From: Pseudomonas sp. ADAK18 | GTDB taxonomy: Bacteria; Pseudomonadota; Gammaproteobacteria; Pseudomonadales; Pseudomonadaceae | Reading direction: 5' to 3' | Length of the DNA: 64,000 nt | NCBI RefSeq assembly: GCF_012935695.1 | Contig: NZ_CP052859.1 | Span: 5,497,001 to 5,561,000, forward strand | Part shown: in pieces, positions 1 through 64,000 of the stretch | Position numbering within the stretch: position 1 is the stretch's first letter | Layout: each line of letters opens with the position of its first letter | Program-made: the position numbers and the translations under genes | Notes under the pieces: model-generated | The model's database searches: none | What the model saw: the letters and a program-made list of their open reading frames with translations, nothing else | Told to the model about the DNA's origin: nothing

Positions 1-495
1 CTGCTGCTGGAACTGGCAGCCCTGGACCACATCCCCGAGTCGTTCAACCTGGCCGAACTGACCCGCCCACTTGAGCGCGTATCCCGGCACATGCCGTTGT
101 CGCAACTGCTGGAACAGTTCCGCAAAGGTGGCGCGCATTTCGCCCTGGTGGAGGAAGCCGACGGCAAGGTCATCGGCTACCTGACCATGGAGGATGTGCT
201 GGAAGTGTTGGTGGGTGATATCCAGGACGAACACCGCAAGGCTGAGCGCGGCATCCTCGCCTACCAGCCCGGCAAGCTACTGGTGCGTGGCGACACGCCT
301 CTGTTCAAAGTCGAACGCCTGCTGGGTATCGACCTGGACCACATCGAAGCCGAAACCCTCGCCGGCCTGATCTACGAAACCCTGAAACGGGTACCGGAAG
401 AGGAAGAAGTGCTGGAAGTTGAAGGCCTGCGCATCATCATCAAGAAGATGAAGGGCCCGAAAATCGTGCTGGCCAAGGTGATGATGCTCGACTAG
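1..495 (+). CDS. CorC/HlyC-type CBS-domain protein, C-terminal part
   Basis: The reading frame is open from the first base, so the N-terminus lies outside the window. What is visible is the end of a CBS pair (segment around HFALVEEADGKVIGYLTMEDVLEVLVGDI) followed by a CorC_HlyC transporter-associated domain with the usual ending (LEVEGLRIIIKKMKGPKIVLAKV). Proteins of this family usually have an N-terminal CNNM/DUF21 membrane domain and are linked to divalent cation (Mg/Co) efflux or sensing at the inner membrane. Whether this copy has that membrane domain cannot be seen. It faces the M23 peptidase gene convergently. Family call firm, substrate unknown. Confidence 0.85.
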   Translation: MLLELAALDHIPESFNLAELTRPLERVSRHMPLSQLLEQFRKGGAHFALVEEADGKVIGYLTMEDVLEVLVGDIQDEHRKAERGILAYQPGKLLVRGDTPLFKVERLLGIDLDHIEAETLAGLIYETLKRVPEEEEVLEVEGLRIIIKKMKGPKIVLAKVMMLD

Positions 496-503
496 GGCGC
501 GCC

Positions 504-594
504 CTTGCTCGCGAAGAACCTGAGAGCCCCGCTGGGTGTCAGGTTCCCTGTGTCATCGTTAACGACCATCACGAGCAAGCTTGCTCCTACAGCC
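504..594. repeat. degenerate REP pair (REPIN-like)
   Basis: Two half-copies of the TTGCTCGCG / CGAGCAAGCTTGCTCCTACAG type face each other between the convergent genes. The arms are less well preserved than in the other REPINs of this window, so this is probably an old copy. Confidence 0.5.
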
Positions 595-1278
595 TCATGG
601 CGTGCCCAACGCAAAGTTGGGCAACACCCCTACCGGTTGATTGAACTCGTAGGGAATCGACGCCAGCCCCAACTCCGTGGCGCGCTGCACCACAAAATGC
701 AGATGTGGCCCGCTGCTGTTGCCGGTATTGCCCGACAACGCCAGCGGGCTGCCCACCGCCACACGTTGCCCTTGCCTGACGCTGACTGAACCTTGTTTCA
801 GGTGCAGGTACACGCCCTGGGTGCCGTCATCGTGTTGCACCCGCACGAAGTTGCCCGACGGGTCGCTTCCGCGCCCCGCCTGGTTATTCTCGGTTTTCAC
901 CACCACCCCACCACGCGCCGCAATGATCGGTGTGCCTTCAGGCATCGCGATATCCATGGCGAAACGGCTTTTGAGGTCGGTGTGGCTGAAGGTGCCGTTC
1001 GGCCCCTGGGTCAGACGGAACGGTCCGCCGCGCCAGGGAAAGGGATAGCGATAGGTTTGGATGATGCCAACAGGGGCTTTGGGTTTCTGGATATCCAGCA
1101 CCTGGCGCTTCAAGGGTTTGACGACCCGATCCTGAAACACGAACGCCTGCGCCCCCGGCGTGTGCCGGTCGCTGAAGACAACGACACCGTCGGCGTCGAT
1201 GGATTTGTAGAGGGTCATGGCCGTTGCCGAGGAGGCGACCGTGAGTAATCCACAGAAAAGGAGTGAGCGCACGAACAT
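595..1278 (-). CDS. exported M23-family metallopeptidase
   Basis: 227-residue protein with a signal peptide (about residues 1-20, ending ATA-M), a short N-terminal segment resembling DUF4124 (YKSIDADGVVVFSDR), and a C-terminal LytM/M23 fold (about residues 95-205) with an FAMDIAMPEGTPI segment carrying the metal-binding Asp and a GPHLHF motif carrying the catalytic HxH. M23 enzymes usually cleave peptide cross-links of peptidoglycan in the periplasm; some are inactive regulators of amidases. The first metal His is not in the textbook HxxxD spacing but sits earlier (FSHTD), as in a known subfamily. Stands alone, convergent with the CBS gene. Confidence 0.88.
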   Translation of the reverse strand: MFVRSLLFCGLLTVASSATAMTLYKSIDADGVVVFSDRHTPGAQAFVFQDRVVKPLKRQVLDIQKPKAPVGIIQTYRYPFPWRGGPFRLTQGPNGTFSHTDLKSRFAMDIAMPEGTPIIAARGGVVVKTENNQAGRGSDPSGNFVRVQHDDGTQGVYLHLKQGSVSVRQGQRVAVGSPLALSGNTGNSSGPHLHFVVQRATELGLASIPYEFNQPVGVLPNFALGTP

Positions 1279-1344
1279 AGGCTGGGCCTGCCAGGAACGA
1301 CTGAATGGCAGGCTAGCAAGGGATCATGACAATGCTGTGTGGAC

Positions 1345-1644
1345 TTAGGCCTGCAGCGGTGCGAAACAAATATCCACGTCCATATGGGCCGCCGCAGAAA
1401 GGTTGACCAGAGCATCCAGTGAGAACTTGTCGATCTTGCCGCTCAGCACATCATTAAGGCGCGGCTGACTGATATGAAGCCGCTGGGCGGCGTCTTTCTG
1501 GGAGAGCTCCCAACCGCGGATGGTTTTGCAGAGTTCCAAAAGCAGCTTGGAGCGCAAACGCATGTTCGCCGCTTGCTGGGGAGTGTCTTCCAAGGCATCC
1601 CAGACGCTACTGAAACGCTCGGTTTGAAACTTTTGATCTGTCAT
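1345..1644 (-). CDS. HTH antitoxin of a HigBA-like pair
   Basis: 99-residue protein with a Cro/C1-type helix-turn-helix at about residues 45-85 (ELSQKDAAQRLHISQPRLNDVLSG). It starts 4 bases after the end of the RelE/Gp49-like toxin gene, giving the toxin-first order of higBA modules. Expected role: neutralise the upstream toxin and repress the shared promoter. The family (XRE, HigA-like) is clear from the motif; that it is an antitoxin is inferred from the pairing. Confidence 0.82.
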   Translation of the reverse strand: MTDQKFQTERFSSVWDALEDTPQQAANMRLRSKLLLELCKTIRGWELSQKDAAQRLHISQPRLNDVLSGKIDKFSLDALVNLSAAAHMDVDICFAPLQA

Positions 1645-1648
1645 GGGC

Positions 1649-1972
1649 TTAACCTAACTCCTGCAGTCTGGCCCGAGCCAGTTCGATATCCCGCATTTCT
1701 GTTTTCTGTGTGGTTTTGCACAACGCATGCAGCACGTAAATGGCTTCAGGCCGGTTGACTACATAAAACACCCGAAACGCTCCTGACTCGTCGAAAATCC
1801 TGATCTCATTGACCCCCCGCCCGATGGTTCTCATCGGCTTGCAGTCAAAAGGCTGCTCGCCCTGCTGTAAGAGATCCAATTGAAAACCGGCAGCTCTTCG
1901 CGCATCGAGCGGGAACGACTTGAGATCCTTGAGCGAGCTTCCCACAAACACCACGTCCTTGTGCCTTGACAT
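1649..1972 (-). CDS. RelE/HigB-superfamily toxin (Gp49-like)
   Basis: 107-residue protein resembling the phage-derived Gp49-like/HigB family: KDLKSFPLDARRAAGFQLDLLQQGEQPFDCKPMRTIGRGVNEIRI...FRVFYVV, then a C-terminal FxKKT-like segment (LCKTTQKTEMRDIELARARL). Such toxins are usually ribosome-dependent mRNA endonucleases. The start has a strong Shine-Dalgarno (AAGGAG, 7 bases upstream). It is followed 4 bases later by the HTH antitoxin. A perfect inverted repeat lies about 115 bp upstream (2087-2104). Activity is inferred from family only. Confidence 0.83.
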   Translation of the reverse strand: MSRHKDVVFVGSSLKDLKSFPLDARRAAGFQLDLLQQGEQPFDCKPMRTIGRGVNEIRIFDESGAFRVFYVVNRPEAIYVLHALCKTTQKTEMRDIELARARLQELG

Positions 1973-2086
1973 CCACTTCTCCTTTTCTGGAAAGGAAAAG
2001 CGTAATAGACGATTCAGCCAAAAGCGGTGGCGGTGTGTTTCAAGGCGTAGCGAACACTTAATAGCGCCAACGCGTTATCGAAAGAC

Positions 2087-2104
2087 TATATCGAAACCGA
2101 TATA
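2087..2104. promoter_or_regulatory. perfect inverted repeat upstream of the higBA-like pair
   Basis: TATATCG-AAAC-CGATATA, arms of 7 bp with a 4-bp spacer, in the otherwise featureless gap between the receiver-PilZ gene and the toxin gene. A further TATCGAAA copy sits at 2076-2083. It may be the operator for the HTH antitoxin, though 115 bp from the toxin start is far for that. Confidence 0.35.
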
Positions 2105-2162
2105 AATCAAGCCAGATACCGAGAATCAGACAACTGGTTGATTTACGGCATTGGCGGAGAGT

Positions 2163-3059
2163 TCAGGCACCCGGCACAAAGTGTTTCTGCGCCGTCCCAC
2201 GCGCAATCAGCCGCGAGATGTAATCCAGCTTCTGCGCATCCTGGTCGATAAAACGGAAGGTCAGTTGCAGCCAGTCGCTGTCAGGCTTGGGTTCGTAGGC
2301 GACGATGGCGTGCAAGTAGCCGTTGAGACGCGCAGTTTCGGCGTTCTCGCCTTGCTCAAGGTCGAGTACGGCGCTTTCCAACACCTGGGGCAGGACTTCA
2401 CCGCGGCGCACCACCAGCAGCGCTTCCTTGATGCTCAGGGCCTTAATCACGCATTGCTGGGTGCCGCTGGACAAGCGCAGTTGGCCTTGCCCACGTCCGC
2501 TGGCCGGCGATGCTGCAGGTGCCTGCACCGGTGGGCTATTGAGCAGACCTTTGCTGGGAGCGGCGACGGGGGCCGGCTTGACCGCTTCGGGTTTTCCGCC
2601 GGTCAAGGCACTCAGGGAGTCGTTGCCGAAAGCCGAGTTCATCTTGGTCGGGACGCTGGCGATCAGCGCGTCCAGGCGGCCTATCTTGTGCAGGGCCTGC
2701 TTGACCTTGTTCAGCAACTGCTCGTTGGTGAAGGGTTTGCTGACGTAGCCCGAGACCCCGGCCTGGATCGCCTGAACTACGTTTTCCTTGTCGCCACGGC
2801 TGGTGACCATGACAAACGGCATGGCCTTGAGATGAGGTTGCTCACGGCACCAAGTCAACAGTTCCAGGCCGGACATTTCCGGCATTTCCCAGTCACACAG
2901 GACCATGTCGAAGGTTTCGCGCATCAGGATGGCCTGGGCCTTTTTGCCGTTCACCGCATCTTCGATCTTGATGCCAGGGAAGTAATTGCGCAGGCACTTC
3001 TTCACCAGATCGCGAATAAACGAGGCGTCATCCACCACCAATACACTGACTTTACTCAT
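2163..3059 (-). CDS. response regulator: receiver domain plus C-terminal PilZ-like domain
   Basis: 298 residues from the ATG at 3059, chosen because the receiver domain begins right there (MSKVSVLVVDDASFIRDLV) and a GAAGGG ribosome site precedes it; the frame is open 25 codons further upstream. Acidic pair Asp10-Asp11, phospho-acceptor Asp56 (LCDWEMP), conserved Lys in YVSKPF. A Pro/Ala-rich linker (about residues 140-180) leads to a C-terminal PilZ-like domain (about 185-290), normally a c-di-GMP sensor. The RxxxR signature is not obvious, so nucleotide binding is uncertain. It lies just downstream of phoU and may read phosphate or second-messenger state, but no cognate kinase gene is adjacent. 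Confidence 0.8.
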   Translation of the reverse strand: MSKVSVLVVDDASFIRDLVKKCLRNYFPGIKIEDAVNGKKAQAILMRETFDMVLCDWEMPEMSGLELLTWCREQPHLKAMPFVMVTSRGDKENVVQAIQAGVSGYVSKPFTNEQLLNKVKQALHKIGRLDALIASVPTKMNSAFGNDSLSALTGGKPEAVKPAPVAAPSKGLLNSPPVQAPAASPASGRGQGQLRLSSGTQQCVIKALSIKEALLVVRRGEVLPQVLESAVLDLEQGENAETARLNGYLHAIVAYEPKPDSDWLQLTFRFIDQDAQKLDYISRLIARGTAQKHFVPGA

Positions 3060-3181
3060 CGACCCTTCATCCTTTAAAAACCCCGGCAAGCATAACGCTT
3101 CGCTGATGGCATTTCGCCAAAACTCTTCAGTCACGCCGGGACTTTACTGGCGCCCGCAGCGCAAAATTCATACGCCACAAA

Positions 3182-3211
3182 CAAAAACGCCCGACCAAAG
3201 GCCGGGCGTTT
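3182..3211 (-). terminator. intrinsic terminator of the pst-phoU operon
   Basis: AAACGCCCG / CGGGCGTTT stem (3185-3193 with 3203-3211); read on the minus strand the stem is followed by a run of T. It sits 15 bases after the phoU stop codon. Confidence 0.8.
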
Positions 3212-3226
3212 ATTTCTCGGGCAATC

Positions 3227-3988
3227 TTACTTATCGTCAGATTCAGCCGGAACATTAGAGATTTGATCGACGGTGCCTTCCACTTCGGCCTTCATACGCT
3301 TGAGGCCCATGTGGCGTACATCGGTACCGCGCACCAGGTAGATCACCAACTCCGAGATGTTGCGGGCGTGGTCGCCGATACGCTCCAGGGAACGCAGGAC
3401 CCAGATGATGTTCAACACCCGCGAGATCGAGCGCGGGTCTTCCATCATGTAGGTTGCCAGTTCACGCAGGGCGGTCTTGTATTCGCGGTCGATGATCTTG
3501 TCGTACTGGGCCACCGACAACGCCAGTTCGGCGTCGAAACGGGCAAATGCGTCCAGGGCATCGCGGACCATGTTGCGCACCTGGTCACCGATATGGCGCA
3601 CTTCAACATACCCGCGCGGCGCTTCGCCTTCTTCGCACAGCAGGATGGCGCGACGGGCAATCTTGGTGGCTTCGTCGCCAATGCGCTCCAGGTCGATCAC
3701 CGACTTGGAAATGCTGATGATCAAACGCAGGTCGGACGCGGCCGGTTGCCGACGAGCGAGGATGCGCAGGCATTCCTCGTCGATATTGCGTTCCATCTGA
3801 TTAATCTGGTCATCGATCTCGCGCACCTGCTGGGCCAGGCCGGAGTCGGCCTCGATCAGCGCCGTGACGGCGTCGTTGACTTGCTTCTCCACCAGCCCGC
3901 CCATGGCCAGGAGGTGGCTGCGCACTTCCTCAAGCTCGGCGTTGAACTGCGCGGAGATGTGATGGGTAAGACCTTCTTTGCTAATCAT
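3227..3988 (-). CDS. phoU: phosphate signalling protein PhoU
   Basis: 253-residue protein with two PhoU three-helix repeats (about residues 20-110 and 125-215), each with the metal-binding E/DxxxD patterns (e.g. DLERIGDEATKIA and SLERIGDHARNIS). PhoU is a cytosolic peripheral protein that couples the Pst transporter to the PhoR kinase and shuts off the Pho response when phosphate is plentiful. Last gene of the pst operon, 69 bp after pstB. AAGGA ribosome site 9 bases before the ATG. Confidence 0.97.
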   Translation of the reverse strand: MISKEGLTHHISAQFNAELEEVRSHLLAMGGLVEKQVNDAVTALIEADSGLAQQVREIDDQINQMERNIDEECLRILARRQPAASDLRLIISISKSVIDLERIGDEATKIARRAILLCEEGEAPRGYVEVRHIGDQVRNMVRDALDAFARFDAELALSVAQYDKIIDREYKTALRELATYMMEDPRSISRVLNIIWVLRSLERIGDHARNISELVIYLVRGTDVRHMGLKRMKAEVEGTVDQISNVPAESDDK

Positions 3989-4057
3989 GTTGGCGTCCTT
4001 GGAGCGTCCGGTAAAGTGCGGTCGACCGCAGCATCAGTTCAGTGAAACCACAGCGCC

Positions 4058-4891
4058 CTAGCCGTAACGACCGGTGATGTAGTCTTCGGTCTGTTTCTTC
4101 GCCGGATTGGTGAACAGGGTATCGGTATCGCCGAACTCCACCAGCTTGCCCATGTACATGAACGCGGTGTAGTCGGAGACTCGCGCGGCCTGTTGCATGT
4201 TGTGGGTCACGATGACGATGGTGAACTTGGATTTCAGCTCGTAGATCAGCTCTTCAACCTTCAGGGTAGAGATCGGGTCGAGTGCCGAGCACGGCTCATC
4301 GAGCAGCAGCACTTCCGGCTCCACGGCAATGGTGCGAGCAATCACCAGACGTTGCTGCTGACCACCGGACAGACCCAGTGCCGATTCGTGCAGGCGGTCC
4401 TTGACCTCATCCCACAACGCCGCGCCCTTGAGCGCCCATTCCACGGCCTCGTCGAGGATGCGTTTTTTGTTGATACCCTGGATGCGCAAGCCATAGACCA
4501 CGTTTTCGTAGATGGTCTTGGGAAACGGGTTGGGCTTCTGGAACACCATGCCGACCCGGCGACGCAGCTCGGCCACGTCTTCACCCTTGCGGTAGATGTT
4601 GGTGCCGTAGAGATTGATCGCGCCTTCCACACGGCAGCCGTCCACCAGATCGTTCATCCGATTGAAGGTGCGCAGCAGCGTGGACTTGCCACAGCCCGAC
4701 GGGCCGATGAAGGCGGTCACGCGCTGTTTGGGGATGTTCATGCTGACGTCGTACAGCGCCTGCTTGTCACCGTAGAACAGGCTCAAGCCCGGGACTTCGA
4801 TGGCCACGGTTTCCTGGGCCAGGCTCAGGCTCTGCTTGTCGCGACCCAGGGCAGACATGTTGATGCCGTGGGTGTGGGTTTCGTGTTGCAT
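4058..4891 (-). CDS. pstB: phosphate ABC transporter ATP-binding protein PstB
   Basis: 277-residue ABC ATPase: Walker [10 protein letters not shown] (about residue 64), Q-loop [10 protein letters not shown], signature LSGGQQQR, Walker [14 protein letters not shown], switch His in IVTHNMQQA. It powers high-affinity phosphate import with PstA and PstC. The FQKPNPFP segment is typical of PstB. An N-terminal extension of about 30 residues precedes the ABC core. Ribosome site GGGAGC. A REPIN separates it from pstA (4972-5058), which may lower downstream expression or protect the upstream mRNA. Confidence 0.97.
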
Positions 4892-4971
4892 GGGATGCTC
4901 CCTGTGCTACCAATTCGTTTCGTTGAACCGCCGGGGCGGCTTACTCAAAATCTGTGTCTAGCGCCAACCCC

Positions 4972-5058
4972 TGTGGGAGCTGGCTTGCCTGCGATGCGGG
5001 CGGCGCGGTGTTTCAGTAACAACGCGGTGATGCCATCGCAGGCAAGCCAGCTCCCACA
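4972..5058. repeat. REPIN (inverted REP pair) between pstA and pstB
   Basis: TGTGGGAGCTGGCTTGCCTG and its reverse complement (CAGGCAAGCCAGCTCCCACA) flank a 40-bp variable centre. Same family as the copies at 13601 and 55305. It sits inside the pst operon. Confidence 0.9.
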
Positions 5059-5080
5059 TTTGTCCGCGTCCACATAAAAA

Positions 5081-6751
5081 TCAGCTATCCAGCGCCTTGT
5101 ACTTCTCGCGCAGGTGGTTACGAATCCACACCGCCGACAAGTTGAGCGTGGCGATCACCAGCACCAGCAGCAACGCGGTGGCGTACACCAGCGGCCGCGC
5201 GGCTTCGACGTTAGGGCTCTGGAAGCCAACGTCATAAATATGGAAGCCCAAGTGCATGATCTTCTGGTCCAGGTGCAGGTATGGATAGTTGCCATCCACC
5301 GGCAGCGACGGCGCCAGTTTCACCACACCCACCAGCATCAGCGGTGCCACTTCACCAGCGGCGCGGGCCACGGCGAGGATCATGCCGGTCATCATCGCCG
5401 GGCTGGCCATTGGCAGGACGATTTTCCACAGCGTTTCGGCCTTGGTCGCGCCCAGTGCCAGGGAGCCTTCACGCACGGTACGAGGAATCCGTGCCAGGCC
5501 TTCTTCAGTGGCCACGATCACCACCGGTACTGCCAGCAGCGCCAGGGTCAGGGACGCCCAGAGTAGACCCGGAGTACCGAAGGTCGGTGCCGGCAAGGCT
5601 TCGGAGAAGAACAACCGGTCCACCGAACCACCCAGCACGTAGACGAAAAAGCCCAGGCCGAACACGCCATAGACGATGGCCGGGACACCCGCCAGGTTGT
5701 TCACGGCAATACGGATAATCCGGGTCAGGGTGTTCTGCTTGGCATACTCACGCAGATACACCGCCGCCAGCACGCCGAACGGGGTCACGATCATGGCCAT
5801 GATCAGGGTCATCATCACGGTGCCGAAAATCGCCGGGAAGATCCCACCTTCGGTGTTGGCTTCCCGTGGGTCGTCGCTGAGGAATTCCCAGACCTTGCTG
5901 AAGTAGAAGCCAACCTTGGTCATGTAACCCATGGCGTTCGGTTGGTAGGCGTGTACCACCTTGCCGATGCTGATCTCCAGCTCTTTGCCGTTGGCATCAC
6001 GAGCGGTCAGGCTGTCGCGATTGAACTGGGCATGCAAGTCGCTCAGGCGCGCTTCGATGTCCTTGTAACGATTGTTCAGCTCGGCGCGGCCACTGTCCAT
6101 GTCGGCCTGCGCGGTGGCATCCAGCTTGCCTTCCAGCTCCAGTTTGCGACCGTGTAGGCGGATACGCTCCAACCCTGCGTTGATCGCGCCAATATCGGAC
6201 TTCTCAAGGGTCTTGAGCTGGGCCGCGAGCTTGTTGACGCGATCCACACGGGCTTGCAGTTCCGGCCAGGCGGCAGCGCCTTCGGCGATCACCTTGCCGT
6301 CCTGTTTGACGTTGACCAACGTGCCGTAGAAATTACCCCACTCACGACGCTCGATGGTCATCAGTTCTGCGGGCTTGGTCTGGTTGGTCAGCCACTCACC
6401 GACGATCCAGGTGAAGTCATTGCCGTTCAAGTCGCGGTTGCCGACCTTGATCAGCTCGCGGGTCATGAATTCCGGACCTTGATCCGGCACCGGCAAGCCA
6501 GCGCTTTTCAGGCGCTCACGGGGCACTTCTTCTTTCTGTACCACTTCGCCGATGACGATATGGTTGGCTTGGCCCGGTACGTCGTAGCTGGCCTGGATCA
6601 GGTCAGCCGGCCAGAAGTGGCCCAGGCCACGCACAGCAATCACGGCCAGCAAACCAATGGTCATGATGACCGCGATGGACACCGCGCCACCGCTGATCCA
6701 GACGCCGGGGGCGCCGCTCTTGAACCATCCATTCAGGGAGTTCTGTTTCAC
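5081..6751 (-). CDS. pstA: phosphate ABC transporter permease PstA (long Pseudomonas form)
   Basis: 556 residues, about twice the E. coli length. After an N-terminal membrane segment (about 17-42) there is a roughly 250-residue periplasmic insert with a helical, probably coiled-coil stretch (about 165-245), then the classic BPD-type permease core with five to six membrane segments and the EAA loop (EEGLARIPRTVREGSLALGATKAETLWKIVLP). Forms the channel with PstC. Translation starts at GTG (6751), 15 bases after pstC. The insert is shared in kind with PstC and may serve extra protein contacts; its function is not known to me. Confidence 0.95.
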   Translation of the reverse strand: MKQNSLNGWFKSGAPGVWISGGAVSIAVIMTIGLLAVIAVRGLGHFWPADLIQASYDVPGQANHIVIGEVVQKEEVPRERLKSAGLPVPDQGPEFMTRELIKVGNRDLNGNDFTWIVGEWLTNQTKPAELMTIERREWGNFYGTLVNVKQDGKVIAEGAAAWPELQARVDRVNKLAAQLKTLEKSDIGAINAGLERIRLHGRKLELEGKLDATAQADMDSGRAELNNRYKDIEARLSDLHAQFNRDSLTARDANGKELEISIGKVVHAYQPNAMGYMTKVGFYFSKVWEFLSDDPREANTEGGIFPAIFGTVMMTLIMAMIVTPFGVLAAVYLREYAKQNTLTRIIRIAVNNLAGVPAIVYGVFGLGFFVYVLGGSVDRLFFSEALPAPTFGTPGLLWASLTLALLAVPVVIVATEEGLARIPRTVREGSLALGATKAETLWKIVLPMASPAMMTGMILAVARAAGEVAPLMLVGVVKLAPSLPVDGNYPYLHLDQKIMHLGFHIYDVGFQSPNVEAARPLVYATALLLVLVIATLNLSAVWIRNHLREKYKALDS

Positions 6752-6766
6752 AGACTTCTACCTTTC

Positions 6767-9052
6767 TTAAAGCGACGAGTATTTCTTGCGCAGACGCTGA
6801 CGAATCAGCTCGGCGAGGGTGTTCATGATGAAGGTGAACAACAGCAGCACCAGCGCCGAGAGGAACAGCACGCGGTAGTGGCTACCGCCGACTTCCGACT
6901 CGGGCATTTCCACCGCGACGTTGGCTGCCAGGGTGCGCAGGCCTTCGAACAGGTTCATTTCCATCACGGGGGTGTTACCGGTGGCCATCAGTACGATCAT
7001 GGTTTCGCCCACCGCACGGCCCATGCCGATCATCAGCGCCGAGAAAATCCCCGGGCTGGCGGTCAGGATCACCACGCGCGTCATGGTCTGCCATGGCGTG
7101 GCGCCGAGGGCCAGGGAACCCAGGGTCAGGCCGCGGGGCACACTGAACACGGCGTCTTCGGCGATGGAGTAGATGTTCGGGATCACCGCAAAACCCATGG
7201 CCAGGCCGACGACCAGAGCGTTGCGCTGGTCGTAGGTGATACCTAAGTCGTGGGAGATCCACATGCGCATGTCGCCGCCGAAGAACCAGGTTTCCAGGTA
7301 CGGGCTCATGAACAGCGAGAGCCAGCCCACAAACAGAATGACCGGGATCAGGATCGCGCTTTCCCAGCCGTCCGGAACCCGCAGGCGGATGGACTCAGGC
7401 AGGCGGCTGAAGACGAAGCCGGCTACCAGGATGCCAATCGGCAACAGCATCAGCAGACTGAATATCCCCGGTAGATGCCCTTCGACATACGGCGCCAGGA
7501 ACAGGCCGGCGAAGAAGCCAAGAATCACCGTCGGCATCGCTTCCATCAGTTCGATCACCGGCTTGACCTTGCGGCGCAGGCTCGGGGCCATGAAGTAGGC
7601 GGTGTAGATGGCTGCGGCGACGGCCAGCGGTGCGGCCAGCAGCATGGCGTAGAACGCAGCCTTGAGCGTACCGAAGGTCAGTGGCGCCAGGCTCATCTTG
7701 GGTTCAAAGTCGGTGTTGGCAGCGGTCGATTGCCAGACGTATTTAGGCTCGTCGTAGTTTTCGTACCAGACTTTGCTCCACAACGCGCTCCAGGACACTT
7801 CCGGGTGCGGGTTGTCGAGCAGCAATGGTTGCAGCTTGCCGCCGGCTTCGACGATCACACGGTTGGCCCGTGGTGACAGACCGAACACGCCTTGGCCATC
7901 GACTACCGGGTCTACCAGCAAGGTGCGGTGGGCGGTGCTGTGGAACACGCCGAGCTTGCCGGATGCGTCGAGGGCAACAAAGCCTTTGCGACGCTCTTCG
8001 GCGGTGATTTCGATGACAGGCGCGGTGCCCATCTGGAAGGTGCGGATCTGCTTCAGGCGTTGCTCACCATCCGGGTCACGGGCCATGAACCACTGGGCCA
8101 GGCCACCCTTGGAGTCGCCGATAATCAGCGAGATACCGCCCACCAGTTGGGTACTGGCAGTCACTTCGGCACCGGCGTCTTCCAGCAATTTGTAGCGGCC
8201 GTTGAGGCTGTTGTCGCGCAGGCTGAACACATCGGCCAAAGCACGGCCGTTGATCACGTACAGCCATTGCTGACGCGGGTCGACGAAAATGGCTTTGACC
8301 GGCTCAGTCATTTGCGGCAGCTCGATGCGCTTCTGCTCGCTGGTGACTTCACCGGTCATCATGTTTTCTTCGCGGCTCACCGACAGCACGTTCAAGTGCG
8401 ACCCTGCGGAACCGGCCACCACCAGCGACGAATCCGTGGCGTTGAGGGCTACGTGCTCCAGCGGACGACCTTGCTCGTCGAGGACGATAGGCGTTTCGCC
8501 GTAAGGATATTCGACCGCAGGCGTGATGGTCTTCTTGCCGTCCGGGTAGGACACTTTGTAGGTGTGGCGGAACACCAAAGACTGGCCGTTGGACAGGCCC
8601 AGGATCACCAGCGGGCTGCCAGGCTGGTCTTCACCGATGGAAGCGACGCTGGTACCGGCCGGAAGTGGCAGATTGACGCGCTTGAGTTCAGCGCCGGTGT
8701 CGACATCAAAGAACAGCGCCTGGCCCTTGTCGGAAACCCGCATGGCCACCTGGTTCTGCTCTTCCAGGGAGATCATCAGCGGCTTGCCGGCGTCCTGTAT
8801 CCAGGCTGGGGTCAGGGCCTCCTCCTTCGTCAGGCTGGCACCCTGGAACAGCGGCGCAACCACGTAGGCAAGGAAGAAGAAGATCAAGGTGATCGCGCCC
8901 AGGACGGCGAGGCCGCCAATCAGGACATACCAACGGGTCAGGCGATCCTTGAGCGCGCGAATGCGGCGCTTGCGTTGCAGCTCAGGCGTATTGAAATCAA
9001 TGCGCTTGGGGGGAGAAGTCGTCGTCATGGTGGAATTGGCCAGATCATTCAT
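6767..9052 (-). CDS. pstC: phosphate ABC transporter permease PstC (long form)
   Basis: 761 residues from the ATG at 9052 (AGGGTG just upstream; a GTG two codons earlier is in frame). One membrane helix near residue 35-60, then about 400 periplasmic residues with beta-propeller-like repeats (GLSNGQSLVF, VVAGSAGSHLNVLSVSREE, LGVFHSTAHRTLLV), then six membrane helices with the permease EAA loop (VPRGLTLGSLALGATPWQTMTRVV). Standard PstC is about 320 residues, so over half of this protein is extra periplasmic sequence. It has its own Pho box (9075-9092) separate from pstS. Confidence 0.95.
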   Translation of the reverse strand: MNDLANSTMTTTSPPKRIDFNTPELQRKRRIRALKDRLTRWYVLIGGLAVLGAITLIFFFLAYVVAPLFQGASLTKEEALTPAWIQDAGKPLMISLEEQNQVAMRVSDKGQALFFDVDTGAELKRVNLPLPAGTSVASIGEDQPGSPLVILGLSNGQSLVFRHTYKVSYPDGKKTITPAVEYPYGETPIVLDEQGRPLEHVALNATDSSLVVAGSAGSHLNVLSVSREENMMTGEVTSEQKRIELPQMTEPVKAIFVDPRQQWLYVINGRALADVFSLRDNSLNGRYKLLEDAGAEVTASTQLVGGISLIIGDSKGGLAQWFMARDPDGEQRLKQIRTFQMGTAPVIEITAEERRKGFVALDASGKLGVFHSTAHRTLLVDPVVDGQGVFGLSPRANRVIVEAGGKLQPLLLDNPHPEVSWSALWSKVWYENYDEPKYVWQSTAANTDFEPKMSLAPLTFGTLKAAFYAMLLAAPLAVAAAIYTAYFMAPSLRRKVKPVIELMEAMPTVILGFFAGLFLAPYVEGHLPGIFSLLMLLPIGILVAGFVFSRLPESIRLRVPDGWESAILIPVILFVGWLSLFMSPYLETWFFGGDMRMWISHDLGITYDQRNALVVGLAMGFAVIPNIYSIAEDAVFSVPRGLTLGSLALGATPWQTMTRVVILTASPGIFSALMIGMGRAVGETMIVLMATGNTPVMEMNLFEGLRTLAANVAVEMPESEVGGSHYRVLFLSALVLLLFTFIMNTLAELIRQRLRKKYSSL

Positions 9053-9074
9053 GCGCACACCCTAGCGATCCTGT

Positions 9075-9092
9075 ATGACAGAAAGATGACAA
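9075..9092 (-). promoter_or_regulatory. Pho box (PhoB site) in front of pstC
   Basis: On the minus strand TTGTCATCTTTCTGTCAT: two TGTCAT half-sites 11 bp apart, very close to the PhoB consensus CTGTCATAAAACTGTCAT. It ends 22 bases before the pstC ATG, so the transcript it drives would have almost no leader. Confidence 0.8.
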
Positions 9093-9156
9093 TGCAGTGA
9101 CGCAAAAAATCCGCCGCGTAGCAGAGCTGGCAGCGGACTGAAAAATTGAGGGTGAG

Positions 9157-9197
9157 GTCCAGGTCCTGCAGACCCCACCTGGGCCGTGAACCTGGAC
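9157..9197 (-). other. stem-loop between pstS and pstC
   Basis: GTCCAGGT (9157-9164) pairs with ACCTGGAC (9190-9197), 34 bases downstream of the pstS stop. No T run follows, so it may be an mRNA-stabilising or partial-termination element that keeps the binding protein in excess over the permeases. Confidence 0.45.
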
Positions 9198-9230
9198 AAC
9201 ACCCAGGCTCAAGGCAGCTTTACCGAAGGC

Positions 9231-10220
9231 TTATTTGCCACCTTCTTTCAGACCCAGGTCAGCCAGTGCCTTGGCGGCAACTTTGGCTGGCAGTGGGATG
9301 TAGCCGTCTTTCACTACAACTTCCTGGCCCTGTTTGGACAGAACCAGCTTCACGAACTCAGCTTCCAACGGAGCCAGAGGCTTGTTCGGGGCTTTGTTGA
9401 CGTAGACGTAGAGGAAACGCGACAGCGGGTATTTGCCGTTCAGGGCGTTTTCTTCGCTGTCTTCGATGAAGTCAGTGCTGCCTTTCTTGGCCAAGGCCAC
9501 GGTCTTCACGCTAGCGGTCTTGTAGCCGATGCCCGAGTAACCGATGCCGTTCAGCGAGGAGCTGATGGACTGCACGACCGAAGCCGAGCCAGGTTGTTCG
9601 TTCACGTTAGGTTTGTAATCGCCTTTGCACAGGGCTTCTTCTTTGAAGTAGCCATAGGTGCCGGATACCGAGTTACGACCGAACAGTTGCACTGGCTTAT
9701 TGGCCAGGTCGCCGGTCACGCCCAGATCACCCCAGGTTTTCACTTCAGCTTTGGCGCCGCACAGACGAGTCGAGGAGAAGATCGCGTCGACTTGTTCCAT
9801 GGTCAGGTGCTGGATCGGGTTGTCCTTGTGCACGAACACGGCCAGGGCATCCACGGCAACCGGGATAGCGGTTGGCTTGTAGCCGTACTTCTGCTCGAAG
9901 GCAGCCAGTTCGGTGTCCTTCATCTTGCGGCTCATCGGGCCCAGGTTCGAGGTGCCTTCAGTCAGCGCAGGTGGCGCAGTGGCGGAGCCCGCGGCCTGAA
10001 TCTGGATGTTGACGTTCGGGTACTCCTTTTTGTAACCCTCAGCCCACAAGGTCATCAGGTTTGCCAGGGTATCGGAACCAACGCTGGACAAGTTGCCCGA
10101 CACACCCGTGGTCTTCACGTAAGCCGGAATTGCCGGGTCAACACCAGCGGCCACCGCGTGGGCAGTCGCAACGCCAGCAGCGACAAAAGTCATTGCCGCC
10201 ATCAAACGCTTCAGTTTCAT
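9231..10220 (-). CDS. pstS: periplasmic phosphate-binding protein PstS
   Basis: 329 residues with a clear signal peptide (cleavage after about residue 24, [10 protein letters not shown]). Phosphate-binding signature segments are present: [44 protein letters not shown], and [14 protein letters not shown]. Delivers phosphate to PstC/PstA. First gene of the operon pstS-pstC-pstA-pstB-phoU. AGGAG ribosome site. A candidate Pho box lies 68 bp upstream. Confidence 0.97.
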
Positions 10221-10287
10221 GCCTTACTCCTAGCAGATAGGGATAGTTGGATCGGGGCCAAGTATCGGTAGGCCGTGTGAACACTCT

Positions 10288-10305
10288 ATGTCCGGAATGT
10301 GACAA
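10288..10305 (-). promoter_or_regulatory. probable Pho box upstream of pstS
   Basis: Minus strand TTGTCACATTCCGGACAT: a good first half-site (TTGTCAC) and a poorer second (CGGACAT) at the correct 11-bp spacing. Weaker match than the pstC box but correctly placed. Confidence 0.5.
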
Positions 10306-10466
10306 TTAGATGAAAGGCCAGTATTCGAGAAGAACACTGGCCTTTGGGGGGAATACCCGGAAATACGGGACTAGAGAGGAGATGAAGAGGTGGATGCAGG
10401 GGCTAGGAAATACTCTGTAATGGTTAACGGGCTGCGCCTGGCGACGCAGCCTTCAGGCAAATACCG

Positions 10467-11756
10467 TTAGCGTCCGCGCTTCCACAAATACCCACCCACC
10501 AGCATCCCCATCGTGCAGATAACAGCCACGTAGTACGCCGGCCCCATCGGGCTTTCCTTCATCAGCAGCGACACCGCCAATGGCGTCAGGCCGCCAAACA
10601 CGGCGTAGGCGACGTTGTAGGAAAACGACAACCCGCTAAACCGTACTACCGGCGGGAAGGCCTTGACCATAACGTAAGGCACCACGCCAACCACACCGAC
10701 AAACAGGCCCGTCAGGGTGTACAGCGGGAACAACCAGTCCGGATGATCGAGCAGGCTGTGGTAGAGCGTCCAGGAGGTCGCCAGCAGCAGCGCACAACCG
10801 GCGATCAGCACGCGGCCTGCACCGAAGCGGTCCGCCAGGGCGCCGGAAGCGATGCAACCGAGGCTCAGGGTGACGATCGCCAGGCTGTTGGCCTGCAGCG
10901 ACACGGTGGGGCTGAAGTGGTAGACGGTCTGCAGCACGGTCGGGGTCATCAGGATGACCACCACGATACCGGCGGAGAGCAGCCAGGTCAGCAGCATCGA
11001 CAGCACAATGGCGCTGCGGTGGTCACGTAGCACCGCACGCAGCGGCAACTCGGCGGCCAGTGTCTTGCGTTGCTGCATCTCGGCGAAGATCGGTGTTTCA
11101 TGCAGCCAGCGACGCAGGTACACCGAGAACAGACCGAAAACGCCACCCAGCAGGAAAGGGATCCGCCAGGCGTAATCCGAGACCTGTTCCGGGCTGTAGA
11201 GCGTGTTGATGGCAGTCGCCACCAGCGAGCCCAACAGAATCCCGGCGGTCAGGCCGCTCGTCAACGTGCCGCAGGCGTAGCCGATGTGCCGTGGCGGCAC
11301 GTGCTCGGAGACGAATACCCAAGCACCCGGCACCTCACCACCAATCGCCGCGCCTTGGATGACTCGCATCAACAGCAACAGGATCGGCGCCCACAGGCCG
11401 ATCTGCGCGTAGGTCGGCAGCAAGCCCATGATCAGGGTGGGTACGGCCATCATGAAGATGCTCAGGGTGAACATCTTCTTGCGACCCAGCAGGTCGCCGA
11501 AGTGCGCCATGACGATGCCGCCCAGCGGACGCGCAAGATAACCGGCGGCGAAGATGCCAAAGGTCTGCATCAGGCGCAGCCATTCGGGCATGTCGGCGGG
11601 GAAAAACAGCTTTCCGACCACCGTGGCGAAAAATACGAAAATGATGAAGTCGTAGAACTCCAGCGCCCCGCCCAAGGCAGACAGCGACAGGGTTTTGTAG
11701 TCGTTGCGGGTCAGCGGGCGCGAAGGTTGCGCACTGCTTGCGGGCACAGAGGACAT
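10467..11756 (-). CDS. MFS transporter, metabolite:H+ symporter type
   Basis: 429 residues from the ATG at 11756 (MSSVPASS); the frame is open 47 codons further upstream but that stretch is Arg/Cys-rich and unlike a membrane protein. Twelve predicted membrane helices with the MHS-family motifs GGALEFYDFIIFVFFATVVGKLFFP at the start and GYLARPLGGIVMAHFGDLLGRKKMF in loop 2-3. Such carriers take up organic acids or related solutes (cf. ProP, KgtP, ShiA) across the inner membrane. Substrate cannot be told. The ribosome site is weak. Confidence 0.85.
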   Translation of the reverse strand: MSSVPASSAQPSRPLTRNDYKTLSLSALGGALEFYDFIIFVFFATVVGKLFFPADMPEWLRLMQTFGIFAAGYLARPLGGIVMAHFGDLLGRKKMFTLSIFMMAVPTLIMGLLPTYAQIGLWAPILLLLMRVIQGAAIGGEVPGAWVFVSEHVPPRHIGYACGTLTSGLTAGILLGSLVATAINTLYSPEQVSDYAWRIPFLLGGVFGLFSVYLRRWLHETPIFAEMQQRKTLAAELPLRAVLRDHRSAIVLSMLLTWLLSAGIVVVILMTPTVLQTVYHFSPTVSLQANSLAIVTLSLGCIASGALADRFGAGRVLIAGCALLLATSWTLYHSLLDHPDWLFPLYTLTGLFVGVVGVVPYVMVKAFPPVVRFSGLSFSYNVAYAVFGGLTPLAVSLLMKESPMGPAYYVAVICTMGMLVGGYLWKRGR

Positions 11757-12226
11757 GGCAAGGCTTCTCTTATAGTAGTCAGAACGGCAAGCCCGGGGAC
11801 GCTCGCAGCGCGTGCGACGGGTTCGGCAAGATAACAAATCGCCTGGAAAAGCACAGCGCCGACCTGTTAACAGTTCCCATGGGCGAAATATTCCCAAGAT
11901 CTGCGTCCACTGGGTAGCGCAGAAGAACAGTTGCTGGAAAAATCCGCGATACAGCCGCTATTTACCGACCAAATGAGCGTCTGGTGGTCGTCGTGGCGCC
12001 GACGGCTCGATATACTCGGCCACTGCAAGCGCCAGACCCGCATCCTTGAGGGGCTGCTGTGCCAAAACGCCGTTGGGTGGTCCCAGCCGGTTTGGCAGAG
12101 TTTCCCTTTAGTACGCCTTACGAGAAACGTGTAAAACGGAGTATGTTTGTGCTGAAACGTTTTTCCAACAGTCGGCTATTCACTTGAAATACCCATGAAG
12201 CGTCACGGGTCAGAGGCACCCCCGGC
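11757..12226. other. 470-bp gap between divergent genes
   Basis: Contains the promoters of the MFS gene (minus) and the thioesterase gene (plus). A 67-codon frame at 11931-12134 has no ribosome site and looks accidental. I see no repeat, terminator or RNA gene here. Confidence 0.5.
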
Positions 12227-12631
12227 ATGATCGAACTCGAACAAGAAGATCCTATCCCGCAAGGCGATCTTGCCCTGCAAATCACCGCGCTTCCGCGTGA
12301 AACCAATGGTTTCGGCGATATCTTCGGCGGCTGGCTGGTGGCCCAGATGGACCTGGCGGGCACGGCAATGGCCAGCAAGGTTGCGGGGGGCCGCGTTGCG
12401 ACCGTCGCGATTGACCGCATGGCATTCCTGGTTCCGGTGGCAGTAGGCGCGCAGCTGTCCTTCTACACCCAGGCGCTGGAAATCGGCCGCAGCTCGATCC
12501 AGATGATGGTCGAAGTATGGAGCGACGATCCGCTGTCCAGTGAATGGCGCAAGGTCACCGAGGCGGTGTTTGTGTTTGTCGCCATTGATGGCAGCGGCCG
12601 CACCCGATCGGTTCCGTCGCGAGCGCGTTAA
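12227..12631 (+). CDS. acyl-CoA thioesterase, YciA-like hotdog protein
   Basis: 134 residues with a single hotdog fold. The NGFGDIFGGWLVAQMDLAGTAMASK segment carries the catalytic Asp and the helix of the YciA/acot7 family. Cytosolic hydrolysis of acyl-CoA esters; chain length preference not visible. Followed after 56 bp by the mutarotase gene on the same strand, perhaps one transcript. Confidence 0.85.
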   Translation: MIELEQEDPIPQGDLALQITALPRETNGFGDIFGGWLVAQMDLAGTAMASKVAGGRVATVAIDRMAFLVPVAVGAQLSFYTQALEIGRSSIQMMVEVWSDDPLSSEWRKVTEAVFVFVAIDGSGRTRSVPSRAR

Positions 12632-12687
12632 ACCTCGCTGCGGTTTGACGGTCCACTGCACCATTGTCTGTCATTAAGAGAACACCT

Positions 12688-13587
12688 ATGTCTACGCCTG
12701 ACGTTGAAATCGTGAAACTGGATGAGCTGACCTGCTGGCGCATCCGCCACGAAGGCGCCGAATTGGTGATCGCCCAACAAGGCGCCCACCTCGTCAGCTA
12801 CCAGCGTGCCGGCGAAAAGCCGCTGATCTGGCCCAACGACAACGCGGTATTCAAGACAGGCAAAGGCATCCGCACGGGCGTGCCGATATGCTGGCCATGG
12901 TTTGGGGTTTTCGACCGTAACCCGCAAAGCGTCAAGGCCATGCGTCACAGTGACACGCCGGCCGGGGCCCACGGTTTCGTGCGCACCGCTGACTGGACGC
13001 TGGAGAAAACTACCCCGATTGCCAAGGCCTTGCAGTTGGATTTTGCACTGACGGTACCGCAGGGCGGCTTTCCGGAGTGGCCCCATCAGGTCGACCTGAA
13101 GATGACCGTGCTGCTGGATGATCAGTTGCATATCCGCTTGACCAGCCACAACCGCAGTACCGACACCGTGACCATCAGCCAGGCGCTGCACAGCTATTTC
13201 GCCGTCAGCGACGTGCGCAATGTGCAGGTCGAAGGGTTGGATGGGCTGGAGTACATCAATACCGCAGACAACTGGAAGACCGCCAAACAGTCAGGCCCTC
13301 TGCACTTTACCGGCGAAACCGACCGCATCTACCTCGACACGCCGGCGCAGTTGAGCATTGTCGATAGCGACTGGCAGCGCCGTATCCAGCTCACCAGCAC
13401 TGGCTCACACTCGACGGTGATCTGGAACCCCTGGACCGAACGGGCCAAGGCCTTCAGCGACATGGCTGACGATGGTTGGCAGGGCATGCTGTGCATCGAG
13501 ACGGCGAACGTGCTGGGCGATGTGGTGAGCTTGGCACCGGGTGAAAGCCATACCTTGGGTGTGAGCATCACCGGCATCGCCCTGTAA
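12688..13587 (+). CDS. D-hexose-6-phosphate mutarotase
   Basis: 299 residues from the ATG at 12688, preceded by AAGAGA; a TTG eight codons upstream is less likely. Aldose-1-epimerase superfamily, YeaD subfamily: SYQRAGEKPLIWPN, RTGVPICWPWFG, AHGFVRTADWTLE (catalytic His), and the late WNPWTERAKAFSDM and CIETANV (catalytic Glu) segments. Interconverts anomers of glucose-6-P and related sugars in the cytosol. Downstream lies a REPIN. Confidence 0.92.
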   Translation: MSTPDVEIVKLDELTCWRIRHEGAELVIAQQGAHLVSYQRAGEKPLIWPNDNAVFKTGKGIRTGVPICWPWFGVFDRNPQSVKAMRHSDTPAGAHGFVRTADWTLEKTTPIAKALQLDFALTVPQGGFPEWPHQVDLKMTVLLDDQLHIRLTSHNRSTDTVTISQALHSYFAVSDVRNVQVEGLDGLEYINTADNWKTAKQSGPLHFTGETDRIYLDTPAQLSIVDSDWQRRIQLTSTGSHSTVIWNPWTERAKAFSDMADDGWQGMLCIETANVLGDVVSLAPGESHTLGVSITGIAL

Positions 13588-13600
13588 AAATCCGATCACC

Positions 13601-13687
13601 TGTGGGAGCTGGCTTGCCTGCGATGCAAGCGACTCGGTGTATCAGTGAAACCAAGTTGATGCTATCGCAGGCAAGCCAGCTCCCACA
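13601..13687. repeat. REPIN
   Basis: TGTGGGAGCTGGCTTGCCTG...CAGGCAAGCCAGCTCCCACA inverted pair between the convergent mutarotase and DUF3299 genes; same family as 4972 and 55305. Confidence 0.9.
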
Positions 13688-13704
13688 CAAGCGCGCCGCG
13701 TGTT

Positions 13705-14241
13705 TTAGAGATCCGACTCTTTGACCGCCCGCACTTTCCCCGCATCCAGCGCATACGCCGCGTCAGCCAGGTCATTGTTGACCGTCTCCACCTTCAACGT
13801 TCCCGTCACCCACAGCGGTGTGTAGATGTCATCCAGCTTCAAGCCTTTGGGATAACGCACCAGCACCAACTGGTTAGGCGGCGGTGGCGGCACGTGGATG
13901 CAGGCACCTGGGTAAGGCACCAGGAAGAACAGCGTGCTGCGGCCCTTGGCGTCGGTTTCCAATGGCACCGGATAACCACCAATGCGGATGTTCTTGCCGT
14001 TCATGGCCGCCACAGTCTTGGTGGAATACATCACCGCAGGCAAACCCTTGCTCTGCTTCAAACCACCCTTTGCAGTAAAGGTGCCTTGGGCTTCCGGGGA
14101 GTTGTGGTCGATTTCCGGCATTTGCTCGAGGGCTTTCTGGTCCGACTTGGGCATCAATTCAAGCCAATCGGTTTCCGGCAGTTCGCCGGCATGGGCCAGG
14201 CCAGTGCCCAGCAGGAGGAGAGTCAACAAGAGACGGCGCAT
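13705..14241 (-). CDS. exported DUF3299 protein
   Basis: 178 residues from the ATG at 14241, where a signal peptide begins (MRRLLLTLLLLGTGLAHAG); the frame extends 11 codons upstream. The rest matches the DUF3299 family: IRIGGYPVPLE...FFLVPYPGACIHVPPPPPNQLVLV. The conserved Cys and PPPP motif suggest metal or cofactor binding in the periplasm, but no function is established to my knowledge. Confidence 0.85.
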   Translation of the reverse strand: MRRLLLTLLLLGTGLAHAGELPETDWLELMPKSDQKALEQMPEIDHNSPEAQGTFTAKGGLKQSKGLPAVMYSTKTVAAMNGKNIRIGGYPVPLETDAKGRSTLFFLVPYPGACIHVPPPPPNQLVLVRYPKGLKLDDIYTPLWVTGTLKVETVNNDLADAAYALDAGKVRAVKESDL

Positions 14242-14279
14242 GGAGTAGCTCGGCAAGGAAACAATGCCGAGCATTCTAG

Positions 14280-14306
14280 CCCTCTGCGCCTGCGTAGCGC
14301 AGAGGG
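14280..14306 (-). terminator. stem-loop after the GlsB-type gene
   Basis: CCCTCTGCGC / GCGCAGAGGG, a perfect 10-bp stem with a 7-base loop 13 bases after the stop codon. It lacks a good T run, so termination strength is uncertain. Confidence 0.55.
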
Positions 14307-14318
14307 ATCAACACTGAA

Positions 14319-14564
14319 TTACTTCTTTTTCAGCAGACTGTAGATCACCAGCAGAATCACGGCACCCACCAGCGCACCGATAAAACCTGCACCCTGGCCT
14401 GCCTGGTAGATACCCAGTGCCTGACCGCCGTAGGTGGCGGCCAAAGAGCCGGCAATACCCAGCAGGATGGTCATGATCCAACCCATGCTGTCGTCACCTG
14501 GCTTCAGGAAACGCGCCAGCAGGCCGACGATCAAGCCGATAAAGATGGTTCCAATAATACCCAT
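14319..14564 (-). CDS. GlsB/YeaQ/YmgE-family small membrane protein
   Basis: 81 residues: three membrane helices rich in Gly (GIIGTIFIGLIVGLLARFLKPGDDSMGWIMTILLGIAGSLAATYGGQ...GFIGALVGAVILLVIYSLLKKK). Matches the transglycosylase-associated/GlsB family of stress-induced inner membrane proteins, often general-stress regulated. Strong ribosome site GAGGGAAA. Molecular role unknown. Confidence 0.9.
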   Translation of the reverse strand: MGIIGTIFIGLIVGLLARFLKPGDDSMGWIMTILLGIAGSLAATYGGQALGIYQAGQGAGFIGALVGAVILLVIYSLLKKK

Positions 14565-14663
14565 GGCATTTCCCTCTGAATGAATTTAGCTAGAGCCTAG
14601 TCAGACTTTGGCATCCTGCAATCAGAGGATGGCGGTTACCAATGGTTCCCGCCAGCGTTTGGG

Positions 14664-15749
14664 TTATTGTTCAGCGATCAGCGCTTCGACCTTGAGGATC
14701 TGTTGTTCCAACGTCGCGCGATCAGCACAGCGCAGGTTGGCATGGCCGACTTTGCGCCCGACCTTGAACGCCTTGCCGTAGTGGTGCAGGTGGCAGTCAT
14801 CGATAGCGAGGACCTTTTCCACCGGAGGGACGACACCGATGAAGTTGAGCATCGCGCTCTCGCCGACCTTGGCCGTCGACCCCAACGGCAAGCCCGCTAC
14901 CGCCCGCAGGTGGTTTTCGAACTGGCTGCACTCGGCGCCTTCGGTGGTCCAGTGCCCGGAGTTGTGCACGCGTGGGGCGATTTCGTTGGCCTTGAGGCCA
15001 CCGTCGACTTCAAAGAATTCGAACGCCATCACGCCGACGTAATCCAGCTGCTTCAACACCCGGCTGGAATAATCTTCGGCCAGGGCTTGCAGCGGGTGGT
15101 CGGTGCTGGCTACGGATAGCTTGAGGATGCCGCTGTCGTGGGTGTTGTGCACCAACGGGTAGAAACGGGTTTCGCCATCACGAGCGCGTACGGCGATCAG
15201 CGAAACTTCACCGGTGAACGGCACGAAACCTTCCAGCAGGCAAGCGACGCTGCCCAGCTCGGCGAAAGTACCGACCACATCGGCGGCGGTACGCAGGACT
15301 TTCTGGCCCTTGCCGTCATAACCCAACGTGCGGGTCTTCAACACAGCCGGCAGGCCGATGGCCGCGACTGCAGCGTCCAGGTCCGTCTGGGACTGGATGT
15401 CGGCGAACGCGGGCGTTGGAATGCCCAGATCCTTGAACATGCTTTTTTCGAACCAGCGGTCGCGAGCAATACGCAGGGCTTCGGCGCTCGGGTACACCGG
15501 GACGAACTGCGACAGAAAGGCCACGGTTTCGGCCGGGACGCTTTCGAACTCGAACGTCACCAGGTCGACTTCATCGGCCAGTTGGCGCAGGTGATCCGGG
15601 TCGCTGTAGTCAGCTCGCAGGTGTTCACCCAGCGCCGCAGCACAGGCGTCCGGCGCCGGATCCAGGAAAGCGAAGTTCATCCCCAGCGGGGTGCCCGCCA
15701 GGGCCAGCATACGGCCCAACTGGCCGCCACCGATTACACCGATTTTCAT
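14664..15749 (-). CDS. purK: N5-carboxyaminoimidazole ribonucleotide synthase PurK
   Basis: 361 residues from the ATG at 15749 (MKIGVIGGGQLGRMLA); longer upstream readings overlap purE and are not real. ATP-grasp enzyme: Rossmann-like N-terminus, ATP-grasp core with KTRTLGYDGKGQ and EGFVPFTGEVSLIAVR, C-terminal ANEIAPRVHNSGHWT. Makes N5-CAIR from AIR, bicarbonate and ATP in purine synthesis. It follows purE by 11 bases in one operon. Confidence 0.97.
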   Translation of the reverse strand: MKIGVIGGGQLGRMLALAGTPLGMNFAFLDPAPDACAAALGEHLRADYSDPDHLRQLADEVDLVTFEFESVPAETVAFLSQFVPVYPSAEALRIARDRWFEKSMFKDLGIPTPAFADIQSQTDLDAAVAAIGLPAVLKTRTLGYDGKGQKVLRTAADVVGTFAELGSVACLLEGFVPFTGEVSLIAVRARDGETRFYPLVHNTHDSGILKLSVASTDHPLQALAEDYSSRVLKQLDYVGVMAFEFFEVDGGLKANEIAPRVHNSGHWTTEGAECSQFENHLRAVAGLPLGSTAKVGESAMLNFIGVVPPVEKVLAIDDCHLHHYGKAFKVGRKVGHANLRCADRATLEQQILKVEALIAEQ

Positions 15750-15760
15750 CGTCAACAACC

Positions 15761-16252
15761 TCAGGCGATGCGTGGGTCTGGATTGTCCAGGACGCTGTCT
15801 GTCTGCTCGGCACGGAATTTTTTCAGCGCCGCGTGGAACTGCGGGTGCTTGGCGCCCAGGATGCTGGCAGACAACAAGGCTGCGTTGATCGCACCGGCCT
15901 TGCCAATCGCCAGGGTTGCCACCGGAATACCGGCGGGCATCTGCACGATGGACAACAGCGAATCCACGCCCGAGAGCATCGACGACTGCACCGGCACACC
16001 GAGTACCGGCAGGTGGGTCTTGGCCGCACACATGCCCGGCAGGTGCGCCGCACCACCGGCACCGGCGATGATCACCTCGATGCCACGGGATTCTGCTTCA
16101 TCGGCATACTGGAACAGCAAATCCGGCGTGCGGTGGGCGGAGACCACTTTCACTTCATACGGAATGCCGAGCTTTTCCAGCATATCGGCGGTGTGGCTAA
16201 GGGTGGACCAATCGGACTTGGAGCCCATGATCACGCCAACCAATGCACTCAT
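15761..16252 (-). CDS. purE: N5-CAIR mutase PurE
   Basis: 163 residues, class I Pur[40 protein letters not shown] near the start and [25 protein letters not shown] with the substrate-binding loop and catalytic His. Converts N5-CAIR to CAIR. AGAGG ribosome site. A strong terminator-like hairpin sits 38 bp before the ATG. Confidence 0.97.
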
Positions 16253-16289
16253 CGTCGTGCCTCTTCTCTCTGGGCGCCCGCAGGCGCGT

Positions 16290-16376
16290 CAAAAAACAAC
16301 AAGCCACGCGGGAAATCCGGCGTGGCTTGTTGTACGAATTAAGGCCGGTTGGACCGGCCGAAGGCCGCGCAGTATA
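16290..16376 (-). promoter_or_regulatory. purE leader: candidate promoter and terminator/attenuator hairpin
   Basis: On the minus strand a -10-like TATACT (16371-16376) is followed by a GGCC-rich hairpin and then a 14-bp perfect stem ACAACAAGCCACGC / GCGTGGCTTGTTGT (16320-16333 with 16296-16309), ending in a T run at 16291-16295. If the promoter is the TATACT site, the hairpin is an attenuator inside the purE leader. If not, it is simply the terminator of the upstream LysR gene. Confidence 0.5.
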
Positions 16377-16478
16377 CCGTAATACAGCGGATAAACAGCC
16401 CCTTGGGCGACCATCTGTCTTAGAGGGCAAACCGGCGGTTTTATTGACTTAAGAGTCAGCGAAAACACCACAAAACAA

Positions 16479-16567
16479 TGTGGGAGCGGGCTTGCTCGCG
16501 AATGCGGTGTATCAGCCACAGATGGGTTGACTGACACTGCGCTTTCGCGAGCAAGCCCGCTCCCACA
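16479..16567. repeat. REPIN
   Basis: TGTGGGAGCGGGCTTGCTCG...CGAGCAAGCCCGCTCCCACA inverted pair; same subtype as the copy at 44607. Confidence 0.9.
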
Positions 16568-16583
16568 TTTGATCTGTGTTGGC

Positions 16584-17492
16584 TCAGGTATTTTGCGCCG
16601 CACCGCCTTCCAACTTGCGCCATAACAACCGCACATTCGCCTTGCGCACCAACGCGCAGCGGTACAGTCGAATTTCCAACGGCACATGCCATTGCGGACC
16701 ACCGCACACCACCAGCTCACCTCGGCCCAATTCGGCACGCACGCTCAACTGCGGCACCCAGGCAATCCCCAAGCCTTCCAGGGCCATGCTTTTCAGGCTG
16801 TCGGCCATCGCCGTTTCGTAAACCGTGGTGAACCGCAGCGCACGCTGACGCAACAGCAGGTTCACCGAACGCCCAAGGAAAGCCCCGGCGCTATAGGCCA
16901 ATAGCGGCACGCTACCCTCGCCTTCCAGGTCGAACAACGGCTTGCCGTCCGCATCAGCGGCGCACACTGGGAGCATTTCGGTATTGCCCAGGTGCAGCGA
17001 CGGGAAGATCTCCGGGTCCATCTGCATCGCGGCATCCGGGTCATAGAACGCCAACATCAGGTCACAACCGCCCTCACGCAGTGCATGCACGGCGTCACCG
17101 ACGTTGGTGGCGACCAGCCGCGTGGCGATGTTCAGGCCTTCGTTACGCAACTGGGCGATCCAGCGCGGGAAAAACCCCAATGCCAGGGAGTGCGCGGCCG
17201 CCACTTGCATCACTTCGCCCTGCCCGCCTTCCAAGTGATGCAAGTGGCGCAGCACTTCACCGAGTTGCTCGACCACCGTGCGGGCGGTGACCAGAAACAG
17301 CTGCCCCGCCGCCGTCAGTTCAACCGGCGTACGCGAGCGGTTGACCAGCGTCAGCCCCAGTGCGGCCTCAAGGCTGCGGATCCTGCGGCTGAACGCTGGC
17401 TGGGTGACGAAGCGCCGCTCCGCCGCCTGGGAGAAGCTGCGGGTGGCAGCCAGGGCGCTAAAGTCTTCCAGCCATTTGCTTTCAAGGTTCAT
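16584..17492 (-). CDS. LysR-family regulator divergent to aspA
   Basis: 302 residues from the ATG at 17492, set by a GGAGG ribosome site 6 bases upstream. N-terminal winged HTH (residues 5-65: FSALAATRSFSQAAERRFVTQPAFSRRIRSLEAALGLTLVNR), then a periplasmic-binding-like effector domain. Divergent from aspartase with a 181-bp shared intergenic region containing a perfect TATGC-N7-GCATA site. It probably controls aspA and itself. The effector is not evident; aspartate or fumarate would fit the context. Confidence 0.88.
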   Translation of the reverse strand: MNLESKWLEDFSALAATRSFSQAAERRFVTQPAFSRRIRSLEAALGLTLVNRSRTPVELTAAGQLFLVTARTVVEQLGEVLRHLHHLEGGQGEVMQVAAAHSLALGFFPRWIAQLRNEGLNIATRLVATNVGDAVHALREGGCDLMLAFYDPDAAMQMDPEIFPSLHLGNTEMLPVCAADADGKPLFDLEGEGSVPLLAYSAGAFLGRSVNLLLRQRALRFTTVYETAMADSLKSMALEGLGIAWVPQLSVRAELGRGELVVCGGPQWHVPLEIRLYRCALVRKANVRLLWRKLEGGAAQNT

Positions 17493-17560
17493 CAGGTCCT
17501 CCCAGGGTATGCACCATTTTGGCACACACGCCCGCCATGGTAATCGGGTCACACCAACAT

Positions 17561-17577
17561 TATGCCGTTTCTGCATA
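17561..17577. promoter_or_regulatory. LysR-type box between the LysR gene and aspA
   Basis: TATGC-CGTTTCT-GCATA, a perfect 5-bp inverted repeat containing the T-N11-A pattern of LysR operators, 69 bp upstream of the LysR ATG and 97 bp upstream of aspA. Confidence 0.55.
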
Positions 17578-17673
17578 GGGCAGTGCTTAACAGCATTGGC
17601 CCTAAAACTTCTGCAAGCCTAGCATTCACAGCGTTCCGGCCAGTTCCGGGTCCATATCGAGATGATTTCCGTC

Positions 17674-19098
<1,425 letters not shown>

Positions 19099-19151
19099 GC
19101 GCTGTTGCACCGCTCACCAGGTTGAGGGACTAGACACCTCTCACCTTTTGA

Positions 19152-19186
19152 GGGCCTGAAGGCTCGTTCTTCAGGCCCTTTTTTTT
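19152..19186 (+). terminator. intrinsic terminator of aspA
   Basis: GGGCCTGAA / TTCAGGCCC stem with a 9-base loop and a run of eight T (19179-19186), about 50 bases after the stop. Confidence 0.92.
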
Positions 19187-19221
19187 GCCTGGAATACGAT
19201 CAAACGAACACCGCAATACCC

Positions 19222-19313
19222 TGTGGGAGCTGGGCTTACCCGCGATAGCGGCGTGCCAGGCAACCGTGATGTCGACTGACCGGGCCGCATCGCGGGCAAG
19301 CCCGGCTCCCACA
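19222..19313. repeat. REPIN
   Basis: TGTGGGAGCTGGGCTTACCC...GGGCAAGCCCGGCTCCCACA inverted pair; outer bases extend the pairing (CCCTGTGGG/CCCACAGGG). Confidence 0.88.
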
Positions 19314-19316
19314 GGG

Positions 19317-19566
19317 ATACGTACCTCCCGAAGCATTTTGGTGAAACCTTTAATCGGTGCGGGAAGACGTAAGCCGCTCGCCTAGGTATAGTGCCGCCCC
19401 TCTTCGCGTCAGCGGTCGTCGGTAACGAGGCCCTGTGAAGCGCGAAACCGCATGAATAAAAACACCCGCAAAAGGATTGGGGTCGACCGTCGCGCACTGC
19501 CTGGTGCTATGCGAAGGATCGGACCGTCCTGCGTTTGCCATTAGAAAAATCAGCGAGGAACACTCC
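19317..19566 (+). other. leader region of the symporter gene
   Basis: 250 bp without a proven gene. A -10-like TATAGT near 19387 would give a leader of about 170 nt. It contains complementary TTCGCG/CGCGAA segments and a 30-codon frame (19452-19544, MNKNTRKRIG..., six Arg) with only a weak ribosome site. It may be a structured leader or leader peptide. I do not recognise a glycine riboswitch here. Confidence 0.3.
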
Positions 19567-21018
19567 ATGCTAGAAGTCATCAACGACTTCCTCTCAGGGA
19601 AAGTATTGATCGTGCTCATTGTCGGGCTCGGTGGTTACTTCACGATCCGCTCGCGTTTCGTTCAGCTGCGCCACTTTTTCCACATGTTTGCGGTGTTCCG
19701 CGACAGCCTGAAAAGCAGCGCCGGTCAGCTCAGTTCGTTCCAGGCGCTGATGCTCAGCCTCGCCGGGCGTGTGGGTGCCGGTAACATTGCCGGTGTCGGC
19801 ATTGCCGTGACCTTGGGTGGCCCGGGCGCCGTGTTCTGGATGTGGGTGACCGCACTGGTGGGCATGTCCTCGAGCTTTATCGAGTGCTCCCTCGGCCAAC
19901 TCTACAAACGCACCGACGCTGAAGGTACATACCGTGGCGGCCCGGCCTATTACATCCAGCACGGCCTGCACAAACGCTGGCTGGGTATGGTGATGGCGTT
20001 CCTGCTGCTGGTGACTTTCGGCTTCGCCTTCAACGGCCTGCAAGCCCATGCCGTGACCCACTCGCTGAATAACGCCTTTGGCCTGGACACCACCTACACC
20101 GGCCTGGCCCTGGCGGTATTGCTGGGCCTAGTGTTTATCGGCGGGATCAAGCGTATCGCTTCGATCGCCGACCTGCTGGTGCCGGTCAAGACCCTGGTCT
20201 ACATCGCCGTGACCCTGTACGTGATCGTGCTGCAATTCGACCACGTACCGGCCATGCTGATGACCATCGTCAAGAGCGCCTTCGGCCTCGACCAAGCTTT
20301 CGGTGGCCTGGTGGGCAGCGCCATTATCATGGGTGTGAAACGCGGCGTATTCGCCAACGAAGCCGGCCTGGGCAGTGCGCCTAACGTGGCAGCCGTGGCT
20401 TCGGTGGAACACCCGATCGCCCAAGGTGTGGTGCAAGCGTTCAGCGTGTTCCTCGACACGTTCATCATCTGCACCTGCACCGCGTTGCTGATCCTGCTCT
20501 CGGGTTTCTACACTCCAGGCTTTGAGGGCGACGGTATCGCACTGACCCAGAACTCCCTGGCGGCAGTTGTCGGTGAGTGGGGGCGGATGTTCATCTCGGT
20601 CGCCCTGGCGTTGTTCGTGTTCACCTCGATCATGTACAACTACTACCTCGGCGAGAGCAACCTGCGCTTCATTGTGGGCGACAACCGCAAGGTGTTGATG
20701 GGCTACCGCGCGCTGGTGCTGGTGCTGATCTTCTGGGGTTCCATCGAGAACCTCGGCACCGTGTTCGCCTTCGCCGACATCACCATGACCATGCTCGCGT
20801 TCGTCAACCTGTTCGCCCTGGCGTTCCTGTTCAAGATCGCCATGCGCATCCTGAATGACTACGACAACCAGCGCGCTGCGGGCATCAAGACCCCAGTGTT
20901 CGATTCCAGCCAGTTCCCTGACCTGGACCTGGACCGTAACGCCTGGCCCGCCAATCCGGCGAAGCCAGAACCCGCTGCCAAGGCAACGGCTGAACTGAAC
21001 GCTCAAGCGCAACGCTAA
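19567..21018 (+). CDS. sodium:alanine/glycine symporter (AGCS family)
   Basis: 483 residues from the ATG at 19567 (GAGGAA 8 bases upstream). About eleven membrane helices. AGCS signature segments: SLAGRVGAGNIAGVGIAVTLGGPGAVFWMW and GVKRGVFANEAGLGSAPNVAA. Imports alanine, glycine or related amino acids with Na+. The C-terminal tail of about 40 residues is Pro/Ala-rich and cytosolic. Lies between aspA and asparaginase and so fits amino acid use. Confidence 0.93.
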   Translation: MLEVINDFLSGKVLIVLIVGLGGYFTIRSRFVQLRHFFHMFAVFRDSLKSSAGQLSSFQALMLSLAGRVGAGNIAGVGIAVTLGGPGAVFWMWVTALVGMSSSFIECSLGQLYKRTDAEGTYRGGPAYYIQHGLHKRWLGMVMAFLLLVTFGFAFNGLQAHAVTHSLNNAFGLDTTYTGLALAVLLGLVFIGGIKRIASIADLLVPVKTLVYIAVTLYVIVLQFDHVPAMLMTIVKSAFGLDQAFGGLVGSAIIMGVKRGVFANEAGLGSAPNVAAVASVEHPIAQGVVQAFSVFLDTFIICTCTALLILLSGFYTPGFEGDGIALTQNSLAAVVGEWGRMFISVALALFVFTSIMYNYYLGESNLRFIVGDNRKVLMGYRALVLVLIFWGSIENLGTVFAFADITMTMLAFVNLFALAFLFKIAMRILNDYDNQRAAGIKTPVFDSSQFPDLDLDRNAWPANPAKPEPAAKATAELNAQAQR

Positions 21019-21023
21019 GAGCT

Positions 21024-21120
21024 ATCCGGTCTCGCCAATACAGTTACGCTTTTGATGAGACCGGATACCCCGTGACACACCGCCTGGCCTTGGGCATGCT
21101 CTGGGCCACGCGGTGTTTTT
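21024..21120 (+). terminator. two stem-loops between symporter and asparaginase
   Basis: First ATCCGGTCTC / GAGACCGGAT (21024-21033 with 21057-21066), then ACACCGC-TGGCC / GGCCA-GCGGTGT followed by TTTTT (21077-21120). The second is a credible intrinsic terminator, placed just 19 bases before the asparaginase start, so it could also attenuate that gene. Confidence 0.65.
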
Positions 21121-21138
21121 CGTTCAGGAGAATTCTCG

Positions 21139-22125
21139 ATGTCCCCAGCTAACAACGTCATGGTGCTCTACACCGGTGGCACCATCGGCATGCAGGCCAG
21201 CGCTAATGGCCTGGCGCCTGCTTCGGGTTTTGAAGCGCGCATGAGCGACTTCCTCGCCAGCCAACCCCACATCAAAGTCCCTGCCTGGCGCTTCCGGGAA
21301 ATGTCCCCGCTGATCGACAGCGCCAACATGACCCCCACCTACTGGCAGCGTTTGCGCATTGCCGTGATCGAAGCGGTGGATGCCGGCTGCGACGCCGTAC
21401 TGATCCTGCACGGCACCGATACCCTGGCCTACAGCGCGGCGGCTATGAGTTTCCAACTGCTGGGCCTGCCGGCGCCGGTGCTGTTCACCGGCTCCATGCT
21501 GCCGGCCGGCGTGCCCGATAGCGATGCCTGGGAAAACGTCAGTGGTGCACTCGTGGCGCTGGGCGAAGGCTTGGCGCCGGATGTGCAACTGTATTTCCAT
21601 GGCGAGCTGATGGCGCCGACCCGCTGCGCGAAGATTCGCAGTTTTGGCCGCCATCCGTTTGCCGCGTTGCAGCGCAATGGCGGCGTGGCCAAGGCTGACT
21701 CGGTGCCTGCGGCGCTGAATTATCGTCATGACAAAGTGCTCGCCAACGTCGGCGTACTGCCGCTGGTACCGGGCATCACCGCCGCGCAACTCGACGGACT
21801 GATCAACAGCGGCATTCAGGCACTGGTGCTGGAATGCTTCGGCAGCGGTACCGGGCCGAGCGATAACCCGGCGTTTCTCGCCAGCCTCAAGCGGGCTCAA
21901 GAGCTGGGCATCGTGGTCGTGGCAATCACCCAATGCCATGAAGGCGGCGTGGAGCTGGACGTGTATGAAGCCGGCAGCCGCTTGCGGGGTGTTGGCGTGT
22001 TGTCGGGAGGCGGCATGACCCGCGAAGCAGCGTTCGGCAAACTCAATGCACTGATCGGTGCCGGGCTCGCGACTCAAGAGATTCGCCGACTGGTCGAGCT
22101 GGACCTGTGCGGCGAGCTCAACTGA
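21139..22125 (+). CDS. ansA: type I L-asparaginase
   Basis: 328 residues. No signal peptide, so cytosolic as expected for type I. Catalytic motifs: YTGGTIGM near the N-terminus with the nucleophilic Thr, ILHGTDTLAYSA with the Thr-Asp pair, and the Lys in RCAKIRSFG. Converts asparagine to aspartate, which the neighbouring aspartase deaminates. Ribosome site AGGAG. Only 18 bases after a terminator-like hairpin. Confidence 0.93.
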   Translation: MSPANNVMVLYTGGTIGMQASANGLAPASGFEARMSDFLASQPHIKVPAWRFREMSPLIDSANMTPTYWQRLRIAVIEAVDAGCDAVLILHGTDTLAYSAAAMSFQLLGLPAPVLFTGSMLPAGVPDSDAWENVSGALVALGEGLAPDVQLYFHGELMAPTRCAKIRSFGRHPFAALQRNGGVAKADSVPAALNYRHDKVLANVGVLPLVPGITAAQLDGLINSGIQALVLECFGSGTGPSDNPAFLASLKRAQELGIVVVAITQCHEGGVELDVYEAGSRLRGVGVLSGGGMTREAAFGKLNALIGAGLATQEIRRLVELDLCGELN

Positions 22126-22177
22126 TCGACGGCATATAACTTGCTCGCTTCCAGCCAACCCCTGGCTGGAAGCCCCC

Positions 22178-23170
22178 ATGCTTCACTCGCACCTCACCAC
22201 CCTCAATGCGGTCTCCCTGATACTCGATACCTTCAAGACCGAAGGCGTCGCCAGCGAGGTGTTGCTGGCCGGTAGCGGCATCTGCGGTGCCGACCTGAGC
22301 CGTGCCGACACGTGCATCACCACCAATCAGGAAATGCGCGTCTGCACCAATGCCGTGGCCTTGCGCCGGGATATCGGCCTGGAACTGGGCCAACGCATGC
22401 ATGTGTCGTCCTACGGCATGCTCGGCTATGCGCTGCTGACCAGTGCCACCTTCGGTGACGCTTTGCGCCTGGCCCTGCGCTACCCGGCGCTGTTGGGAAC
22501 ACTTTTTGAGCTGAGCCTGGAAGAAGACGGTCAGCTAATCTGGTTCACCGCCAGCGATTACCGGGAAAACCCGGCGCTGACCGAATTCAATGTCGAGTTC
22601 TGCCTGGTCTCGCTGAAAGTCATCTGTGACGATTTACTGGGCCATCCCCTGACATTGCTCGGTGCCCGTTTTGAGCACTCGGCCCCCGACTACCGCGCGC
22701 GTTATGCCGAACGTTTCGACTGCCCGCTGCAGTTTGAAGCCACCGCCAATGCCTTCGCCTTCGACCGGCGCTGGCTGGATCAACCCTTGCCGTTGGCCGA
22801 CGCCATCACCCATCGCGCCATGGCCGAGCGCTGCCGCAAACAGAACACCGAATTCACCGGGCGCCAGGCCTGGCTGGGCCGTGTGCGCCTATTGCTGACG
22901 GCGCAATTGAGCGTCGCACCGGGCATCGATGGACTGGCCGAGCAGATGAACTGTTCACCCCGCACCTTGCGCCGGCATCTGCATGACCTGGGTTGCAGCT
23001 ACCAGGAACTGCTGGACGAACTACGCTTCGAGCGGGCTAAGCAGTTGCTGGGAGAGAATGGACTGCCGATCTATCGTATTGCCGAGCAATTGGGTTTCAG
23101 CGAAACCGCGAGCTTCAGGCATGCCTTCGTGCGCTGGAGCGGCGTAGCACCCAGCCAGTTCAGGCCGTGA
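22178..23170 (+). CDS. AraC-family regulator (Arabinose_bd N-terminal type)
   Basis: 330 residues from the ATG at 22178 (MLHSHLTTLNAVSLILDTF). N-terminal effector domain of the OruR/ArgR-like arabinose-binding type (about 20-200, with SYGMLGYALLTSATFGDALRLALRYPALL), C-terminal AraC double HTH (about 235-330, ending FSETASFRHAFVRWSGVAPSQFRP). Located between the asparaginase and acetylpolyamine genes on the same strand; most likely the regulator of the polyamine pair that follows 156 bp later. Effector unknown. Confidence 0.88.
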   Translation: MLHSHLTTLNAVSLILDTFKTEGVASEVLLAGSGICGADLSRADTCITTNQEMRVCTNAVALRRDIGLELGQRMHVSSYGMLGYALLTSATFGDALRLALRYPALLGTLFELSLEEDGQLIWFTASDYRENPALTEFNVEFCLVSLKVICDDLLGHPLTLLGARFEHSAPDYRARYAERFDCPLQFEATANAFAFDRRWLDQPLPLADAITHRAMAERCRKQNTEFTGRQAWLGRVRLLLTAQLSVAPGIDGLAEQMNCSPRTLRRHLHDLGCSYQELLDELRFERAKQLLGENGLPIYRIAEQLGFSETASFRHAFVRWSGVAPSQFRP

Positions 23171-23326
23171 TGCGCCACGACCGGGCACGGCTGCTTCATT
23201 GAGGGGCGAATAACGGACATAGACTTTGGCCATATTTATCCCCTTTTGGCCGCTCCTGCCGTTCTCCAAAACCCCGCGCACCGCAACACTGCAAGGCATC
23301 CCAATCAGCCTGCGGAGAACAACAAT

Positions 23327-24367
23327 ATGCTGACGATCTACTCGGACGATCATCATCTGCACCACGGCCGTTGCGAATTGATGGACGGGAAATTGATGCC
23401 CTGCTTCGAAATGCCCTCCCGCGCCGACCATGTATTGCAACGGGTCAAGGATCGCGAGCTGGGCCCCGTGCAAGCCCCTCAGGACTTTGGCCTGGCGCCG
23501 CTGCAACGCATCCACAGCCGCGACTACCTGGACTTCTTCAAAGGCGCCTGGCAACGCTGGACCGAGTTTGGCCAGGACGGTGACCTGCTGCCCTACACCT
23601 GGCCGGCTCGTACCTTGCGCCGCGTATTGCCCACCAGCCTGCATGGCCAACTGGGCTATTACAGCTTCGACGGCGGCGCACCGATCACCGCCGGCACCTG
23701 GCAAGCGGCCTACAGCGCGGCCCAAGTAGCACTGACCGCCCAACAAGCGATCCAGCAAGGCGCCCACAGCGCCTTTGCTTTGTGCCGGCCGCCGGGACAC
23801 CACGCCGCCGGCGACTTGATGGGCGGTTATTGCTACCTCAACAACGCCGCCATCGCCGCCCAGGCCTTTCTCGATCAGGGCCACACAAAGGTCGCGATCC
23901 TCGATGTCGATTACCACCACGGCAACGGCACCCAGTCGATTTTTTATGAGCGTAGCGACGTGCTCTTCACCTCGATCCATGGACATCCGGAAGCGGAGTT
24001 TCCGTTTTTTCTGGGCTATGCCGATGAGCGGGGTGACGGCGCAGGTGAAGGCTTCAACTTCAACTATCCACTGCCGGCGGGTTCCGGCTGGGACAGCTGG
24101 AGCGCCGCGCTGGAAGAAGCCTGCACGGAAATCGAGCGCTACGGTGCCGACGTCATCGTTGTCTCCCTGGGAGTGGACACGTTCAAGGACGATCCGATCT
24201 CACAGTTCAAACTCGACAGCCCCGACTACCTGCGCATGGGCCAACGTATCGCCCGCCTGGGCAAGCCGACGCTGTTCGTGATGGAAGGCGGCTACGCCGT
24301 GGAAGAAATCGGCATCAACGCCGTCAACGTACTCGAAGGCTTTGAACACGAGGGGTCGCCACAATGA
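23327..24367 (+). CDS. aphA: acetylpolyamine amidohydrolase (class II HDAC fold)
   Basis: 346 residues from the ATG at 23327 (GGAG upstream). Arginase-deacetylase fold with zinc and catalytic residues in [36 protein letters not shown] and [13 protein letters not shown]. Matches the AphA-like acetylpolyamine deacetylases of Pseudomonas. It probably removes acetyl groups from acetyl-putrescine or -cadaverine so they can be used. Its TGA overlaps the ATG of the binding-protein gene (ATGA), so the two are co-translated. Confidence 0.88.
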
Positions 24368-25455
24368 ACATGCTCAAGTCTCTGGTCCTGTGCACGGCGC
24401 TCATCGGCGGCGTCGCCCACGCCGAAGAAAAAACCCTGCGGGTCTACAACTGGTTCGACTACATCACCCCCAAAGCCCTGGAAGACTTCAAGGCCCAGAA
24501 CCCCGCGATCAAACTGGTTTACGACATCTTCGACACCAACGAAGCCCTAGAAGCCAAGCTGCTCACCGGCAACTCCGGGTATGACGTGGTGGTGCCGTCC
24601 AATGTGTTCCTGGCCAAGCAGATCGAGGCCGGTGTATTCCAGCCGCTGGACCGCAGCCAGTTGCCGAACTGGAACCACCTCGATCCCAAGCTGATGAAGT
24701 TGATCGAGGCCAACGACCCGGGCAATAAATTCGCCGTGCCTTACATGTACGGCACCATCCTCATCGGCTTCAATCCAGACAAGGTCAAGGCGGCGCTGGG
24801 CGCCAATGCACCCGTGGACAGCTGGGACCTGATCTTCAAGGAAGAGAACATCAGCAAGCTCAAGCAGTGCGGCGTCGCGTTGCTGGATTCGCCGTCGGAG
24901 ATCCTGCCGCTGGCTTTACAGCACCTGGGCCTGGACCCCAACAGCAACAACCCCAAGGACTATGAAAAAGCCGAAGCGTTGCTGATGAAGATTCGCCCCT
25001 ACATCACCTACTTCCATTCCTCCAAATACATGGCAGATATCGCCAACGGTGACATCTGCGTCGCCGTCGGTTACTCCGGTAGTTTCTCCCAGGCCGCCAA
25101 CCGCGCCAAAGAAGCCAAGAACGGTGTGATCGTCGACATGCGCCTGCCCAAGGAAGGCGCACCGATCTGGTTCGACATGCTCGCCATTCCCAAAGGCGCG
25201 AAGAACCCGCAGGACGCCTACACCTTCATCAATTACCTGCTGCAACCCAAAGTGATTGCGCCCGTGAGCGATTTCGTCGGCTACCCCAACCCGAACAAGG
25301 ACGCCACCGAGTTGGTCGACCCGGCGATCCGCAATAACCCCAACCTGTACCCCACCGAAGCGGCGATGGCCACGCTGTACACCTTGAAGCCATTGGACAG
25401 CAAAGCTGAACGCGCCCGGACTCGCGCCTGGACCAAGATCAAGTCCGGGACCTGA
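24364..25455 (+). CDS. periplasmic polyamine-binding protein (PotF/SpuD-like)
   Basis: 363 residues. Signal peptide of about 19 residues ([11 protein letters not shown]), then the PotD/PotF fold: [64 protein letters not shown] and [10 protein letters not shown]. Binds putrescine-like polyamines in the periplasm. No permease or ATPase gene accompanies it, so it either feeds a transporter encoded elsewhere or acts as a sensor. Coupled to aphA by a 4-base overlap. Confidence 0.92.
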
Positions 25456-25465
25456 GCCACGCACT

Positions 25466-25493
25466 GGCCGGGGCAGACAGACCTGCCCCGGCC
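25466..25493 (+). terminator. strong hairpin after the polyamine genes
   Basis: GGCCGGGGCAG / CTGCCCCGGCC, 11-bp perfect stem with a 6-base loop, 11 bases after the stop. The following sequence TATCTAAC is not a T run. Confidence 0.6.
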
Positions 25494-25546
25494 TATCTAA
25501 CTACTACCTGCCACACCACACACCTCGTTAGCTTTTTGCCTCGCAA

Positions 25547-25567
25547 CGGTACCGCTCACCGGTACCG
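25547..25567. promoter_or_regulatory. tandem CGGTACCG palindromes upstream of the large toxin-like gene
   Basis: Self-complementary CGGTACCG occurs twice (25547-25554 and 25560-25567), offset 13 bp, ending 20 bp before the start codon of the 1514-residue protein. It could be an operator or form a hairpin that hides the ribosome site. Confidence 0.35.
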
Positions 25568-25587
25568 ATCACGGCAAGGAAAAGGCT

Positions 25588-28500
25588 ATGAGCGCAACCC
25601 CTTCAACCCCACACGCCACTCCACTGACACACCCACTACTGGAAAAGGCCCTACTCACCCGCCTGAGCTACGAAGGGCCAACCCTCCACGAAGTCGCCTC
25701 GAATCTGCTGCGCGTAGAGCTGAAAACCCTCTACCCCGATCTGGACATCGACCCCGACGACACCATGATCGCTACCCCGGCGTGGGGCCTCATCGATAAC
25801 GAGTTGGTCTGCAGTCACATCCGGTACGTCTCCTTGAGCCGAACCCTGATCGGCCAGTGCCTGGAAGAAACGGTCGCCAACTTCCTGGAAGGGGAACACT
25901 TTCTTACGCGCCAACCTTTGTCCGACAACCCGGTGCACCTGGAAGTCAGCATCGAAAAAATCGCACAACTGCTTAATGATTTAGCCTCCGTGTTTTTCTT
26001 CTCATTCAAGGAGCAGCAACTGGCCTTCTGGAACGCCACAGGCGCCAAGCTGCCTCGCTGGCAAGAGCTTTCCGATGGCCTTCGTAAAGCACTGAATGTG
26101 CAGAAAGTCGGGGGTTGGGATGCCGATCACTGCGCCATCGCCCAAGCGGTATCGACATTCCCCGACAAGCAGGAACGTGTAACCCGACGACCAGAGATGG
26201 CAGACATCCAAGCCTGCCTGGTCGACATCGACATCCCAAACGGGAAGGCCCTTAAACATCTATCACTGGCAGGTATCGCGGTTCTACAAGGCCGCTACAA
26301 ACAACGCGACATCCTGCTGATGTACACCGTCGAATTCGGCTATGAAACATTCAGCTCGGTGAAAGCGCTGGGTGTCGCACTACGCCCACTATTCGAACCG
26401 CTGGAAGCTTCAGAGCCGTTTTCCTGGCGGCTGGTCGAGCCGGAAGGCAACTTCTTCGACCATATGGCCTGGGCCTTGATCAGCACTCAGCTCAAGAAAA
26501 TCGAATCACTCAATATCATCGATCCGCCAACGCCCTCCACTCAGGAAAACGACGTTACGCCTCCTTCGACCGATGAATTCAGTGACCGGGAAACAACCCG
26601 ACTGACGCAACTTGAAGAGGCGATACCCGACTGGCTGCTCCAGGCGTCGACACATGAACTGAGCGACTACAGCCAATACCTGATTGAACTGAGCACGCTG
26701 CGTAATCAGACACCGGATGACCTGTTCAGCATTCCCCCGATTAACGCCTTCGCCCAAAAGACAATGCGTGAAGCCATCATTGCCGACAAGACAAAGGAAG
26801 GCGCCGGCAAACTGCCGCTCGATGAACTGCAAATCATCCTGACGGAAAGCTTCACAGCAGGTGTATTTACCCTGCCCAATCCGTTCGAACGGCGTGTCCA
26901 GACCCTTGGCGAATATGGCCTCACCAACTCGCCACCCTACCTGGCCAGCGCAAGCTTCAAACATGGGCAAACCGTTCCTGACTGGCTCACCATCAGCTAT
27001 CTGACGGACATTGCGGAACACGTCGACATCGGTAAGGTTTACCCCCACTTGATCAAAAGCAACCTGGTCGATGACCCGCACGAAGCACCCCGACAAAAGC
27101 AATTCCACAGCCGCCAACTACGTTCGATGCTCCCGCTGCTGGCGCTGGAATGCAAAGTCAAACAACAGGGCAATGTGGATGCCCAAGGCTATCGCTACAT
27201 CGCCGAACTGGTTCAGCCGACGCCCGATAACCGACAGCCTATCGTGATCAGACCGCTATCGATTCGCCCACAGGGTCGGTTCAGCAGCACCAGCGATAAC
27301 ATTCTCAATATGTTTATTATTGGCCCGCGCGACCCGGATGACGGACCGTGCCTGCTCTATCGTCCCTTGCTGGACAACCCACTGCTGCAGTTCCAGTCAC
27401 TCCAGAACATGCTCTATGCCATGCACCAACCGGGCGAACTGCGCGACTCGATACTTGCCTGGCTGCCTGACCGGGCGCTGAGCTTCAACTACTCCCAATA
27501 TATCTTCCCCATTGGCCTGCCTTCGCCTTGGCTGACGATTCAGTCGTTGTCTGAGCCATTGAGCCTGCACGAGTGGACAGGGCCCGTCGTTTTCTCCAGC
27601 ACTGAACTGACGGGCGATATTTTTGGTGCCCTCTTTGACGCCAACACGAAGGCCATGATCGAACTGGCAGACCGCCAATCGCTGTCCAACGCCGAGAGAC
27701 AGTGGGCCTTGCTCGCAGACAGTGGCTGGGCGATTTTCAACGTGGCCTCGAACTTTCTGAACGGGTCCGCAGGTGTAGCGGTATGGGCCTGGCAAGTCAT
27801 CAGCGATATCCAACAAACGGTGGATGCCCACAATCAAGGCGACGACCTGATCCAATGGACAAGCTTGGGCGATGTATTGATGGCGCTGGCGATCATGGTT
27901 GCCCATCAGGCCCATCATCATCGCCAAACAGGAACCAAACAGCACGCTCATTTCAGGCCAGTGTTCACAGAGGGTGAAACATCGACGGCGATGCAAAACC
28001 GCCCCACGACGGTCGCCCACGGCTCATTGCCCCACAGTGAATACGCAACCATCGCAATTGCAGGTTCGGTGCCGCGTCGAACACCTGAGCAACTGAATAC
28101 CTACCTGGACAGTCTCAAGGTCGCGGCGCCAAACCTGCAGGACAACGCAATAACACTCACCGCCTCACCGGCTTCACCGGCTTCACCATTGCATCAGTTA
28201 CAGGACACCCATTACGCACAGGTTGGCCAACGCTGGTTTGAGGTGGTGGCTGATGAAGATGAAAACATCCTGGTACTCGACCCCCAACACCCTTCCCGGG
28301 AAGGCCCTCGCCTGAGCCATGGGCCCACGGGCTCTTGGCGCATCGATACCAGCTTGCGCTTGCTCGGCAGCGGCGTAAGCCTGAAAAGCCAACTGAAAAC
28401 CAAGCGATTGGCCAAGGCGCAGCGCCTAAAGGTGTTGGATGAGCAGTTGGAAGAACGCAAGGCAAGAGAAAAGCCGCTGAAGACTGAGCTGCAGGCGTTG

Positions 28501-30132
28501 TATCGAGACTTCATGCAGGAACAAGAATCATCGCAGTATCAGCTGAAACTGCAGCGCAGTCTGGCCAAGACCGAAGAACTCAGCACGCTTTACCAAGAAA
28601 CGCTGGCGCTGTTCAAAAAGTGGCGAGAGGCAGGGGGCACTGAGGGGTACACACAGGAATTGCTCAGGCTGAGCATTGAACACCACAAGCACCTCAGCCT
28701 GTGGATATCAATCAAGCAAATTGGCTATTCAGGCGTCATGTCACGTATCGAGAGCGCCTTGAAGTCTGAGCCAGGTCCTTCTCGACAACCACTTCTGGAC
28801 GATATCAACCTGGGCGTTCAACTCAGTCACGACATGCAAGCCAAGCTGGGACTCCTGAACCAAATGCAGGGTGAACTCGCTGGCCTCGGCGCTCCCGGCG
28901 TCATGGAGGTCGTACGGTTAAAAGCATTGGCCCCCAAGTTCACTAAATGGGACTTGAAAACCAATGAAATCGCCACCGCCTACGAACTGTGCATCCGTGA
29001 ACAGGCCGCTCAGGACATGGAGGAAGCGCGAACGATGGTCGCCTACGTCGTACACCGCGCAGGATTGGCCAGCAAATCGCTGGTGCACATGATGCGAGGT
29101 ATAGAGGACGGCCCGGCGGGGGAAGACCAGATCGAACACCTGCTCGGAATCGTGGATGACTACACCAGCGCCAGCCAGCGTATCGATGAGCTACCAGGGG
29201 ACTACCCGGACCTGGTTGAGCCAACTCAATTGGCACGCCTGAAGGTACTGGTCGAGGAGTTTCAGCACCTGGCACAGGGCAAACTCAATAGCCTGCTTTC
29301 ACAACAGACTGCTTCCGCCAGGAACACCGCCGGTCCTTCCAGGCCTCGCCCCAAAATAAAAATCACCAAAACCCGCCCCCAAGATCAACCCAAAAAATCA
29401 GCTGATACCCCCAAACAAGAGCCGCTGAAGCTTATCCAGCCCTGGGCCGTTCACTCTTCAACCAGCCACGGCGACTATGCCCAAACGATCAGCGACGCGA
29501 TGGACCTCAACATAGACACCAACGCCTTTATCAAACGCACGCAAAAGGACGCCCTCAAACCCAATCGGGTACCTGCAGACATGCAGGATATTTTCGACCA
29601 ACAAGCCCTCAAGCTGGAACTGGCTGCCACGACGGTCGAAACGCTCAATTCGGATGCATCCAACGCCGGAAAGCTCGCCCCGGTGGCCGGTCTGCCCGTA
29701 GAGTTGCGTGAGGCTGCCGCCCGGCTACGCCGTGAAGGCATCAATACCCGGGCGAAAATCCTCAAGACCCGCAAACCCCGCCAGGCCTATTTTCAGTGGC
29801 TGCTCGACAACGATCAGGTCCGGGTCACTCGCAACGCCGCCGGCAGAATCAAGACCCAGCAGCAGGATTACTTCCAGGAGTACGTGATTCTCGACACGGC
29901 CAACAAGGATCAACCCTTATGGCTGGCCCACTTCCACTACCCAAGTCTCAAGACCCCCGCCAACACGTTCACCGCAGCTCATCTCAAGATTGCCGACTCG
30001 CATTTGCAGCAATTCACCCCTGCCGTCCAGCACGAGCTGAACCACCGTACCCCCTTGGATAACCAAGTGCGCAAGCTCAGCGATCCACTGATGCAGGCAG
30101 TATTTCTGAAGCTAGAACGCCCTCTGCGTTGA
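25588..30132 (+). CDS. 1514-residue DUF6543 / dermonecrotic-toxin-domain-like protein
   Basis: I recognise this as one of the very large Pseudomonas proteins annotated with DUF6543 or a dermonecrotic toxin domain; no function is established to my knowledge. Visible parts: two roughly 300-residue N-terminal modules (about 15-300 and 340-700), the second ending with the hallmark segment IIGPRDPDDGPCLLYRPLL; a hydrophobic helical region (about 710-785) that could enter membranes; a small beta module with QRWFEVVADEDENILVLDP (about 875-925); a charged coiled coil (about 940-1010); further helices; and a distinct C-terminal domain (about 1370-1514). No signal peptide and no secretion or immunity gene adjacent. 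Codon use is looser and GC lower than in the neighbouring housekeeping genes. ASP tripeptide repeats sit near 860. AAGGAAAAGG precedes the ATG. Confidence 0.7.
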   Translation: MSATPSTPHATPLTHPLLEKALLTRLSYEGPTLHEVASNLLRVELKTLYPDLDIDPDDTMIATPAWGLIDNELVCSHIRYVSLSRTLIGQCLEETVANFLEGEHFLTRQPLSDNPVHLEVSIEKIAQLLNDLASVFFFSFKEQQLAFWNATGAKLPRWQELSDGLRKALNVQKVGGWDADHCAIAQAVSTFPDKQERVTRRPEMADIQACLVDIDIPNGKALKHLSLAGIAVLQGRYKQRDILLMYTVEFGYETFSSVKALGVALRPLFEPLEASEPFSWRLVEPEGNFFDHMAWALISTQLKKIESLNIIDPPTPSTQENDVTPPSTDEFSDRETTRLTQLEEAIPDWLLQASTHELSDYSQYLIELSTLRNQTPDDLFSIPPINAFAQKTMREAIIADKTKEGAGKLPLDELQIILTESFTAGVFTLPNPFERRVQTLGEYGLTNSPPYLASASFKHGQTVPDWLTISYLTDIAEHVDIGKVYPHLIKSNLVDDPHEAPRQKQFHSRQLRSMLPLLALECKVKQQGNVDAQGYRYIAELVQPTPDNRQPIVIRPLSIRPQGRFSSTSDNILNMFIIGPRDPDDGPCLLYRPLLDNPLLQFQSLQNMLYAMHQPGELRDSILAWLPDRALSFNYSQYIFPIGLPSPWLTIQSLSEPLSLHEWTGPVVFSSTELTGDIFGALFDANTKAMIELADRQSLSNAERQWALLADSGWAIFNVASNFLNGSAGVAVWAWQVISDIQQTVDAHNQGDDLIQWTSLGDVLMALAIMVAHQAHHHRQTGTKQHAHFRPVFTEGETSTAMQNRPTTVAHGSLPHSEYATIAIAGSVPRRTPEQLNTYLDSLKVAAPNLQDNAITLTASPASPASPLHQLQDTHYAQVGQRWFEVVADEDENILVLDPQHPSREGPRLSHGPTGSWRIDTSLRLLGSGVSLKSQLKTKRLAKAQRLKVLDEQLEERKAREKPLKTELQALYRDFMQEQESSQYQLKLQRSLAKTEELSTLYQETLALFKKWREAGGTEGYTQELLRLSIEHHKHLSLWISIKQIGYSGVMSRIESALKSEPGPSRQPLLDDINLGVQLSHDMQAKLGLLNQMQGELAGLGAPGVMEVVRLKALAPKFTKWDLKTNEIATAYELCIREQAAQDMEEARTMVAYVVHRAGLASKSLVHMMRGIEDGPAGEDQIEHLLGIVDDYTSASQRIDELPGDYPDLVEPTQLARLKVLVEEFQHLAQGKLNSLLSQQTASARNTAGPSRPRPKIKITKTRPQDQPKKSADTPKQEPLKLIQPWAVHSSTSHGDYAQTISDAMDLNIDTNAFIKRTQKDALKPNRVPADMQDIFDQQALKLELAATTVETLNSDASNAGKLAPVAGLPVELREAAARLRREGINTRAKILKTRKPRQAYFQWLLDNDQVRVTRNAAGRIKTQQQDYFQEYVILDTANKDQPLWLAHFHYPSLKTPANTFTAAHLKIADSHLQQFTPAVQHELNHRTPLDNQVRKLSDPLMQAVFLKLERPLR

Positions 30133-30144
30133 CCGCGCGATGCG

Positions 30145-31698
30145 CTACCGGGGCAGCCACGCCTTGTGCAACCGCGCCAGCGCATCAGTGATAGCGGCCT
30201 CGGGCACTGCGGCAAACCCCAGCACCAAGCCGGCACGCTGATCCGGTGGAGTGCTGGAGTCCGGTAGCCAATAGCTGCTCAAACCATTGACCTCGACATC
30301 AGCCTCGCGCGCCTGGCCCTGCAATTCATCTTCTCTGGCCAGGCTGTCCACCCTCACTGTCAGGTGCAGACCTGCCGCAACACTGGGCAGGTTGCCCATG
30401 CCTGGCACGTCGGCGGGCCAACCGGCCAGCAAGGCGTTGCGCCGACTCAAGGCCGCTCGGCGCATGCGGCGGATGTGCCGCTGGAAATGCCCTGCCGCCA
30501 TGAACTCGGCCATTACCGCCTGAGTACTGACTTCCGAGTGCCGCACATCCACGGCACGGCGCTGGGAGAAGGCGTCCACCAGGCCTGGCGGCAATACCAG
30601 GTAACCCAGGCGCAACGCCGGAAAAGCGACTTTGCCGAAGGTGCCGACGTAGAGCACCCGCCCGCTGCGGTCCAACGCTGCCAACGGCGCCAGGGGAGCG
30701 CCGCTGTAGCGGTACTCGCCGTCATAGTCATCCTCGATGATCCAGCCGCCGCTGCGCTCGGCCCAGGCCAGTAATTCCAGGCGTCGGGCCAGGCTCATCA
30801 CCACCCCCATTGGGTATTGGTGGGAGGGCGTGACGTAGGCCAGACGACAATCGTTAAGCATGTTCAGTGCGGTGCAGTCGATGCCTTCACCGTCCACCGC
30901 CACGCCGTGGAGTTTCGCACCCGCAATCGCGAACGCATGCCCGGCCGCCCGATAGCCCGGGTTTTCAATGGCTACCGTGTCCCCAGGCGCCACCAGCAAC
31001 TGTGCACAAAGGCTAATTCCCTGCTGCGCGCCACTGGTGATCACTATTTGCTCAGCCGTGCACTGCATGCCTCGAGAACTGCGCAAATAGGCAGCGATCA
31101 GTCCACGCAGTCGCTCATCTCCCGCCGGGTCGCCATAACACAGTTGCTGCAGGTCGGGCTTGCGCCAGAAAGCCGCATTCAGCTTGGCCCAGACGTCAAA
31201 CGGAAACAGGTCGAAGGCCGGTACGCCCACGCGAAAAGCTCGCGGCGGGCCAGCGGGAGGCTGAGGTAAATGGTTGTTTTCCAGCCGTGCCAAAGCGGGA
31301 CTGTGGATAACTTTACTGGACGAAATCCCAGTGGAATTTAATGATTTTGTGGATAAGGTTGGGGATAAGCCTGTTGAAAACCCTGTGGATAGTTTTGTGG
31401 ATAGTTTTTTTGCCGCCCCCTCGCTTGTCGGCAGTTGTGCCACATAGGTCCCATCACCAACCCGTCCTTCGATAAAGCCTTCGGCATAGAGCTGATCGTA
31501 GGCCCGCACCACGCTGTTACGGGAAATCGACAAGGCAGCCGCCAGATCCCGACTGGCTGGCAGCCGCGTGCCACCGACCAACCGCCCATCTAGGACTCGC
31601 TGGCGCAGGGCCTGGTACAGCTGACGCGTCAGCCCCTGTCGTCGATCCAGTTCGATTCCGGCAGGGTTGAACGACAGCGGTGGCTCTAACGAGGGCAT
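30145..31698 (-). CDS. MocR-type regulator (GntR HTH fused to aminotransferase fold)
   Basis: 517 residues from the ATG at 31698 (MPSLEPPLSF). GntR winged HTH at about 20-85 (LYQALRQRVLDGRL...SRDLAAALSISRNSVVRAYDQLYAEGFIEGRVGDGTYVA), then a linker of about 45 residues, then a PLP-dependent class I aminotransferase domain (about 150-515) with the Lys-containing YVGTFGKVAFPALRLGYLV. Such proteins use PLP or an amino-compound to sense. It is divergent from the PaiB-like gene and probably controls it. The linker contains a [KGT]-[LF]-S-[TP] tetrapeptide repeat encoded by a 12-bp DNA repeat (see the repeat entry). Confidence 0.9.
   Translation of the reverse strand: MPSLEPPLSFNPAGIELDRRQGLTRQLYQALRQRVLDGRLVGGTRLPASRDLAAALSISRNSVVRAYDQLYAEGFIEGRVGDGTYVAQLPTSEGAAKKLSTKLSTGFSTGLSPTLSTKSLNSTGISSSKVIHSPALARLENNHLPQPPAGPPRAFRVGVPAFDLFPFDVWAKLNAAFWRKPDLQQLCYGDPAGDERLRGLIAAYLRSSRGMQCTAEQIVITSGAQQGISLCAQLLVAPGDTVAIENPGYRAAGHAFAIAGAKLHGVAVDGEGIDCTALNMLNDCRLAYVTPSHQYPMGVVMSLARRLELLAWAERSGGWIIEDDYDGEYRYSGAPLAPLAALDRSGRVLYVGTFGKVAFPALRLGYLVLPPGLVDAFSQRRAVDVRHSEVSTQAVMAEFMAAGHFQRHIRRMRRAALSRRNALLAGWPADVPGMGNLPSVAAGLHLTVRVDSLAREDELQGQAREADVEVNGLSSYWLPDSSTPPDQRAGLVLGFAAVPEAAITDALARLHKAWLPR
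31302..31404. repeat. 12-bp minisatellite made of DnaA-box-like units, inside the MocR linker
   Basis: TGTGGATAA (perfect DnaA box, reverse TTATCCACA) at 31302 and 31348, TGGGGATAA at 31360, a decayed unit at 31372, TGTGGATAG at 31384 and 31396. From 31348 on the units repeat exactly every 12 bp, and the frame reads tetrapeptides. Confidence 0.8.
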
Positions 31699-31714
31699 GG
31701 CAAACGCTCCGCGA

Positions 31715-31735
31715 ATTGGACCTATGAAATGGACC
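31715..31735. promoter_or_regulatory. direct repeat, likely MocR operator
   Basis: ATTGGACC (31715-31722) and AATGGACC (31728-31735), 13 bp apart, in the 103-bp gap between the divergent MocR and PaiB-like genes. MocR proteins commonly bind direct repeats in such gaps. Confidence 0.4.
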
Positions 31736-31801
31736 AAAGATGGCTCTTACAACGAACCATTAGCCTGCCTAGGATGTAGCCATTCGCCAAGGAAAATATT
31801 C

Positions 31802-32437
31802 ATGTACACACCCCGCGCCTTTGCCCTCGATGATTTGCCCGAACTCCAGCAACTGATCCAGCACACACGCCTGGCGCAGGTGGTAACCTTTGGCGAACAA
31901 GGCCTGCAAGCCAGCCACCTGCCGCTGCTGCTCAACCCCGATGAAGGTCCCAATGGCACCCTCTACGGGCACATGGCCAAGGCCAATCCCCAGTGGCAAG
32001 ACCTGCAAAACGGCAACGAGGCCCTGGTGATTTTTGCCGGTGCCGATGCGTACGTCAGTCCATCGTTTTACCCGGCCAAGGCTGAACACGGCAAAGTGGT
32101 GCCTACCTGGAATTACCTCGCAGTCCATGCTTACGGCCAGGCTGAGGTGTTCACCGATGCCGAGCGTCTACTCAAGCTGGTCAGCGCTCTGACCAATCGC
32201 CACGAATCCACTCGGACCCAGCCGTGGAAAGTCAGCGATGCCCCGGCGGACTACATTGACGGCATGCTCAAGGCCATTGTCGGCTTCGCCCTGCCGATCC
32301 AGCGCCTGGTGGGCAAACGCAAACTCAGCCAGAACCGCAGCGCAGCAGACATCGCCGGCGTGCGCGAAGGGCTGGCTGCAAGCTCGGACCTGCGCGACCA
32401 GACCCTCGCCCGATTCATCCCCAAGGAGCCAACATGA
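31802..32437 (+). CDS. FMN-binding PaiB-like protein
   Basis: 211 residues from the ATG at 31802 (AAGGAAA upstream). PaiB/FMN-binding split-barrel family: MYTPRAFALDD, ASHLPLLLNPDEGPNGTLYGHMAKANPQW, VIFAGADAYVSPSFYP, VVPTWNYLAVHAYG. In Bacillus, paiA-paiB pairs a polyamine acetyltransferase with this protein. Here too an acetyltransferase gene follows directly with a 4-base ATGA overlap, so a comparable partnership is plausible. Confidence 0.9.
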   Translation: MYTPRAFALDDLPELQQLIQHTRLAQVVTFGEQGLQASHLPLLLNPDEGPNGTLYGHMAKANPQWQDLQNGNEALVIFAGADAYVSPSFYPAKAEHGKVVPTWNYLAVHAYGQAEVFTDAERLLKLVSALTNRHESTRTQPWKVSDAPADYIDGMLKAIVGFALPIQRLVGKRKLSQNRSAADIAGVREGLAASSDLRDQTLARFIPKEPT

Positions 32438-32880
32438 GCCAGATCGAAATCCGCCGGGTAGAAACCGCCGACCACGCTGCCTGGTTGCCCCTGTGGCAAG
32501 CGTACTTGCGCTTCTACAACACTGAACTGCCAGACGCAGTCAGTGCCAGCACCTGGCAACGCATGATCGACCCCAGCGAGCCGACTCACTCGGCCCTTGC
32601 CTGGCAGGACGGCAAGGCTGTGGGCATGGTCAACTTCATCTACCACCGCTCCAACTGGAGCATCGAGAACTCCTGCTACCTGCAGGACTTGCTGGTAGAC
32701 CCGGCTCAACGGGGTACCGGTGTGGGCCGCAAACTGATTGAGTTCGTCTACACCACCGCCAAGGCGGATGGCTGCTGCAAGGTCCACTGGTTGACCCACG
32801 AGACCAACACCACCGCTATTCAACTCTATGAACGCATCGCCGAACGTCCTGGTTTCATCCAGTTTCGCAAAGGCCTTTAA
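32434..32880 (+). CDS. GNAT acetyltransferase, partner of the PaiB-like gene
   Basis: 148 residues with the GNAT core: ALAWQDGKAVGMVNFIYHR, then LQDLLVDPAQRGTGVGRKLIEFVYTTAK carrying the acetyl-CoA loop (RGTGVGRKL), and HWLTHETNTTAIQLYERI. Substrate unknown; translational coupling to the PaiB-like gene and closeness to a PLP-type regulator suggest a small amine. Confidence 0.88.
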   Translation: MSQIEIRRVETADHAAWLPLWQAYLRFYNTELPDAVSASTWQRMIDPSEPTHSALAWQDGKAVGMVNFIYHRSNWSIENSCYLQDLLVDPAQRGTGVGRKLIEFVYTTAKADGCCKVHWLTHETNTTAIQLYERIAERPGFIQFRKGL

Positions 32881-32890
32881 GGAGCACCGT

Positions 32891-33559
32891 ATGTCGACAT
32901 CACTGGCAGACTGGAAAGGCGTTCCCGCACCGACGGTCCAACTGATCGAAGGGCGCTTTATCCGCCTGGAAAAACTTGACCCGGCCCGCCACAGCGATGG
33001 CCTGTGGCAAGCCCTCGCAGGCCCCGGCGCCGACCCCAAGTTGTGGGACTATTTGCCCTACGGCCCCTTCGAGCGCAGCGCGTTCGATGCCTGGCTGGAC
33101 AACCACGCGGCCAACAGCGACCCGTACTTCTTCAGCGTCATCGATCGCGCTACCGGCGAGGTGCAAGGCATCCTCAGCCTGATGTCCATCGTCCCGGCCC
33201 AGGGCCGTATCGAAATCGGCCACGTCACCTTCGGCGCACCGATGCAGCGCTCGCCGAAAAGCACCGAGGCGGTGTACCTGCTGGCCAGGCATTCATTCGA
33301 ACAGGGCTACCGCCGCCTGGAATGGAAGTGCAACAACGGTAACGCCCGCTCCAAATATGCGGCCGAGCGCCTGGGCTTCAGTTTTGAAGGAGTGTTCCGC
33401 CAGCACATGGTGGTCAAGGGGCAGAACCGGGATACGGCGTGGTTTTCGATTCTGGATTCGGAATGGCCGGCGATTGGGGCAGGGTTTGAGCACTGGCTTT
33501 CGGATGAAAACCAGGCCGGTGACGGGCAGGTGAAGACGCTGGCGGAGTGCCGGGCCTGA
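32891..33559 (+). CDS. GNAT acetyltransferase, RimJ/RimL type
   Basis: 222 residues from the ATG at 32891 (AAGGAG 7 bases upstream). RimJ/RimL-like GNAT: LIEGRFIRLEKLDPARHSDGLW, GIEIGHVTFGAPMQRSPKSTEAVYLLARHSFEQGYRRLEWKCNNGNARSKYAAERLGFSFEGVFRQH. Closest in style to uncharacterised N-acetyltransferases that modify amines or protein N-termini. Third gene of the paiB-gnat-gnat unit, 10 bases after the second. Confidence 0.88.
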   Translation: MSTSLADWKGVPAPTVQLIEGRFIRLEKLDPARHSDGLWQALAGPGADPKLWDYLPYGPFERSAFDAWLDNHAANSDPYFFSVIDRATGEVQGILSLMSIVPAQGRIEIGHVTFGAPMQRSPKSTEAVYLLARHSFEQGYRRLEWKCNNGNARSKYAAERLGFSFEGVFRQHMVVKGQNRDTAWFSILDSEWPAIGAGFEHWLSDENQAGDGQVKTLAECRA

Positions 33560-33564
33560 GCCAT

Positions 33565-33593
33565 TGATCGTTCCCGCTGCATGGGAACGATCA
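33565..33593. terminator. bidirectional-looking hairpin between GNAT and hipB genes
   Basis: TGATCGTTCCC / GGGAACGATCA, perfect 11-bp stem with a 7-base loop in the 62-bp convergent gap. No long T run on either side. Confidence 0.6.
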
Positions 33594-33621
33594 TCCTGAA
33601 CAGATCAGGCGACAATTTTTC

Positions 33622-33915
33622 TTAGAACGTCACCATTTCCGGGTAGATCCGCCGTACCCTCATCACCCCCATTTGCAGTCCAAATGGGCGGAATACGGCA
33701 TTCAACGACTTCAAAGTCGGATTCCCTTGTCCGTGTTCGATATGCACCAACGTACGAACTGAAATTTTGCACATTTTGGCGAATTGGCTTTGATGCAAAC
33801 CGGTGGCCTCCACGCGCAAACGACGCACCGCTTCTCCTATCTCCAACGTTCCTTGGGCAAACCCTCGCTCGATGCTCTCTATCAACTGGGCACGGTCGTC
33901 GACTGAAAGTGTCAT
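33622..33915 (-). CDS. HipB-like HTH antitoxin
   Basis: 97 residues with an XRE helix-turn-helix (about 36-80: TGLHQSQFAKMCKISVRTLVHIEHGQGNPTLKSLNAVFRPFG). Its ATG overlaps the stop of the HipA-like gene (ATGA), so the kinase gene comes first, the reverse of E. coli hipBA. Expected to bind the HipA protein and the operator array upstream of hipA. Confidence 0.85.
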   Translation of the reverse strand: MTLSVDDRAQLIESIERGFAQGTLEIGEAVRRLRVEATGLHQSQFAKMCKISVRTLVHIEHGQGNPTLKSLNAVFRPFGLQMGVMRVRRIYPEMVTF

Positions 33916-35252
33916 TTCAACCCCCAGCTATTCAAGTGTTGATCAAGGCCGCGCAACTTAATGCCGGGATGGTTCAAAGTAACGTCCGGCAATCCGTTGT
34001 CCGCCAGAACGTCCGGCAGTGCCCGCAAGTGCTCGGCGTCTTGTCGGAGCCGCTCAAAAGCTTGTTCGGGATCAATGAACGGTGAAAGAACATCACAGAC
34101 GCCACGCCAGTCGATATCACCTGCCACCTCCAGAGAACGCGGCCATTTCGTCGTGCGGGTAATGCCCTCGTCATCCATGACCATAGGCGCCAGATCATAA
34201 ATAGGCGCCAGACGTAGGCTGTCAGTACCTCGAATAATCGAAGTGTTACGCCCATGATTGTCTGAGTTGCCCAAGATTTTGTTCAGCAAGTCACGACGCA
34301 GATAGTCTGCAATCAAATCGGTCACTTGGTCGCCCTGGTTGGCCTGTTTCCATTTGCCGACCAGTGCACGCACCACGTCCAAGTGCGACATGGCACTGCC
34401 GGGCGCAGTGTTACCTGCCAATGAGTAAATTGACTCGACCGCAAAACGCTCGACCCCTTGAGTACTGACATTACGGTCAAAACGGTGCATCCATAAGCTG
34501 GGCTTTATCCCTTCGCCATCCTCCAGCACCAATCCCTCGGCCGCGACAGTATCGATGCCCAGTGCCTGTAGTGCCTTGTAGTAGTGGAATTCGCTCCTGA
34601 GAATGTCTTGGTCTCTCTGCAAACCTTTATTGCGAGCGAACTTGATAAACCAGTGCTGGCTGACGTGCTCATCGCTCAATACCGCGTCGGGGTACAGGAG
34701 CCCTTCATGGTTCTGAGCCAACAATAATTTCGGCGCCTCGCCACCCGCGCCAGTGGCACCACCAATCGCGGCACCTTCTTCGTAGGCGTACTCAAGAAAA
34801 CGGGTGTCGCGCTCAACCACTTCCTTGCGTGCAAACCCTATGGCTGGCCGCCCCTCGTCTGCCTGCACAGACTCCTTGATACGCATATGGCCAATCGGCG
34901 CCTGCGTACTACGTGCCAGCAGAAACAGATCAGCGCCGATATGATCCGGTTTTTGCCGCCCAATGCGCTCCATAAGGAAACGCTTTGCAGCGCCCGCAGG
35001 TGCAATGTCATAGAGAAAGGCCGGAGCTTGCCCCGGTGTCTCCTGCGCCCAATTCAATGGCACCTGGGCACTGACCGCGTTGGCAAATATAGTTTCAACC
35101 CGCTCGTAATGACTGTTCAGGTAATCGGAGTCATAGGAAAACCGGCAAGGGCTGGCAAAACCATTTTGCGGCTCAGCAAATTCGAGAATCATCGCGTCCT
35201 GCCAATGGCATTTATCGAAAATCTGAAGCGTCAGCCTGAAAGAGGTATCCAT
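33912..35252 (-). CDS. HipA-family serine/threonine kinase toxin
   Basis: 446 residues from the ATG at 35252; in-frame ATG 35294 and TTG 35318 are alternatives and none has a good ribosome site. HipA fold: Gly-rich loop GATGAGGEAPKLLLA, catalytic LGNSDNHGRNTSI (Asp and Asn of the HipA active site) and metal-binding APIYDLAPM. HipA of E. coli phosphorylates GltX and causes growth arrest and persistence; the target here is unknown. The N-terminal 100 residues differ from E. coli HipA. GC content is lower than in neighbouring genes, suggesting acquisition. Confidence 0.87.
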   Translation of the reverse strand: MDTSFRLTLQIFDKCHWQDAMILEFAEPQNGFASPCRFSYDSDYLNSHYERVETIFANAVSAQVPLNWAQETPGQAPAFLYDIAPAGAAKRFLMERIGRQKPDHIGADLFLLARSTQAPIGHMRIKESVQADEGRPAIGFARKEVVERDTRFLEYAYEEGAAIGGATGAGGEAPKLLLAQNHEGLLYPDAVLSDEHVSQHWFIKFARNKGLQRDQDILRSEFHYYKALQALGIDTVAAEGLVLEDGEGIKPSLWMHRFDRNVSTQGVERFAVESIYSLAGNTAPGSAMSHLDVVRALVGKWKQANQGDQVTDLIADYLRRDLLNKILGNSDNHGRNTSIIRGTDSLRLAPIYDLAPMVMDDEGITRTTKWPRSLEVAGDIDWRGVCDVLSPFIDPEQAFERLRQDAEHLRALPDVLADNGLPDVTLNHPGIKLRGLDQHLNSWGLK

Positions 35253-35253
35253 C

Positions 35254-35392
35254 CGCAATTTAATGCACCTGAAAGGCAGTAGAGGGTAATTCATTTGCAA
35301 TATAGTGCATAAACACAATCTGCGCAGACCTACAAGCGCAATAAAATGCGTACATGCTAAGCATCAGGTAAAATAAACGCAATAAAATGCAC
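35254..35392. promoter_or_regulatory. array of four operator-like 15-mers upstream of hipA
   Basis: CGCAATTTAATGCAC (35254), TGCAATATAGTGCAT (35296), CGCAATAAAATGCGT (35337), CGCAATAAAATGCAC (35378): common core GCAATnnAnTGC with inverted GCA/TGC ends. Start-to-start distances are 42, 41 and 41 bp, about four helical turns. The array lies between the divergent hipA and autotransporter genes and abuts the hipA start. Confidence 0.75.
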
Positions 35393-35479
35393 ATCCCTCT
35401 TCGTCGCTTCCCTGACATATTCCTGTAAACACCCTCCGCTATACAGGTCGCCTCGTTTCCTAAAACAAGGTCGATCACC

Positions 35480-38446
35480 ATGCCCTCCTCGCCTCACCGT
35501 CTTGCGCTCACCCTCGCCCTGCTGACCGGCGGCGGCTTCGTTGAACTGGCGCAGGCCAAGACAGTGCAGATCGACACACCAACCACTACCGCGCAAACCC
35601 TGGGCGGCAGTGACACGCTGACGACCTCGGCACCCGGCAGCATCACCACCGCCAAGGTGGCGGTCACCCTCAAGGACGGTACCAGCGGCAAGGGCGTGGT
35701 GATTGATAACGCGGGCACCCTCGTCTCCACTGGAGGCCGGGCCATCGACAGCAGTGGCGACCTCACCAAGGCGCGCAACTACAGCATTTACAACCGCGCA
35801 GGCGGAGTGATCCAGGGCGCCAACGACGCGCTGCGCATTGACAGCAACTTCGCCAGCGGCAGCCTGTTGATCGACAACAGCGGCACCATTCGCTCTGCCA
35901 CCGGCCAAGGCCTGGACCTGGATGCAGTCCGCAGCAATAACGTGACCACCACCCTCATCAACCGCGCAGGCGGGTTGATCCGGGGCGATGCCAGTGACGG
36001 CATGAAGACCGGCGCCAACGCCACCCTCACCAACTACGGCGAGATTTCCACCGGCGACACCTTCTCCCGGGATGACAAGTTCGATGGCGTCGATATCGAC
36101 TCGGCCACCGGCGTGACCGTGACCAACTACGGGACCATTTCCGGTGGGCGTCACGGCATTACCACTGACCTGGGCGCAACGTTGACCAACTACGGCACAG
36201 TGATCGGTCGCAACGGCTCCGGCTTTGGTTCTGATGGCGACGGCACGGTGATCAACCACGGCACCATCACCGGCGCGTATTCCGGGCTGCAACCTGATGG
36301 CGATGGTGACGGCGTGGACATCGACAAGATCGCCCATATCGAAAACTACGGCGTCATCCAAGGCACAGGCGCGGGCGGTGTCGACAAGAACGGCTTTGCC
36401 AACGGCAGCGAAGGCATCGCCCTCGGCGGCGGCTATGTATTCAACGGCGTTGGCGCACGCGTGAGCGGCGCCAACAACGCGATCCTGGTGGACGACGGCA
36501 GCGACGGATCCGGATTGGCCGCCACCACCCTGGAAAACCACGGCACCATCGAAGGTCTGAATGGCTTTGGCGTGAAGTTCGTCGGCGAGTTTGCCGACAC
36601 GGTAATCAACGCCGGCTTGATCAGCGCCAGCAACGGCCTGGCCCTGGATCTGGGCGGTGGCGATGACAACCTGATCCTGCGCAACGGCAGCCGTTTTGTC
36701 GGCGTGGTGGACGGCGGCAGCGGTTACGACCGCCTGACCATGGACGACACCGCCGGCGGCAGTTTTGGTGACAGTCGTAACTTCGAATCGCTGAACGTCA
36801 AACAGGGCACCTGGACCCTGACCGGCAGCGGCGACTTCAGCGACGGTGGAGAGATCTACAGCGGTGCCAAGCTGATCAACCAGGGAGGGATCGTCGGCAA
36901 CCTGACGGTCGACGAAGGGGGGATTTATGCAGGTGGCGGCAGTGTCGGCAGCCTGTTGGTCAAAGGTACGCTGCAGACCAACACGGCGCTGGGCACCGCC
37001 AGCATCACCCGCGACCTGACCATGACCAGCGGCTCGACCCTGGCCTATGGCGTCAACGCCGATGGCAGCAGCGCACCGATCAACGTCGGCGGCACCGCCT
37101 ACCTCAATGGCGCAACCCTCGCCGTGAATCCCGGCAGCGGTGCTTATCCATGGCAGAGCCATTACACGGTGCTGCAGGCGGGCAGCATCAATGGCACCTT
37201 CAGCACGGTCACCAGCGACTATGCCTTCCTGACCCCTACCCTGGATTACAGCCCGACCCAGGTCGGCCTGACCTACGCCCGTAACGATGTAGCGTTCAAT
37301 CAGTTCGCCAGCACCGGCAACGGCAGTAGCGCCGCCAACAGCCTGGCGACCCTGGGCAAAAACAACGCGCTGTATAACGCCCTGCTCAACACCACCACTG
37401 GCACCGCAGGCGCAGCCATCGAACAATTGGCGGGCAGCAGCACCGCCAACCTGACCAGCGCCACCCTCGGCGCCAGTGCCCAGGTCGGCACCAGCATGCT
37501 GACAGCCCTGCATCAACTGGGCGGCGGTGCAGGATTGCTGGTCGGGGTTGATCAGGGCGATACACCTGCTCTCGCGGCCACTGGCGTACCGGCCGAGGCG
37601 CGCAACCTCAATGACCCAAATGCCCGAGGCCGCCTATGGCTGCAAGGCATCGGCAGCTACGGCAAGCTCGACGGCGACCACGGCAGCAATGGCCTGACCC
37701 AGCGCACCAAGGGCAGCGTGCTCGGCGCCGATTGGGCGCTCAACCCTGAGTGGCGGGTGGGTGTGCTGGCCGGCTATTCGAAGACCGACCTGGACACCAC
37801 CGGCGTCGACGGCAGCGTCGACAGCTGGCACGCCGGGGTCTACGCCATGCGCCAGAGCGGGCCGCTGGCCTTGCGCCTGGGGGCGGCTTACAGCGGGCAT
37901 CAAGGAGACAGCAAACGCACCGTGACCTTCAATGGTTTCAACGACCGGCCCAAGGGTGACTACGACGCCAACAGCCAGCAAGCTTTCGCCGAAGTGGGTT
38001 ATGCCATGGGCAGCGGGCGCCTGAGTGCCGAGCCGTTCGCCAACCTGGGTTATCAGCGCTACCACCGTGACAGCTATAGCGAAAAAGGTGGCGCTGCGGC
38101 GCTGCGGGTCGAGGGGCAAACCCAGGATAATTTCAGCAGTACTTTCGGTCTGCGCCTGGCGCATTTGAGCCAACTGGAAAGCGGCATCAGCCTCACGCCA
38201 CGGATCAGCGCCGGCTGGAAACATACCTACGGCGACGTCGACAGCAGCACCCGCCAAGCCTTCCTGATGGGGGGCACCGCCTTCAATGTCGAAGGCAGCG
38301 CCCTGGATCGCGACAGCTTGCTACTGGAAGCAGGGCTGGATATCGGCCTGTCGGCACGCCATACCCTCGGTGTCGGCTACAGCGGTGAAATCGGCAGTAA
38401 CAGTCGCAATCATGGCCTGATCGGGCAATGGCAGATGAGTTTTTAA
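35480..38446 (+). CDS. autotransporter (type Va secretion) with repeat passenger
   Basis: 988 residues. Signal peptide about 1-26 (VELAQA-KTV). Passenger about 27-700 with many beta-helix turns of the N-[YH]-G-x-I-x-G kind (e.g. LTNYGTVIGRNG, VINHGTITGAYSG, LENHGTIEGLNG), then a C-terminal 12-strand beta-barrel (about 713-988) ending in the required aromatic (QWQMSF). The passenger has no catalytic motif I recognise; such pectin-lyase-like helices are often adhesins. No obvious cleavage site. Divergent from hipA, close to its operator array. Ribosome site AAGG. Confidence 0.9.
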   Translation: MPSSPHRLALTLALLTGGGFVELAQAKTVQIDTPTTTAQTLGGSDTLTTSAPGSITTAKVAVTLKDGTSGKGVVIDNAGTLVSTGGRAIDSSGDLTKARNYSIYNRAGGVIQGANDALRIDSNFASGSLLIDNSGTIRSATGQGLDLDAVRSNNVTTTLINRAGGLIRGDASDGMKTGANATLTNYGEISTGDTFSRDDKFDGVDIDSATGVTVTNYGTISGGRHGITTDLGATLTNYGTVIGRNGSGFGSDGDGTVINHGTITGAYSGLQPDGDGDGVDIDKIAHIENYGVIQGTGAGGVDKNGFANGSEGIALGGGYVFNGVGARVSGANNAILVDDGSDGSGLAATTLENHGTIEGLNGFGVKFVGEFADTVINAGLISASNGLALDLGGGDDNLILRNGSRFVGVVDGGSGYDRLTMDDTAGGSFGDSRNFESLNVKQGTWTLTGSGDFSDGGEIYSGAKLINQGGIVGNLTVDEGGIYAGGGSVGSLLVKGTLQTNTALGTASITRDLTMTSGSTLAYGVNADGSSAPINVGGTAYLNGATLAVNPGSGAYPWQSHYTVLQAGSINGTFSTVTSDYAFLTPTLDYSPTQVGLTYARNDVAFNQFASTGNGSSAANSLATLGKNNALYNALLNTTTGTAGAAIEQLAGSSTANLTSATLGASAQVGTSMLTALHQLGGGAGLLVGVDQGDTPALAATGVPAEARNLNDPNARGRLWLQGIGSYGKLDGDHGSNGLTQRTKGSVLGADWALNPEWRVGVLAGYSKTDLDTTGVDGSVDSWHAGVYAMRQSGPLALRLGAAYSGHQGDSKRTVTFNGFNDRPKGDYDANSQQAFAEVGYAMGSGRLSAEPFANLGYQRYHRDSYSEKGGAAALRVEGQTQDNFSSTFGLRLAHLSQLESGISLTPRISAGWKHTYGDVDSSTRQAFLMGGTAFNVEGSALDRDSLLLEAGLDIGLSARHTLGVGYSGEIGSNSRNHGLIGQWQMSF

Positions 38447-38556
38447 TCGCGCCAGACTAGAGACGCCTCCCGCAAACGAGGAGTAAAAGCCCTGACAGTT
38501 ATTGCCGCTGCGCCTCGCTAAATTCCCCGACCTCATACATCAGAGGTTGGGACAGC

Positions 38557-39873
38557 ATGCCTTTCACATCACAGCGACTCGTACTCGCCATTGCCCTCGC
38601 GCTGGGCGCTACCAGCATTCAATACGCTCAGGCACGGGGAGACATGGAGCCGGACAGCGAGTGGTTCACCCAAAGCTCCGTTGACGACACAAAGGAGCAA
38701 CACCACCCCGCGCTACCCGAGCCCACCACCGACTTCTACTTCGCCGACCACGCGACCTCCCGCAACGGCCTGCGCGCGGCCCACGTACTGGACTCTGCCG
38801 TCGATGCCCTGTTGGATTCGGACGAGTTGACCGAGTGGGATCGATACGAGCTCGAGAATATCGGGCAGTACCTGAGCGGCCTGGAACCGGGCCGGGTCGG
38901 TGCCGTCCTGGAGCAACTGGCGGCCAGTCAGAATGCCAACCTGGGTACCGCCACCCAAAAAGGCATGGAACAAATAAACAGCGGCTTGCTGCTTGCCATG
39001 CGCCAATTGCCCGACAGCCCAGGCGAGTCTGGCGGTCGCGTCTGGGTCCAGGGCCTGAACAACGGTGGCCGCCTGGACGGGCAACATGGCAGTGCCGGCT
39101 TGCAGCAAGACACCAAAGGCATGGTGATCGGTGCCGACTGGGCCGTGACCCATGATTGGCGAGTGGGATTAATGGGCGGTAAATCCGCCAGCAACTTTGA
39201 CGCCAAACGCTTTCACGCCGAACTGGATAGCTGGCACCTGGGCGCTTACGCCGTGCGCCAGGATGGCCCCCTGGCGCTTCGCCTCGGGGCGATGTACAGC
39301 AACCATGACGGTCAGAACAAACGGGATGTCGACATTGAGTTCTTCGACTACCGGGAGCAACTCAAGGGCAAGTACAACGCCCAAAGCCAAAACGCCTTCG
39401 CCGAGCTGGGTTACCAAATGGGCAACGGTGACTTCAGCGCCGAGCCGTTCGCCAACATCGGCTACCAGCGCTATCACCGTGACAGCTTCAAGGAAAAAGG
39501 TGGCTTGACGGCCCTGAACGTCGGCGGACAGACCCAGCAAAATCTCAGCAGTACCTTCGGTATCCACCTGGCCAGCCTTTACCGGCTGGATAACCAGATG
39601 AGCCTGAAGCCACATCTGAGCACCCGCTGGAAACACTTGTACGGCAACGTCGACAGCAAGGTTCGGCAGTCTTCCGCCCTGGCAGACAAAAAGGACTTCA
39701 ACAGCGACTTCACTATCGAAGGCACTGCCCTGGACCGCGACAGCCTGGCCCTGCAAGCTGGCCTGGACCTTGGCTTGTCCGCCGACCAGACCGTAGGACT
39801 GGCCTACACCAGCGAGTTTGGCAGCCGCAGTCGTAACCAGGGCATCATTGGCCAATGGGCCATGGCCTTCTGA
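38557..39873 (+). CDS. autotransporter barrel with almost no passenger
   Basis: 438 residues. Signal peptide about 1-26 (YAQA-RGD), then only about 125 residues (acidic, helical, with DALLDSDELTEWDRYELENIGQYLSGL) before a beta-barrel (about 155-438) ending AMAF. The barrel is plainly similar to that of the preceding autotransporter (both have PFANxGYQRYHRDS and a final GxxGQWxM[SA]F). Looks like a tandem duplicate that lost its beta-helix. The gap between the two genes is 110 bp. It may display a short helical domain or serve as an outer membrane protein in its own right. Confidence 0.87.
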   Translation: MPFTSQRLVLAIALALGATSIQYAQARGDMEPDSEWFTQSSVDDTKEQHHPALPEPTTDFYFADHATSRNGLRAAHVLDSAVDALLDSDELTEWDRYELENIGQYLSGLEPGRVGAVLEQLAASQNANLGTATQKGMEQINSGLLLAMRQLPDSPGESGGRVWVQGLNNGGRLDGQHGSAGLQQDTKGMVIGADWAVTHDWRVGLMGGKSASNFDAKRFHAELDSWHLGAYAVRQDGPLALRLGAMYSNHDGQNKRDVDIEFFDYREQLKGKYNAQSQNAFAELGYQMGNGDFSAEPFANIGYQRYHRDSFKEKGGLTALNVGGQTQQNLSSTFGIHLASLYRLDNQMSLKPHLSTRWKHLYGNVDSKVRQSSALADKKDFNSDFTIEGTALDRDSLALQAGLDLGLSADQTVGLAYTSEFGSRSRNQGIIGQWAMAF

Positions 39874-39891
39874 CGTGGCTGAATTGCAGGC

Positions 39892-39915
39892 AAAAAAAGG
39901 GGGCACATGCCCCCC
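39892..39915 (-). terminator. intrinsic terminator of pycAB
   Basis: On the minus strand GGGGGCATG/CATGCCCCC-type stem followed by seven T (complement of 39892-39898). It lies between the convergent autotransporter and pycB genes. Confidence 0.8.
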
Positions 39916-39948
39916 CGAGGATTAAACGGTAGTCTCGAAGGCTGTGTT

Positions 39949-41757
39949 TCAGCCTTCGATTTCGATCAGGATTTCGCCAGGGTTGACCCGGTCGCCCTTG
40001 GCCACATGAACAGCGCTAACCTTGCCGGCGATAGACGCCTGGACTTCGGTCTCCATCTTCATGGCTTCAGTGATCAGCACGGCCTGGCCGGCTTTCACCA
40101 CGTCGCCTTCCTTGACCAACACGTCGACGATATTGCCCGGCATCGCGGTGCTGACATGGCCCGGCTCGCTGGCATGCTTGCGCTTGCTGCCGCCACTGCT
40201 GACAAACTCGTTGAGCGGCTCGAACACCACTTCTTCCGGCATGCCATCGATGGACAGGTAGAAGTGACGCTTGCCTTCGGCCTTGACGCCCACACCGGTG
40301 ATGTCGACGCGGTAGCTTTCGCCATGGACGTCGATAACAAATTCAGTCGGCACGCCTTCGCCACCAGCACGCGCCACACCGCCGGCTTCCGGGATCGGCA
40401 ACAGCACTTCCGGCGTCAGGGTGCCGGCGTCGCGCTCCTCAAGGAACTTGCGGCCGATATCCGGGAACATCGCGTAGGTCAGCACGTCTTCTTCGGACTT
40501 GGCCAACGTACCGATTTCGCCACGCAGCTTGGTCATTTCCGGCTTGAGCAAGTCGGCCGGACGGACGTCGATCACCTCTTCGCTACCGATGGCCTGGCGA
40601 CGCAGTTTTTCATTCACCACGCCCGGCGCCTTGCCGTAGCCGCCTTGCAGGTACAGCTTCACTTCGTTGGTGATGGTCTTGTAGCGCTCACCAGCCAACA
40701 CGTTGAAGAACGCCTGGGTGCCGACGATCTGCGAAGTCGGGGTTACCAGTGGCGGGAAGCCAAGGTCTTCACGCACACGCGGAATCTCTGCCAACACTTC
40801 GCTCATGCGGTTCAGCGCGCCCTGCTCTTTCAACTGGTTGGCCAGGTTGGAAATCATCCCGCCCGGTACCTGATTGACTTGCACGCGGGTGTCGACGGCA
40901 GTGAATTCGCTTTCAAACTGGTGGTACTTCTTGCGGACGGCATAGAAGTACAGGCCGATTTCCTGCAGCAGTTCCAGGTTCAGACCGGTGTCGAACTCAC
41001 TGCCTTTAAGGGCTGCGACCATCGACTCGGTGCCCGGGTGGCTGGTGCCCCAGGCGAAGCTGGAGATGGCGGTGTCGATATGATCGGCGCCGTTTTCGAT
41101 GGCCTTGAGTTGGCACATCGCGGCCAAACCAGCCGTGTCGTGGGAATGGATGAACACCGGCAGGGTCTGCTCGGCTTTCAGCGCCTTGACCAGTTCGCCG
41201 GTGGCGTACGGGGTCAACAGGCCGGCCATGTCCTTGATCGCCACCGAGTCGCAACCCATGGCTTCCATTTGCTTGGCCTGGGCCACAAAGGCTTCGATGG
41301 TGTGTACCGGGCTGGTGGTATAGGCGATGGTGCCTTGGGCGTGTTTGCCGGCGGCTTTCACCGCTTCGATGGCCACGCGCAGGTTACGCACGTCGTTCAT
41401 CGCATCGAAGATACGGAACACGTCGATACCGTTAACGGCGGCCTTGGCGACGAAGGCTTTGACCACGTCGTCGCTGTAGTGGCGGTAGCCCAGCAGGTTC
41501 TGGCCGCGCAGGAGCATTTGCAGGCGGGTGTTAGGCAACGCCGCACGCAGTTTGCGCAGGCGCTCCCATGGGTCTTCTTTGAGGAAGCGCACGCAGGCGT
41601 CGAAAGTCGCGCCGCCCCAGACTTCCAGGGACCAGTAGCCGACTTTGTCGAGCTTGTCGCAGATCGGCAGCATGTCGTCGGTGCGCATGCGGGTCGCCAG
41701 CAACGATTGGTGGGCGTCGCGCAGGATAGTGTCGGTTACGAAGATCTTTTTAGTCAT
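39949..41757 (-). CDS. pycB: pyruvate carboxylase subunit B (often annotated oadA)
   Basis: 602 residues from the ATG at 41757 (GAGGAA upstream). Carboxyltransferase TIM barrel (about 5-290: VTDTILRDAHQSLLATRMRTDDML, metal-binding HSHDTAGL), PYC_OADA conserved domain (about 300-480), and a C-terminal biotinyl domain with the biotinylation motif EAMKME. With PycA it makes oxaloacetate from pyruvate. Databases often call it oxaloacetate decarboxylase alpha, but pairing with a biotin carboxylase and no membrane beta/gamma subunits favours pyruvate carboxylase. Confidence 0.94.
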   Translation of the reverse strand: MTKKIFVTDTILRDAHQSLLATRMRTDDMLPICDKLDKVGYWSLEVWGGATFDACVRFLKEDPWERLRKLRAALPNTRLQMLLRGQNLLGYRHYSDDVVKAFVAKAAVNGIDVFRIFDAMNDVRNLRVAIEAVKAAGKHAQGTIAYTTSPVHTIEAFVAQAKQMEAMGCDSVAIKDMAGLLTPYATGELVKALKAEQTLPVFIHSHDTAGLAAMCQLKAIENGADHIDTAISSFAWGTSHPGTESMVAALKGSEFDTGLNLELLQEIGLYFYAVRKKYHQFESEFTAVDTRVQVNQVPGGMISNLANQLKEQGALNRMSEVLAEIPRVREDLGFPPLVTPTSQIVGTQAFFNVLAGERYKTITNEVKLYLQGGYGKAPGVVNEKLRRQAIGSEEVIDVRPADLLKPEMTKLRGEIGTLAKSEEDVLTYAMFPDIGRKFLEERDAGTLTPEVLLPIPEAGGVARAGGEGVPTEFVIDVHGESYRVDITGVGVKAEGKRHFYLSIDGMPEEVVFEPLNEFVSSGGSKRKHASEPGHVSTAMPGNIVDVLVKEGDVVKAGQAVLITEAMKMETEVQASIAGKVSAVHVAKGDRVNPGEILIEIEG

Positions 41758-41768
41758 TGGAATATTCC

Positions 41769-43184
<1,416 letters not shown>

Positions 43185-43307
43185 TTGGAAATTCCCTTGA
43201 GCCGATTGCTGCGTTCTTCGACCCACTGGACCCGGGTCGGCGCGTGACCAAATGTTTCAAGCCAGTCGCGTGACACACACTATGCCCCGGGAAGGATTAA
43301 CAAAAAT

Positions 43308-43344
43308 CAATAATAATTGGGTCGTGTATAAGTAAAGACTTATA
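43308..43344. promoter_or_regulatory. two palindromes in the pycA-pycR intergenic region
   Basis: CAAT-AATA-ATTG (43308-43319) and TATAAGT-AAAG-ACTTATA (43327-43344, perfect 7-bp arms). The second, with its ATAA...TTAT ends, is a good LysR-type operator candidate 37 bp before the pycR start. Confidence 0.6.
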
Positions 43345-43380
43345 GTTGGCGCAACGGCGGTGGTCAGGGGTGTTTAGATA

Positions 43381-44340
43381 ATGCGTAAGTCATTGATGCG
43401 TATGACATTGCGTCAGTTGCAGATTTTCAATGAGGTCTGTGATTTACGTTCCTATAGCCGTGCGGCCGAGGAAATGTCCCTCACACAACCGGCTGTTAGC
43501 CTACAAATTCGCCAACTGGAAGAGCTGATTGGCCAGCCTCTGTTCGACTACGTCGGCAAAAAGCTCTACATGACGGAAGCGGCTGAAGCACTGCAAAAGG
43601 CCAGCCGGGACATTTTCGGGCGCCTGGAAAACCTCGATATGCAGCTCTCGGACATGCAGGGCTCATTGCAGGGGCAACTGAAGCTGGCGGTGGAGTCCAG
43701 CGCCAAGTATTTCGTGCCGCACCTGTTTGCCGCCTTCAAGCGCCAACACCCAGAGGTCAATCTGCACCTGACGGTGGTCAACCGCGCCCAGGTGATTCGC
43801 CGGCTTTCCGACAACCGCGACGACCTGGTGATCATGTCCATGGTGCCCCAGGACATGGGCCTGGAGTTCCTGCCGTTTCTCAACAATCCGATTGTCGCCG
43901 TAGCACCGCCCGACCACCCACTAAATCTTCAGGGGCCGTTGCGTCTGCAGGACCTTGAACCTTACACCCTGCTGTTGCGCGAACCAGGCTCCGGAACCCG
44001 GATGGCTTGCGAGGAGTACTTCAAGGAGAAACGCGTGCACTTCACCCAGACGGTGGAAGTGGCCTCCGCCGAAGCTCAGCGTGAATGCGTGGTCGCCGGG
44101 TTGGGTGTGGCCCTGTTGACGCGCCACGCCTTGAACCTGGAGCTGGCCACCGGCGGACTCAAAGAGCTGCCGGTGGAAGAGCTGCCGCTGTACCGCAGTT
44201 GGTGCCTGGTGCAGGCCAAGGCCAAGCGCCTGTCACCGGTGGCCCATGCATTCCTGGGCTTTATCCGCAGCGAGCGAGTGCAGATCAGCGCCCTGGCTGA
44301 GCGCTTCGCTGGGCGGCCACTGGTGCCTGCCAGTGTGTGA
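43381..44340 (+). CDS. pycR: LysR-family regulator PycR
   Basis: 319 residues (in-frame ATGs at 43396 and 43402 are alternatives). LysR HTH (about 8-65: LRQLQIFNEVCDLRSYSRAAEEMSLTQPAVSLQIRQLEELIGQPLFDYVG), then the effector domain (CbbR-like: AVESSAKYFVPHLFAAFKRQHPEVNLHL). Divergent to pycAB, a conserved arrangement in Pseudomonas, so it very likely controls pyruvate carboxylase. Confidence 0.85.
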   Translation: MRKSLMRMTLRQLQIFNEVCDLRSYSRAAEEMSLTQPAVSLQIRQLEELIGQPLFDYVGKKLYMTEAAEALQKASRDIFGRLENLDMQLSDMQGSLQGQLKLAVESSAKYFVPHLFAAFKRQHPEVNLHLTVVNRAQVIRRLSDNRDDLVIMSMVPQDMGLEFLPFLNNPIVAVAPPDHPLNLQGPLRLQDLEPYTLLLREPGSGTRMACEEYFKEKRVHFTQTVEVASAEAQRECVVAGLGVALLTRHALNLELATGGLKELPVEELPLYRSWCLVQAKAKRLSPVAHAFLGFIRSERVQISALAERFAGRPLVPASV

Positions 44341-44494
44341 CAAGCTGTAATTCCGGGTAGTCGGTGATGTCCTGGAGCAATTGACGCTGTTCACAGCGGT
44401 CTTCAATTGCACGACGGAACGCCATGCGGCGCTGGTCTTCCTGTTGGCGACGAGTCTTGACGGTGCTGGTGCTGTCTTCGTATTGCCGGGCCAT
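44285..44494 (-). CDS. small PA3496-family protein
   Basis: 69 residues, strongly basic and charged (KTRRQQEDQRRMAFRRAIEDRCEQRQLLQDITDYPELQ). Resembles the small Pseudomonas proteins annotated as PA3496-family putative envelope integrity proteins. GGGAG ribosome site 7 bases before the ATG. Its last 18 codons overlap the 3' end of pycR on the other strand, so the two transcripts would be complementary by at least 56 nt. Confidence 0.65.
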   Translation of the reverse strand: MARQYEDSTSTVKTRRQQEDQRRMAFRRAIEDRCEQRQLLQDITDYPELQLVTHWQAPVAAQRSAQPGR

Positions 44495-44606
44495 TTCGAG
44501 TCTCCCAATGCGAGTACGGGGAGCTCAGGATGGGCGCAGGGGATGACGGTTTAGCGGCGCGGGGATGACAAGCTGATGAATCTTCTGGATATGACGCAAT
44601 TCAAAA

Positions 44607-44695
44607 TGTGGGAGCGGGCTTGCTCGCGAAAGCGGTCTATCAGTAAACACCTCAGTGCCTGACACTCCGCTTTCGCGAGCAAGCCCGCTCCCACA
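44607..44695. repeat. REPIN
   Basis: TGTGGGAGCGGGCTTGCTCG...CGAGCAAGCCCGCTCCCACA inverted pair, same subtype as 16479; lies after the HexR-like gene and probably ends its transcript. Confidence 0.9.
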
Positions 44696-44716
44696 TTTTT
44701 AGACCGCGCATGACCT

Positions 44717-45583
44717 CTAGTCGTCTAGGGCTTTGACTGACTTGGGCGACAGACGAAGGCTACGCAGGCTGCGCTTGACGCTCTTGAGGTGGTTGACCAG
44801 GCTCGGTCCACGGGCCATGGCCACGCCCATTGCCAGCACGTCGATCACCACCAGATGGGCGATACGCGAGGTCAGCGGGGTGTAGATTTCGGTGTCTTCG
44901 TGTACATCGATCGCCAGGTTGACCGTCGACAGCTCCGCCAAGGGCGTCTGGCTCGGGCACAGGGTAATCAGTGACGCGCCGCTTTCACGCACCAGGTTGG
45001 CAGTGATCAGCAGGTCCTTGGAACGACCGGACTGGGAAATACAGATCGCCACGTCGGTGGGTTTCAAGGTCACCGCCGACATCGCCTGCATATGCGGGTC
45101 GCTGTAGGCCGCCGCCGTCAGCAGCAAGCGGAAAAATTTGTGCTGGGCATCCGCCGCTACCGCACCCGAAGCGCCAAAGCCGTAAAACTCCACACGCTGG
45201 GCCTGGGACATCGCCGTCACCGCCTTCTGCAGCGCCACCGGGTCGAGTTTTTCCCGCACTTCCATGAGCGTGTGCAAGGTGGTGTCGAAAATTTTCAGGC
45301 TGTAGTCGGCGACGGAGTCGTCTTCGTGAATGGCGAACTGCCCGAAGCTCGCCCCGGCGGCCAGGCTCTGGGCCAGCTTGAGCTTCAAGTCCTGGAACCC
45401 GGAGCAACCGATGGCGCGGCAGAAGCGCACGATGGTGGGCTCACTGATACCCACGCTGTGGGCCAGGTCAGCCATGGAACTGTGCATCACAGCCGCAGGA
45501 TCAAGCAGCACGTGATCGGCAACCTTGAGTTCCGATTTGCGTAACAGGTGGCGCGACTGGGCGATATGTTGCAACAGGTTCAA
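44717..45583 (-). CDS. RpiR/HexR-family regulator with SIS domain
   Basis: 288 residues. N-terminal RpiR HTH (about 1-75: SSMADLAHSVGISEPTIVRFCRAIGCSGFQDLKLKLAQSLAAG), C-terminal SIS sugar-phosphate-binding domain (about 120-255: FYGFGASGAVAADAQHKFFRL, ICISQSGRSKDLL). Shares many residues with HexR of Pseudomonas, which senses KDPG and represses Entner-Doudoroff genes, but is a distinct sequence, so probably a paralogue. A perfect HexR-type palindrome sits 45 bp upstream of its start, pointing to self-control or control by HexR. Confidence 0.87.
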   Translation of the reverse strand: MNLLQHIAQSRHLLRKSELKVADHVLLDPAAVMHSSMADLAHSVGISEPTIVRFCRAIGCSGFQDLKLKLAQSLAAGASFGQFAIHEDDSVADYSLKIFDTTLHTLMEVREKLDPVALQKAVTAMSQAQRVEFYGFGASGAVAADAQHKFFRLLLTAAAYSDPHMQAMSAVTLKPTDVAICISQSGRSKDLLITANLVRESGASLITLCPSQTPLAELSTVNLAIDVHEDTEIYTPLTSRIAHLVVIDVLAMGVAMARGPSLVNHLKSVKRSLRSLRLSPKSVKALDD

Positions 45584-45627
45584 AGGGCTGGACTCTTGTT
45601 ATTGGCTGACGCCAGGGATGTAGCAAG

Positions 45628-45646
45628 CTTGTAGTTATACTACAAG
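45628..45646. promoter_or_regulatory. HexR-type operator
   Basis: CTTGTAG-TTATA-CTACAAG, perfect 7-bp arms. The core TGTAGTTATACTACA fits the consensus TGTARTTWWAYTACA described for HexR in gammaproteobacteria. Confidence 0.75.
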
Positions 45647-45745
45647 AATTGTCGGTTTGCCCGTTCGATGCATCACTTAATCGCCCTGCTGCCCCCTATT
45701 TTGGCGGACACGTTCCATGTAGCTGCTGGGGCAGCCTACGTTCAG

Positions 45746-48619
45746 CTACGGAAAATTCGCATTTTTTCGTAACAAATCCGCCAAGCCATCGGCCTCCATT
45801 GGCCGACTGATCAAATAGCCCTGCACCTCATCGCATTGCTCGGCCCGCAGGAAATCCAGCTGCTGCTGATCCTCTACACCCTCGGCCACCACCTTGAGCG
45901 CCAAGCCATGAGCCATGGCGATGATCGCTCGGGTAATCGCCGCGTCTTCACGGCCCTGACCCAGGCCACGGATGAAGGTTTGGTCGATCTTCACGTAGTC
46001 CACCGGGATGCGCTTGAGGTAACTGAGGGACGAGTAGCCGGTACCAAAGTCATCGATGGCCAGTTTCACCCCCAGATCCCGCAGTTGCTGGAAGGTGGAG
46101 ATGATGTGCTCGACACTGTCGAGCAACTGGCTTTCCGTCAGTTCCAGCTCCAGGTACTGCGGCGCCAGGCCGGTTTCATCCAGTACTTGCCGCACCAGGC
46201 TGACCAGCTTGCCCTGGCGCAACTGGTGCACCGACAGGTTCACCGACACCCGAATCGGTGCCAGCCCCTGGCGTTGCCACTCGCACGCCTGCCAACACGC
46301 CTGGCGCAGGACAAACTCACCCAGCGGCACGATCAACCCGGTTTCTTCCGCCAGGCCGATAAAGTCACCGGGCGGCACCCTGCCCCATTGCGGATGATCC
46401 CAACGAACCAGCGCCTCGACAGCGTTCATCTTGCCCGTGGCCAGGCACAACTTGGGCTGGTAATAGACGTTGAGCTGGCGCTCCTCGATGGCCTTGCGCA
46501 ACTGGTTCTCCAACTGCAAACGTTCCAGGGTGCTGGCCTGCAGGCTGTCGGTATAGAACTGGAAGTTGTTGCCGCCCAAGTGCTTGGCATGTTGCATGGC
46601 CATGTTCGACTGACTGACCAGCGCAGAAATTTCCCGCGCATTGTCCGGCAACAGACTGACGCCGATTGAGGCGCTAACCACCAGCTCATGCCCTTCCACC
46701 GTCACCGGCACCCGCAGCTTGGCCAGCAGACGGGTCGCCACCCGCGCCAGGCTCGACAAGCTGCCATAGGCATCAAACAGCACGGCGAACTCATCCCCCG
46801 AGAGACGGGCAATGGTGTCGGCTTCCGGCAAGGCATTAATCAGGCGCCGGGCCATTTTCTGCAACAGCTGGTCGGCCACTTCATGACCGAGGCTGTCATT
46901 GAGCAGCTTGAAGCGGTCCAGGTTGATGTGCAGCAAGGCCAGGCTGCGGCCGCCCTGGCGTACCCGCTGATGGGCTTCACGCAGCCGCTCATGGAACAGT
47001 GAGCGATTGGCCAGGCCGGTCAATTCGTCGTAATGAGTGAGGTAACGCATGCGCTCTTCAGATTCGCGTCGAGCGGAAAGATCGGCAAAAAACCCCACGA
47101 TATGACTGACATTTCCCCGAACATCGCGCACGACATTCAGTTGCAGCCATTGCGGATAGAGCTCGCCGTTTTTGCGCGCCTCCACCAGCTCGCCTTGCCA
47201 GGTGCCATGGCTTTGCAGGGCTTGGTGGATCACCGGAAAGTGACGCCGGGCGTCGCGGCTGCTGGGCAGTTCCACGACGTTGCGCCCCAGCATGTCGTCA
47301 ATATCAAAACCGGTCACACGGCTGAATGCCTGGTTCACCGCAAGCAGCGCATAGTCCGGATCAAGGATCACAATACCTTCACTGGCGGCCTCGAACACCG
47401 TGGACGCCAACCGTTGCTGCTCTTCTATGGCTTTGCCGGCGCTGATATCGCGTCGAGTACCCAGCATCCGCGTGACCCGGCCGTTAGCCGCATGTTCCAC
47501 AGCACGACCCCGGTCCTGAATCCAGACCCAATGCCCGTCGCCATGGCGTATCCGGTATTCCACCTGATAATCCTCGCTACGACCTTTGAGATGCTCCACC
47601 AGGGCACGCTTGAGCAGAGGCAGATCATCCGGATGCAGGCGTGGCTTGAGATGGCTGAGAACCGCAGTGACGTATTCCGGCTCCAGGCCGAACAGCTCCT
47701 TGAGCTGGGTGTGGTGGACCTCGTCGGTTTGCAGGTTCCAATCCCACAAGCCCAATTCGCTGGCCTGTAACGCCATGGCCAGACGGGCTTCGCTTTTGCG
47801 CAGGGCCAGGCTGGTAGCGCCCAGTTCCTGGCTGCGCTGTTCGACGCGCTGTTGCAAACCGACCTGCGCCTCTCGTAACTCCTGTTCTACCTGACGCCGC
47901 TGCTCCACTTCGCGAACCAGCTCCTGATTCAATTGTTCGCTGCGCTGGCGGGCTTGCTGCAAGTGCTCGATCAATGCCTGGTTCTGGAAGCGCCGCAACA
48001 GTCCACGCTGAATCAGACGATTGACCTGCCACGCCACCACGCTCAGGGACGCCAGCAGAATCAGGCACAAGCAGCCCCAACCTTGCAGCTGCGGGTCACC
48101 ACTCCAGAACAGATAAACAATGGCAGGCACCAAACAAGGCAAGGCAAACGACAGGAACGCCAACAGGCTCACGGCATAGGCGACACTGGCGGACAGCGTC
48201 GCCACACCGATCAAGCCGAACACCCAGGCCTGTTGAGCGAAACTGTCTACCGGCACCAGGGCAATGGCCGCACTGGCCAGCGTCAAGCCGCTCACCGCCG
48301 ACCCCAACATGAACATGCGGCGCCAGATCGGCTGCGCCTGGCGGCTCGGCATCGCTGAGTCGAACGCAGCCACCTGAATCACCCGCAAGGCCACCAGCGC
48401 CAGCAGCCACACCAGCCAAACGCTGACCAGCAGATAGCGCTGCGGGCTCCAGAGCAACCAGGCGCAGACCAGACCGTTGAGCAACATCAATAAGGTAGGC
48501 AACAGCGAGCCTTGGTACAGCAGGCGCGTGCGCTCGACCGCCATCTCCATGGCGTAGTGTTTGCGAATAACCTGCGCCGGCGCCACAGCGGGCCCAGACA
48601 GGTCAGAGCTAAGGGTCAT
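45746..48619 (-). CDS. membrane PAS-PAS-GGDEF-EAL cyclic-di-GMP protein
   Basis: 957 residues from the ATG at 48619 (MTLSSDL). Six or so membrane helices (about 40-205), coiled coil (about 215-275), PAS/PAC (about 280-395), second PAS (about 410-520), GGDEF domain (about 530-690) with RLSGDEFAVLF, i.e. SGDEF, and EAL domain (about 700-950). The EAL active site looks complete: VEALVRWDHPQWG, VNLSVHQ, LELTES, DDFGTGYSSLSYLKR, VKIDQTF, EGVEDQ. So phosphodiesterase activity is likely and cyclase activity uncertain. Inner membrane, signal unknown. Adjacent to uvrD as in other pseudomonads. Confidence 0.9.
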   Translation of the reverse strand: MTLSSDLSGPAVAPAQVIRKHYAMEMAVERTRLLYQGSLLPTLLMLLNGLVCAWLLWSPQRYLLVSVWLVWLLALVALRVIQVAAFDSAMPSRQAQPIWRRMFMLGSAVSGLTLASAAIALVPVDSFAQQAWVFGLIGVATLSASVAYAVSLLAFLSFALPCLVPAIVYLFWSGDPQLQGWGCLCLILLASLSVVAWQVNRLIQRGLLRRFQNQALIEHLQQARQRSEQLNQELVREVEQRRQVEQELREAQVGLQQRVEQRSQELGATSLALRKSEARLAMALQASELGLWDWNLQTDEVHHTQLKELFGLEPEYVTAVLSHLKPRLHPDDLPLLKRALVEHLKGRSEDYQVEYRIRHGDGHWVWIQDRGRAVEHAANGRVTRMLGTRRDISAGKAIEEQQRLASTVFEAASEGIVILDPDYALLAVNQAFSRVTGFDIDDMLGRNVVELPSSRDARRHFPVIHQALQSHGTWQGELVEARKNGELYPQWLQLNVVRDVRGNVSHIVGFFADLSARRESEERMRYLTHYDELTGLANRSLFHERLREAHQRVRQGGRSLALLHINLDRFKLLNDSLGHEVADQLLQKMARRLINALPEADTIARLSGDEFAVLFDAYGSLSSLARVATRLLAKLRVPVTVEGHELVVSASIGVSLLPDNAREISALVSQSNMAMQHAKHLGGNNFQFYTDSLQASTLERLQLENQLRKAIEERQLNVYYQPKLCLATGKMNAVEALVRWDHPQWGRVPPGDFIGLAEETGLIVPLGEFVLRQACWQACEWQRQGLAPIRVSVNLSVHQLRQGKLVSLVRQVLDETGLAPQYLELELTESQLLDSVEHIISTFQQLRDLGVKLAIDDFGTGYSSLSYLKRIPVDYVKIDQTFIRGLGQGREDAAITRAIIAMAHGLALKVVAEGVEDQQQLDFLRAEQCDEVQGYLISRPMEADGLADLLRKNANFP

Positions 48620-48875
48620 AGGCAGTGTTCTTATAATGGTGAGCCCGAAACGTGGACGGAGCATACACAAGCAAACGTGCAGACCAAACAGCTGCGGATC
48701 ATAAAAATGGGTCGTCAAATGGGCGCAAACCTTGGAGCCAGAGGGGCTGAGCGAGACGGGGCGCGGGTTGTGGGGGATGACCAGCCGGTCATCATTGGGA
48801 GCAGATTGTTGGTTTTCCTTCGACCACCGGGCATTGGGATTTGCCCCCCTTCCCCCGGCACCCTAGAATGCGCCG

Positions 48876-51059
48876 ATGCGCGATGATCTCTCTCTTTTGC
48901 TGAACTCCCTCAACGATGCCCAACGCCAGGCCGTAGCAGCCTCCGTCGGCCGTCAGTTGGTCCTGGCCGGTGCTGGCTCCGGTAAAACCCGAGTGCTGGT
49001 GCACCGTATCGCCTGGTTGATCCAGGTCGAAAACGCCTCACCTCATTCAATCCTGTCGGTGACCTTCACCAATAAGGCTGCTGCCGAGATGCGCCATCGC
49101 ATCGAGCAGTTGATGGGCATCAGCCCAGCCGGCATGTGGGTCGGTACCTTCCACGGCCTGGCGCACCGCCTGTTGCGGGCCCATTGGCAGGAAGCCGGGC
49201 TGAGCCAGACGTTCCAGATTCTCGACAGCGACGACCAGCAACGCCTGGTCAAGCGGGTGATCCGCGAATTGGGCCTGGACGAACAACGTTGGCCGGCCCG
49301 TCAGGCCCAGTGGTTCATCAACGGCCAGAAAGACGAAGGCCTGCGCCCGCAACACATCCAGGCCAGCGGCGACCTGTTCCTGGCGACCATGCGCAGCATC
49401 TATGAAGCCTACGAAGTGGCCTGCCAGCGTGCGGGCGTCATCGACTTCTCCGAACTGCTGCTGCGCGCCCTCGACCTGTGGCGCGACAACCCGGGCTTGC
49501 TGGCGCATTACCAGAAGCGCTTCCGCCATATCCTCGTGGACGAGTTCCAGGACACCAACGCCGTGCAGTACGCCTGGTTGCGCCTGCTGGCCAAGGGCGG
49601 CGACAGCCTGATGGTGGTGGGCGACGACGATCAGTCAATCTACGGCTGGCGCGGTGCGAAAATAGAGAACATCTACCAGTACTCCGACGACTTCCCGGAC
49701 GCCGAAACCATTCGCCTGGAGCAGAACTATCGCTCCACTGCCGGGATTCTCAAGGCCGCCAACGCCCTGATCGCCAACAACACCGGGCGCATGGGCAAAG
49801 AACTGTGGACTGACGGCGGCGAAGGCGAAGCGATCAACCTCTACGCGGCGTTCAACGAGCACGATGAAGCGCGCTACGTGGTGGAAACCATCGAAAGCGC
49901 CCTGAAAACCGGCCTGGCCCGCAGCGATATCGCCATTCTGTACCGCTCCAACGCCCAATCCCGAGTGCTGGAGGAGGCCTTGCTGCGCGAGCGCATTCCT
50001 TATCGCATCTATGGCGGCCAGCGCTTCTTCGAGCGGGCGGAAATCAAGAACGCCATGGCCTACCTGCGCTTGCTGGAAGGCCGTGGCAACGATGCGGCGC
50101 TGGAACGGGTGATCAATATCCCGGCCCGTGGCATCGGCGAGAAAACCGTCGAGGCCATCCGCGACCACGCCCGTCACAGTGACGTGTCGATGTGGGAAGC
50201 CATGCGCCTGCTGATCGCCAACAAGGGCCTGACCGGTCGTGCTGCCGGTGCCTTGGGGGTGTTTGTCGAGTTGATCGAGAACCTGGCCGCCAAGTGCATG
50301 GAAATGCCCCTGCACTTGATGACCCAGACCGTGATCGAACAATCCGGCCTGATCGCTTACCACGAAGCGGAAAAGGGTGAGAAAGGCCAGGCTCGGGTAG
50401 AAAACCTTGAGGAACTGGTCAGCGCCGCCCGTGCGTTTGAAAACAGCGAAGAAGATGCTGAGCTGTCGCCGCTGGCCGCCTTCCTGGGGCACGCGTCGCT
50501 GGAAGCCGGTGATACCCAGGCCGACGAGCACGAAGACAGCGTCCAACTGATGACCCTGCACAGCGCCAAGGGCCTGGAATTCCCCTACGTGTTCCTAGTG
50601 GGCATGGAAGAAGGCCTGTTCCCTCACAAGATGAGCCTGGAAGAACCGGGCCGCCTGGAAGAGGAGCGCCGCCTGGCCTATGTCGGCATCACCCGCGCCA
50701 TGCACAACCTGGTGATGACCTACGCCGAAACCCGACGTCTGTACGGCAGCGAGACCTACAACAAGGTGTCGCGCTTCGTACGTGAAGTACCGAAGGGACT
50801 GATTCAGGAAGTGCGGTTGTCCAACAGCGTCAGCCGGCCCTTCGGCGGTGGCCAACAGCAGAACTCCAGCAGTATGTTTGCCGGTTCTGAAATTCCCGAG
50901 ACACCGTTCAGCCTTGGCCAACAGGTCAAGCATGCGATCTTCGGCGAAGGCGTGATCCTCAACTTCGAAGGCGCTGGCGCCCAGGCCCGGGTACAGGTGA
51001 ACTTCGCCGAGGGCAGCAAGTGGCTGATGATGGGTTATGCCAAGTTGGAAGCGATTTAA
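48876..51059 (+). CDS. uvrD: DNA helicase II UvrD
   Basis: 727 residues, SF1A helicase. Walker A AGAGSGKTRVLVHRIAWL, motif Ia FTNKAAAEMRHRI, motif II DEFQDTNAVQY, motif III VVGDDDQSIYGWRGA, motif IV LEQNYRSTAGIL, motif V VQLMTLHSAKGLEF, motif VI EEERRLAYVGITRAM, and a C-terminal Tudor-like domain (GQQVKHAIFGEGVILNFEG). Unwinds DNA 3' to 5' in mismatch and excision repair. No strong ribosome site. Confidence 0.97.
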   Translation: MRDDLSLLLNSLNDAQRQAVAASVGRQLVLAGAGSGKTRVLVHRIAWLIQVENASPHSILSVTFTNKAAAEMRHRIEQLMGISPAGMWVGTFHGLAHRLLRAHWQEAGLSQTFQILDSDDQQRLVKRVIRELGLDEQRWPARQAQWFINGQKDEGLRPQHIQASGDLFLATMRSIYEAYEVACQRAGVIDFSELLLRALDLWRDNPGLLAHYQKRFRHILVDEFQDTNAVQYAWLRLLAKGGDSLMVVGDDDQSIYGWRGAKIENIYQYSDDFPDAETIRLEQNYRSTAGILKAANALIANNTGRMGKELWTDGGEGEAINLYAAFNEHDEARYVVETIESALKTGLARSDIAILYRSNAQSRVLEEALLRERIPYRIYGGQRFFERAEIKNAMAYLRLLEGRGNDAALERVINIPARGIGEKTVEAIRDHARHSDVSMWEAMRLLIANKGLTGRAAGALGVFVELIENLAAKCMEMPLHLMTQTVIEQSGLIAYHEAEKGEKGQARVENLEELVSAARAFENSEEDAELSPLAAFLGHASLEAGDTQADEHEDSVQLMTLHSAKGLEFPYVFLVGMEEGLFPHKMSLEEPGRLEEERRLAYVGITRAMHNLVMTYAETRRLYGSETYNKVSRFVREVPKGLIQEVRLSNSVSRPFGGGQQQNSSSMFAGSEIPETPFSLGQQVKHAIFGEGVILNFEGAGAQARVQVNFAEGSKWLMMGYAKLEAI

Positions 51060-51080
51060 AGTCCCGCCGCACATGAAGGT

Positions 51081-51120
51081 ATATGGCCCGCCCTTGTTTT
51101 TACGGGAGACGGGCCAATAT
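51081..51120 (+). terminator. inverted repeat after uvrD
   Basis: ATATGGCCCG ... CGGGCCAATAT with a 19-base loop, 20 bases after the stop. No T run follows; probably a 3' end structure. Confidence 0.4.
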
Positions 51121-51248
51121 CTGTAATACATCCTACAGACCATTCTGATTCGGTCTTACGCAAAAGCCCGAAACATTATGTCGCTAGCCACTGTCACGAC
51201 ACCTGTGCAACATGGCGCGCGTGCAATCCACAAATGGGAATTCCCTTT

Positions 51249-52121
51249 ATGAAACGTTTTCTTAGCATCGCCATGGCGTTGTGCATCGGCCTGACGATGA
51301 GCCTCGACGCCAACGCCAAGCGCTTCGGTGGCGGCAAAAGCATGGGTTCGGCGCCGAGCCACCAGACCAGCCAAATGGCCCCATCCGCTGGTGGTATGGG
51401 CGGCGCCGCTGCTACCGCCGGTGCTGCCGGTGCCGCGGGCGCTGCTGCCAAGGCTGGCGGTGCTTCGCGCTGGTTGGGCCCTCTGGCCGGTATCGCTGCC
51501 GGCGGCCTGCTCGCTTCCATGTTCATGGGCGGCGGCTTCCAGGGCATGCAGATCTTCGACATCCTGATCATGGCGGTCATCGGCTTTGTGATCTTCCGCT
51601 TCATCGCCGCCCGTCGACGCAAGCAGCAGGAGCACATGGCTCCGGCTGGCGCGCCGATGCAGCGTGAAGTATTCGAGCAAAAGCCTGCCATGGGTTCGAT
51701 CTTCGGTGGTTCGGCCGCACCTGCTGCCGCTCGTCCGGTCATCAATGCACCTGCCTGGTTCAACGAAGAGCGTTTCGTTGAAGCGGCACGCAACCACTTC
51801 CAGTCCCTGCAGCAACACTGGGACGCCAACGAAATGGACAAGATCGCCGAGTTCGTGACTCCACAGCTGCTCGAGTTCCTCAAGCGCGAACGCGCTGACC
51901 TGGGCGAAGGCTTCCAGTCGACCTACATCGACGACCTGCGCGTACAGCTGGAAGGTGTGGATGACCGTGCCGACAAGACCATCGCCACCCTGACTTTCAG
52001 CGGCGTGTCGAAAACCTCGCGTTTCGACCAGGGCGAAGTGTTCAGCGAAAGCTGGAACATGGAACGTCCGCAGGGCGAGAACCAGCCTTGGCTGGTGGCC
52101 GGTATCCGCCAGAACGGCTGA
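51249..52121 (+). CDS. Tim44-like domain membrane protein
   Basis: 290 residues from the ATG at 51249. Signal peptide or N-terminal helix (MKRFLSIAMALCIGLTMSLDANA), a Gly/Ala-rich stretch (about 30-75), two membrane-type helices (about 78-125), then a Tim44-like/NTF2 fold (about 165-290: WFNEERFVEAARNHFQSLQQHWDANEMDKIAEFVTPQLLEFLKRE). Conserved beside uvrD in pseudomonads. Function unknown; the bacterial family is not an import motor. Confidence 0.85.
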   Translation: MKRFLSIAMALCIGLTMSLDANAKRFGGGKSMGSAPSHQTSQMAPSAGGMGGAAATAGAAGAAGAAAKAGGASRWLGPLAGIAAGGLLASMFMGGGFQGMQIFDILIMAVIGFVIFRFIAARRRKQQEHMAPAGAPMQREVFEQKPAMGSIFGGSAAPAAARPVINAPAWFNEERFVEAARNHFQSLQQHWDANEMDKIAEFVTPQLLEFLKRERADLGEGFQSTYIDDLRVQLEGVDDRADKTIATLTFSGVSKTSRFDQGEVFSESWNMERPQGENQPWLVAGIRQNG

Positions 52122-52150
52122 TCCCCACGCGCTTTGAGCATGCAGTAACA

Positions 52151-52176
52151 AAAACCCCGGACTTGTCCGGGGTTTT
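52151..52176 (+). terminator. intrinsic terminator of the Tim44-like gene
   Basis: AAAACCCCGGA / TCCGGGGTTTT, 11-bp stem with a CTTG tetraloop, 29 bases after the stop. Confidence 0.88.
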
Positions 52177-52257
52177 CTATTTCACGGTTGCACTTATAGC
52201 GAGCTACTGTATAAAACGCCCCTATAAACCGCGCCATCTAGCAAGAGGATCCCGGCC

Positions 52258-52665
52258 GTGGAAGAAGTCATCGAACAATTGCGTGAAGCCAACGAACCGG
52301 TTCCGGTTCCTCTGGAGCTGCCTGATGAAGACCAGATTGTGGAAATCGAGGAACAACTGTTCATCGATATCCCGTTCGTCTTCCGGGAATTTCTGCTGAC
52401 CGTCAGCGACGTGGTCTACGGCAGCCTGGAGCCGGTGACCGTCACCGACCCACAATCCCACACCTACCTGCCAGACGTTGCCGCCAACGCCTGGGATGCA
52501 GGTGTTGACCGCAGCATGATCCCGATCTGCCAGAACGGCGACGACTACTACTGCGTCGAAGAAGACGGCACTGTGGTGCTGTGGTCCGGCGAAGAAGAAC
52601 TCGTCACCGAAGAGACCTGGGAATCCGTGTGGCACTGGGCGCGGGACGTCTGGCTGGAAAGCTGA
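52258..52665 (+). CDS. SMI1/KNR4-family protein
   Basis: 135 residues, strongly acidic, starting at GTG with AGAGGA 8 bases upstream. SMI1/KNR4 (SUKH) fold: ELPDEDQIVEIEEQLFIDIPFVFREFLLTVSDVVYGSLEPV...IPICQNGDDYYCVEEDGTVVLWSGEE. SUKH proteins often serve as immunity proteins of polymorphic toxins, but this copy stands alone between housekeeping genes and may be a general binding protein. Confidence 0.88.
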   Translation: MEEVIEQLREANEPVPVPLELPDEDQIVEIEEQLFIDIPFVFREFLLTVSDVVYGSLEPVTVTDPQSHTYLPDVAANAWDAGVDRSMIPICQNGDDYYCVEEDGTVVLWSGEEELVTEETWESVWHWARDVWLES

Positions 52666-52689
52666 GACCTGGGGCAAGACCGCTTGTCG

Positions 52690-52730
52690 TGGCGAGCGAG
52701 CTTGCTCGCGTTGGGCTGCGAAGCAGCCCC
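52690..52730. repeat. single REP element of a different family
   Basis: Two nested hairpins GCGAGC/GCTCGC and GGGCTGC/GCAGCCC in the 80-bp convergent gap; unlike the paired REPINs it is a solitary unit and may end both transcripts. Confidence 0.6.
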
Positions 52731-52745
52731 AACCGCCAGGACCAG

Positions 52746-54509
52746 TTAGTGCTCCGGCGTATCCTTGTGGTTATCCAGGGTTTCCAGCAAGGCCACCTGC
52801 ATCCGCGTATGCACGCGGATGAACCAGCGCCAGAGTACGGCGGCCACCGCGGCCGCCACTACGGCGATCAGCACGAGCAACTTGTTGGTTGGCAAAATGC
52901 TGGCCGACAAGGCTGCCAATAGCAGGAAAATCACCAACAACGAGAGCAGCGGGATCACTTCAGCGATCACCCGACGCACGCGCTGGGTATGGCGCCCGGC
53001 CATTTCCGGCTTGACGCTCATCTCTGCCAGCAACATCGACAGCGCCTTGAGCTTGCGGTACGCCGCGATCAGAAACGGCAGCGAAAGCAGCAGCGCCCCA
53101 CCCCAGATCAACGCCTTCTGCCAGCTCGGATCACTGATCCAGCCTTCCAGATAACTGCCAATGCGCACCGCGAAGAAGCTGCCAGCAAAGAAGATCGCGA
53201 TCACCAGCGCCAGATTCACCCCGACCTGCAGAATGATCTTGCGGATCATCGACGCCAGCATCGCGCCCTCGCCTTGGGGCTGAATACTGCGTAGCCACTC
53301 GCCATACATGCCGAATACCCGGCTCATACGCTTGGGCATCACCGCCGCAATCTTCAACGACAGCGGGTCGGCGCCACGAATCAGGTAAGGCGTGAGCAGC
53401 GTGGTAATGGCCGACACGGCCACCGCCACCGGATACAGGAAGTCGCTGGTCACCTGCAACGTCATCCCCAGCGCGGCGATGATGAACGAAAATTCGCCAA
53501 TCTGTGACAGCCCCATCCCCACCCGCAACGACGTACGGCCATCATTACCCGCAATAAACGCCCCCAGTCCGCAGGACAACATCTTGCCCAGCACCACCGC
53601 CACGGTAATCACCGCGATCGGCCAGGCGTATTGCAGCAGGATCTGCGGGTCGATCATCAAGCCGATGGCAACAAAGAAGATCGCGCTGAACATGTCGCGA
53701 ACCGGCTCGATCAAGCGCTCAATCTTCAGCAGTTGCCGGGACTCGGCCATGATCGCGCCGATCAGGAATGCGCCGAGCACCATGCTGTATTCCAGCTTGA
53801 CCACCAGCAGGCAGAAGCCAAAACACAGGCCCAACACCGTGATCAACAGCATCTCGTTGCTTTCAAATTTGGCGACGTATTCCAGTAGCCGTGGCACCAG
53901 CAAAATGCCGATGACCAACGCGACGATCATAAACAACGAGAGCTTGCCGACGGTGGAGAACACCTCGCCGGAGCTGACCGTGCCGCTGACGGCGATGCTC
54001 GACAGCAAGGCGATGATACCGATGCCGAGGATGTCTTCGACGATCAGCACGCCGAAGATCAACTGGGCAAAGCGCTGGTTCTTCATCTTCAGGTCATTGA
54101 GCGCCTTGACGATGATAGTGGTCGAGGAGATCGCCAGGATCGCGCCGAGGAACAGTGAGTCCATGGTGTTCCAGTCGAACCAGCGGCCGATTTCGTAGCC
54201 AATCCAGATCATCAGGATGATTTCCAGGAAGGCCGCGATAAACGCGGTGGCACCGACCTTGAACAGCTTGCGCAGGCTGAACTCCAGGCCCAGGCAGAAC
54301 ATCAGGAAGATCACCCCCAGTTCGGCCAGGGTCTTGATGGTCTCTTCATCGTGGATCAGGCCGAACGGCGGGGTGTGAGGGCCAATGATGAAGCCGGCGA
54401 CGATGTACCCCAGGACCACCGGTTGCTTGAGGCGGTGAAACAGAATGGTGACCACCCCTGCCACTAACATGATCACGGCCAGGTCCTGGATAAAGCTGAT
54501 GGCGTGCAT
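52746..54509 (-). CDS. Kef-type cation:proton antiporter
   Basis: 587 residues from the ATG at 54509 (AGGAG 8 bases upstream; the frame runs 63 codons further but without membrane character). CPA2 antiporter core of about 12 membrane helices (1-385: VVLGYIVAGFIIGPHTPPFGLI, GVIFLMFCLGLEFSLRKL, ALNDLKMKN, GMGLSQIGEFSFIIAALG). Instead of the usual TrkA-N/RCK regulatory domain the C-terminal 190 residues hold four further membrane helices and an acidic tail. Probably K+/H+ or Na+/H+ exchange; control by glutathione or NAD(H) through an RCK domain is not expected. Confidence 0.88.
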   Translation of the reverse strand: MHAISFIQDLAVIMLVAGVVTILFHRLKQPVVLGYIVAGFIIGPHTPPFGLIHDEETIKTLAELGVIFLMFCLGLEFSLRKLFKVGATAFIAAFLEIILMIWIGYEIGRWFDWNTMDSLFLGAILAISSTTIIVKALNDLKMKNQRFAQLIFGVLIVEDILGIGIIALLSSIAVSGTVSSGEVFSTVGKLSLFMIVALVIGILLVPRLLEYVAKFESNEMLLITVLGLCFGFCLLVVKLEYSMVLGAFLIGAIMAESRQLLKIERLIEPVRDMFSAIFFVAIGLMIDPQILLQYAWPIAVITVAVVLGKMLSCGLGAFIAGNDGRTSLRVGMGLSQIGEFSFIIAALGMTLQVTSDFLYPVAVAVSAITTLLTPYLIRGADPLSLKIAAVMPKRMSRVFGMYGEWLRSIQPQGEGAMLASMIRKIILQVGVNLALVIAIFFAGSFFAVRIGSYLEGWISDPSWQKALIWGGALLLSLPFLIAAYRKLKALSMLLAEMSVKPEMAGRHTQRVRRVIAEVIPLLSLLVIFLLLAALSASILPTNKLLVLIAVVAAAVAAVLWRWFIRVHTRMQVALLETLDNHKDTPEH

Positions 54510-54793
54510 GGCGAGGGGCTCCTTGAGGGTACTGGCGCTTTTGTTCGCTTCCGTGCAACGGTCGTAATAAGCGGAAGGAAAAATCTGCCTTGATCGTAAG
54601 AAAGGCCCTTGAACTGGGCTTTTGAAGGGTAACACCGCGACTTCCAGCAGAAAGCCGGTGCAATATATGGAAACAGATCGCTCCAGGCGTGACGGCAAGC
54701 CGCATGACGGCGTCCCGTTAGGAATGGCTCTGCAAAGATTTCAGCACCCGCAGAGGTGCCACCCCAACCAATGCCTATAACCGTGAGTGTGCT

Positions 54794-55279
54794 ATGGAAC
54801 CCGGAAACGCCCAGCTGTCGATGACGGTACTGATGACCCCTGACATGGCCAACTTCTCTGGCAATGTCCACGGCGGCACCCTGCTCAAGTACCTCGACGA
54901 AGTCGCCTACGCCTGCGCCAGCCGTTACGCCGGACGCTATGTAGTCACCCTGTCGGTGGACCAGGTGATTTTTCGCGAGCCGATCCATGTCGGTGAGCTG
55001 GTGACCTTCCTGGCCTCGGTCAACTACACCGGCAACACCTCGATGGAAGTGGGAATCAAGGTAGTCACCGAGAATATTCGCGAACGCTCGGTACGCCATA
55101 CCAATAGCTGCTTCTTCACCATGGTGGCGGTGGACGACCAGCGCAAGCCGGCTGTCGTCCCGCCGTTGCAACCGCAGAACAGCGAGGACAAGCGTCGTTT
55201 TGTCCAGGCTCAGCAGCGCCGGCAGATTCGTCAAGAGCTGGAGAAGCGGTACCGCGAAATCAAAGCGGACGCGCCCTGA
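54794..55279 (+). CDS. acyl-CoA thioesterase (hotdog)
   Basis: 161 residues. Hotdog thioesterase of the YciA/BACH type: MTPDMANFSGNVHGGTLLKYLDEVAYACASRYAG with the catalytic Asp/Glu region, VSVDQVIFREPIHVGELVTFLASVNYTGNTSMEVGIKV. A charged 40-residue tail follows. Cytosolic hydrolysis of acyl-CoAs. Divergent from the antiporter. Confidence 0.88.
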   Translation: MEPGNAQLSMTVLMTPDMANFSGNVHGGTLLKYLDEVAYACASRYAGRYVVTLSVDQVIFREPIHVGELVTFLASVNYTGNTSMEVGIKVVTENIRERSVRHTNSCFFTMVAVDDQRKPAVVPPLQPQNSEDKRRFVQAQQRRQIRQELEKRYREIKADAP

Positions 55280-55304
55280 TTCCAGGGTGTGAACCCTATC
55301 CAGT

Positions 55305-55393
55305 GTGAGAGCTGGCTTGCCTGCGATTGCGATGTGACTGCCGATATCTCTTCTGGATATGAGGCCCTCATCGCAGGCAAGCCAGCTCCCACA
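55305..55393. repeat. REPIN
   Basis: TGTGAGAGCTGGCTTGCCTG...CAGGCAAGCCAGCTCCCACA inverted pair with one mismatch in the left arm, between the convergent thioesterase and pdxY genes. Confidence 0.88.
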
Positions 55394-55407
55394 TTCAAGT
55401 TGCGTTT

Positions 55408-56280
55408 CTACAGGCTGATCGGCGTGGCTTCAAAGCGGACTCGCGGGTGCGCGATCCGGTCCTGGGCACGCACCAGCTCCAATTCGTAGCTGGCACAGGC
55501 CTGGGTTTCCAGCAGCACTTCATGCACCGCCGCCGCAGTGAACTCGAACGCGGCCAGCAGGCTGTCGCCCAACAGCACCCGCGCCAGGAACAGGCCTGAA
55601 GTCAGGTCGCCCACCCCCACCGGCTGGCGAGGGAATGCCAGCAACGGCCGGCGCAGATGCCAGCTGCCATCGGCAGTCACCAGCAGCATCTCGAATCCGT
55701 CCGGCAGTTTGCCAGGGTAATCCAAGTGTTTGACCAGCACCGCCTTCGGCCCACGGGCCAGCAATGCGCGCGCCATGCCCAGGCAATCGAACAGTGACTG
55801 CGGCTTGCGCCCGGCGAAGCTTTCCAGTTCCAGTTGGTTGGGGCACAGGAAGTCCGCCATGGCGGCCGCTTCTTCCAGCAGAAAATCGCTGACTTCCTGG
55901 GGCACGATGCAGCCTTTTTCCGCATGGCCCATTACCGGGTCGCACAGGTACAAGGCCTTGGGGTTGATCGCCTTGATCCGCGCCACACCGGTAAGGATCG
56001 CCCGGCCCTGGGCCGCGCTGCCCAGATAGCCCGACAACACCGCATCACAGTTGCCCAACTCGCCAATGGCCGCGATGCCTTCCACCAGTGCAGGAATTTG
56101 CTGCGGCGCCAACACTTCTCCCGCCCACTGACCATACTGAGTGTGGTTAGAGAACTGCACCGTGTTGAGCGGCCAGACATTCACCCCGACCCGCTGCATG
56201 GGGAACACGGCGGCGCTGTTTCCGGCGTGGCCAAAGACCACATGGGACTGGATCGCAAGCAGATGAGGGGTACGTTTCAT
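55408..56280 (-). CDS. pdxY: pyridoxal kinase PdxY
   Basis: 290 residues, ribokinase superfamily PdxK/Pdx[46 protein letters not shown] at the N-terminus, [16 protein letters not shown], and the anion-hole/catalytic [15 protein letters not shown]. Phosphorylates pyridoxal in the B6 salvage pathway. Single gene, divergent from the DUF3301 gene. Confidence 0.95.
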
Positions 56281-56397
56281 GCGGAAAATGTCCGTAAAGC
56301 CGTTGAAATTCTGGCCGCGCAGTATGCGACTAAACGCAGCCTGTACGACAGACCGAAGACACAGTTAAGCTGGCCGTACTTTGTTGGAGTTCATCGA

Positions 56398-56790
56398 ATG
56401 CTGACCCTGGGAAATATCTTGGTGCTGATGCTACTGGCGACCGGCGCCGCCTGGCTGTGGCACAACCACGGCCTGCGGGAGCGGGCGCTGGAACGGGTCA
56501 AGCAGCATTGCGCCAAGCTCGACATCGAGCTGCTGGACGGTGCCGTGGCGCTCAAACGCATCGGTTTTGTGAAGGATGCCAGCGGTCGCAAGCGGCTGGC
56601 ACGGATTTATAACTTCGAGTTTACCGTGACCGGCGAAGCGCGCCACCCAGGGACTATCACGCAGTTTGGCGCCCACAGTGCGCAAATCGAACTGGCACCC
56701 TACCCGTTCGAGATCAAGACGCCATTACCCAGTGCCGAGGTGATTGAGCTAAGCCAATGGCGCCAGGAGCACGGCAAAAGTCGTCACTGA
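56398..56790 (+). CDS. DUF3301 membrane-anchored protein
   Basis: 130 residues from the ATG at 56398 (GGAG 9 bases upstream). N-terminal membrane helix (MLTLGNILVLMLLATGAAWLW), then the DUF3301 body (LRERALERVKQHCAKLDIELLDGAVALKRIGF...RLARIYNFEFTVTG). Likely inner membrane anchored with a cytosolic domain. Function unknown. Its end overlaps the end of the cobW-like gene by 7 bases. Confidence 0.85.
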   Translation: MLTLGNILVLMLLATGAAWLWHNHGLRERALERVKQHCAKLDIELLDGAVALKRIGFVKDASGRKRLARIYNFEFTVTGEARHPGTITQFGAHSAQIELAPYPFEIKTPLPSAEVIELSQWRQEHGKSRH

Positions 56791-57758
56791 CGACAATCAG
56801 CCAAAGCTCGCTGCAGTTCGGCAACGTCCTGAGCATCACTGAAGATCAGTTCGATGCGTGAATCCCGACGCCACTCACTGGGCTGCCAAGTGAAGGTGGT
56901 GTTATCCACAGCGTTAGCCGAGCGCCAACCTTGCGGGCTGTGGATAACCAGCTTGGCCCGCCGCCAGCTCAGGGATTGCAGCCAGTGTTGCAGGCGTTGC
57001 GGGTCAAATTGCTGACTCGGGTGCCAGCGCCAGCCAATACTCCAGCCACCGTCCTGCGCCTGGCTCAAACAAATCGGCAACGCCAGATCACTCCAGATCG
57101 CCGGTATCTGCGCCAAGCCTTTGGGCACCTCAAACTTATCCACAACCCCGCCCGCCTGAGCGGCCACACCTGGTAACTGCGCCAAGGGCAGTTGTGCCTG
57201 GCGCGTCCAGTAGACCGGGCAGGCAGGCAGTCGCCCTTCAATTGCCAAGCGTTGCACTGCGTCCAGAGACTCATCCTTGTTCAACACCAGCAATCCAGCA
57301 CTGGCCAGCGCTTCCCCTTGCGCATCCGGCAGTGGCTTACCAGCCGCCAGCGCCTGGGCGTCCAGTACCAGCACACAAGGTTGAACAGCCAGGACCTCTT
57401 GCCAGGGTGCTTCACGCAATTGCTTGAGCAACTGAGCCGGATGGCCCAGTCCGGAGGGTTCGATAAACAGCCGGTCTGGCTTGGCCTTACGCAACAAACG
57501 GCCCAGTCCTACCTGGAACGGCGCACCGTTGACACAGCACAGGCAGCCACCCGCCACTTCGCCCAAGGCGACGCCATCGTCATCATGCGTCAGCAGTGCG
57601 GCGTCCAGGCCAATCTGCCCGAACTCGTTGATCAACACCGCCCACCGCTCGTTGGCCGGGCGCTGGGCCAGCAGGTGCTTGATCAGGCTGGTCTTGCCGG
57701 CGCCCAATGGGCCCGCAATCACATGGGTGGGAATGTTCTGCAGCATGGAGGGCATCAT
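56784..57758 (-). CDS. COG0523 (CobW-like) G3E GTPase
   Basis: 324 residues (the ATGs at 57755 and 57746 are alternatives). P-loop GPLGAGKTS, Walker B-like LFIEPSGLG, metal motif GGCLCCVNG, base-recognition LNKDE. COG0523 GTPases insert or shuttle metals, zinc in many cases. Last gene of the dksA2-zigA-DUF1826 unit, 33 bases after DUF1826, so probably Zur-controlled. It differs from ZigA in being shorter and in its C-terminal domain. Its 5' to 3' sequence contains three perfect DnaA boxes. Confidence 0.85.
   Translation of the reverse strand: MMPSMLQNIPTHVIAGPLGAGKTSLIKHLLAQRPANERWAVLINEFGQIGLDAALLTHDDDGVALGEVAGGCLCCVNGAPFQVGLGRLLRKAKPDRLFIEPSGLGHPAQLLKQLREAPWQEVLAVQPCVLVLDAQALAAGKPLPDAQGEALASAGLLVLNKDESLDAVQRLAIEGRLPACPVYWTRQAQLPLAQLPGVAAQAGGVVDKFEVPKGLAQIPAIWSDLALPICLSQAQDGGWSIGWRWHPSQQFDPQRLQHWLQSLSWRRAKLVIHSPQGWRSANAVDNTTFTWQPSEWRRDSRIELIFSDAQDVAELQRALADCRQ
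56902..57144. other. cluster of three perfect DnaA boxes inside the cobW-like gene
   Basis: TTATCCACA at 56902-56910, its reverse TGTGGATAA at 56939-56947, and TTATCCACA at 57136-57144. No AT-rich unwinding region is seen nearby. Confidence 0.6.
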
Positions 57759-57791
57759 TCAGACCGTGTAGAGAGATTTGATCCTACCCGG

Positions 57792-58436
57792 TTATGCCAA
57801 CCAATCCAGCGTCAGAATCAACCGCCGTTCGTTGGCGTTCAGTTGCGGCGACCGGTGGATCAAGCCGAAACCTTCATTGCCGTGCCATTTTTCGCCCTTG
57901 AGCAGCGCCACTTCACCGCAGTGGATTTGCTCGAAACCGCTTTCGGGCTCTGCGTTGGCCTGGCTCAGGTGTCGACGCTCCATCACACCTTCCCGCAACC
58001 ATTGGCTGCCGATACCGGCATAGGTGGTGATCAACCGTACCGGCACATGATCCACATGGAAACGTGGGCACATGGCCTTATCCAATAGGCGCAGACGCAC
58101 GCCAATGCGCTTGGCGCCGAGCAAGCAAGCGAAAGCACTGACCAACCACGACACATCGGCGATAAAGCCTTCATAGCCTTCAAGATCGCTGCAACTGGAG
58201 GCCAATCCCTGTAAGTTCGGCTCCGCATCCTCGCCGCTCAACTCAATGACCAGCGACTCAGCCAAAGGCTCGTTCAACGAAATCAGCAGCTCACCAAACT
58301 CAGCAATGTGCAGGGGCAACTGGCGCTGCCACAAAGCCAGGTTCACGCCGTCTTCCAGGATATCAGCGAGTACCACCGGGGTTTCGCCGGCGGTCTGGCG
58401 GATCACCGGACGCAGTTTCAGGGTCGGTGCCAGCAT
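57792..58436 (-). CDS. DUF1826 protein
   Basis: 214 residues matching DUF1826, found beside COG0523 zinc GTPases in many proteobacteria. Contains a histidine cluster that resembles a 2-His-carboxylate metal site: PRFHVDHVPVRLITTYAG, then KGEKWHGNEGFGLIHRSP, typical of a double-stranded beta-helix (cupin or 2OG-oxygenase-like). Overlaps zigA by one base (TGATG). Probably acts in zinc scarcity; reaction unknown. Confidence 0.83.
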   Translation of the reverse strand: MLAPTLKLRPVIRQTAGETPVVLADILEDGVNLALWQRQLPLHIAEFGELLISLNEPLAESLVIELSGEDAEPNLQGLASSCSDLEGYEGFIADVSWLVSAFACLLGAKRIGVRLRLLDKAMCPRFHVDHVPVRLITTYAGIGSQWLREGVMERRHLSQANAEPESGFEQIHCGEVALLKGEKWHGNEGFGLIHRSPQLNANERRLILTLDWLA

Positions 58437-59644
58437 CAGGCCGCAGCCTCCTCAAACCAGGGGCCAAAGGGGTCTGCCAGCAAGCGCCAACCTTCAACGC
58501 CCATGGCCATTTCGTCGTCAGTCAGCAGGCAATCGTCCAGCTCGGCAGTGAGCTTGGCGAAGTCGATGTTCTGCCCGATAAACACCAGTTCCTGGCGACA
58601 GTCGCCGGTGCTCGGCTGCCAGTTACCCATGATGGCTGCGACACTTTCCTCGTCCTGCGGCCACTGGCTCTTCGGTACAAAACGCCACCAGCGTCCGGCA
58701 AAACCATGACGCATCAGGCCGCCGGCCTGGGACCAACTGCCAGCGTCCTGGTGCTTGCTGGCCAGCCAGAAAAACCCTTTGGAGCGCAGCAACTTGCCGT
58801 TGACCCATGGCCGATCGATGAAGTCGAAGAAGCGCTGGGGATGGAACGGGCGGCGTGCGCGATAAGCGGTAGAAGCGATGCCGTACTCTTCGGTTTCCGG
58901 CACATGCTCGCCACGTAACTCCTGCAGCCAGCCCGGTGCCTGGGCTGCGCGCTCGAAGTCGAAACGGCCAGTGTTGAGGATCTTGGCCAGCGGCACTTCA
59001 CCCATGACCATCGGGATGATTTCCGCCTGGGAATTGAGGCGTTCGAGAATCGCCATCAACTCCTGACGCTCATCACTGCTGATCAGGTCGATCTTGCTGA
59101 TCAGTATCACGTCGGCGAATTCAATCTGCTCGATCAATAGGTCGGTGATGGAGCGTTCATCCTCTTCACCGAGGGTTTCGCCGCGCGACGCCAGGCTTTC
59201 CGCAGCCTGATAGTCGAGCAGGAAGTTCATACCATCAACCACCGTGACCATGGTGTCGAGGCGCGCGATGTCCGCCAGGCTTTGGTCGTTTTCATCGCGA
59301 AAGGTGAAGGTTTCAGCCACCGGCAGCGGCTCGGAAATACCGGTGGACTCAATCAGCAGGTAATCGAACCGACCTTCCTTGGCGAGTTTTCCGACTTCTT
59401 CGAGCAGGTCTTCGCGCAAGGTGCAGCAGATGCAACCATTGCTCATCTCCACCAGTTTTTCTTCGGAACGGTTGAGGGTGACGTCGCGCTGGACCTCGCT
59501 GCCATCAATATTGATTTCGCTCATGTCATTAACGATCACCGCCACCCGCAGGTTTTCGCGGTTGCGCAGAACATAGTTGAGCAGCGTGCTTTTACCGGCG
59601 CCGAGAAAACCGGACAGCACAGTAACGGGGAGACGATTGGGCAT
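58436..59644 (-). CDS. zigA: zinc metallochaperone GTPase ZigA
   Basis: 402 residues. COG0523 GTPase: P-loop [11 protein letters not shown] (about 12-22), metal motif [13 protein letters not shown] (about 70-82), Walker [23 protein letters not shown], and a C-terminal CobW_C domain ([17 protein letters not shown]). Matches ZigA/YciC, made under zinc limitation to supply zinc to client enzymes. Second gene after dksA2 (27-base gap). Confidence 0.92.
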
Positions 59645-59671
59645 CAGGTAGTCCTCATCAAGGTTGGCCGG

Positions 59672-60076
59672 TCAAATCGCCCGTTGATGGCGTTCGCGCA
59701 GCTCTTCACGTTCTTTGGCTTCGATACACAGGGTGGCCGTAGGCCGTAGCAACAGGCGCTGTAGGCCAATCGCCTCGCCGGTTTCACGGCACCAGCCGTA
59801 CTCACCGCGGGCCAGGTGCTCCAGGGCGTCATCGATCTTGTCCAGGAGCTTTTTCTCGCGCTCCAGCAGGCGCAATTGCCACTGGCGCTGTTCTTCGGCG
59901 CTGCCGACATCAGCAGGGTCGCTGTTGGGTTCTTGCTCGCGCAGCACCATGAATTCGGCATCGATACGTGCTTGCAGCTCATCGCGCTGGGCCAGCAACA
60001 GTCCGCGGAAGAAACCTTGCTGGGCTTCATTCATGTAATCGTTGGGTGATTGGGCGAGAAGGTCTTGTTCAGTCAT
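59672..60076 (-). CDS. dksA2: zinc-independent DksA paralogue DksA2
   Basis: 134 residues. DksA/TraR fold: N-terminal coiled coil with the DxxDx tip region (NSDPADVGSAEE), then a C-terminal finger region where only two of four Cys remain (GWCRETG and TLCIEAKE, i.e. CxxT...CxxA). This is the signature of P. aeruginosa DksA2, which replaces DksA at RNA polymerase with ppGpp when zinc is scarce. First gene after a perfect Zur-like palindrome 32 bp upstream. Confidence 0.94.
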   Translation of the reverse strand: MTEQDLLAQSPNDYMNEAQQGFFRGLLLAQRDELQARIDAEFMVLREQEPNSDPADVGSAEEQRQWQLRLLEREKKLLDKIDDALEHLARGEYGWCRETGEAIGLQRLLLRPTATLCIEAKEREELRERHQRAI

Positions 60077-60107
60077 GGGCGGGGTTCACGGATCAGGCTT
60101 TCTTTAA

Positions 60108-60122
60108 TGTTATAGTATAACA
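60108..60122. promoter_or_regulatory. Zur-like box between dksA2 and the small exported protein gene
   Basis: TGTTATA-G-TATAACA, perfect 7-1-7 palindrome matching the Zur consensus of gammaproteobacteria (GTTATAnTATAAC). Serves both directions. Confidence 0.85.
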
Positions 60123-60201
60123 ATGCAAATAAGCCAATCCTCGCTTGCTCGCCGCGACGAAGGGCGCAATGCTTGAGCCCATCAATTCCCCGAGAAAGCC
60201 T

Positions 60202-60570
60202 ATGAAATACCTGCTGTGCGGCCTGTTGCTGGTCGCTGCGACACACGCCAGCGCCCAGGCGCCAAGCCTGCTAGCCAGCTGCACTCGCAGCGCCAACCTG
60301 CTGTCGTGTGTGGATGCCGAAGGCAACGCCTATAGCGTCGCCACTGCCGGCAGCACCACGTATTTGCGGGGTTTCGAGGTGATCGGCAAACGCTATTGGG
60401 CCCAGACCAACAGCCGCTATGGGCAACTGACGTTCTTTACCGGGTTGGCGTCCGATGGTGAGGCGTGGGTCGGCTACACGCGGCGGGTGGGCTGGACCAC
60501 CATCAACCGGTTTTCCAGTTCCGGAGGGGCCAGCGCCAAATTTACGTGTAGCCGAATTACCGGCTGCTAA
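60202..60570 (+). CDS. small exported protein of unknown function, probably Zur-controlled
   Basis: 122 residues from the ATG at 60202. Signal peptide about 1-20 (ATHASAQA-PS), mature part of about 100 residues with four Cys (SCTRS, LSCVD, FTCSR and the last residue Cys) that could form two disulfides, and several beta-like aromatic segments (TTYLRGFEVIGKRYWAQTNSRYGQLTFFTG). No His-rich metal site. I do not recognise the family. It is divergent from dksA2 across the Zur-like box and its stop codon overlaps that of amiA on the other strand. Confidence 0.8.
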   Translation: MKYLLCGLLLVAATHASAQAPSLLASCTRSANLLSCVDAEGNAYSVATAGSTTYLRGFEVIGKRYWAQTNSRYGQLTFFTGLASDGEAWVGYTRRVGWTTINRFSSSGGASAKFTCSRITGC

Positions 60571-61778
60571 ACCTGACCTTTCTTCTGCTCCTGGGCCCAA
60601 GCCATATAGCTGTTCACCGGCGGATTCTTCTGGAAGTAACGCTGCAAACCTTCAAACAAACCGTCTGCCACCGCCTGCTGATAGCGCGCCGTGACCAGCC
60701 GCTGACTGTCACGGGCGTTGGAAATGAAGCCCGTTTCCACGAGGATCGACGGCACGTCCGGTGACTTGAGCACCGCGAATCCTGCCTGTTCCACACGTTT
60801 TTGATGCAGCGTGGTGATCCCCGCCAAACTGCCCAGCACCGTGCCACCCAGTTGCAGGCTGGCGGCGATGGTCGCGTTCATCGACATGTCGAGAATCACT
60901 CCGGCCAACATCGGGTCCTTGTCCTTGAGGTTGAGCAAGCTGGTCGCGCCCAACAGGTCGGCACCGTTTTCCCGTTGTGCCATGAAGCGTGCGGTGGCGG
61001 ACGTCGCGCCGCCCTCAGACAAGGCGTAAACCGACGCACCAGAAGCCGTTAGCCGTGGCGCTGCATCTGCATGCACGGAGATAAACATGTCGGCCTTGTG
61101 CTTGCGAGCAATCTCTACCCGCTTGCGCAGCGGCACAAAGAAGTCGTCGTTGCGCACCAGTTTCACGTCAAAGCCCTTCTCGCGTTTCAAGCGTTTGGCC
61201 AGCAATTGGGCGATCGACAACACCACATCTTTTTCCCGCTCGCCCTTGGAGCCAATGGCGCCTGGATCCTTGCCACCGTGGCCGGGGTCGACCACCACGA
61301 TGATGTCGCGCTTGGGGTGAGCCTTGTCTATCGGCCCAGCCAATGGCGCCGCAGCGGCGGCGATCTGCAGAGGCGCCTTCGTGGCGCTGGTCAAATCCAG
61401 TACCAGGCGATGACCCTGGCCGTCCTGTGGCGGCAACAGAAAGCTGTTGAGCTGCATCGGCGCGGCGAGATCCAGGACGATGCGCGTATCACCCTGGCCG
61501 AAATGCCCGGAGCGAATCGAGGTAATGCCGCTATTGGCCAACGCCAGTTGGCTGAAATCACCACTCAGCTTCGAGCCGGAGAGATCAATGATCAACCGCT
61601 CCGGCGCGGTCAGGGAAAAGGTCTTGTACTGCACCGGCCCGCTGAGATCGAACACCAACCGCAACTTGTCATCCGAACGCCATAGGCGGGCATTGCGAAT
61701 CTGCGTGGCCGAAACGCCGAAGGGCAACGTGAATACTGCGCTGGCCAGCAGCAGGTTGAGGAGTTGACGTCTGTGCAT
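60567..61778 (-). CDS. amiA: N-acetylmuramoyl-L-alanine amidase, AmiA/AmiC type
   Basis: 403 residues from the ATG at 61778, where a twin-arginine-like signal begins (MHRRQLLNLLLASAVFTLPFGVSA); the frame extends 13 codons upstream. AMIN domain (about 30-125) for septal localisation, then Amidase_3 (about 165-390) with VVDPGHGGKDPGAIG, the zinc-binding Glu and VHADAA, and VETGFISNARD with the catalytic Glu. Cleaves peptide from glycan during cell separation. Preceded by the second Zur-like box, as in P. aeruginosa where an amidase sits in the zinc-limitation cluster. Confidence 0.93.
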   Translation of the reverse strand: MHRRQLLNLLLASAVFTLPFGVSATQIRNARLWRSDDKLRLVFDLSGPVQYKTFSLTAPERLIIDLSGSKLSGDFSQLALANSGITSIRSGHFGQGDTRIVLDLAAPMQLNSFLLPPQDGQGHRLVLDLTSATKAPLQIAAAAAPLAGPIDKAHPKRDIIVVVDPGHGGKDPGAIGSKGEREKDVVLSIAQLLAKRLKREKGFDVKLVRNDDFFVPLRKRVEIARKHKADMFISVHADAAPRLTASGASVYALSEGGATSATARFMAQRENGADLLGATSLLNLKDKDPMLAGVILDMSMNATIAASLQLGGTVLGSLAGITTLHQKRVEQAGFAVLKSPDVPSILVETGFISNARDSQRLVTARYQQAVADGLFEGLQRYFQKNPPVNSYMAWAQEQKKGQV

Positions 61779-61861
61779 GACATATACCGCGAATGGGGGA
61801 GCGTCCGTACTCGACATGACTGAATAAAAACAAGGGCAGAAAAACCATCGTCGACGTAATA

Positions 61862-61874
61862 GTTATAATATAAC
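61862..61874. promoter_or_regulatory. Zur-like box between amiA and folE2
   Basis: GTTATA-A-TATAAC, 6-1-6 palindrome, 84 bp before amiA and 33 bp before folE2. Confidence 0.85.
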
Positions 61875-61906
61875 ATGTCTTTTTATTTCCAACGATGGAC
61901 CTGCTC

Positions 61907-62803
61907 ATGAATGCGCTGACTCTGCCGGATATCGCCGCGCAGGCTTCACGGCAAGCCTTGCCGCTCGAATGGGTAGGCATGTGCGGCATTGCACTTCCCA
62001 TCCTGATTGACAGCCAGCACCTGAGCGCCAAGGCCGATGCAGGTGTCAGCCTGGACGACGGCGAGGCACGCGGCATTCATATGTCGCGGCTGTACCTGGC
62101 GCTGGAAATGCTAGAGCAAGAAAGCCTGACACCTGCCCTGTTGCGCCAAGTGCTACAGCGCTTCCTCGACAGCCATGAAGGGTTATCCCACAACGCCTAC
62201 CTGCGAATTCATGCGGACTTGCTGCTCAAACGACCAGCCCTGGTCAGTCCATTGGCCGGCTGGAAGTCCTATCCGGTGAGCATCGAAGCACGCCTTGAAA
62301 ACCAGATGTTCCACGTGGAACTAAAAATTGACGTTACCTACTCCTCAACTTGCCCCTGCTCTGCCGCCCTGGCCAGGCAGTTGATTCAGCAGCAATTTAT
62401 CGAGGACTTCGCCAACACCTCGTTGCAACATGAACACGTCCTGACCTGGCTCGGCAGCGCAAACGGCATCGTCGCCACGCCCCACAGCCAGCGCAGCAGT
62501 GCGCAGCTACAGATCCATTTGCAAGACAACCAACAGACGCTGCCACTGACAGAACTGATCAACAATGCCGAAGCAGCCCTCGGCACCGCCGTGCAAACCG
62601 CCGTGAAACGCGCGGATGAACAAGCCTTCGCCTTGGCCAACGGCCAGAACCTGATGTTCTGCGAAGACGCCGCCAGACGCCTTAACCTCGCCTTGAAACG
62701 CTCGGATGCAGTCAAAGCCTTCCACCTGAAAGTGATCCACGCCGAAAGCCTGCACGCGCACGATGCCGTGGCTGAAAGCCGCTGGACGAGACCCTCCAAA
62801 TGA
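61907..62803 (+). CDS. folE2: GTP cyclohydrolase FolE2 (type IB)
   Basis: 298 residues from the ATG at 61907 (MNALTLPDIAAQ); an ATG at 61895 is in frame. FolE2 family: GMCGIALPILI, ISxD-like RGIHMSRLYLALE, and YSSTCPCSAALARQL with the metal-binding Cys. Makes dihydroneopterin triphosphate from GTP, the first step of folate synthesis, using metals other than zinc, so it stands in for FolE in zinc scarcity. Overlaps the ABC ATPase gene by 4 bases (ATGA). Confidence 0.94.
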   Translation: MNALTLPDIAAQASRQALPLEWVGMCGIALPILIDSQHLSAKADAGVSLDDGEARGIHMSRLYLALEMLEQESLTPALLRQVLQRFLDSHEGLSHNAYLRIHADLLLKRPALVSPLAGWKSYPVSIEARLENQMFHVELKIDVTYSSTCPCSAALARQLIQQQFIEDFANTSLQHEHVLTWLGSANGIVATPHSQRSSAQLQIHLQDNQQTLPLTELINNAEAALGTAVQTAVKRADEQAFALANGQNLMFCEDAARRLNLALKRSDAVKAFHLKVIHAESLHAHDAVAESRWTRPSK

Positions 62804-63468
62804 TCACCTGCAAAGCACTGCGCTGGGGCGCTCCCGGTCAACCGCTGACGCCTGCCGTGGATTTCGAACTGGCCCAAGGCAGCCTCACCGGCGTGATCGG
62901 CGCCAACGGCTCTGGCAAAAGCAGCCTGTTGAAAGTCATCGCCGGCTTGCAAAAGCCTCTCGCCGGAAAAGTCATCCTGAATGTTCCACGACGCGGCAGC
63001 CTGTCGTTCCTGCCCCAGCAACAACACCTGGACCGCCAGTTCCCCATCAACCTGCAAGAACTCGTGGCCGCAGGCTTCTGGGGCAGCAAACACACACCGC
63101 AACAACGCAGCCAGCGCCTGCAAGCCGTGTTGGAAGACTGGTGCCTGAGTGGCTTGGAGCACCGACCGTTGATGGCCCTTTCCGGCGGCGAACTGCAACG
63201 TGCCCTGCTCGCCCGCATGAGCCTGGCCGAGGCGCCAGTGCTGCTGCTCGACGAACCCCACGCCGCCCTCGACGAACAAGGCCAAATCCTGCTGTGGAAA
63301 CACATCCACGCCTGGCATGCCGAGGGCCGCACGTTGGTCGTGGTGTGCCATGACCTGGCTGCCGTGCGCCAACATATTCCTCAGGCACTGCTGATCAAAA
63401 GCAGCGGCTGCGTGCTGGCGCCCAGTAAAGAACTGATCCTCCAGCAACCGCAAACGCAGGTGGCGTGA
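62800..63468 (+). CDS. zinc-type ABC transporter ATP-binding protein (ZnuC-like)
   Basis: 222 residues. Walker A GANGSGKSSLLKVIAG, signature LSGGELQRALLARM, Walker B VLLLDEPHAALDE, switch His VVVCHDLAAV. ZnuC/metal-ABC branch. The gene is coupled to folE2 (ATGA) and to the permease (TGATG). No zur gene is attached, unlike the main znu locus of pseudomonads, so this looks like a second metal importer in the Zur regulon. Zinc is the likely substrate by context. Confidence 0.88.
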   Translation: MITCKALRWGAPGQPLTPAVDFELAQGSLTGVIGANGSGKSSLLKVIAGLQKPLAGKVILNVPRRGSLSFLPQQQHLDRQFPINLQELVAAGFWGSKHTPQQRSQRLQAVLEDWCLSGLEHRPLMALSGGELQRALLARMSLAEAPVLLLDEPHAALDEQGQILLWKHIHAWHAEGRTLVVVCHDLAAVRQHIPQALLIKSSGCVLAPSKELILQQPQTQVA

Positions 63469-64000
63469 TGCACTTCACTGCCCACCTGTGGCTACCCTTC
63501 CACGACTTTGTGTTCATGCGCCGTGCCTTGCTTGGCGGCCTGGTCCTGGCCTGCAGCACGGCGCCACTCGGTGTGTTTCTGATCCTGCGCCGCATGAGCC
63601 TGATCGGTGACGCCGTGGCCCACGGCATCCTGCCCGGCGCCGCGCTGGGCTTCTGGTTTGCCGGCCTGAGTCTGCCCGCACTGACCATCGGTGGCCTCGG
63701 TGCCGGCCTGAGCATGGCCGGCCTCGCGGCGTGGATAACCCGTCGAACAGGACTGAAGGAAGACGCCAGCCTCGCCGCCATCTACCCGATTTCTCTGGCC
63801 AGCGGCGTGCTGATCCTCGGCATCGCCGGTAAACGTCTGGACCTGCTGCACCTGCTGTTCGGCTCGGCCCTGGCGGTAGATGGCCCGACCCTCACCGGCA
63901 TGCTCTGGGTTTCTGGTTTCAGCCTGATCGCCATGGCGCTGATCTACAAACCACTCTTGTTGGACACCCTCGACCCACTGTTCCTGCAAACCGTCAGCCG
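63468..64000 (+). CDS. zinc-type ABC transporter permease (ZnuB-like), 5' part
   Basis: First 177 residues visible; runs off the window. ABC-3 family: ALLGGLVLACSTAPLGVFLILRRMSLIGDAVAHGILPGAALGFWFAGLSLPALTIGGLGAGLSMAG and DASLAAIYPISLASGVLILG. Membrane channel for the ZnuC-like ATPase. A binding-protein gene is expected further downstream. Confidence 0.88.
   Translation, partial: MHFTAHLWLPFHDFVFMRRALLGGLVLACSTAPLGVFLILRRMSLIGDAVAHGILPGAALGFWFAGLSLPALTIGGLGAGLSMAGLAAWITRRTGLKEDASLAAIYPISLASGVLILGIAGKRLDLLHLLFGSALAVDGPTLTGMLWVSGFSLIAMALIYKPLLLDTLDPLFLQTVS

Follow-up and report, generated by a model that had tools for sequence, protein, structure and literature searches.

Four near-palindromic candidate operators stand at a regular pitch of 41–42 bp, close to four helical turns, upstream of hipA in a reversed-order hipA-hipB module of Pseudomonas sp. 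ADAK18. This four-turn pitch is kept in relatives in which the operator word itself changes, and it is unlike the pitch of the E. coli-type modules. We think it probable that the four sites are the autoregulatory operators of hipA-hipB and that HipA-HipB complexes bound to them contact their neighbours at the four-turn pitch.

The array is positioned inside the 227 bp that separate hipA, on the minus strand, from a gene for an autotransporter on the plus strand (35480–38446), a neighbour outside the module; positions are those of the window, the whole 64,000-nucleotide stretch of DNA analysed. The preliminary description had reported four operator-like sites at intervals of 42, 41 and 41 bp, and the search reproduced them: the four GCAATnnAnTGC sites start at 35255, 35297, 35338 and 35379, and exact matches to GCAATNNANTGC are found at 35255–35266, 35297–35308, 35338–35349 and 35379–35390 and nowhere else in the 64-kb window. 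Every site is a near-palindrome of the form GCAnTWWAnTGC, a feature that had been overlooked. Candidate operator site 1 (GCAATTTAATGC, or GCATTAAATTGC on the hipA strand) lies 2 bp before the assigned hipA ATG, with its counterpart in relatives at about −13; site 2, the least variable of the four, reads GCACTATATTGC on the hipA strand; and sites 3 and 4, the latter nearest the autotransporter, both read GCATTTTATTGC on that strand. At 10.5 bp per turn, 41–42 bp corresponds to 3.9–4.0 turns, which places all four on the same side of the helix, as had been proposed. The 6.47-Mb genome holds 42 forward and 41 reverse matches to GCAATNNANTGC, with the four sites of the array counted in; the word alone is therefore unspecific, and what distinguishes the array is its clustering and its pitch. 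Dinucleotide shuffling of the 227-bp stretch (20,000 shuffles) gave at most two occurrences of the GCAATNNANTGC word against the four observed, and a chance origin of the array was rejected on this ground; the looser GCAN6TGC, also observed four times, reached four in a single shuffle. Structured RNA was set aside as an explanation, with Rfam giving no match in 35200–35500.

The hipA gene (33912–35252, minus strand) encodes a 446-aa predicted toxin with a kinase fold, and hipB (33622–33915, minus strand), which overlaps hipA by 4 bp, encodes a 97-aa helix-turn-helix (HTH) antitoxin identified by Pfam (HTH_3, 1.1e-07) and by its predicted model. HipA scores over the Pfam cut-off for HipA_C; its predicted model fits E. 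coli HipA across residues 5–446, and residues N329, D331, N332, H333 and D353, which we take to form the catalytic motifs, are unvarying in 54 aligned sequences. A full-length HipA fold with kinase motifs and an adjoining HTH antitoxin gene thus mark the locus as a hipA-hipB module, and the toxin gene precedes the antitoxin gene, the order of reversed hipAB and HipE modules. A hipB match lies 0–51 bp downstream of hipA in all 135 regions compared below. The first reading of the sites as operator-like, phased with the helix and belonging to the hipA of a reversed module is supported. In E. coli K-12 hipBA (clade I), by contrast, hipB lies upstream of hipA and four TATCCN8GGATA sites start 28, 39 and 28 bp apart; these sites were located and compared, and the core in the window does differ from theirs, as first described. 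HipA of the window does not group with the E. coli type: a 60-row HipA tree, midpoint-rooted for drawing, separates the 26 hipBA rows from the 34 hipAB rows with support of 100/100. Nor is the module a HipBST system with separate HipS and HipT, its HipA being a single 446-aa protein that includes the N-terminal part.

Searches of defence and structure collections added little. With PADLOC, HipA matched weakly and in part, and HipB drew general HTH models (best 1.9e-09); single-sequence PDB searches with either protein gave no match at 0.001. The HipA profile found only weak partial matches in the PDB, to Shewanella HipA and HipT, and the HipB search of the PDB returned for the most part XRE proteins of a general kind; HipB chains, that of E. 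coli among them, came up only at E ≥ 0.38. A fold search with HipB found 9u9g, a crystal structure named HipB from Pseudomonas fluorescens 2P24, which was unlisted in the HipB sequence search up to E = 10, in a copy of the database that may lack it; found by fold and not by sequence, 9u9g is probably a different HipB from that of the window. A literature search for a paper on 9u9g found none. HipB of the window (33625–33915) and of its lineage carries an N-terminal helix of about 17 residues ahead of the HTH domain, a surface through which it may meet HipA or adjoining complexes. Eight genomes (G063, G069, G135, G169, G187, G221, G457 and G551) hold hipA copies that are second, split or stop-containing, which suggests that the module is both gained and degraded.

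Comparison among relatives, a check that the preliminary description had suggested, found the sites conserved with hipA. Relatives of hipA (E of 1e-20 or better) are present in 130 of 398 same-genus genomes, the window's own included. From the 137 match rows of this search 110 were taken as loci (30 + 80), the 27 left out being fragments, additional copies and a number of weaker full-length matches; 42 named loci were added to the fetched stretches for the upstream comparison, and 135 distinct upstream regions were kept of 152 after 15 identical ones were merged and two with the hipA start missing (L072, L139) were dropped. At least two GCAN6TGC sites stand in 117 of these 135 regions and at least three in 96, the others holding two (21 regions), one (12) or none (6). 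GCAN6TGC occurs 411 times in these regions, where three permuted control words occur 2, 12 and 2 times, and two hipA coding stretches hold 32 and 21 of its sites. The permuted word CAGN6CTG, with 12 occurrences upstream, reaches 35 and 63 in the same coding stretches, where it is commoner than GCAN6TGC, so that triplet words vary with codon use. Site positions cluster at about −13, −55, −97 and −138 relative to the hipA start, and the distances between sites are almost all 41 bp (113 cases) or 42 bp (141), with one of 40 and three of 43, and with multiples at 82–84 bp (157) and 124–126 bp (60). Spacers of equal length are just 31–36% identical between loci; it is the length of the spacer that is kept and not its sequence. 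Site 1 is absent in six regions (L102, L103, L107, L109, L113 and L116). Some same-genus regions carry another palindrome, AATCnGCA...TGCnGATT, and across the 15 most divergent regions of the genus the self-match peaks at lag 42 (z 5.3).

At the place of site 2, GCACTATA is found in 83 of the 135 regions, and TATATT within this site (35299–35304, minus strand) is probably the −10 element, as proposed from the invariance of site 2. A sigma-70 promoter and terminator scan of 35150–35560 returned no promoter over threshold, and no conserved −35 was found among the 135 regions. Site 1 sits between TATATT and the hipA start; the ATG follows it by 9–13 bp in 75 of the 92 regions in which both could be placed and by 2 bp in 12. 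The hipA ATG of the window is itself 2 bp past site 1, and the start in most relatives is some three codons further on, behind an AGGTG-like ribosome site that adjoins site 1.

The operator word and a segment of HipB that we take to be the recognition helix, from knowledge of HTH_3 proteins, change together across relatives. The helix table lists 159 rows, of which 135 come from the genus and 24 from the order; 23 rows fall in no operator class, and the pairs L174/L176 and L175/L178, each from the same place, are all in this no-class group. Among 119 rows with the word TGCAnTWWAnTGCA (class A), 113 have S[VLI]RTL or S[VLI]RAL, and the other six have STK (three), SKR (one), SRR (one) or a misread segment (one). 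STK is found in 6 of 8 rows of the TCnGCA class (B), and SRR or ARR in 7 of 8 rows of the TGAGCA class (C), the eighth being a row in which no HipB was found; the single GACCA case has SPR. The same data served to define the classes, and relatedness by descent was left in, so the association is support for, and not proof of, HipB reading the array. HipB is nonetheless its likely binder.

The pitch extends beyond the genus. Matches to hipA were found in 22 of 244 genomes in an order-level search and in 5 of 369 in a class-wide sample, the window's own genome included each time; these hipA genes are mostly 32–43% identical, and the palindromes upstream of them read TGAGCA...TGCTCA and GACCA...TGGTC. 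Statistics were taken on 19 order- and class-level loci, 17 of them with less than 45% HipA identity, with partial, broken or start-less copies omitted (L165, L170, L174–L178 and L180). In the 17 loci the mean best 18-bp self-match at lags 41–43 is 13.3, compared with 9.58 ± 0.29 and a largest value of 10.5 in 300 shuffles, and the lag triple centred on 42 is the highest of 80 triples. Lag 41–43 is best or joint best in 16 of the 19 loci and second in two (L159, L164); L172 is without signal. Among the omitted copies, L174, L176 and L177 show the 41–43 pitch, and L170, L175 and L178 (one genome) do not.

E. coli-type modules keep a different distance. With E. coli HipA as query, 57 of the 321 genomes searched in the class held matches. 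Of 31 loci taken up, 29 could be located (not L207 or L210) and 28 entered the statistics, with the ORF preceding hipA called hipB by position only and lags measured upstream of that ORF. The top lag in these 28 loci is 27 (z 6.0), followed by 56, 28 and 54, and the 39-bp middle interval of K-12 is a departure from this 27–28 rule. With 41–43 bp in hipAB and 27–28 bp in hipBA, the two lineages keep two pitches. E. coli K-12 has a fifth perfect TATCCN8GGATA (L153:1555-1572; NC_000913.3, about 1590054–1590071), located about 780 bp past the hipA 3′ end between ydeT and the yneL pseudogene.

The position of the array between two divergent genes had led to the proposal that it silences hipA and the autotransporter together. 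The neighbour of hipA in the 135 regions is a divergent autotransporter in 50, a tandem oadA in 40, a luxR-type gene in 5 and another gene in 40 (oadA and luxR being names that we assign by the look of the proteins), and the array occurs with each of these four kinds of neighbour. At least three sites are found in all 50 autotransporter regions, in 29 of the 40 oadA regions and in 15 of the 40 other-neighbour regions, six of which have none. Joint silencing would be in keeping with the full set of 50, with the intergenic space common to both genes and with the frequency of site 4, which is carried by 43 of the 50 autotransporter regions and by 24 of the 85 others (p = 4e-11), the latter a set that takes in more distant hipA genes. 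At HipA identities of at least 60% the comparison becomes 43 of 50 with 22 of 33 (p = 0.056); when only the oadA regions of such identity are taken for comparison, it is 43 of 50 with 20 of 27 (p = 0.23); most of the difference in site 4 goes with HipA relatedness. The autotransporter moreover has a conserved block of its own between site 4 and its ATG (35414–35447, plus strand; consensus GACATnATTCTGTAAAnnCCCTCCGCTATACAGG), separate from the candidate operators and defined from an alignment of 20 hand-picked regions. In the 18 of 50 autotransporter regions that hold both site 4 and an exact GTATAGCG of this block, GTATAGCG lies at a variable distance of 32–55 bp from site 4, while the step from site 4 to site 3 is 41 bp (15 regions) or 42 bp (3). 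The greater frequency of site 4 beside the autotransporter speaks for the original proposal, and site 4 may have a role at that gene, but the array is also kept where there is no autotransporter, so that joint silencing is not needed to explain it; we regard it as quite unlikely, and joint control of the autotransporter as the main role of the array was rejected on the grounds of the array's presence elsewhere and of the separate block at variable distance. A second autotransporter gene with a short passenger part (38557–39873) directly follows the first, and the oadA of the window lies just past the two, so that the pair looks like an insertion between oadA and hipA.

Regularity of the repeats could also speak for a recent tandem duplication or a functionless chance repeat, an explanation to which we give almost no weight: the repeat units are just 15–16 nt, the spacers are unlike, and the array is conserved within the genus and further out. 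That the sites are the operators of a different regulator controlling hipAB is very improbable, given that the word tracks the HipB recognition helix across relatives and that the array follows hipA through differing neighbourhoods. What would favour such a regulator is one further TGCACTATATTGC in the same genome, at the start of a gene for an XRE-cupin regulator, which indicates that another HTH protein may read a similar word. Against it also stands that the genome has just three other TGCANTWWANTGC places; to the looser GCAATNNANTGC there are about 80 further matches beyond the array. With only three such places genome-wide, of which the one beside this regulator gene was examined in detail, a wide HipB regulon was rejected. 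At that locus (L212:2063-2105; own genome C1, about 3012762), TGCACTATATTGC is the same as site 2 plus flank, and a similar GCAGTATACTGC stands 29 bp further on, near the start of the regulator gene, which is divergent from a gene that we name, like the XRE-cupin regulator, on our own judgement as that of an EamA-like transporter. The two words are possibly the XRE-cupin regulator's own candidate operators.

Autoregulation of hipA-hipB through the candidate operators is thus the reading that the sequence comparisons support well. A HipB dimer is predicted to bind each near-palindrome via its HTH domain, alone and better with HipA, which would act as co-repressor; sites 1 and 2 cover the presumed start region of the operon, and binding there would block initiation and lower hipA-hipB transcription. 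Neighbouring complexes, on one face of the DNA and four turns apart, would most likely touch, in which case filling of the sites would be cooperative and dependent on the HipA:HipB ratio. Sites 3 and 4, further upstream, would make sense mainly as parts of such a larger assembly. In E. coli, full-length HipA molecules reportedly contact each other across the operators, according to a structural paper of 2015. HipB or HipA-HipB might instead bind each site singly, without contact between neighbours; the pitch would then serve a different purpose, for instance to let bulky HipA2B2 complexes share one face without collision or to position the sites around RNA polymerase. Precedent for single binding comes from Legionella, where HipB binds 50-bp fragments with a single operator and where the authors contrast possible partial filling with the cooperativity of E. 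coli (PMC10653801). Avoidance of collision, however, needs a minimum distance and not 41–42 bp in each interval, distances of 32–55 bp being allowed outside the array; sites 3 and 4, at roughly 97 and 138 bp upstream of the hipA start, still keep the pitch and, if the proposed −10 element is correct, lie mostly outside the core promoter. Binding without contact is accordingly an unlikely account of the array, and contact between neighbouring HipA-HipB complexes is the one that we prefer.

Several related systems share parts of this arrangement. In E. coli, binding of HipB to its four operators is cooperative, and HipA serves as co-repressor (PMC3920265). The HipA7 change of E. coli is believed to disturb the dimerisation of HipA within operator-bound complexes and to raise the likelihood of active toxin (PMC7029023). 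HipBST of Legionella pneumophila resembles the array in its evenly spaced, HipB-bound operators, three of which are present in nearly all of 28 species, and differs in its 53-bp gaps, its 18-nt operators of a different word and its split HipS and HipT (PMC10653801). Closer in gene order is hipA-hipB of Shewanella putrefaciens CN-32, a working toxin-antitoxin pair with a 448-aa HipA and an HTH HipB; repression of its promoter is 2.1-fold with HipB and 2.9-fold with HipA/HipB. Unlike the present module, this pair lies on a genomic island and has a HipB of 152 aa (PMC8978831). The words "operator" and "palindrome" are absent from the text of that paper (PMC8978831). The reversed hipAB subclades and HipE of Gerdes 2021 likewise have hipA before hipB and an HTH antitoxin (PMC8262856). 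In Caulobacter, the hipBA1 and hipBA2 promoters have a series of inverted repeats or three operator sites (PMC7029023, PMC8545095), and the intervals of the repeats are said to match those of E. coli (PMC7029023). A search of the openly accessible literature returned no title or abstract that describes operators arrayed at 41–42 bp before a reversed hipAB.

Strict conservation of another pitch in a second lineage provides a natural comparison to E. coli. If toxin-toxin contacts set the pitch, a half-turn change in a spacer should uncouple repression, and perhaps the holding of the toxin on DNA, with the proteins left untouched. Near-palindromes at 41–43 bp before hipA also offer a simple signature for finding and sorting reversed hipAB modules. 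We suggest tentatively, at somewhat less than even chances, that in each Hip lineage the pitch is a ruler of its own, fixed by the contacts that HipA-HipB complexes make with their neighbours on DNA, and that it outlives the operator sequence. Were this so, HipB and the operator word would co-evolve freely while the pitch stays fixed, and the pitch would report the shape of the DNA-bound kinase assembly.
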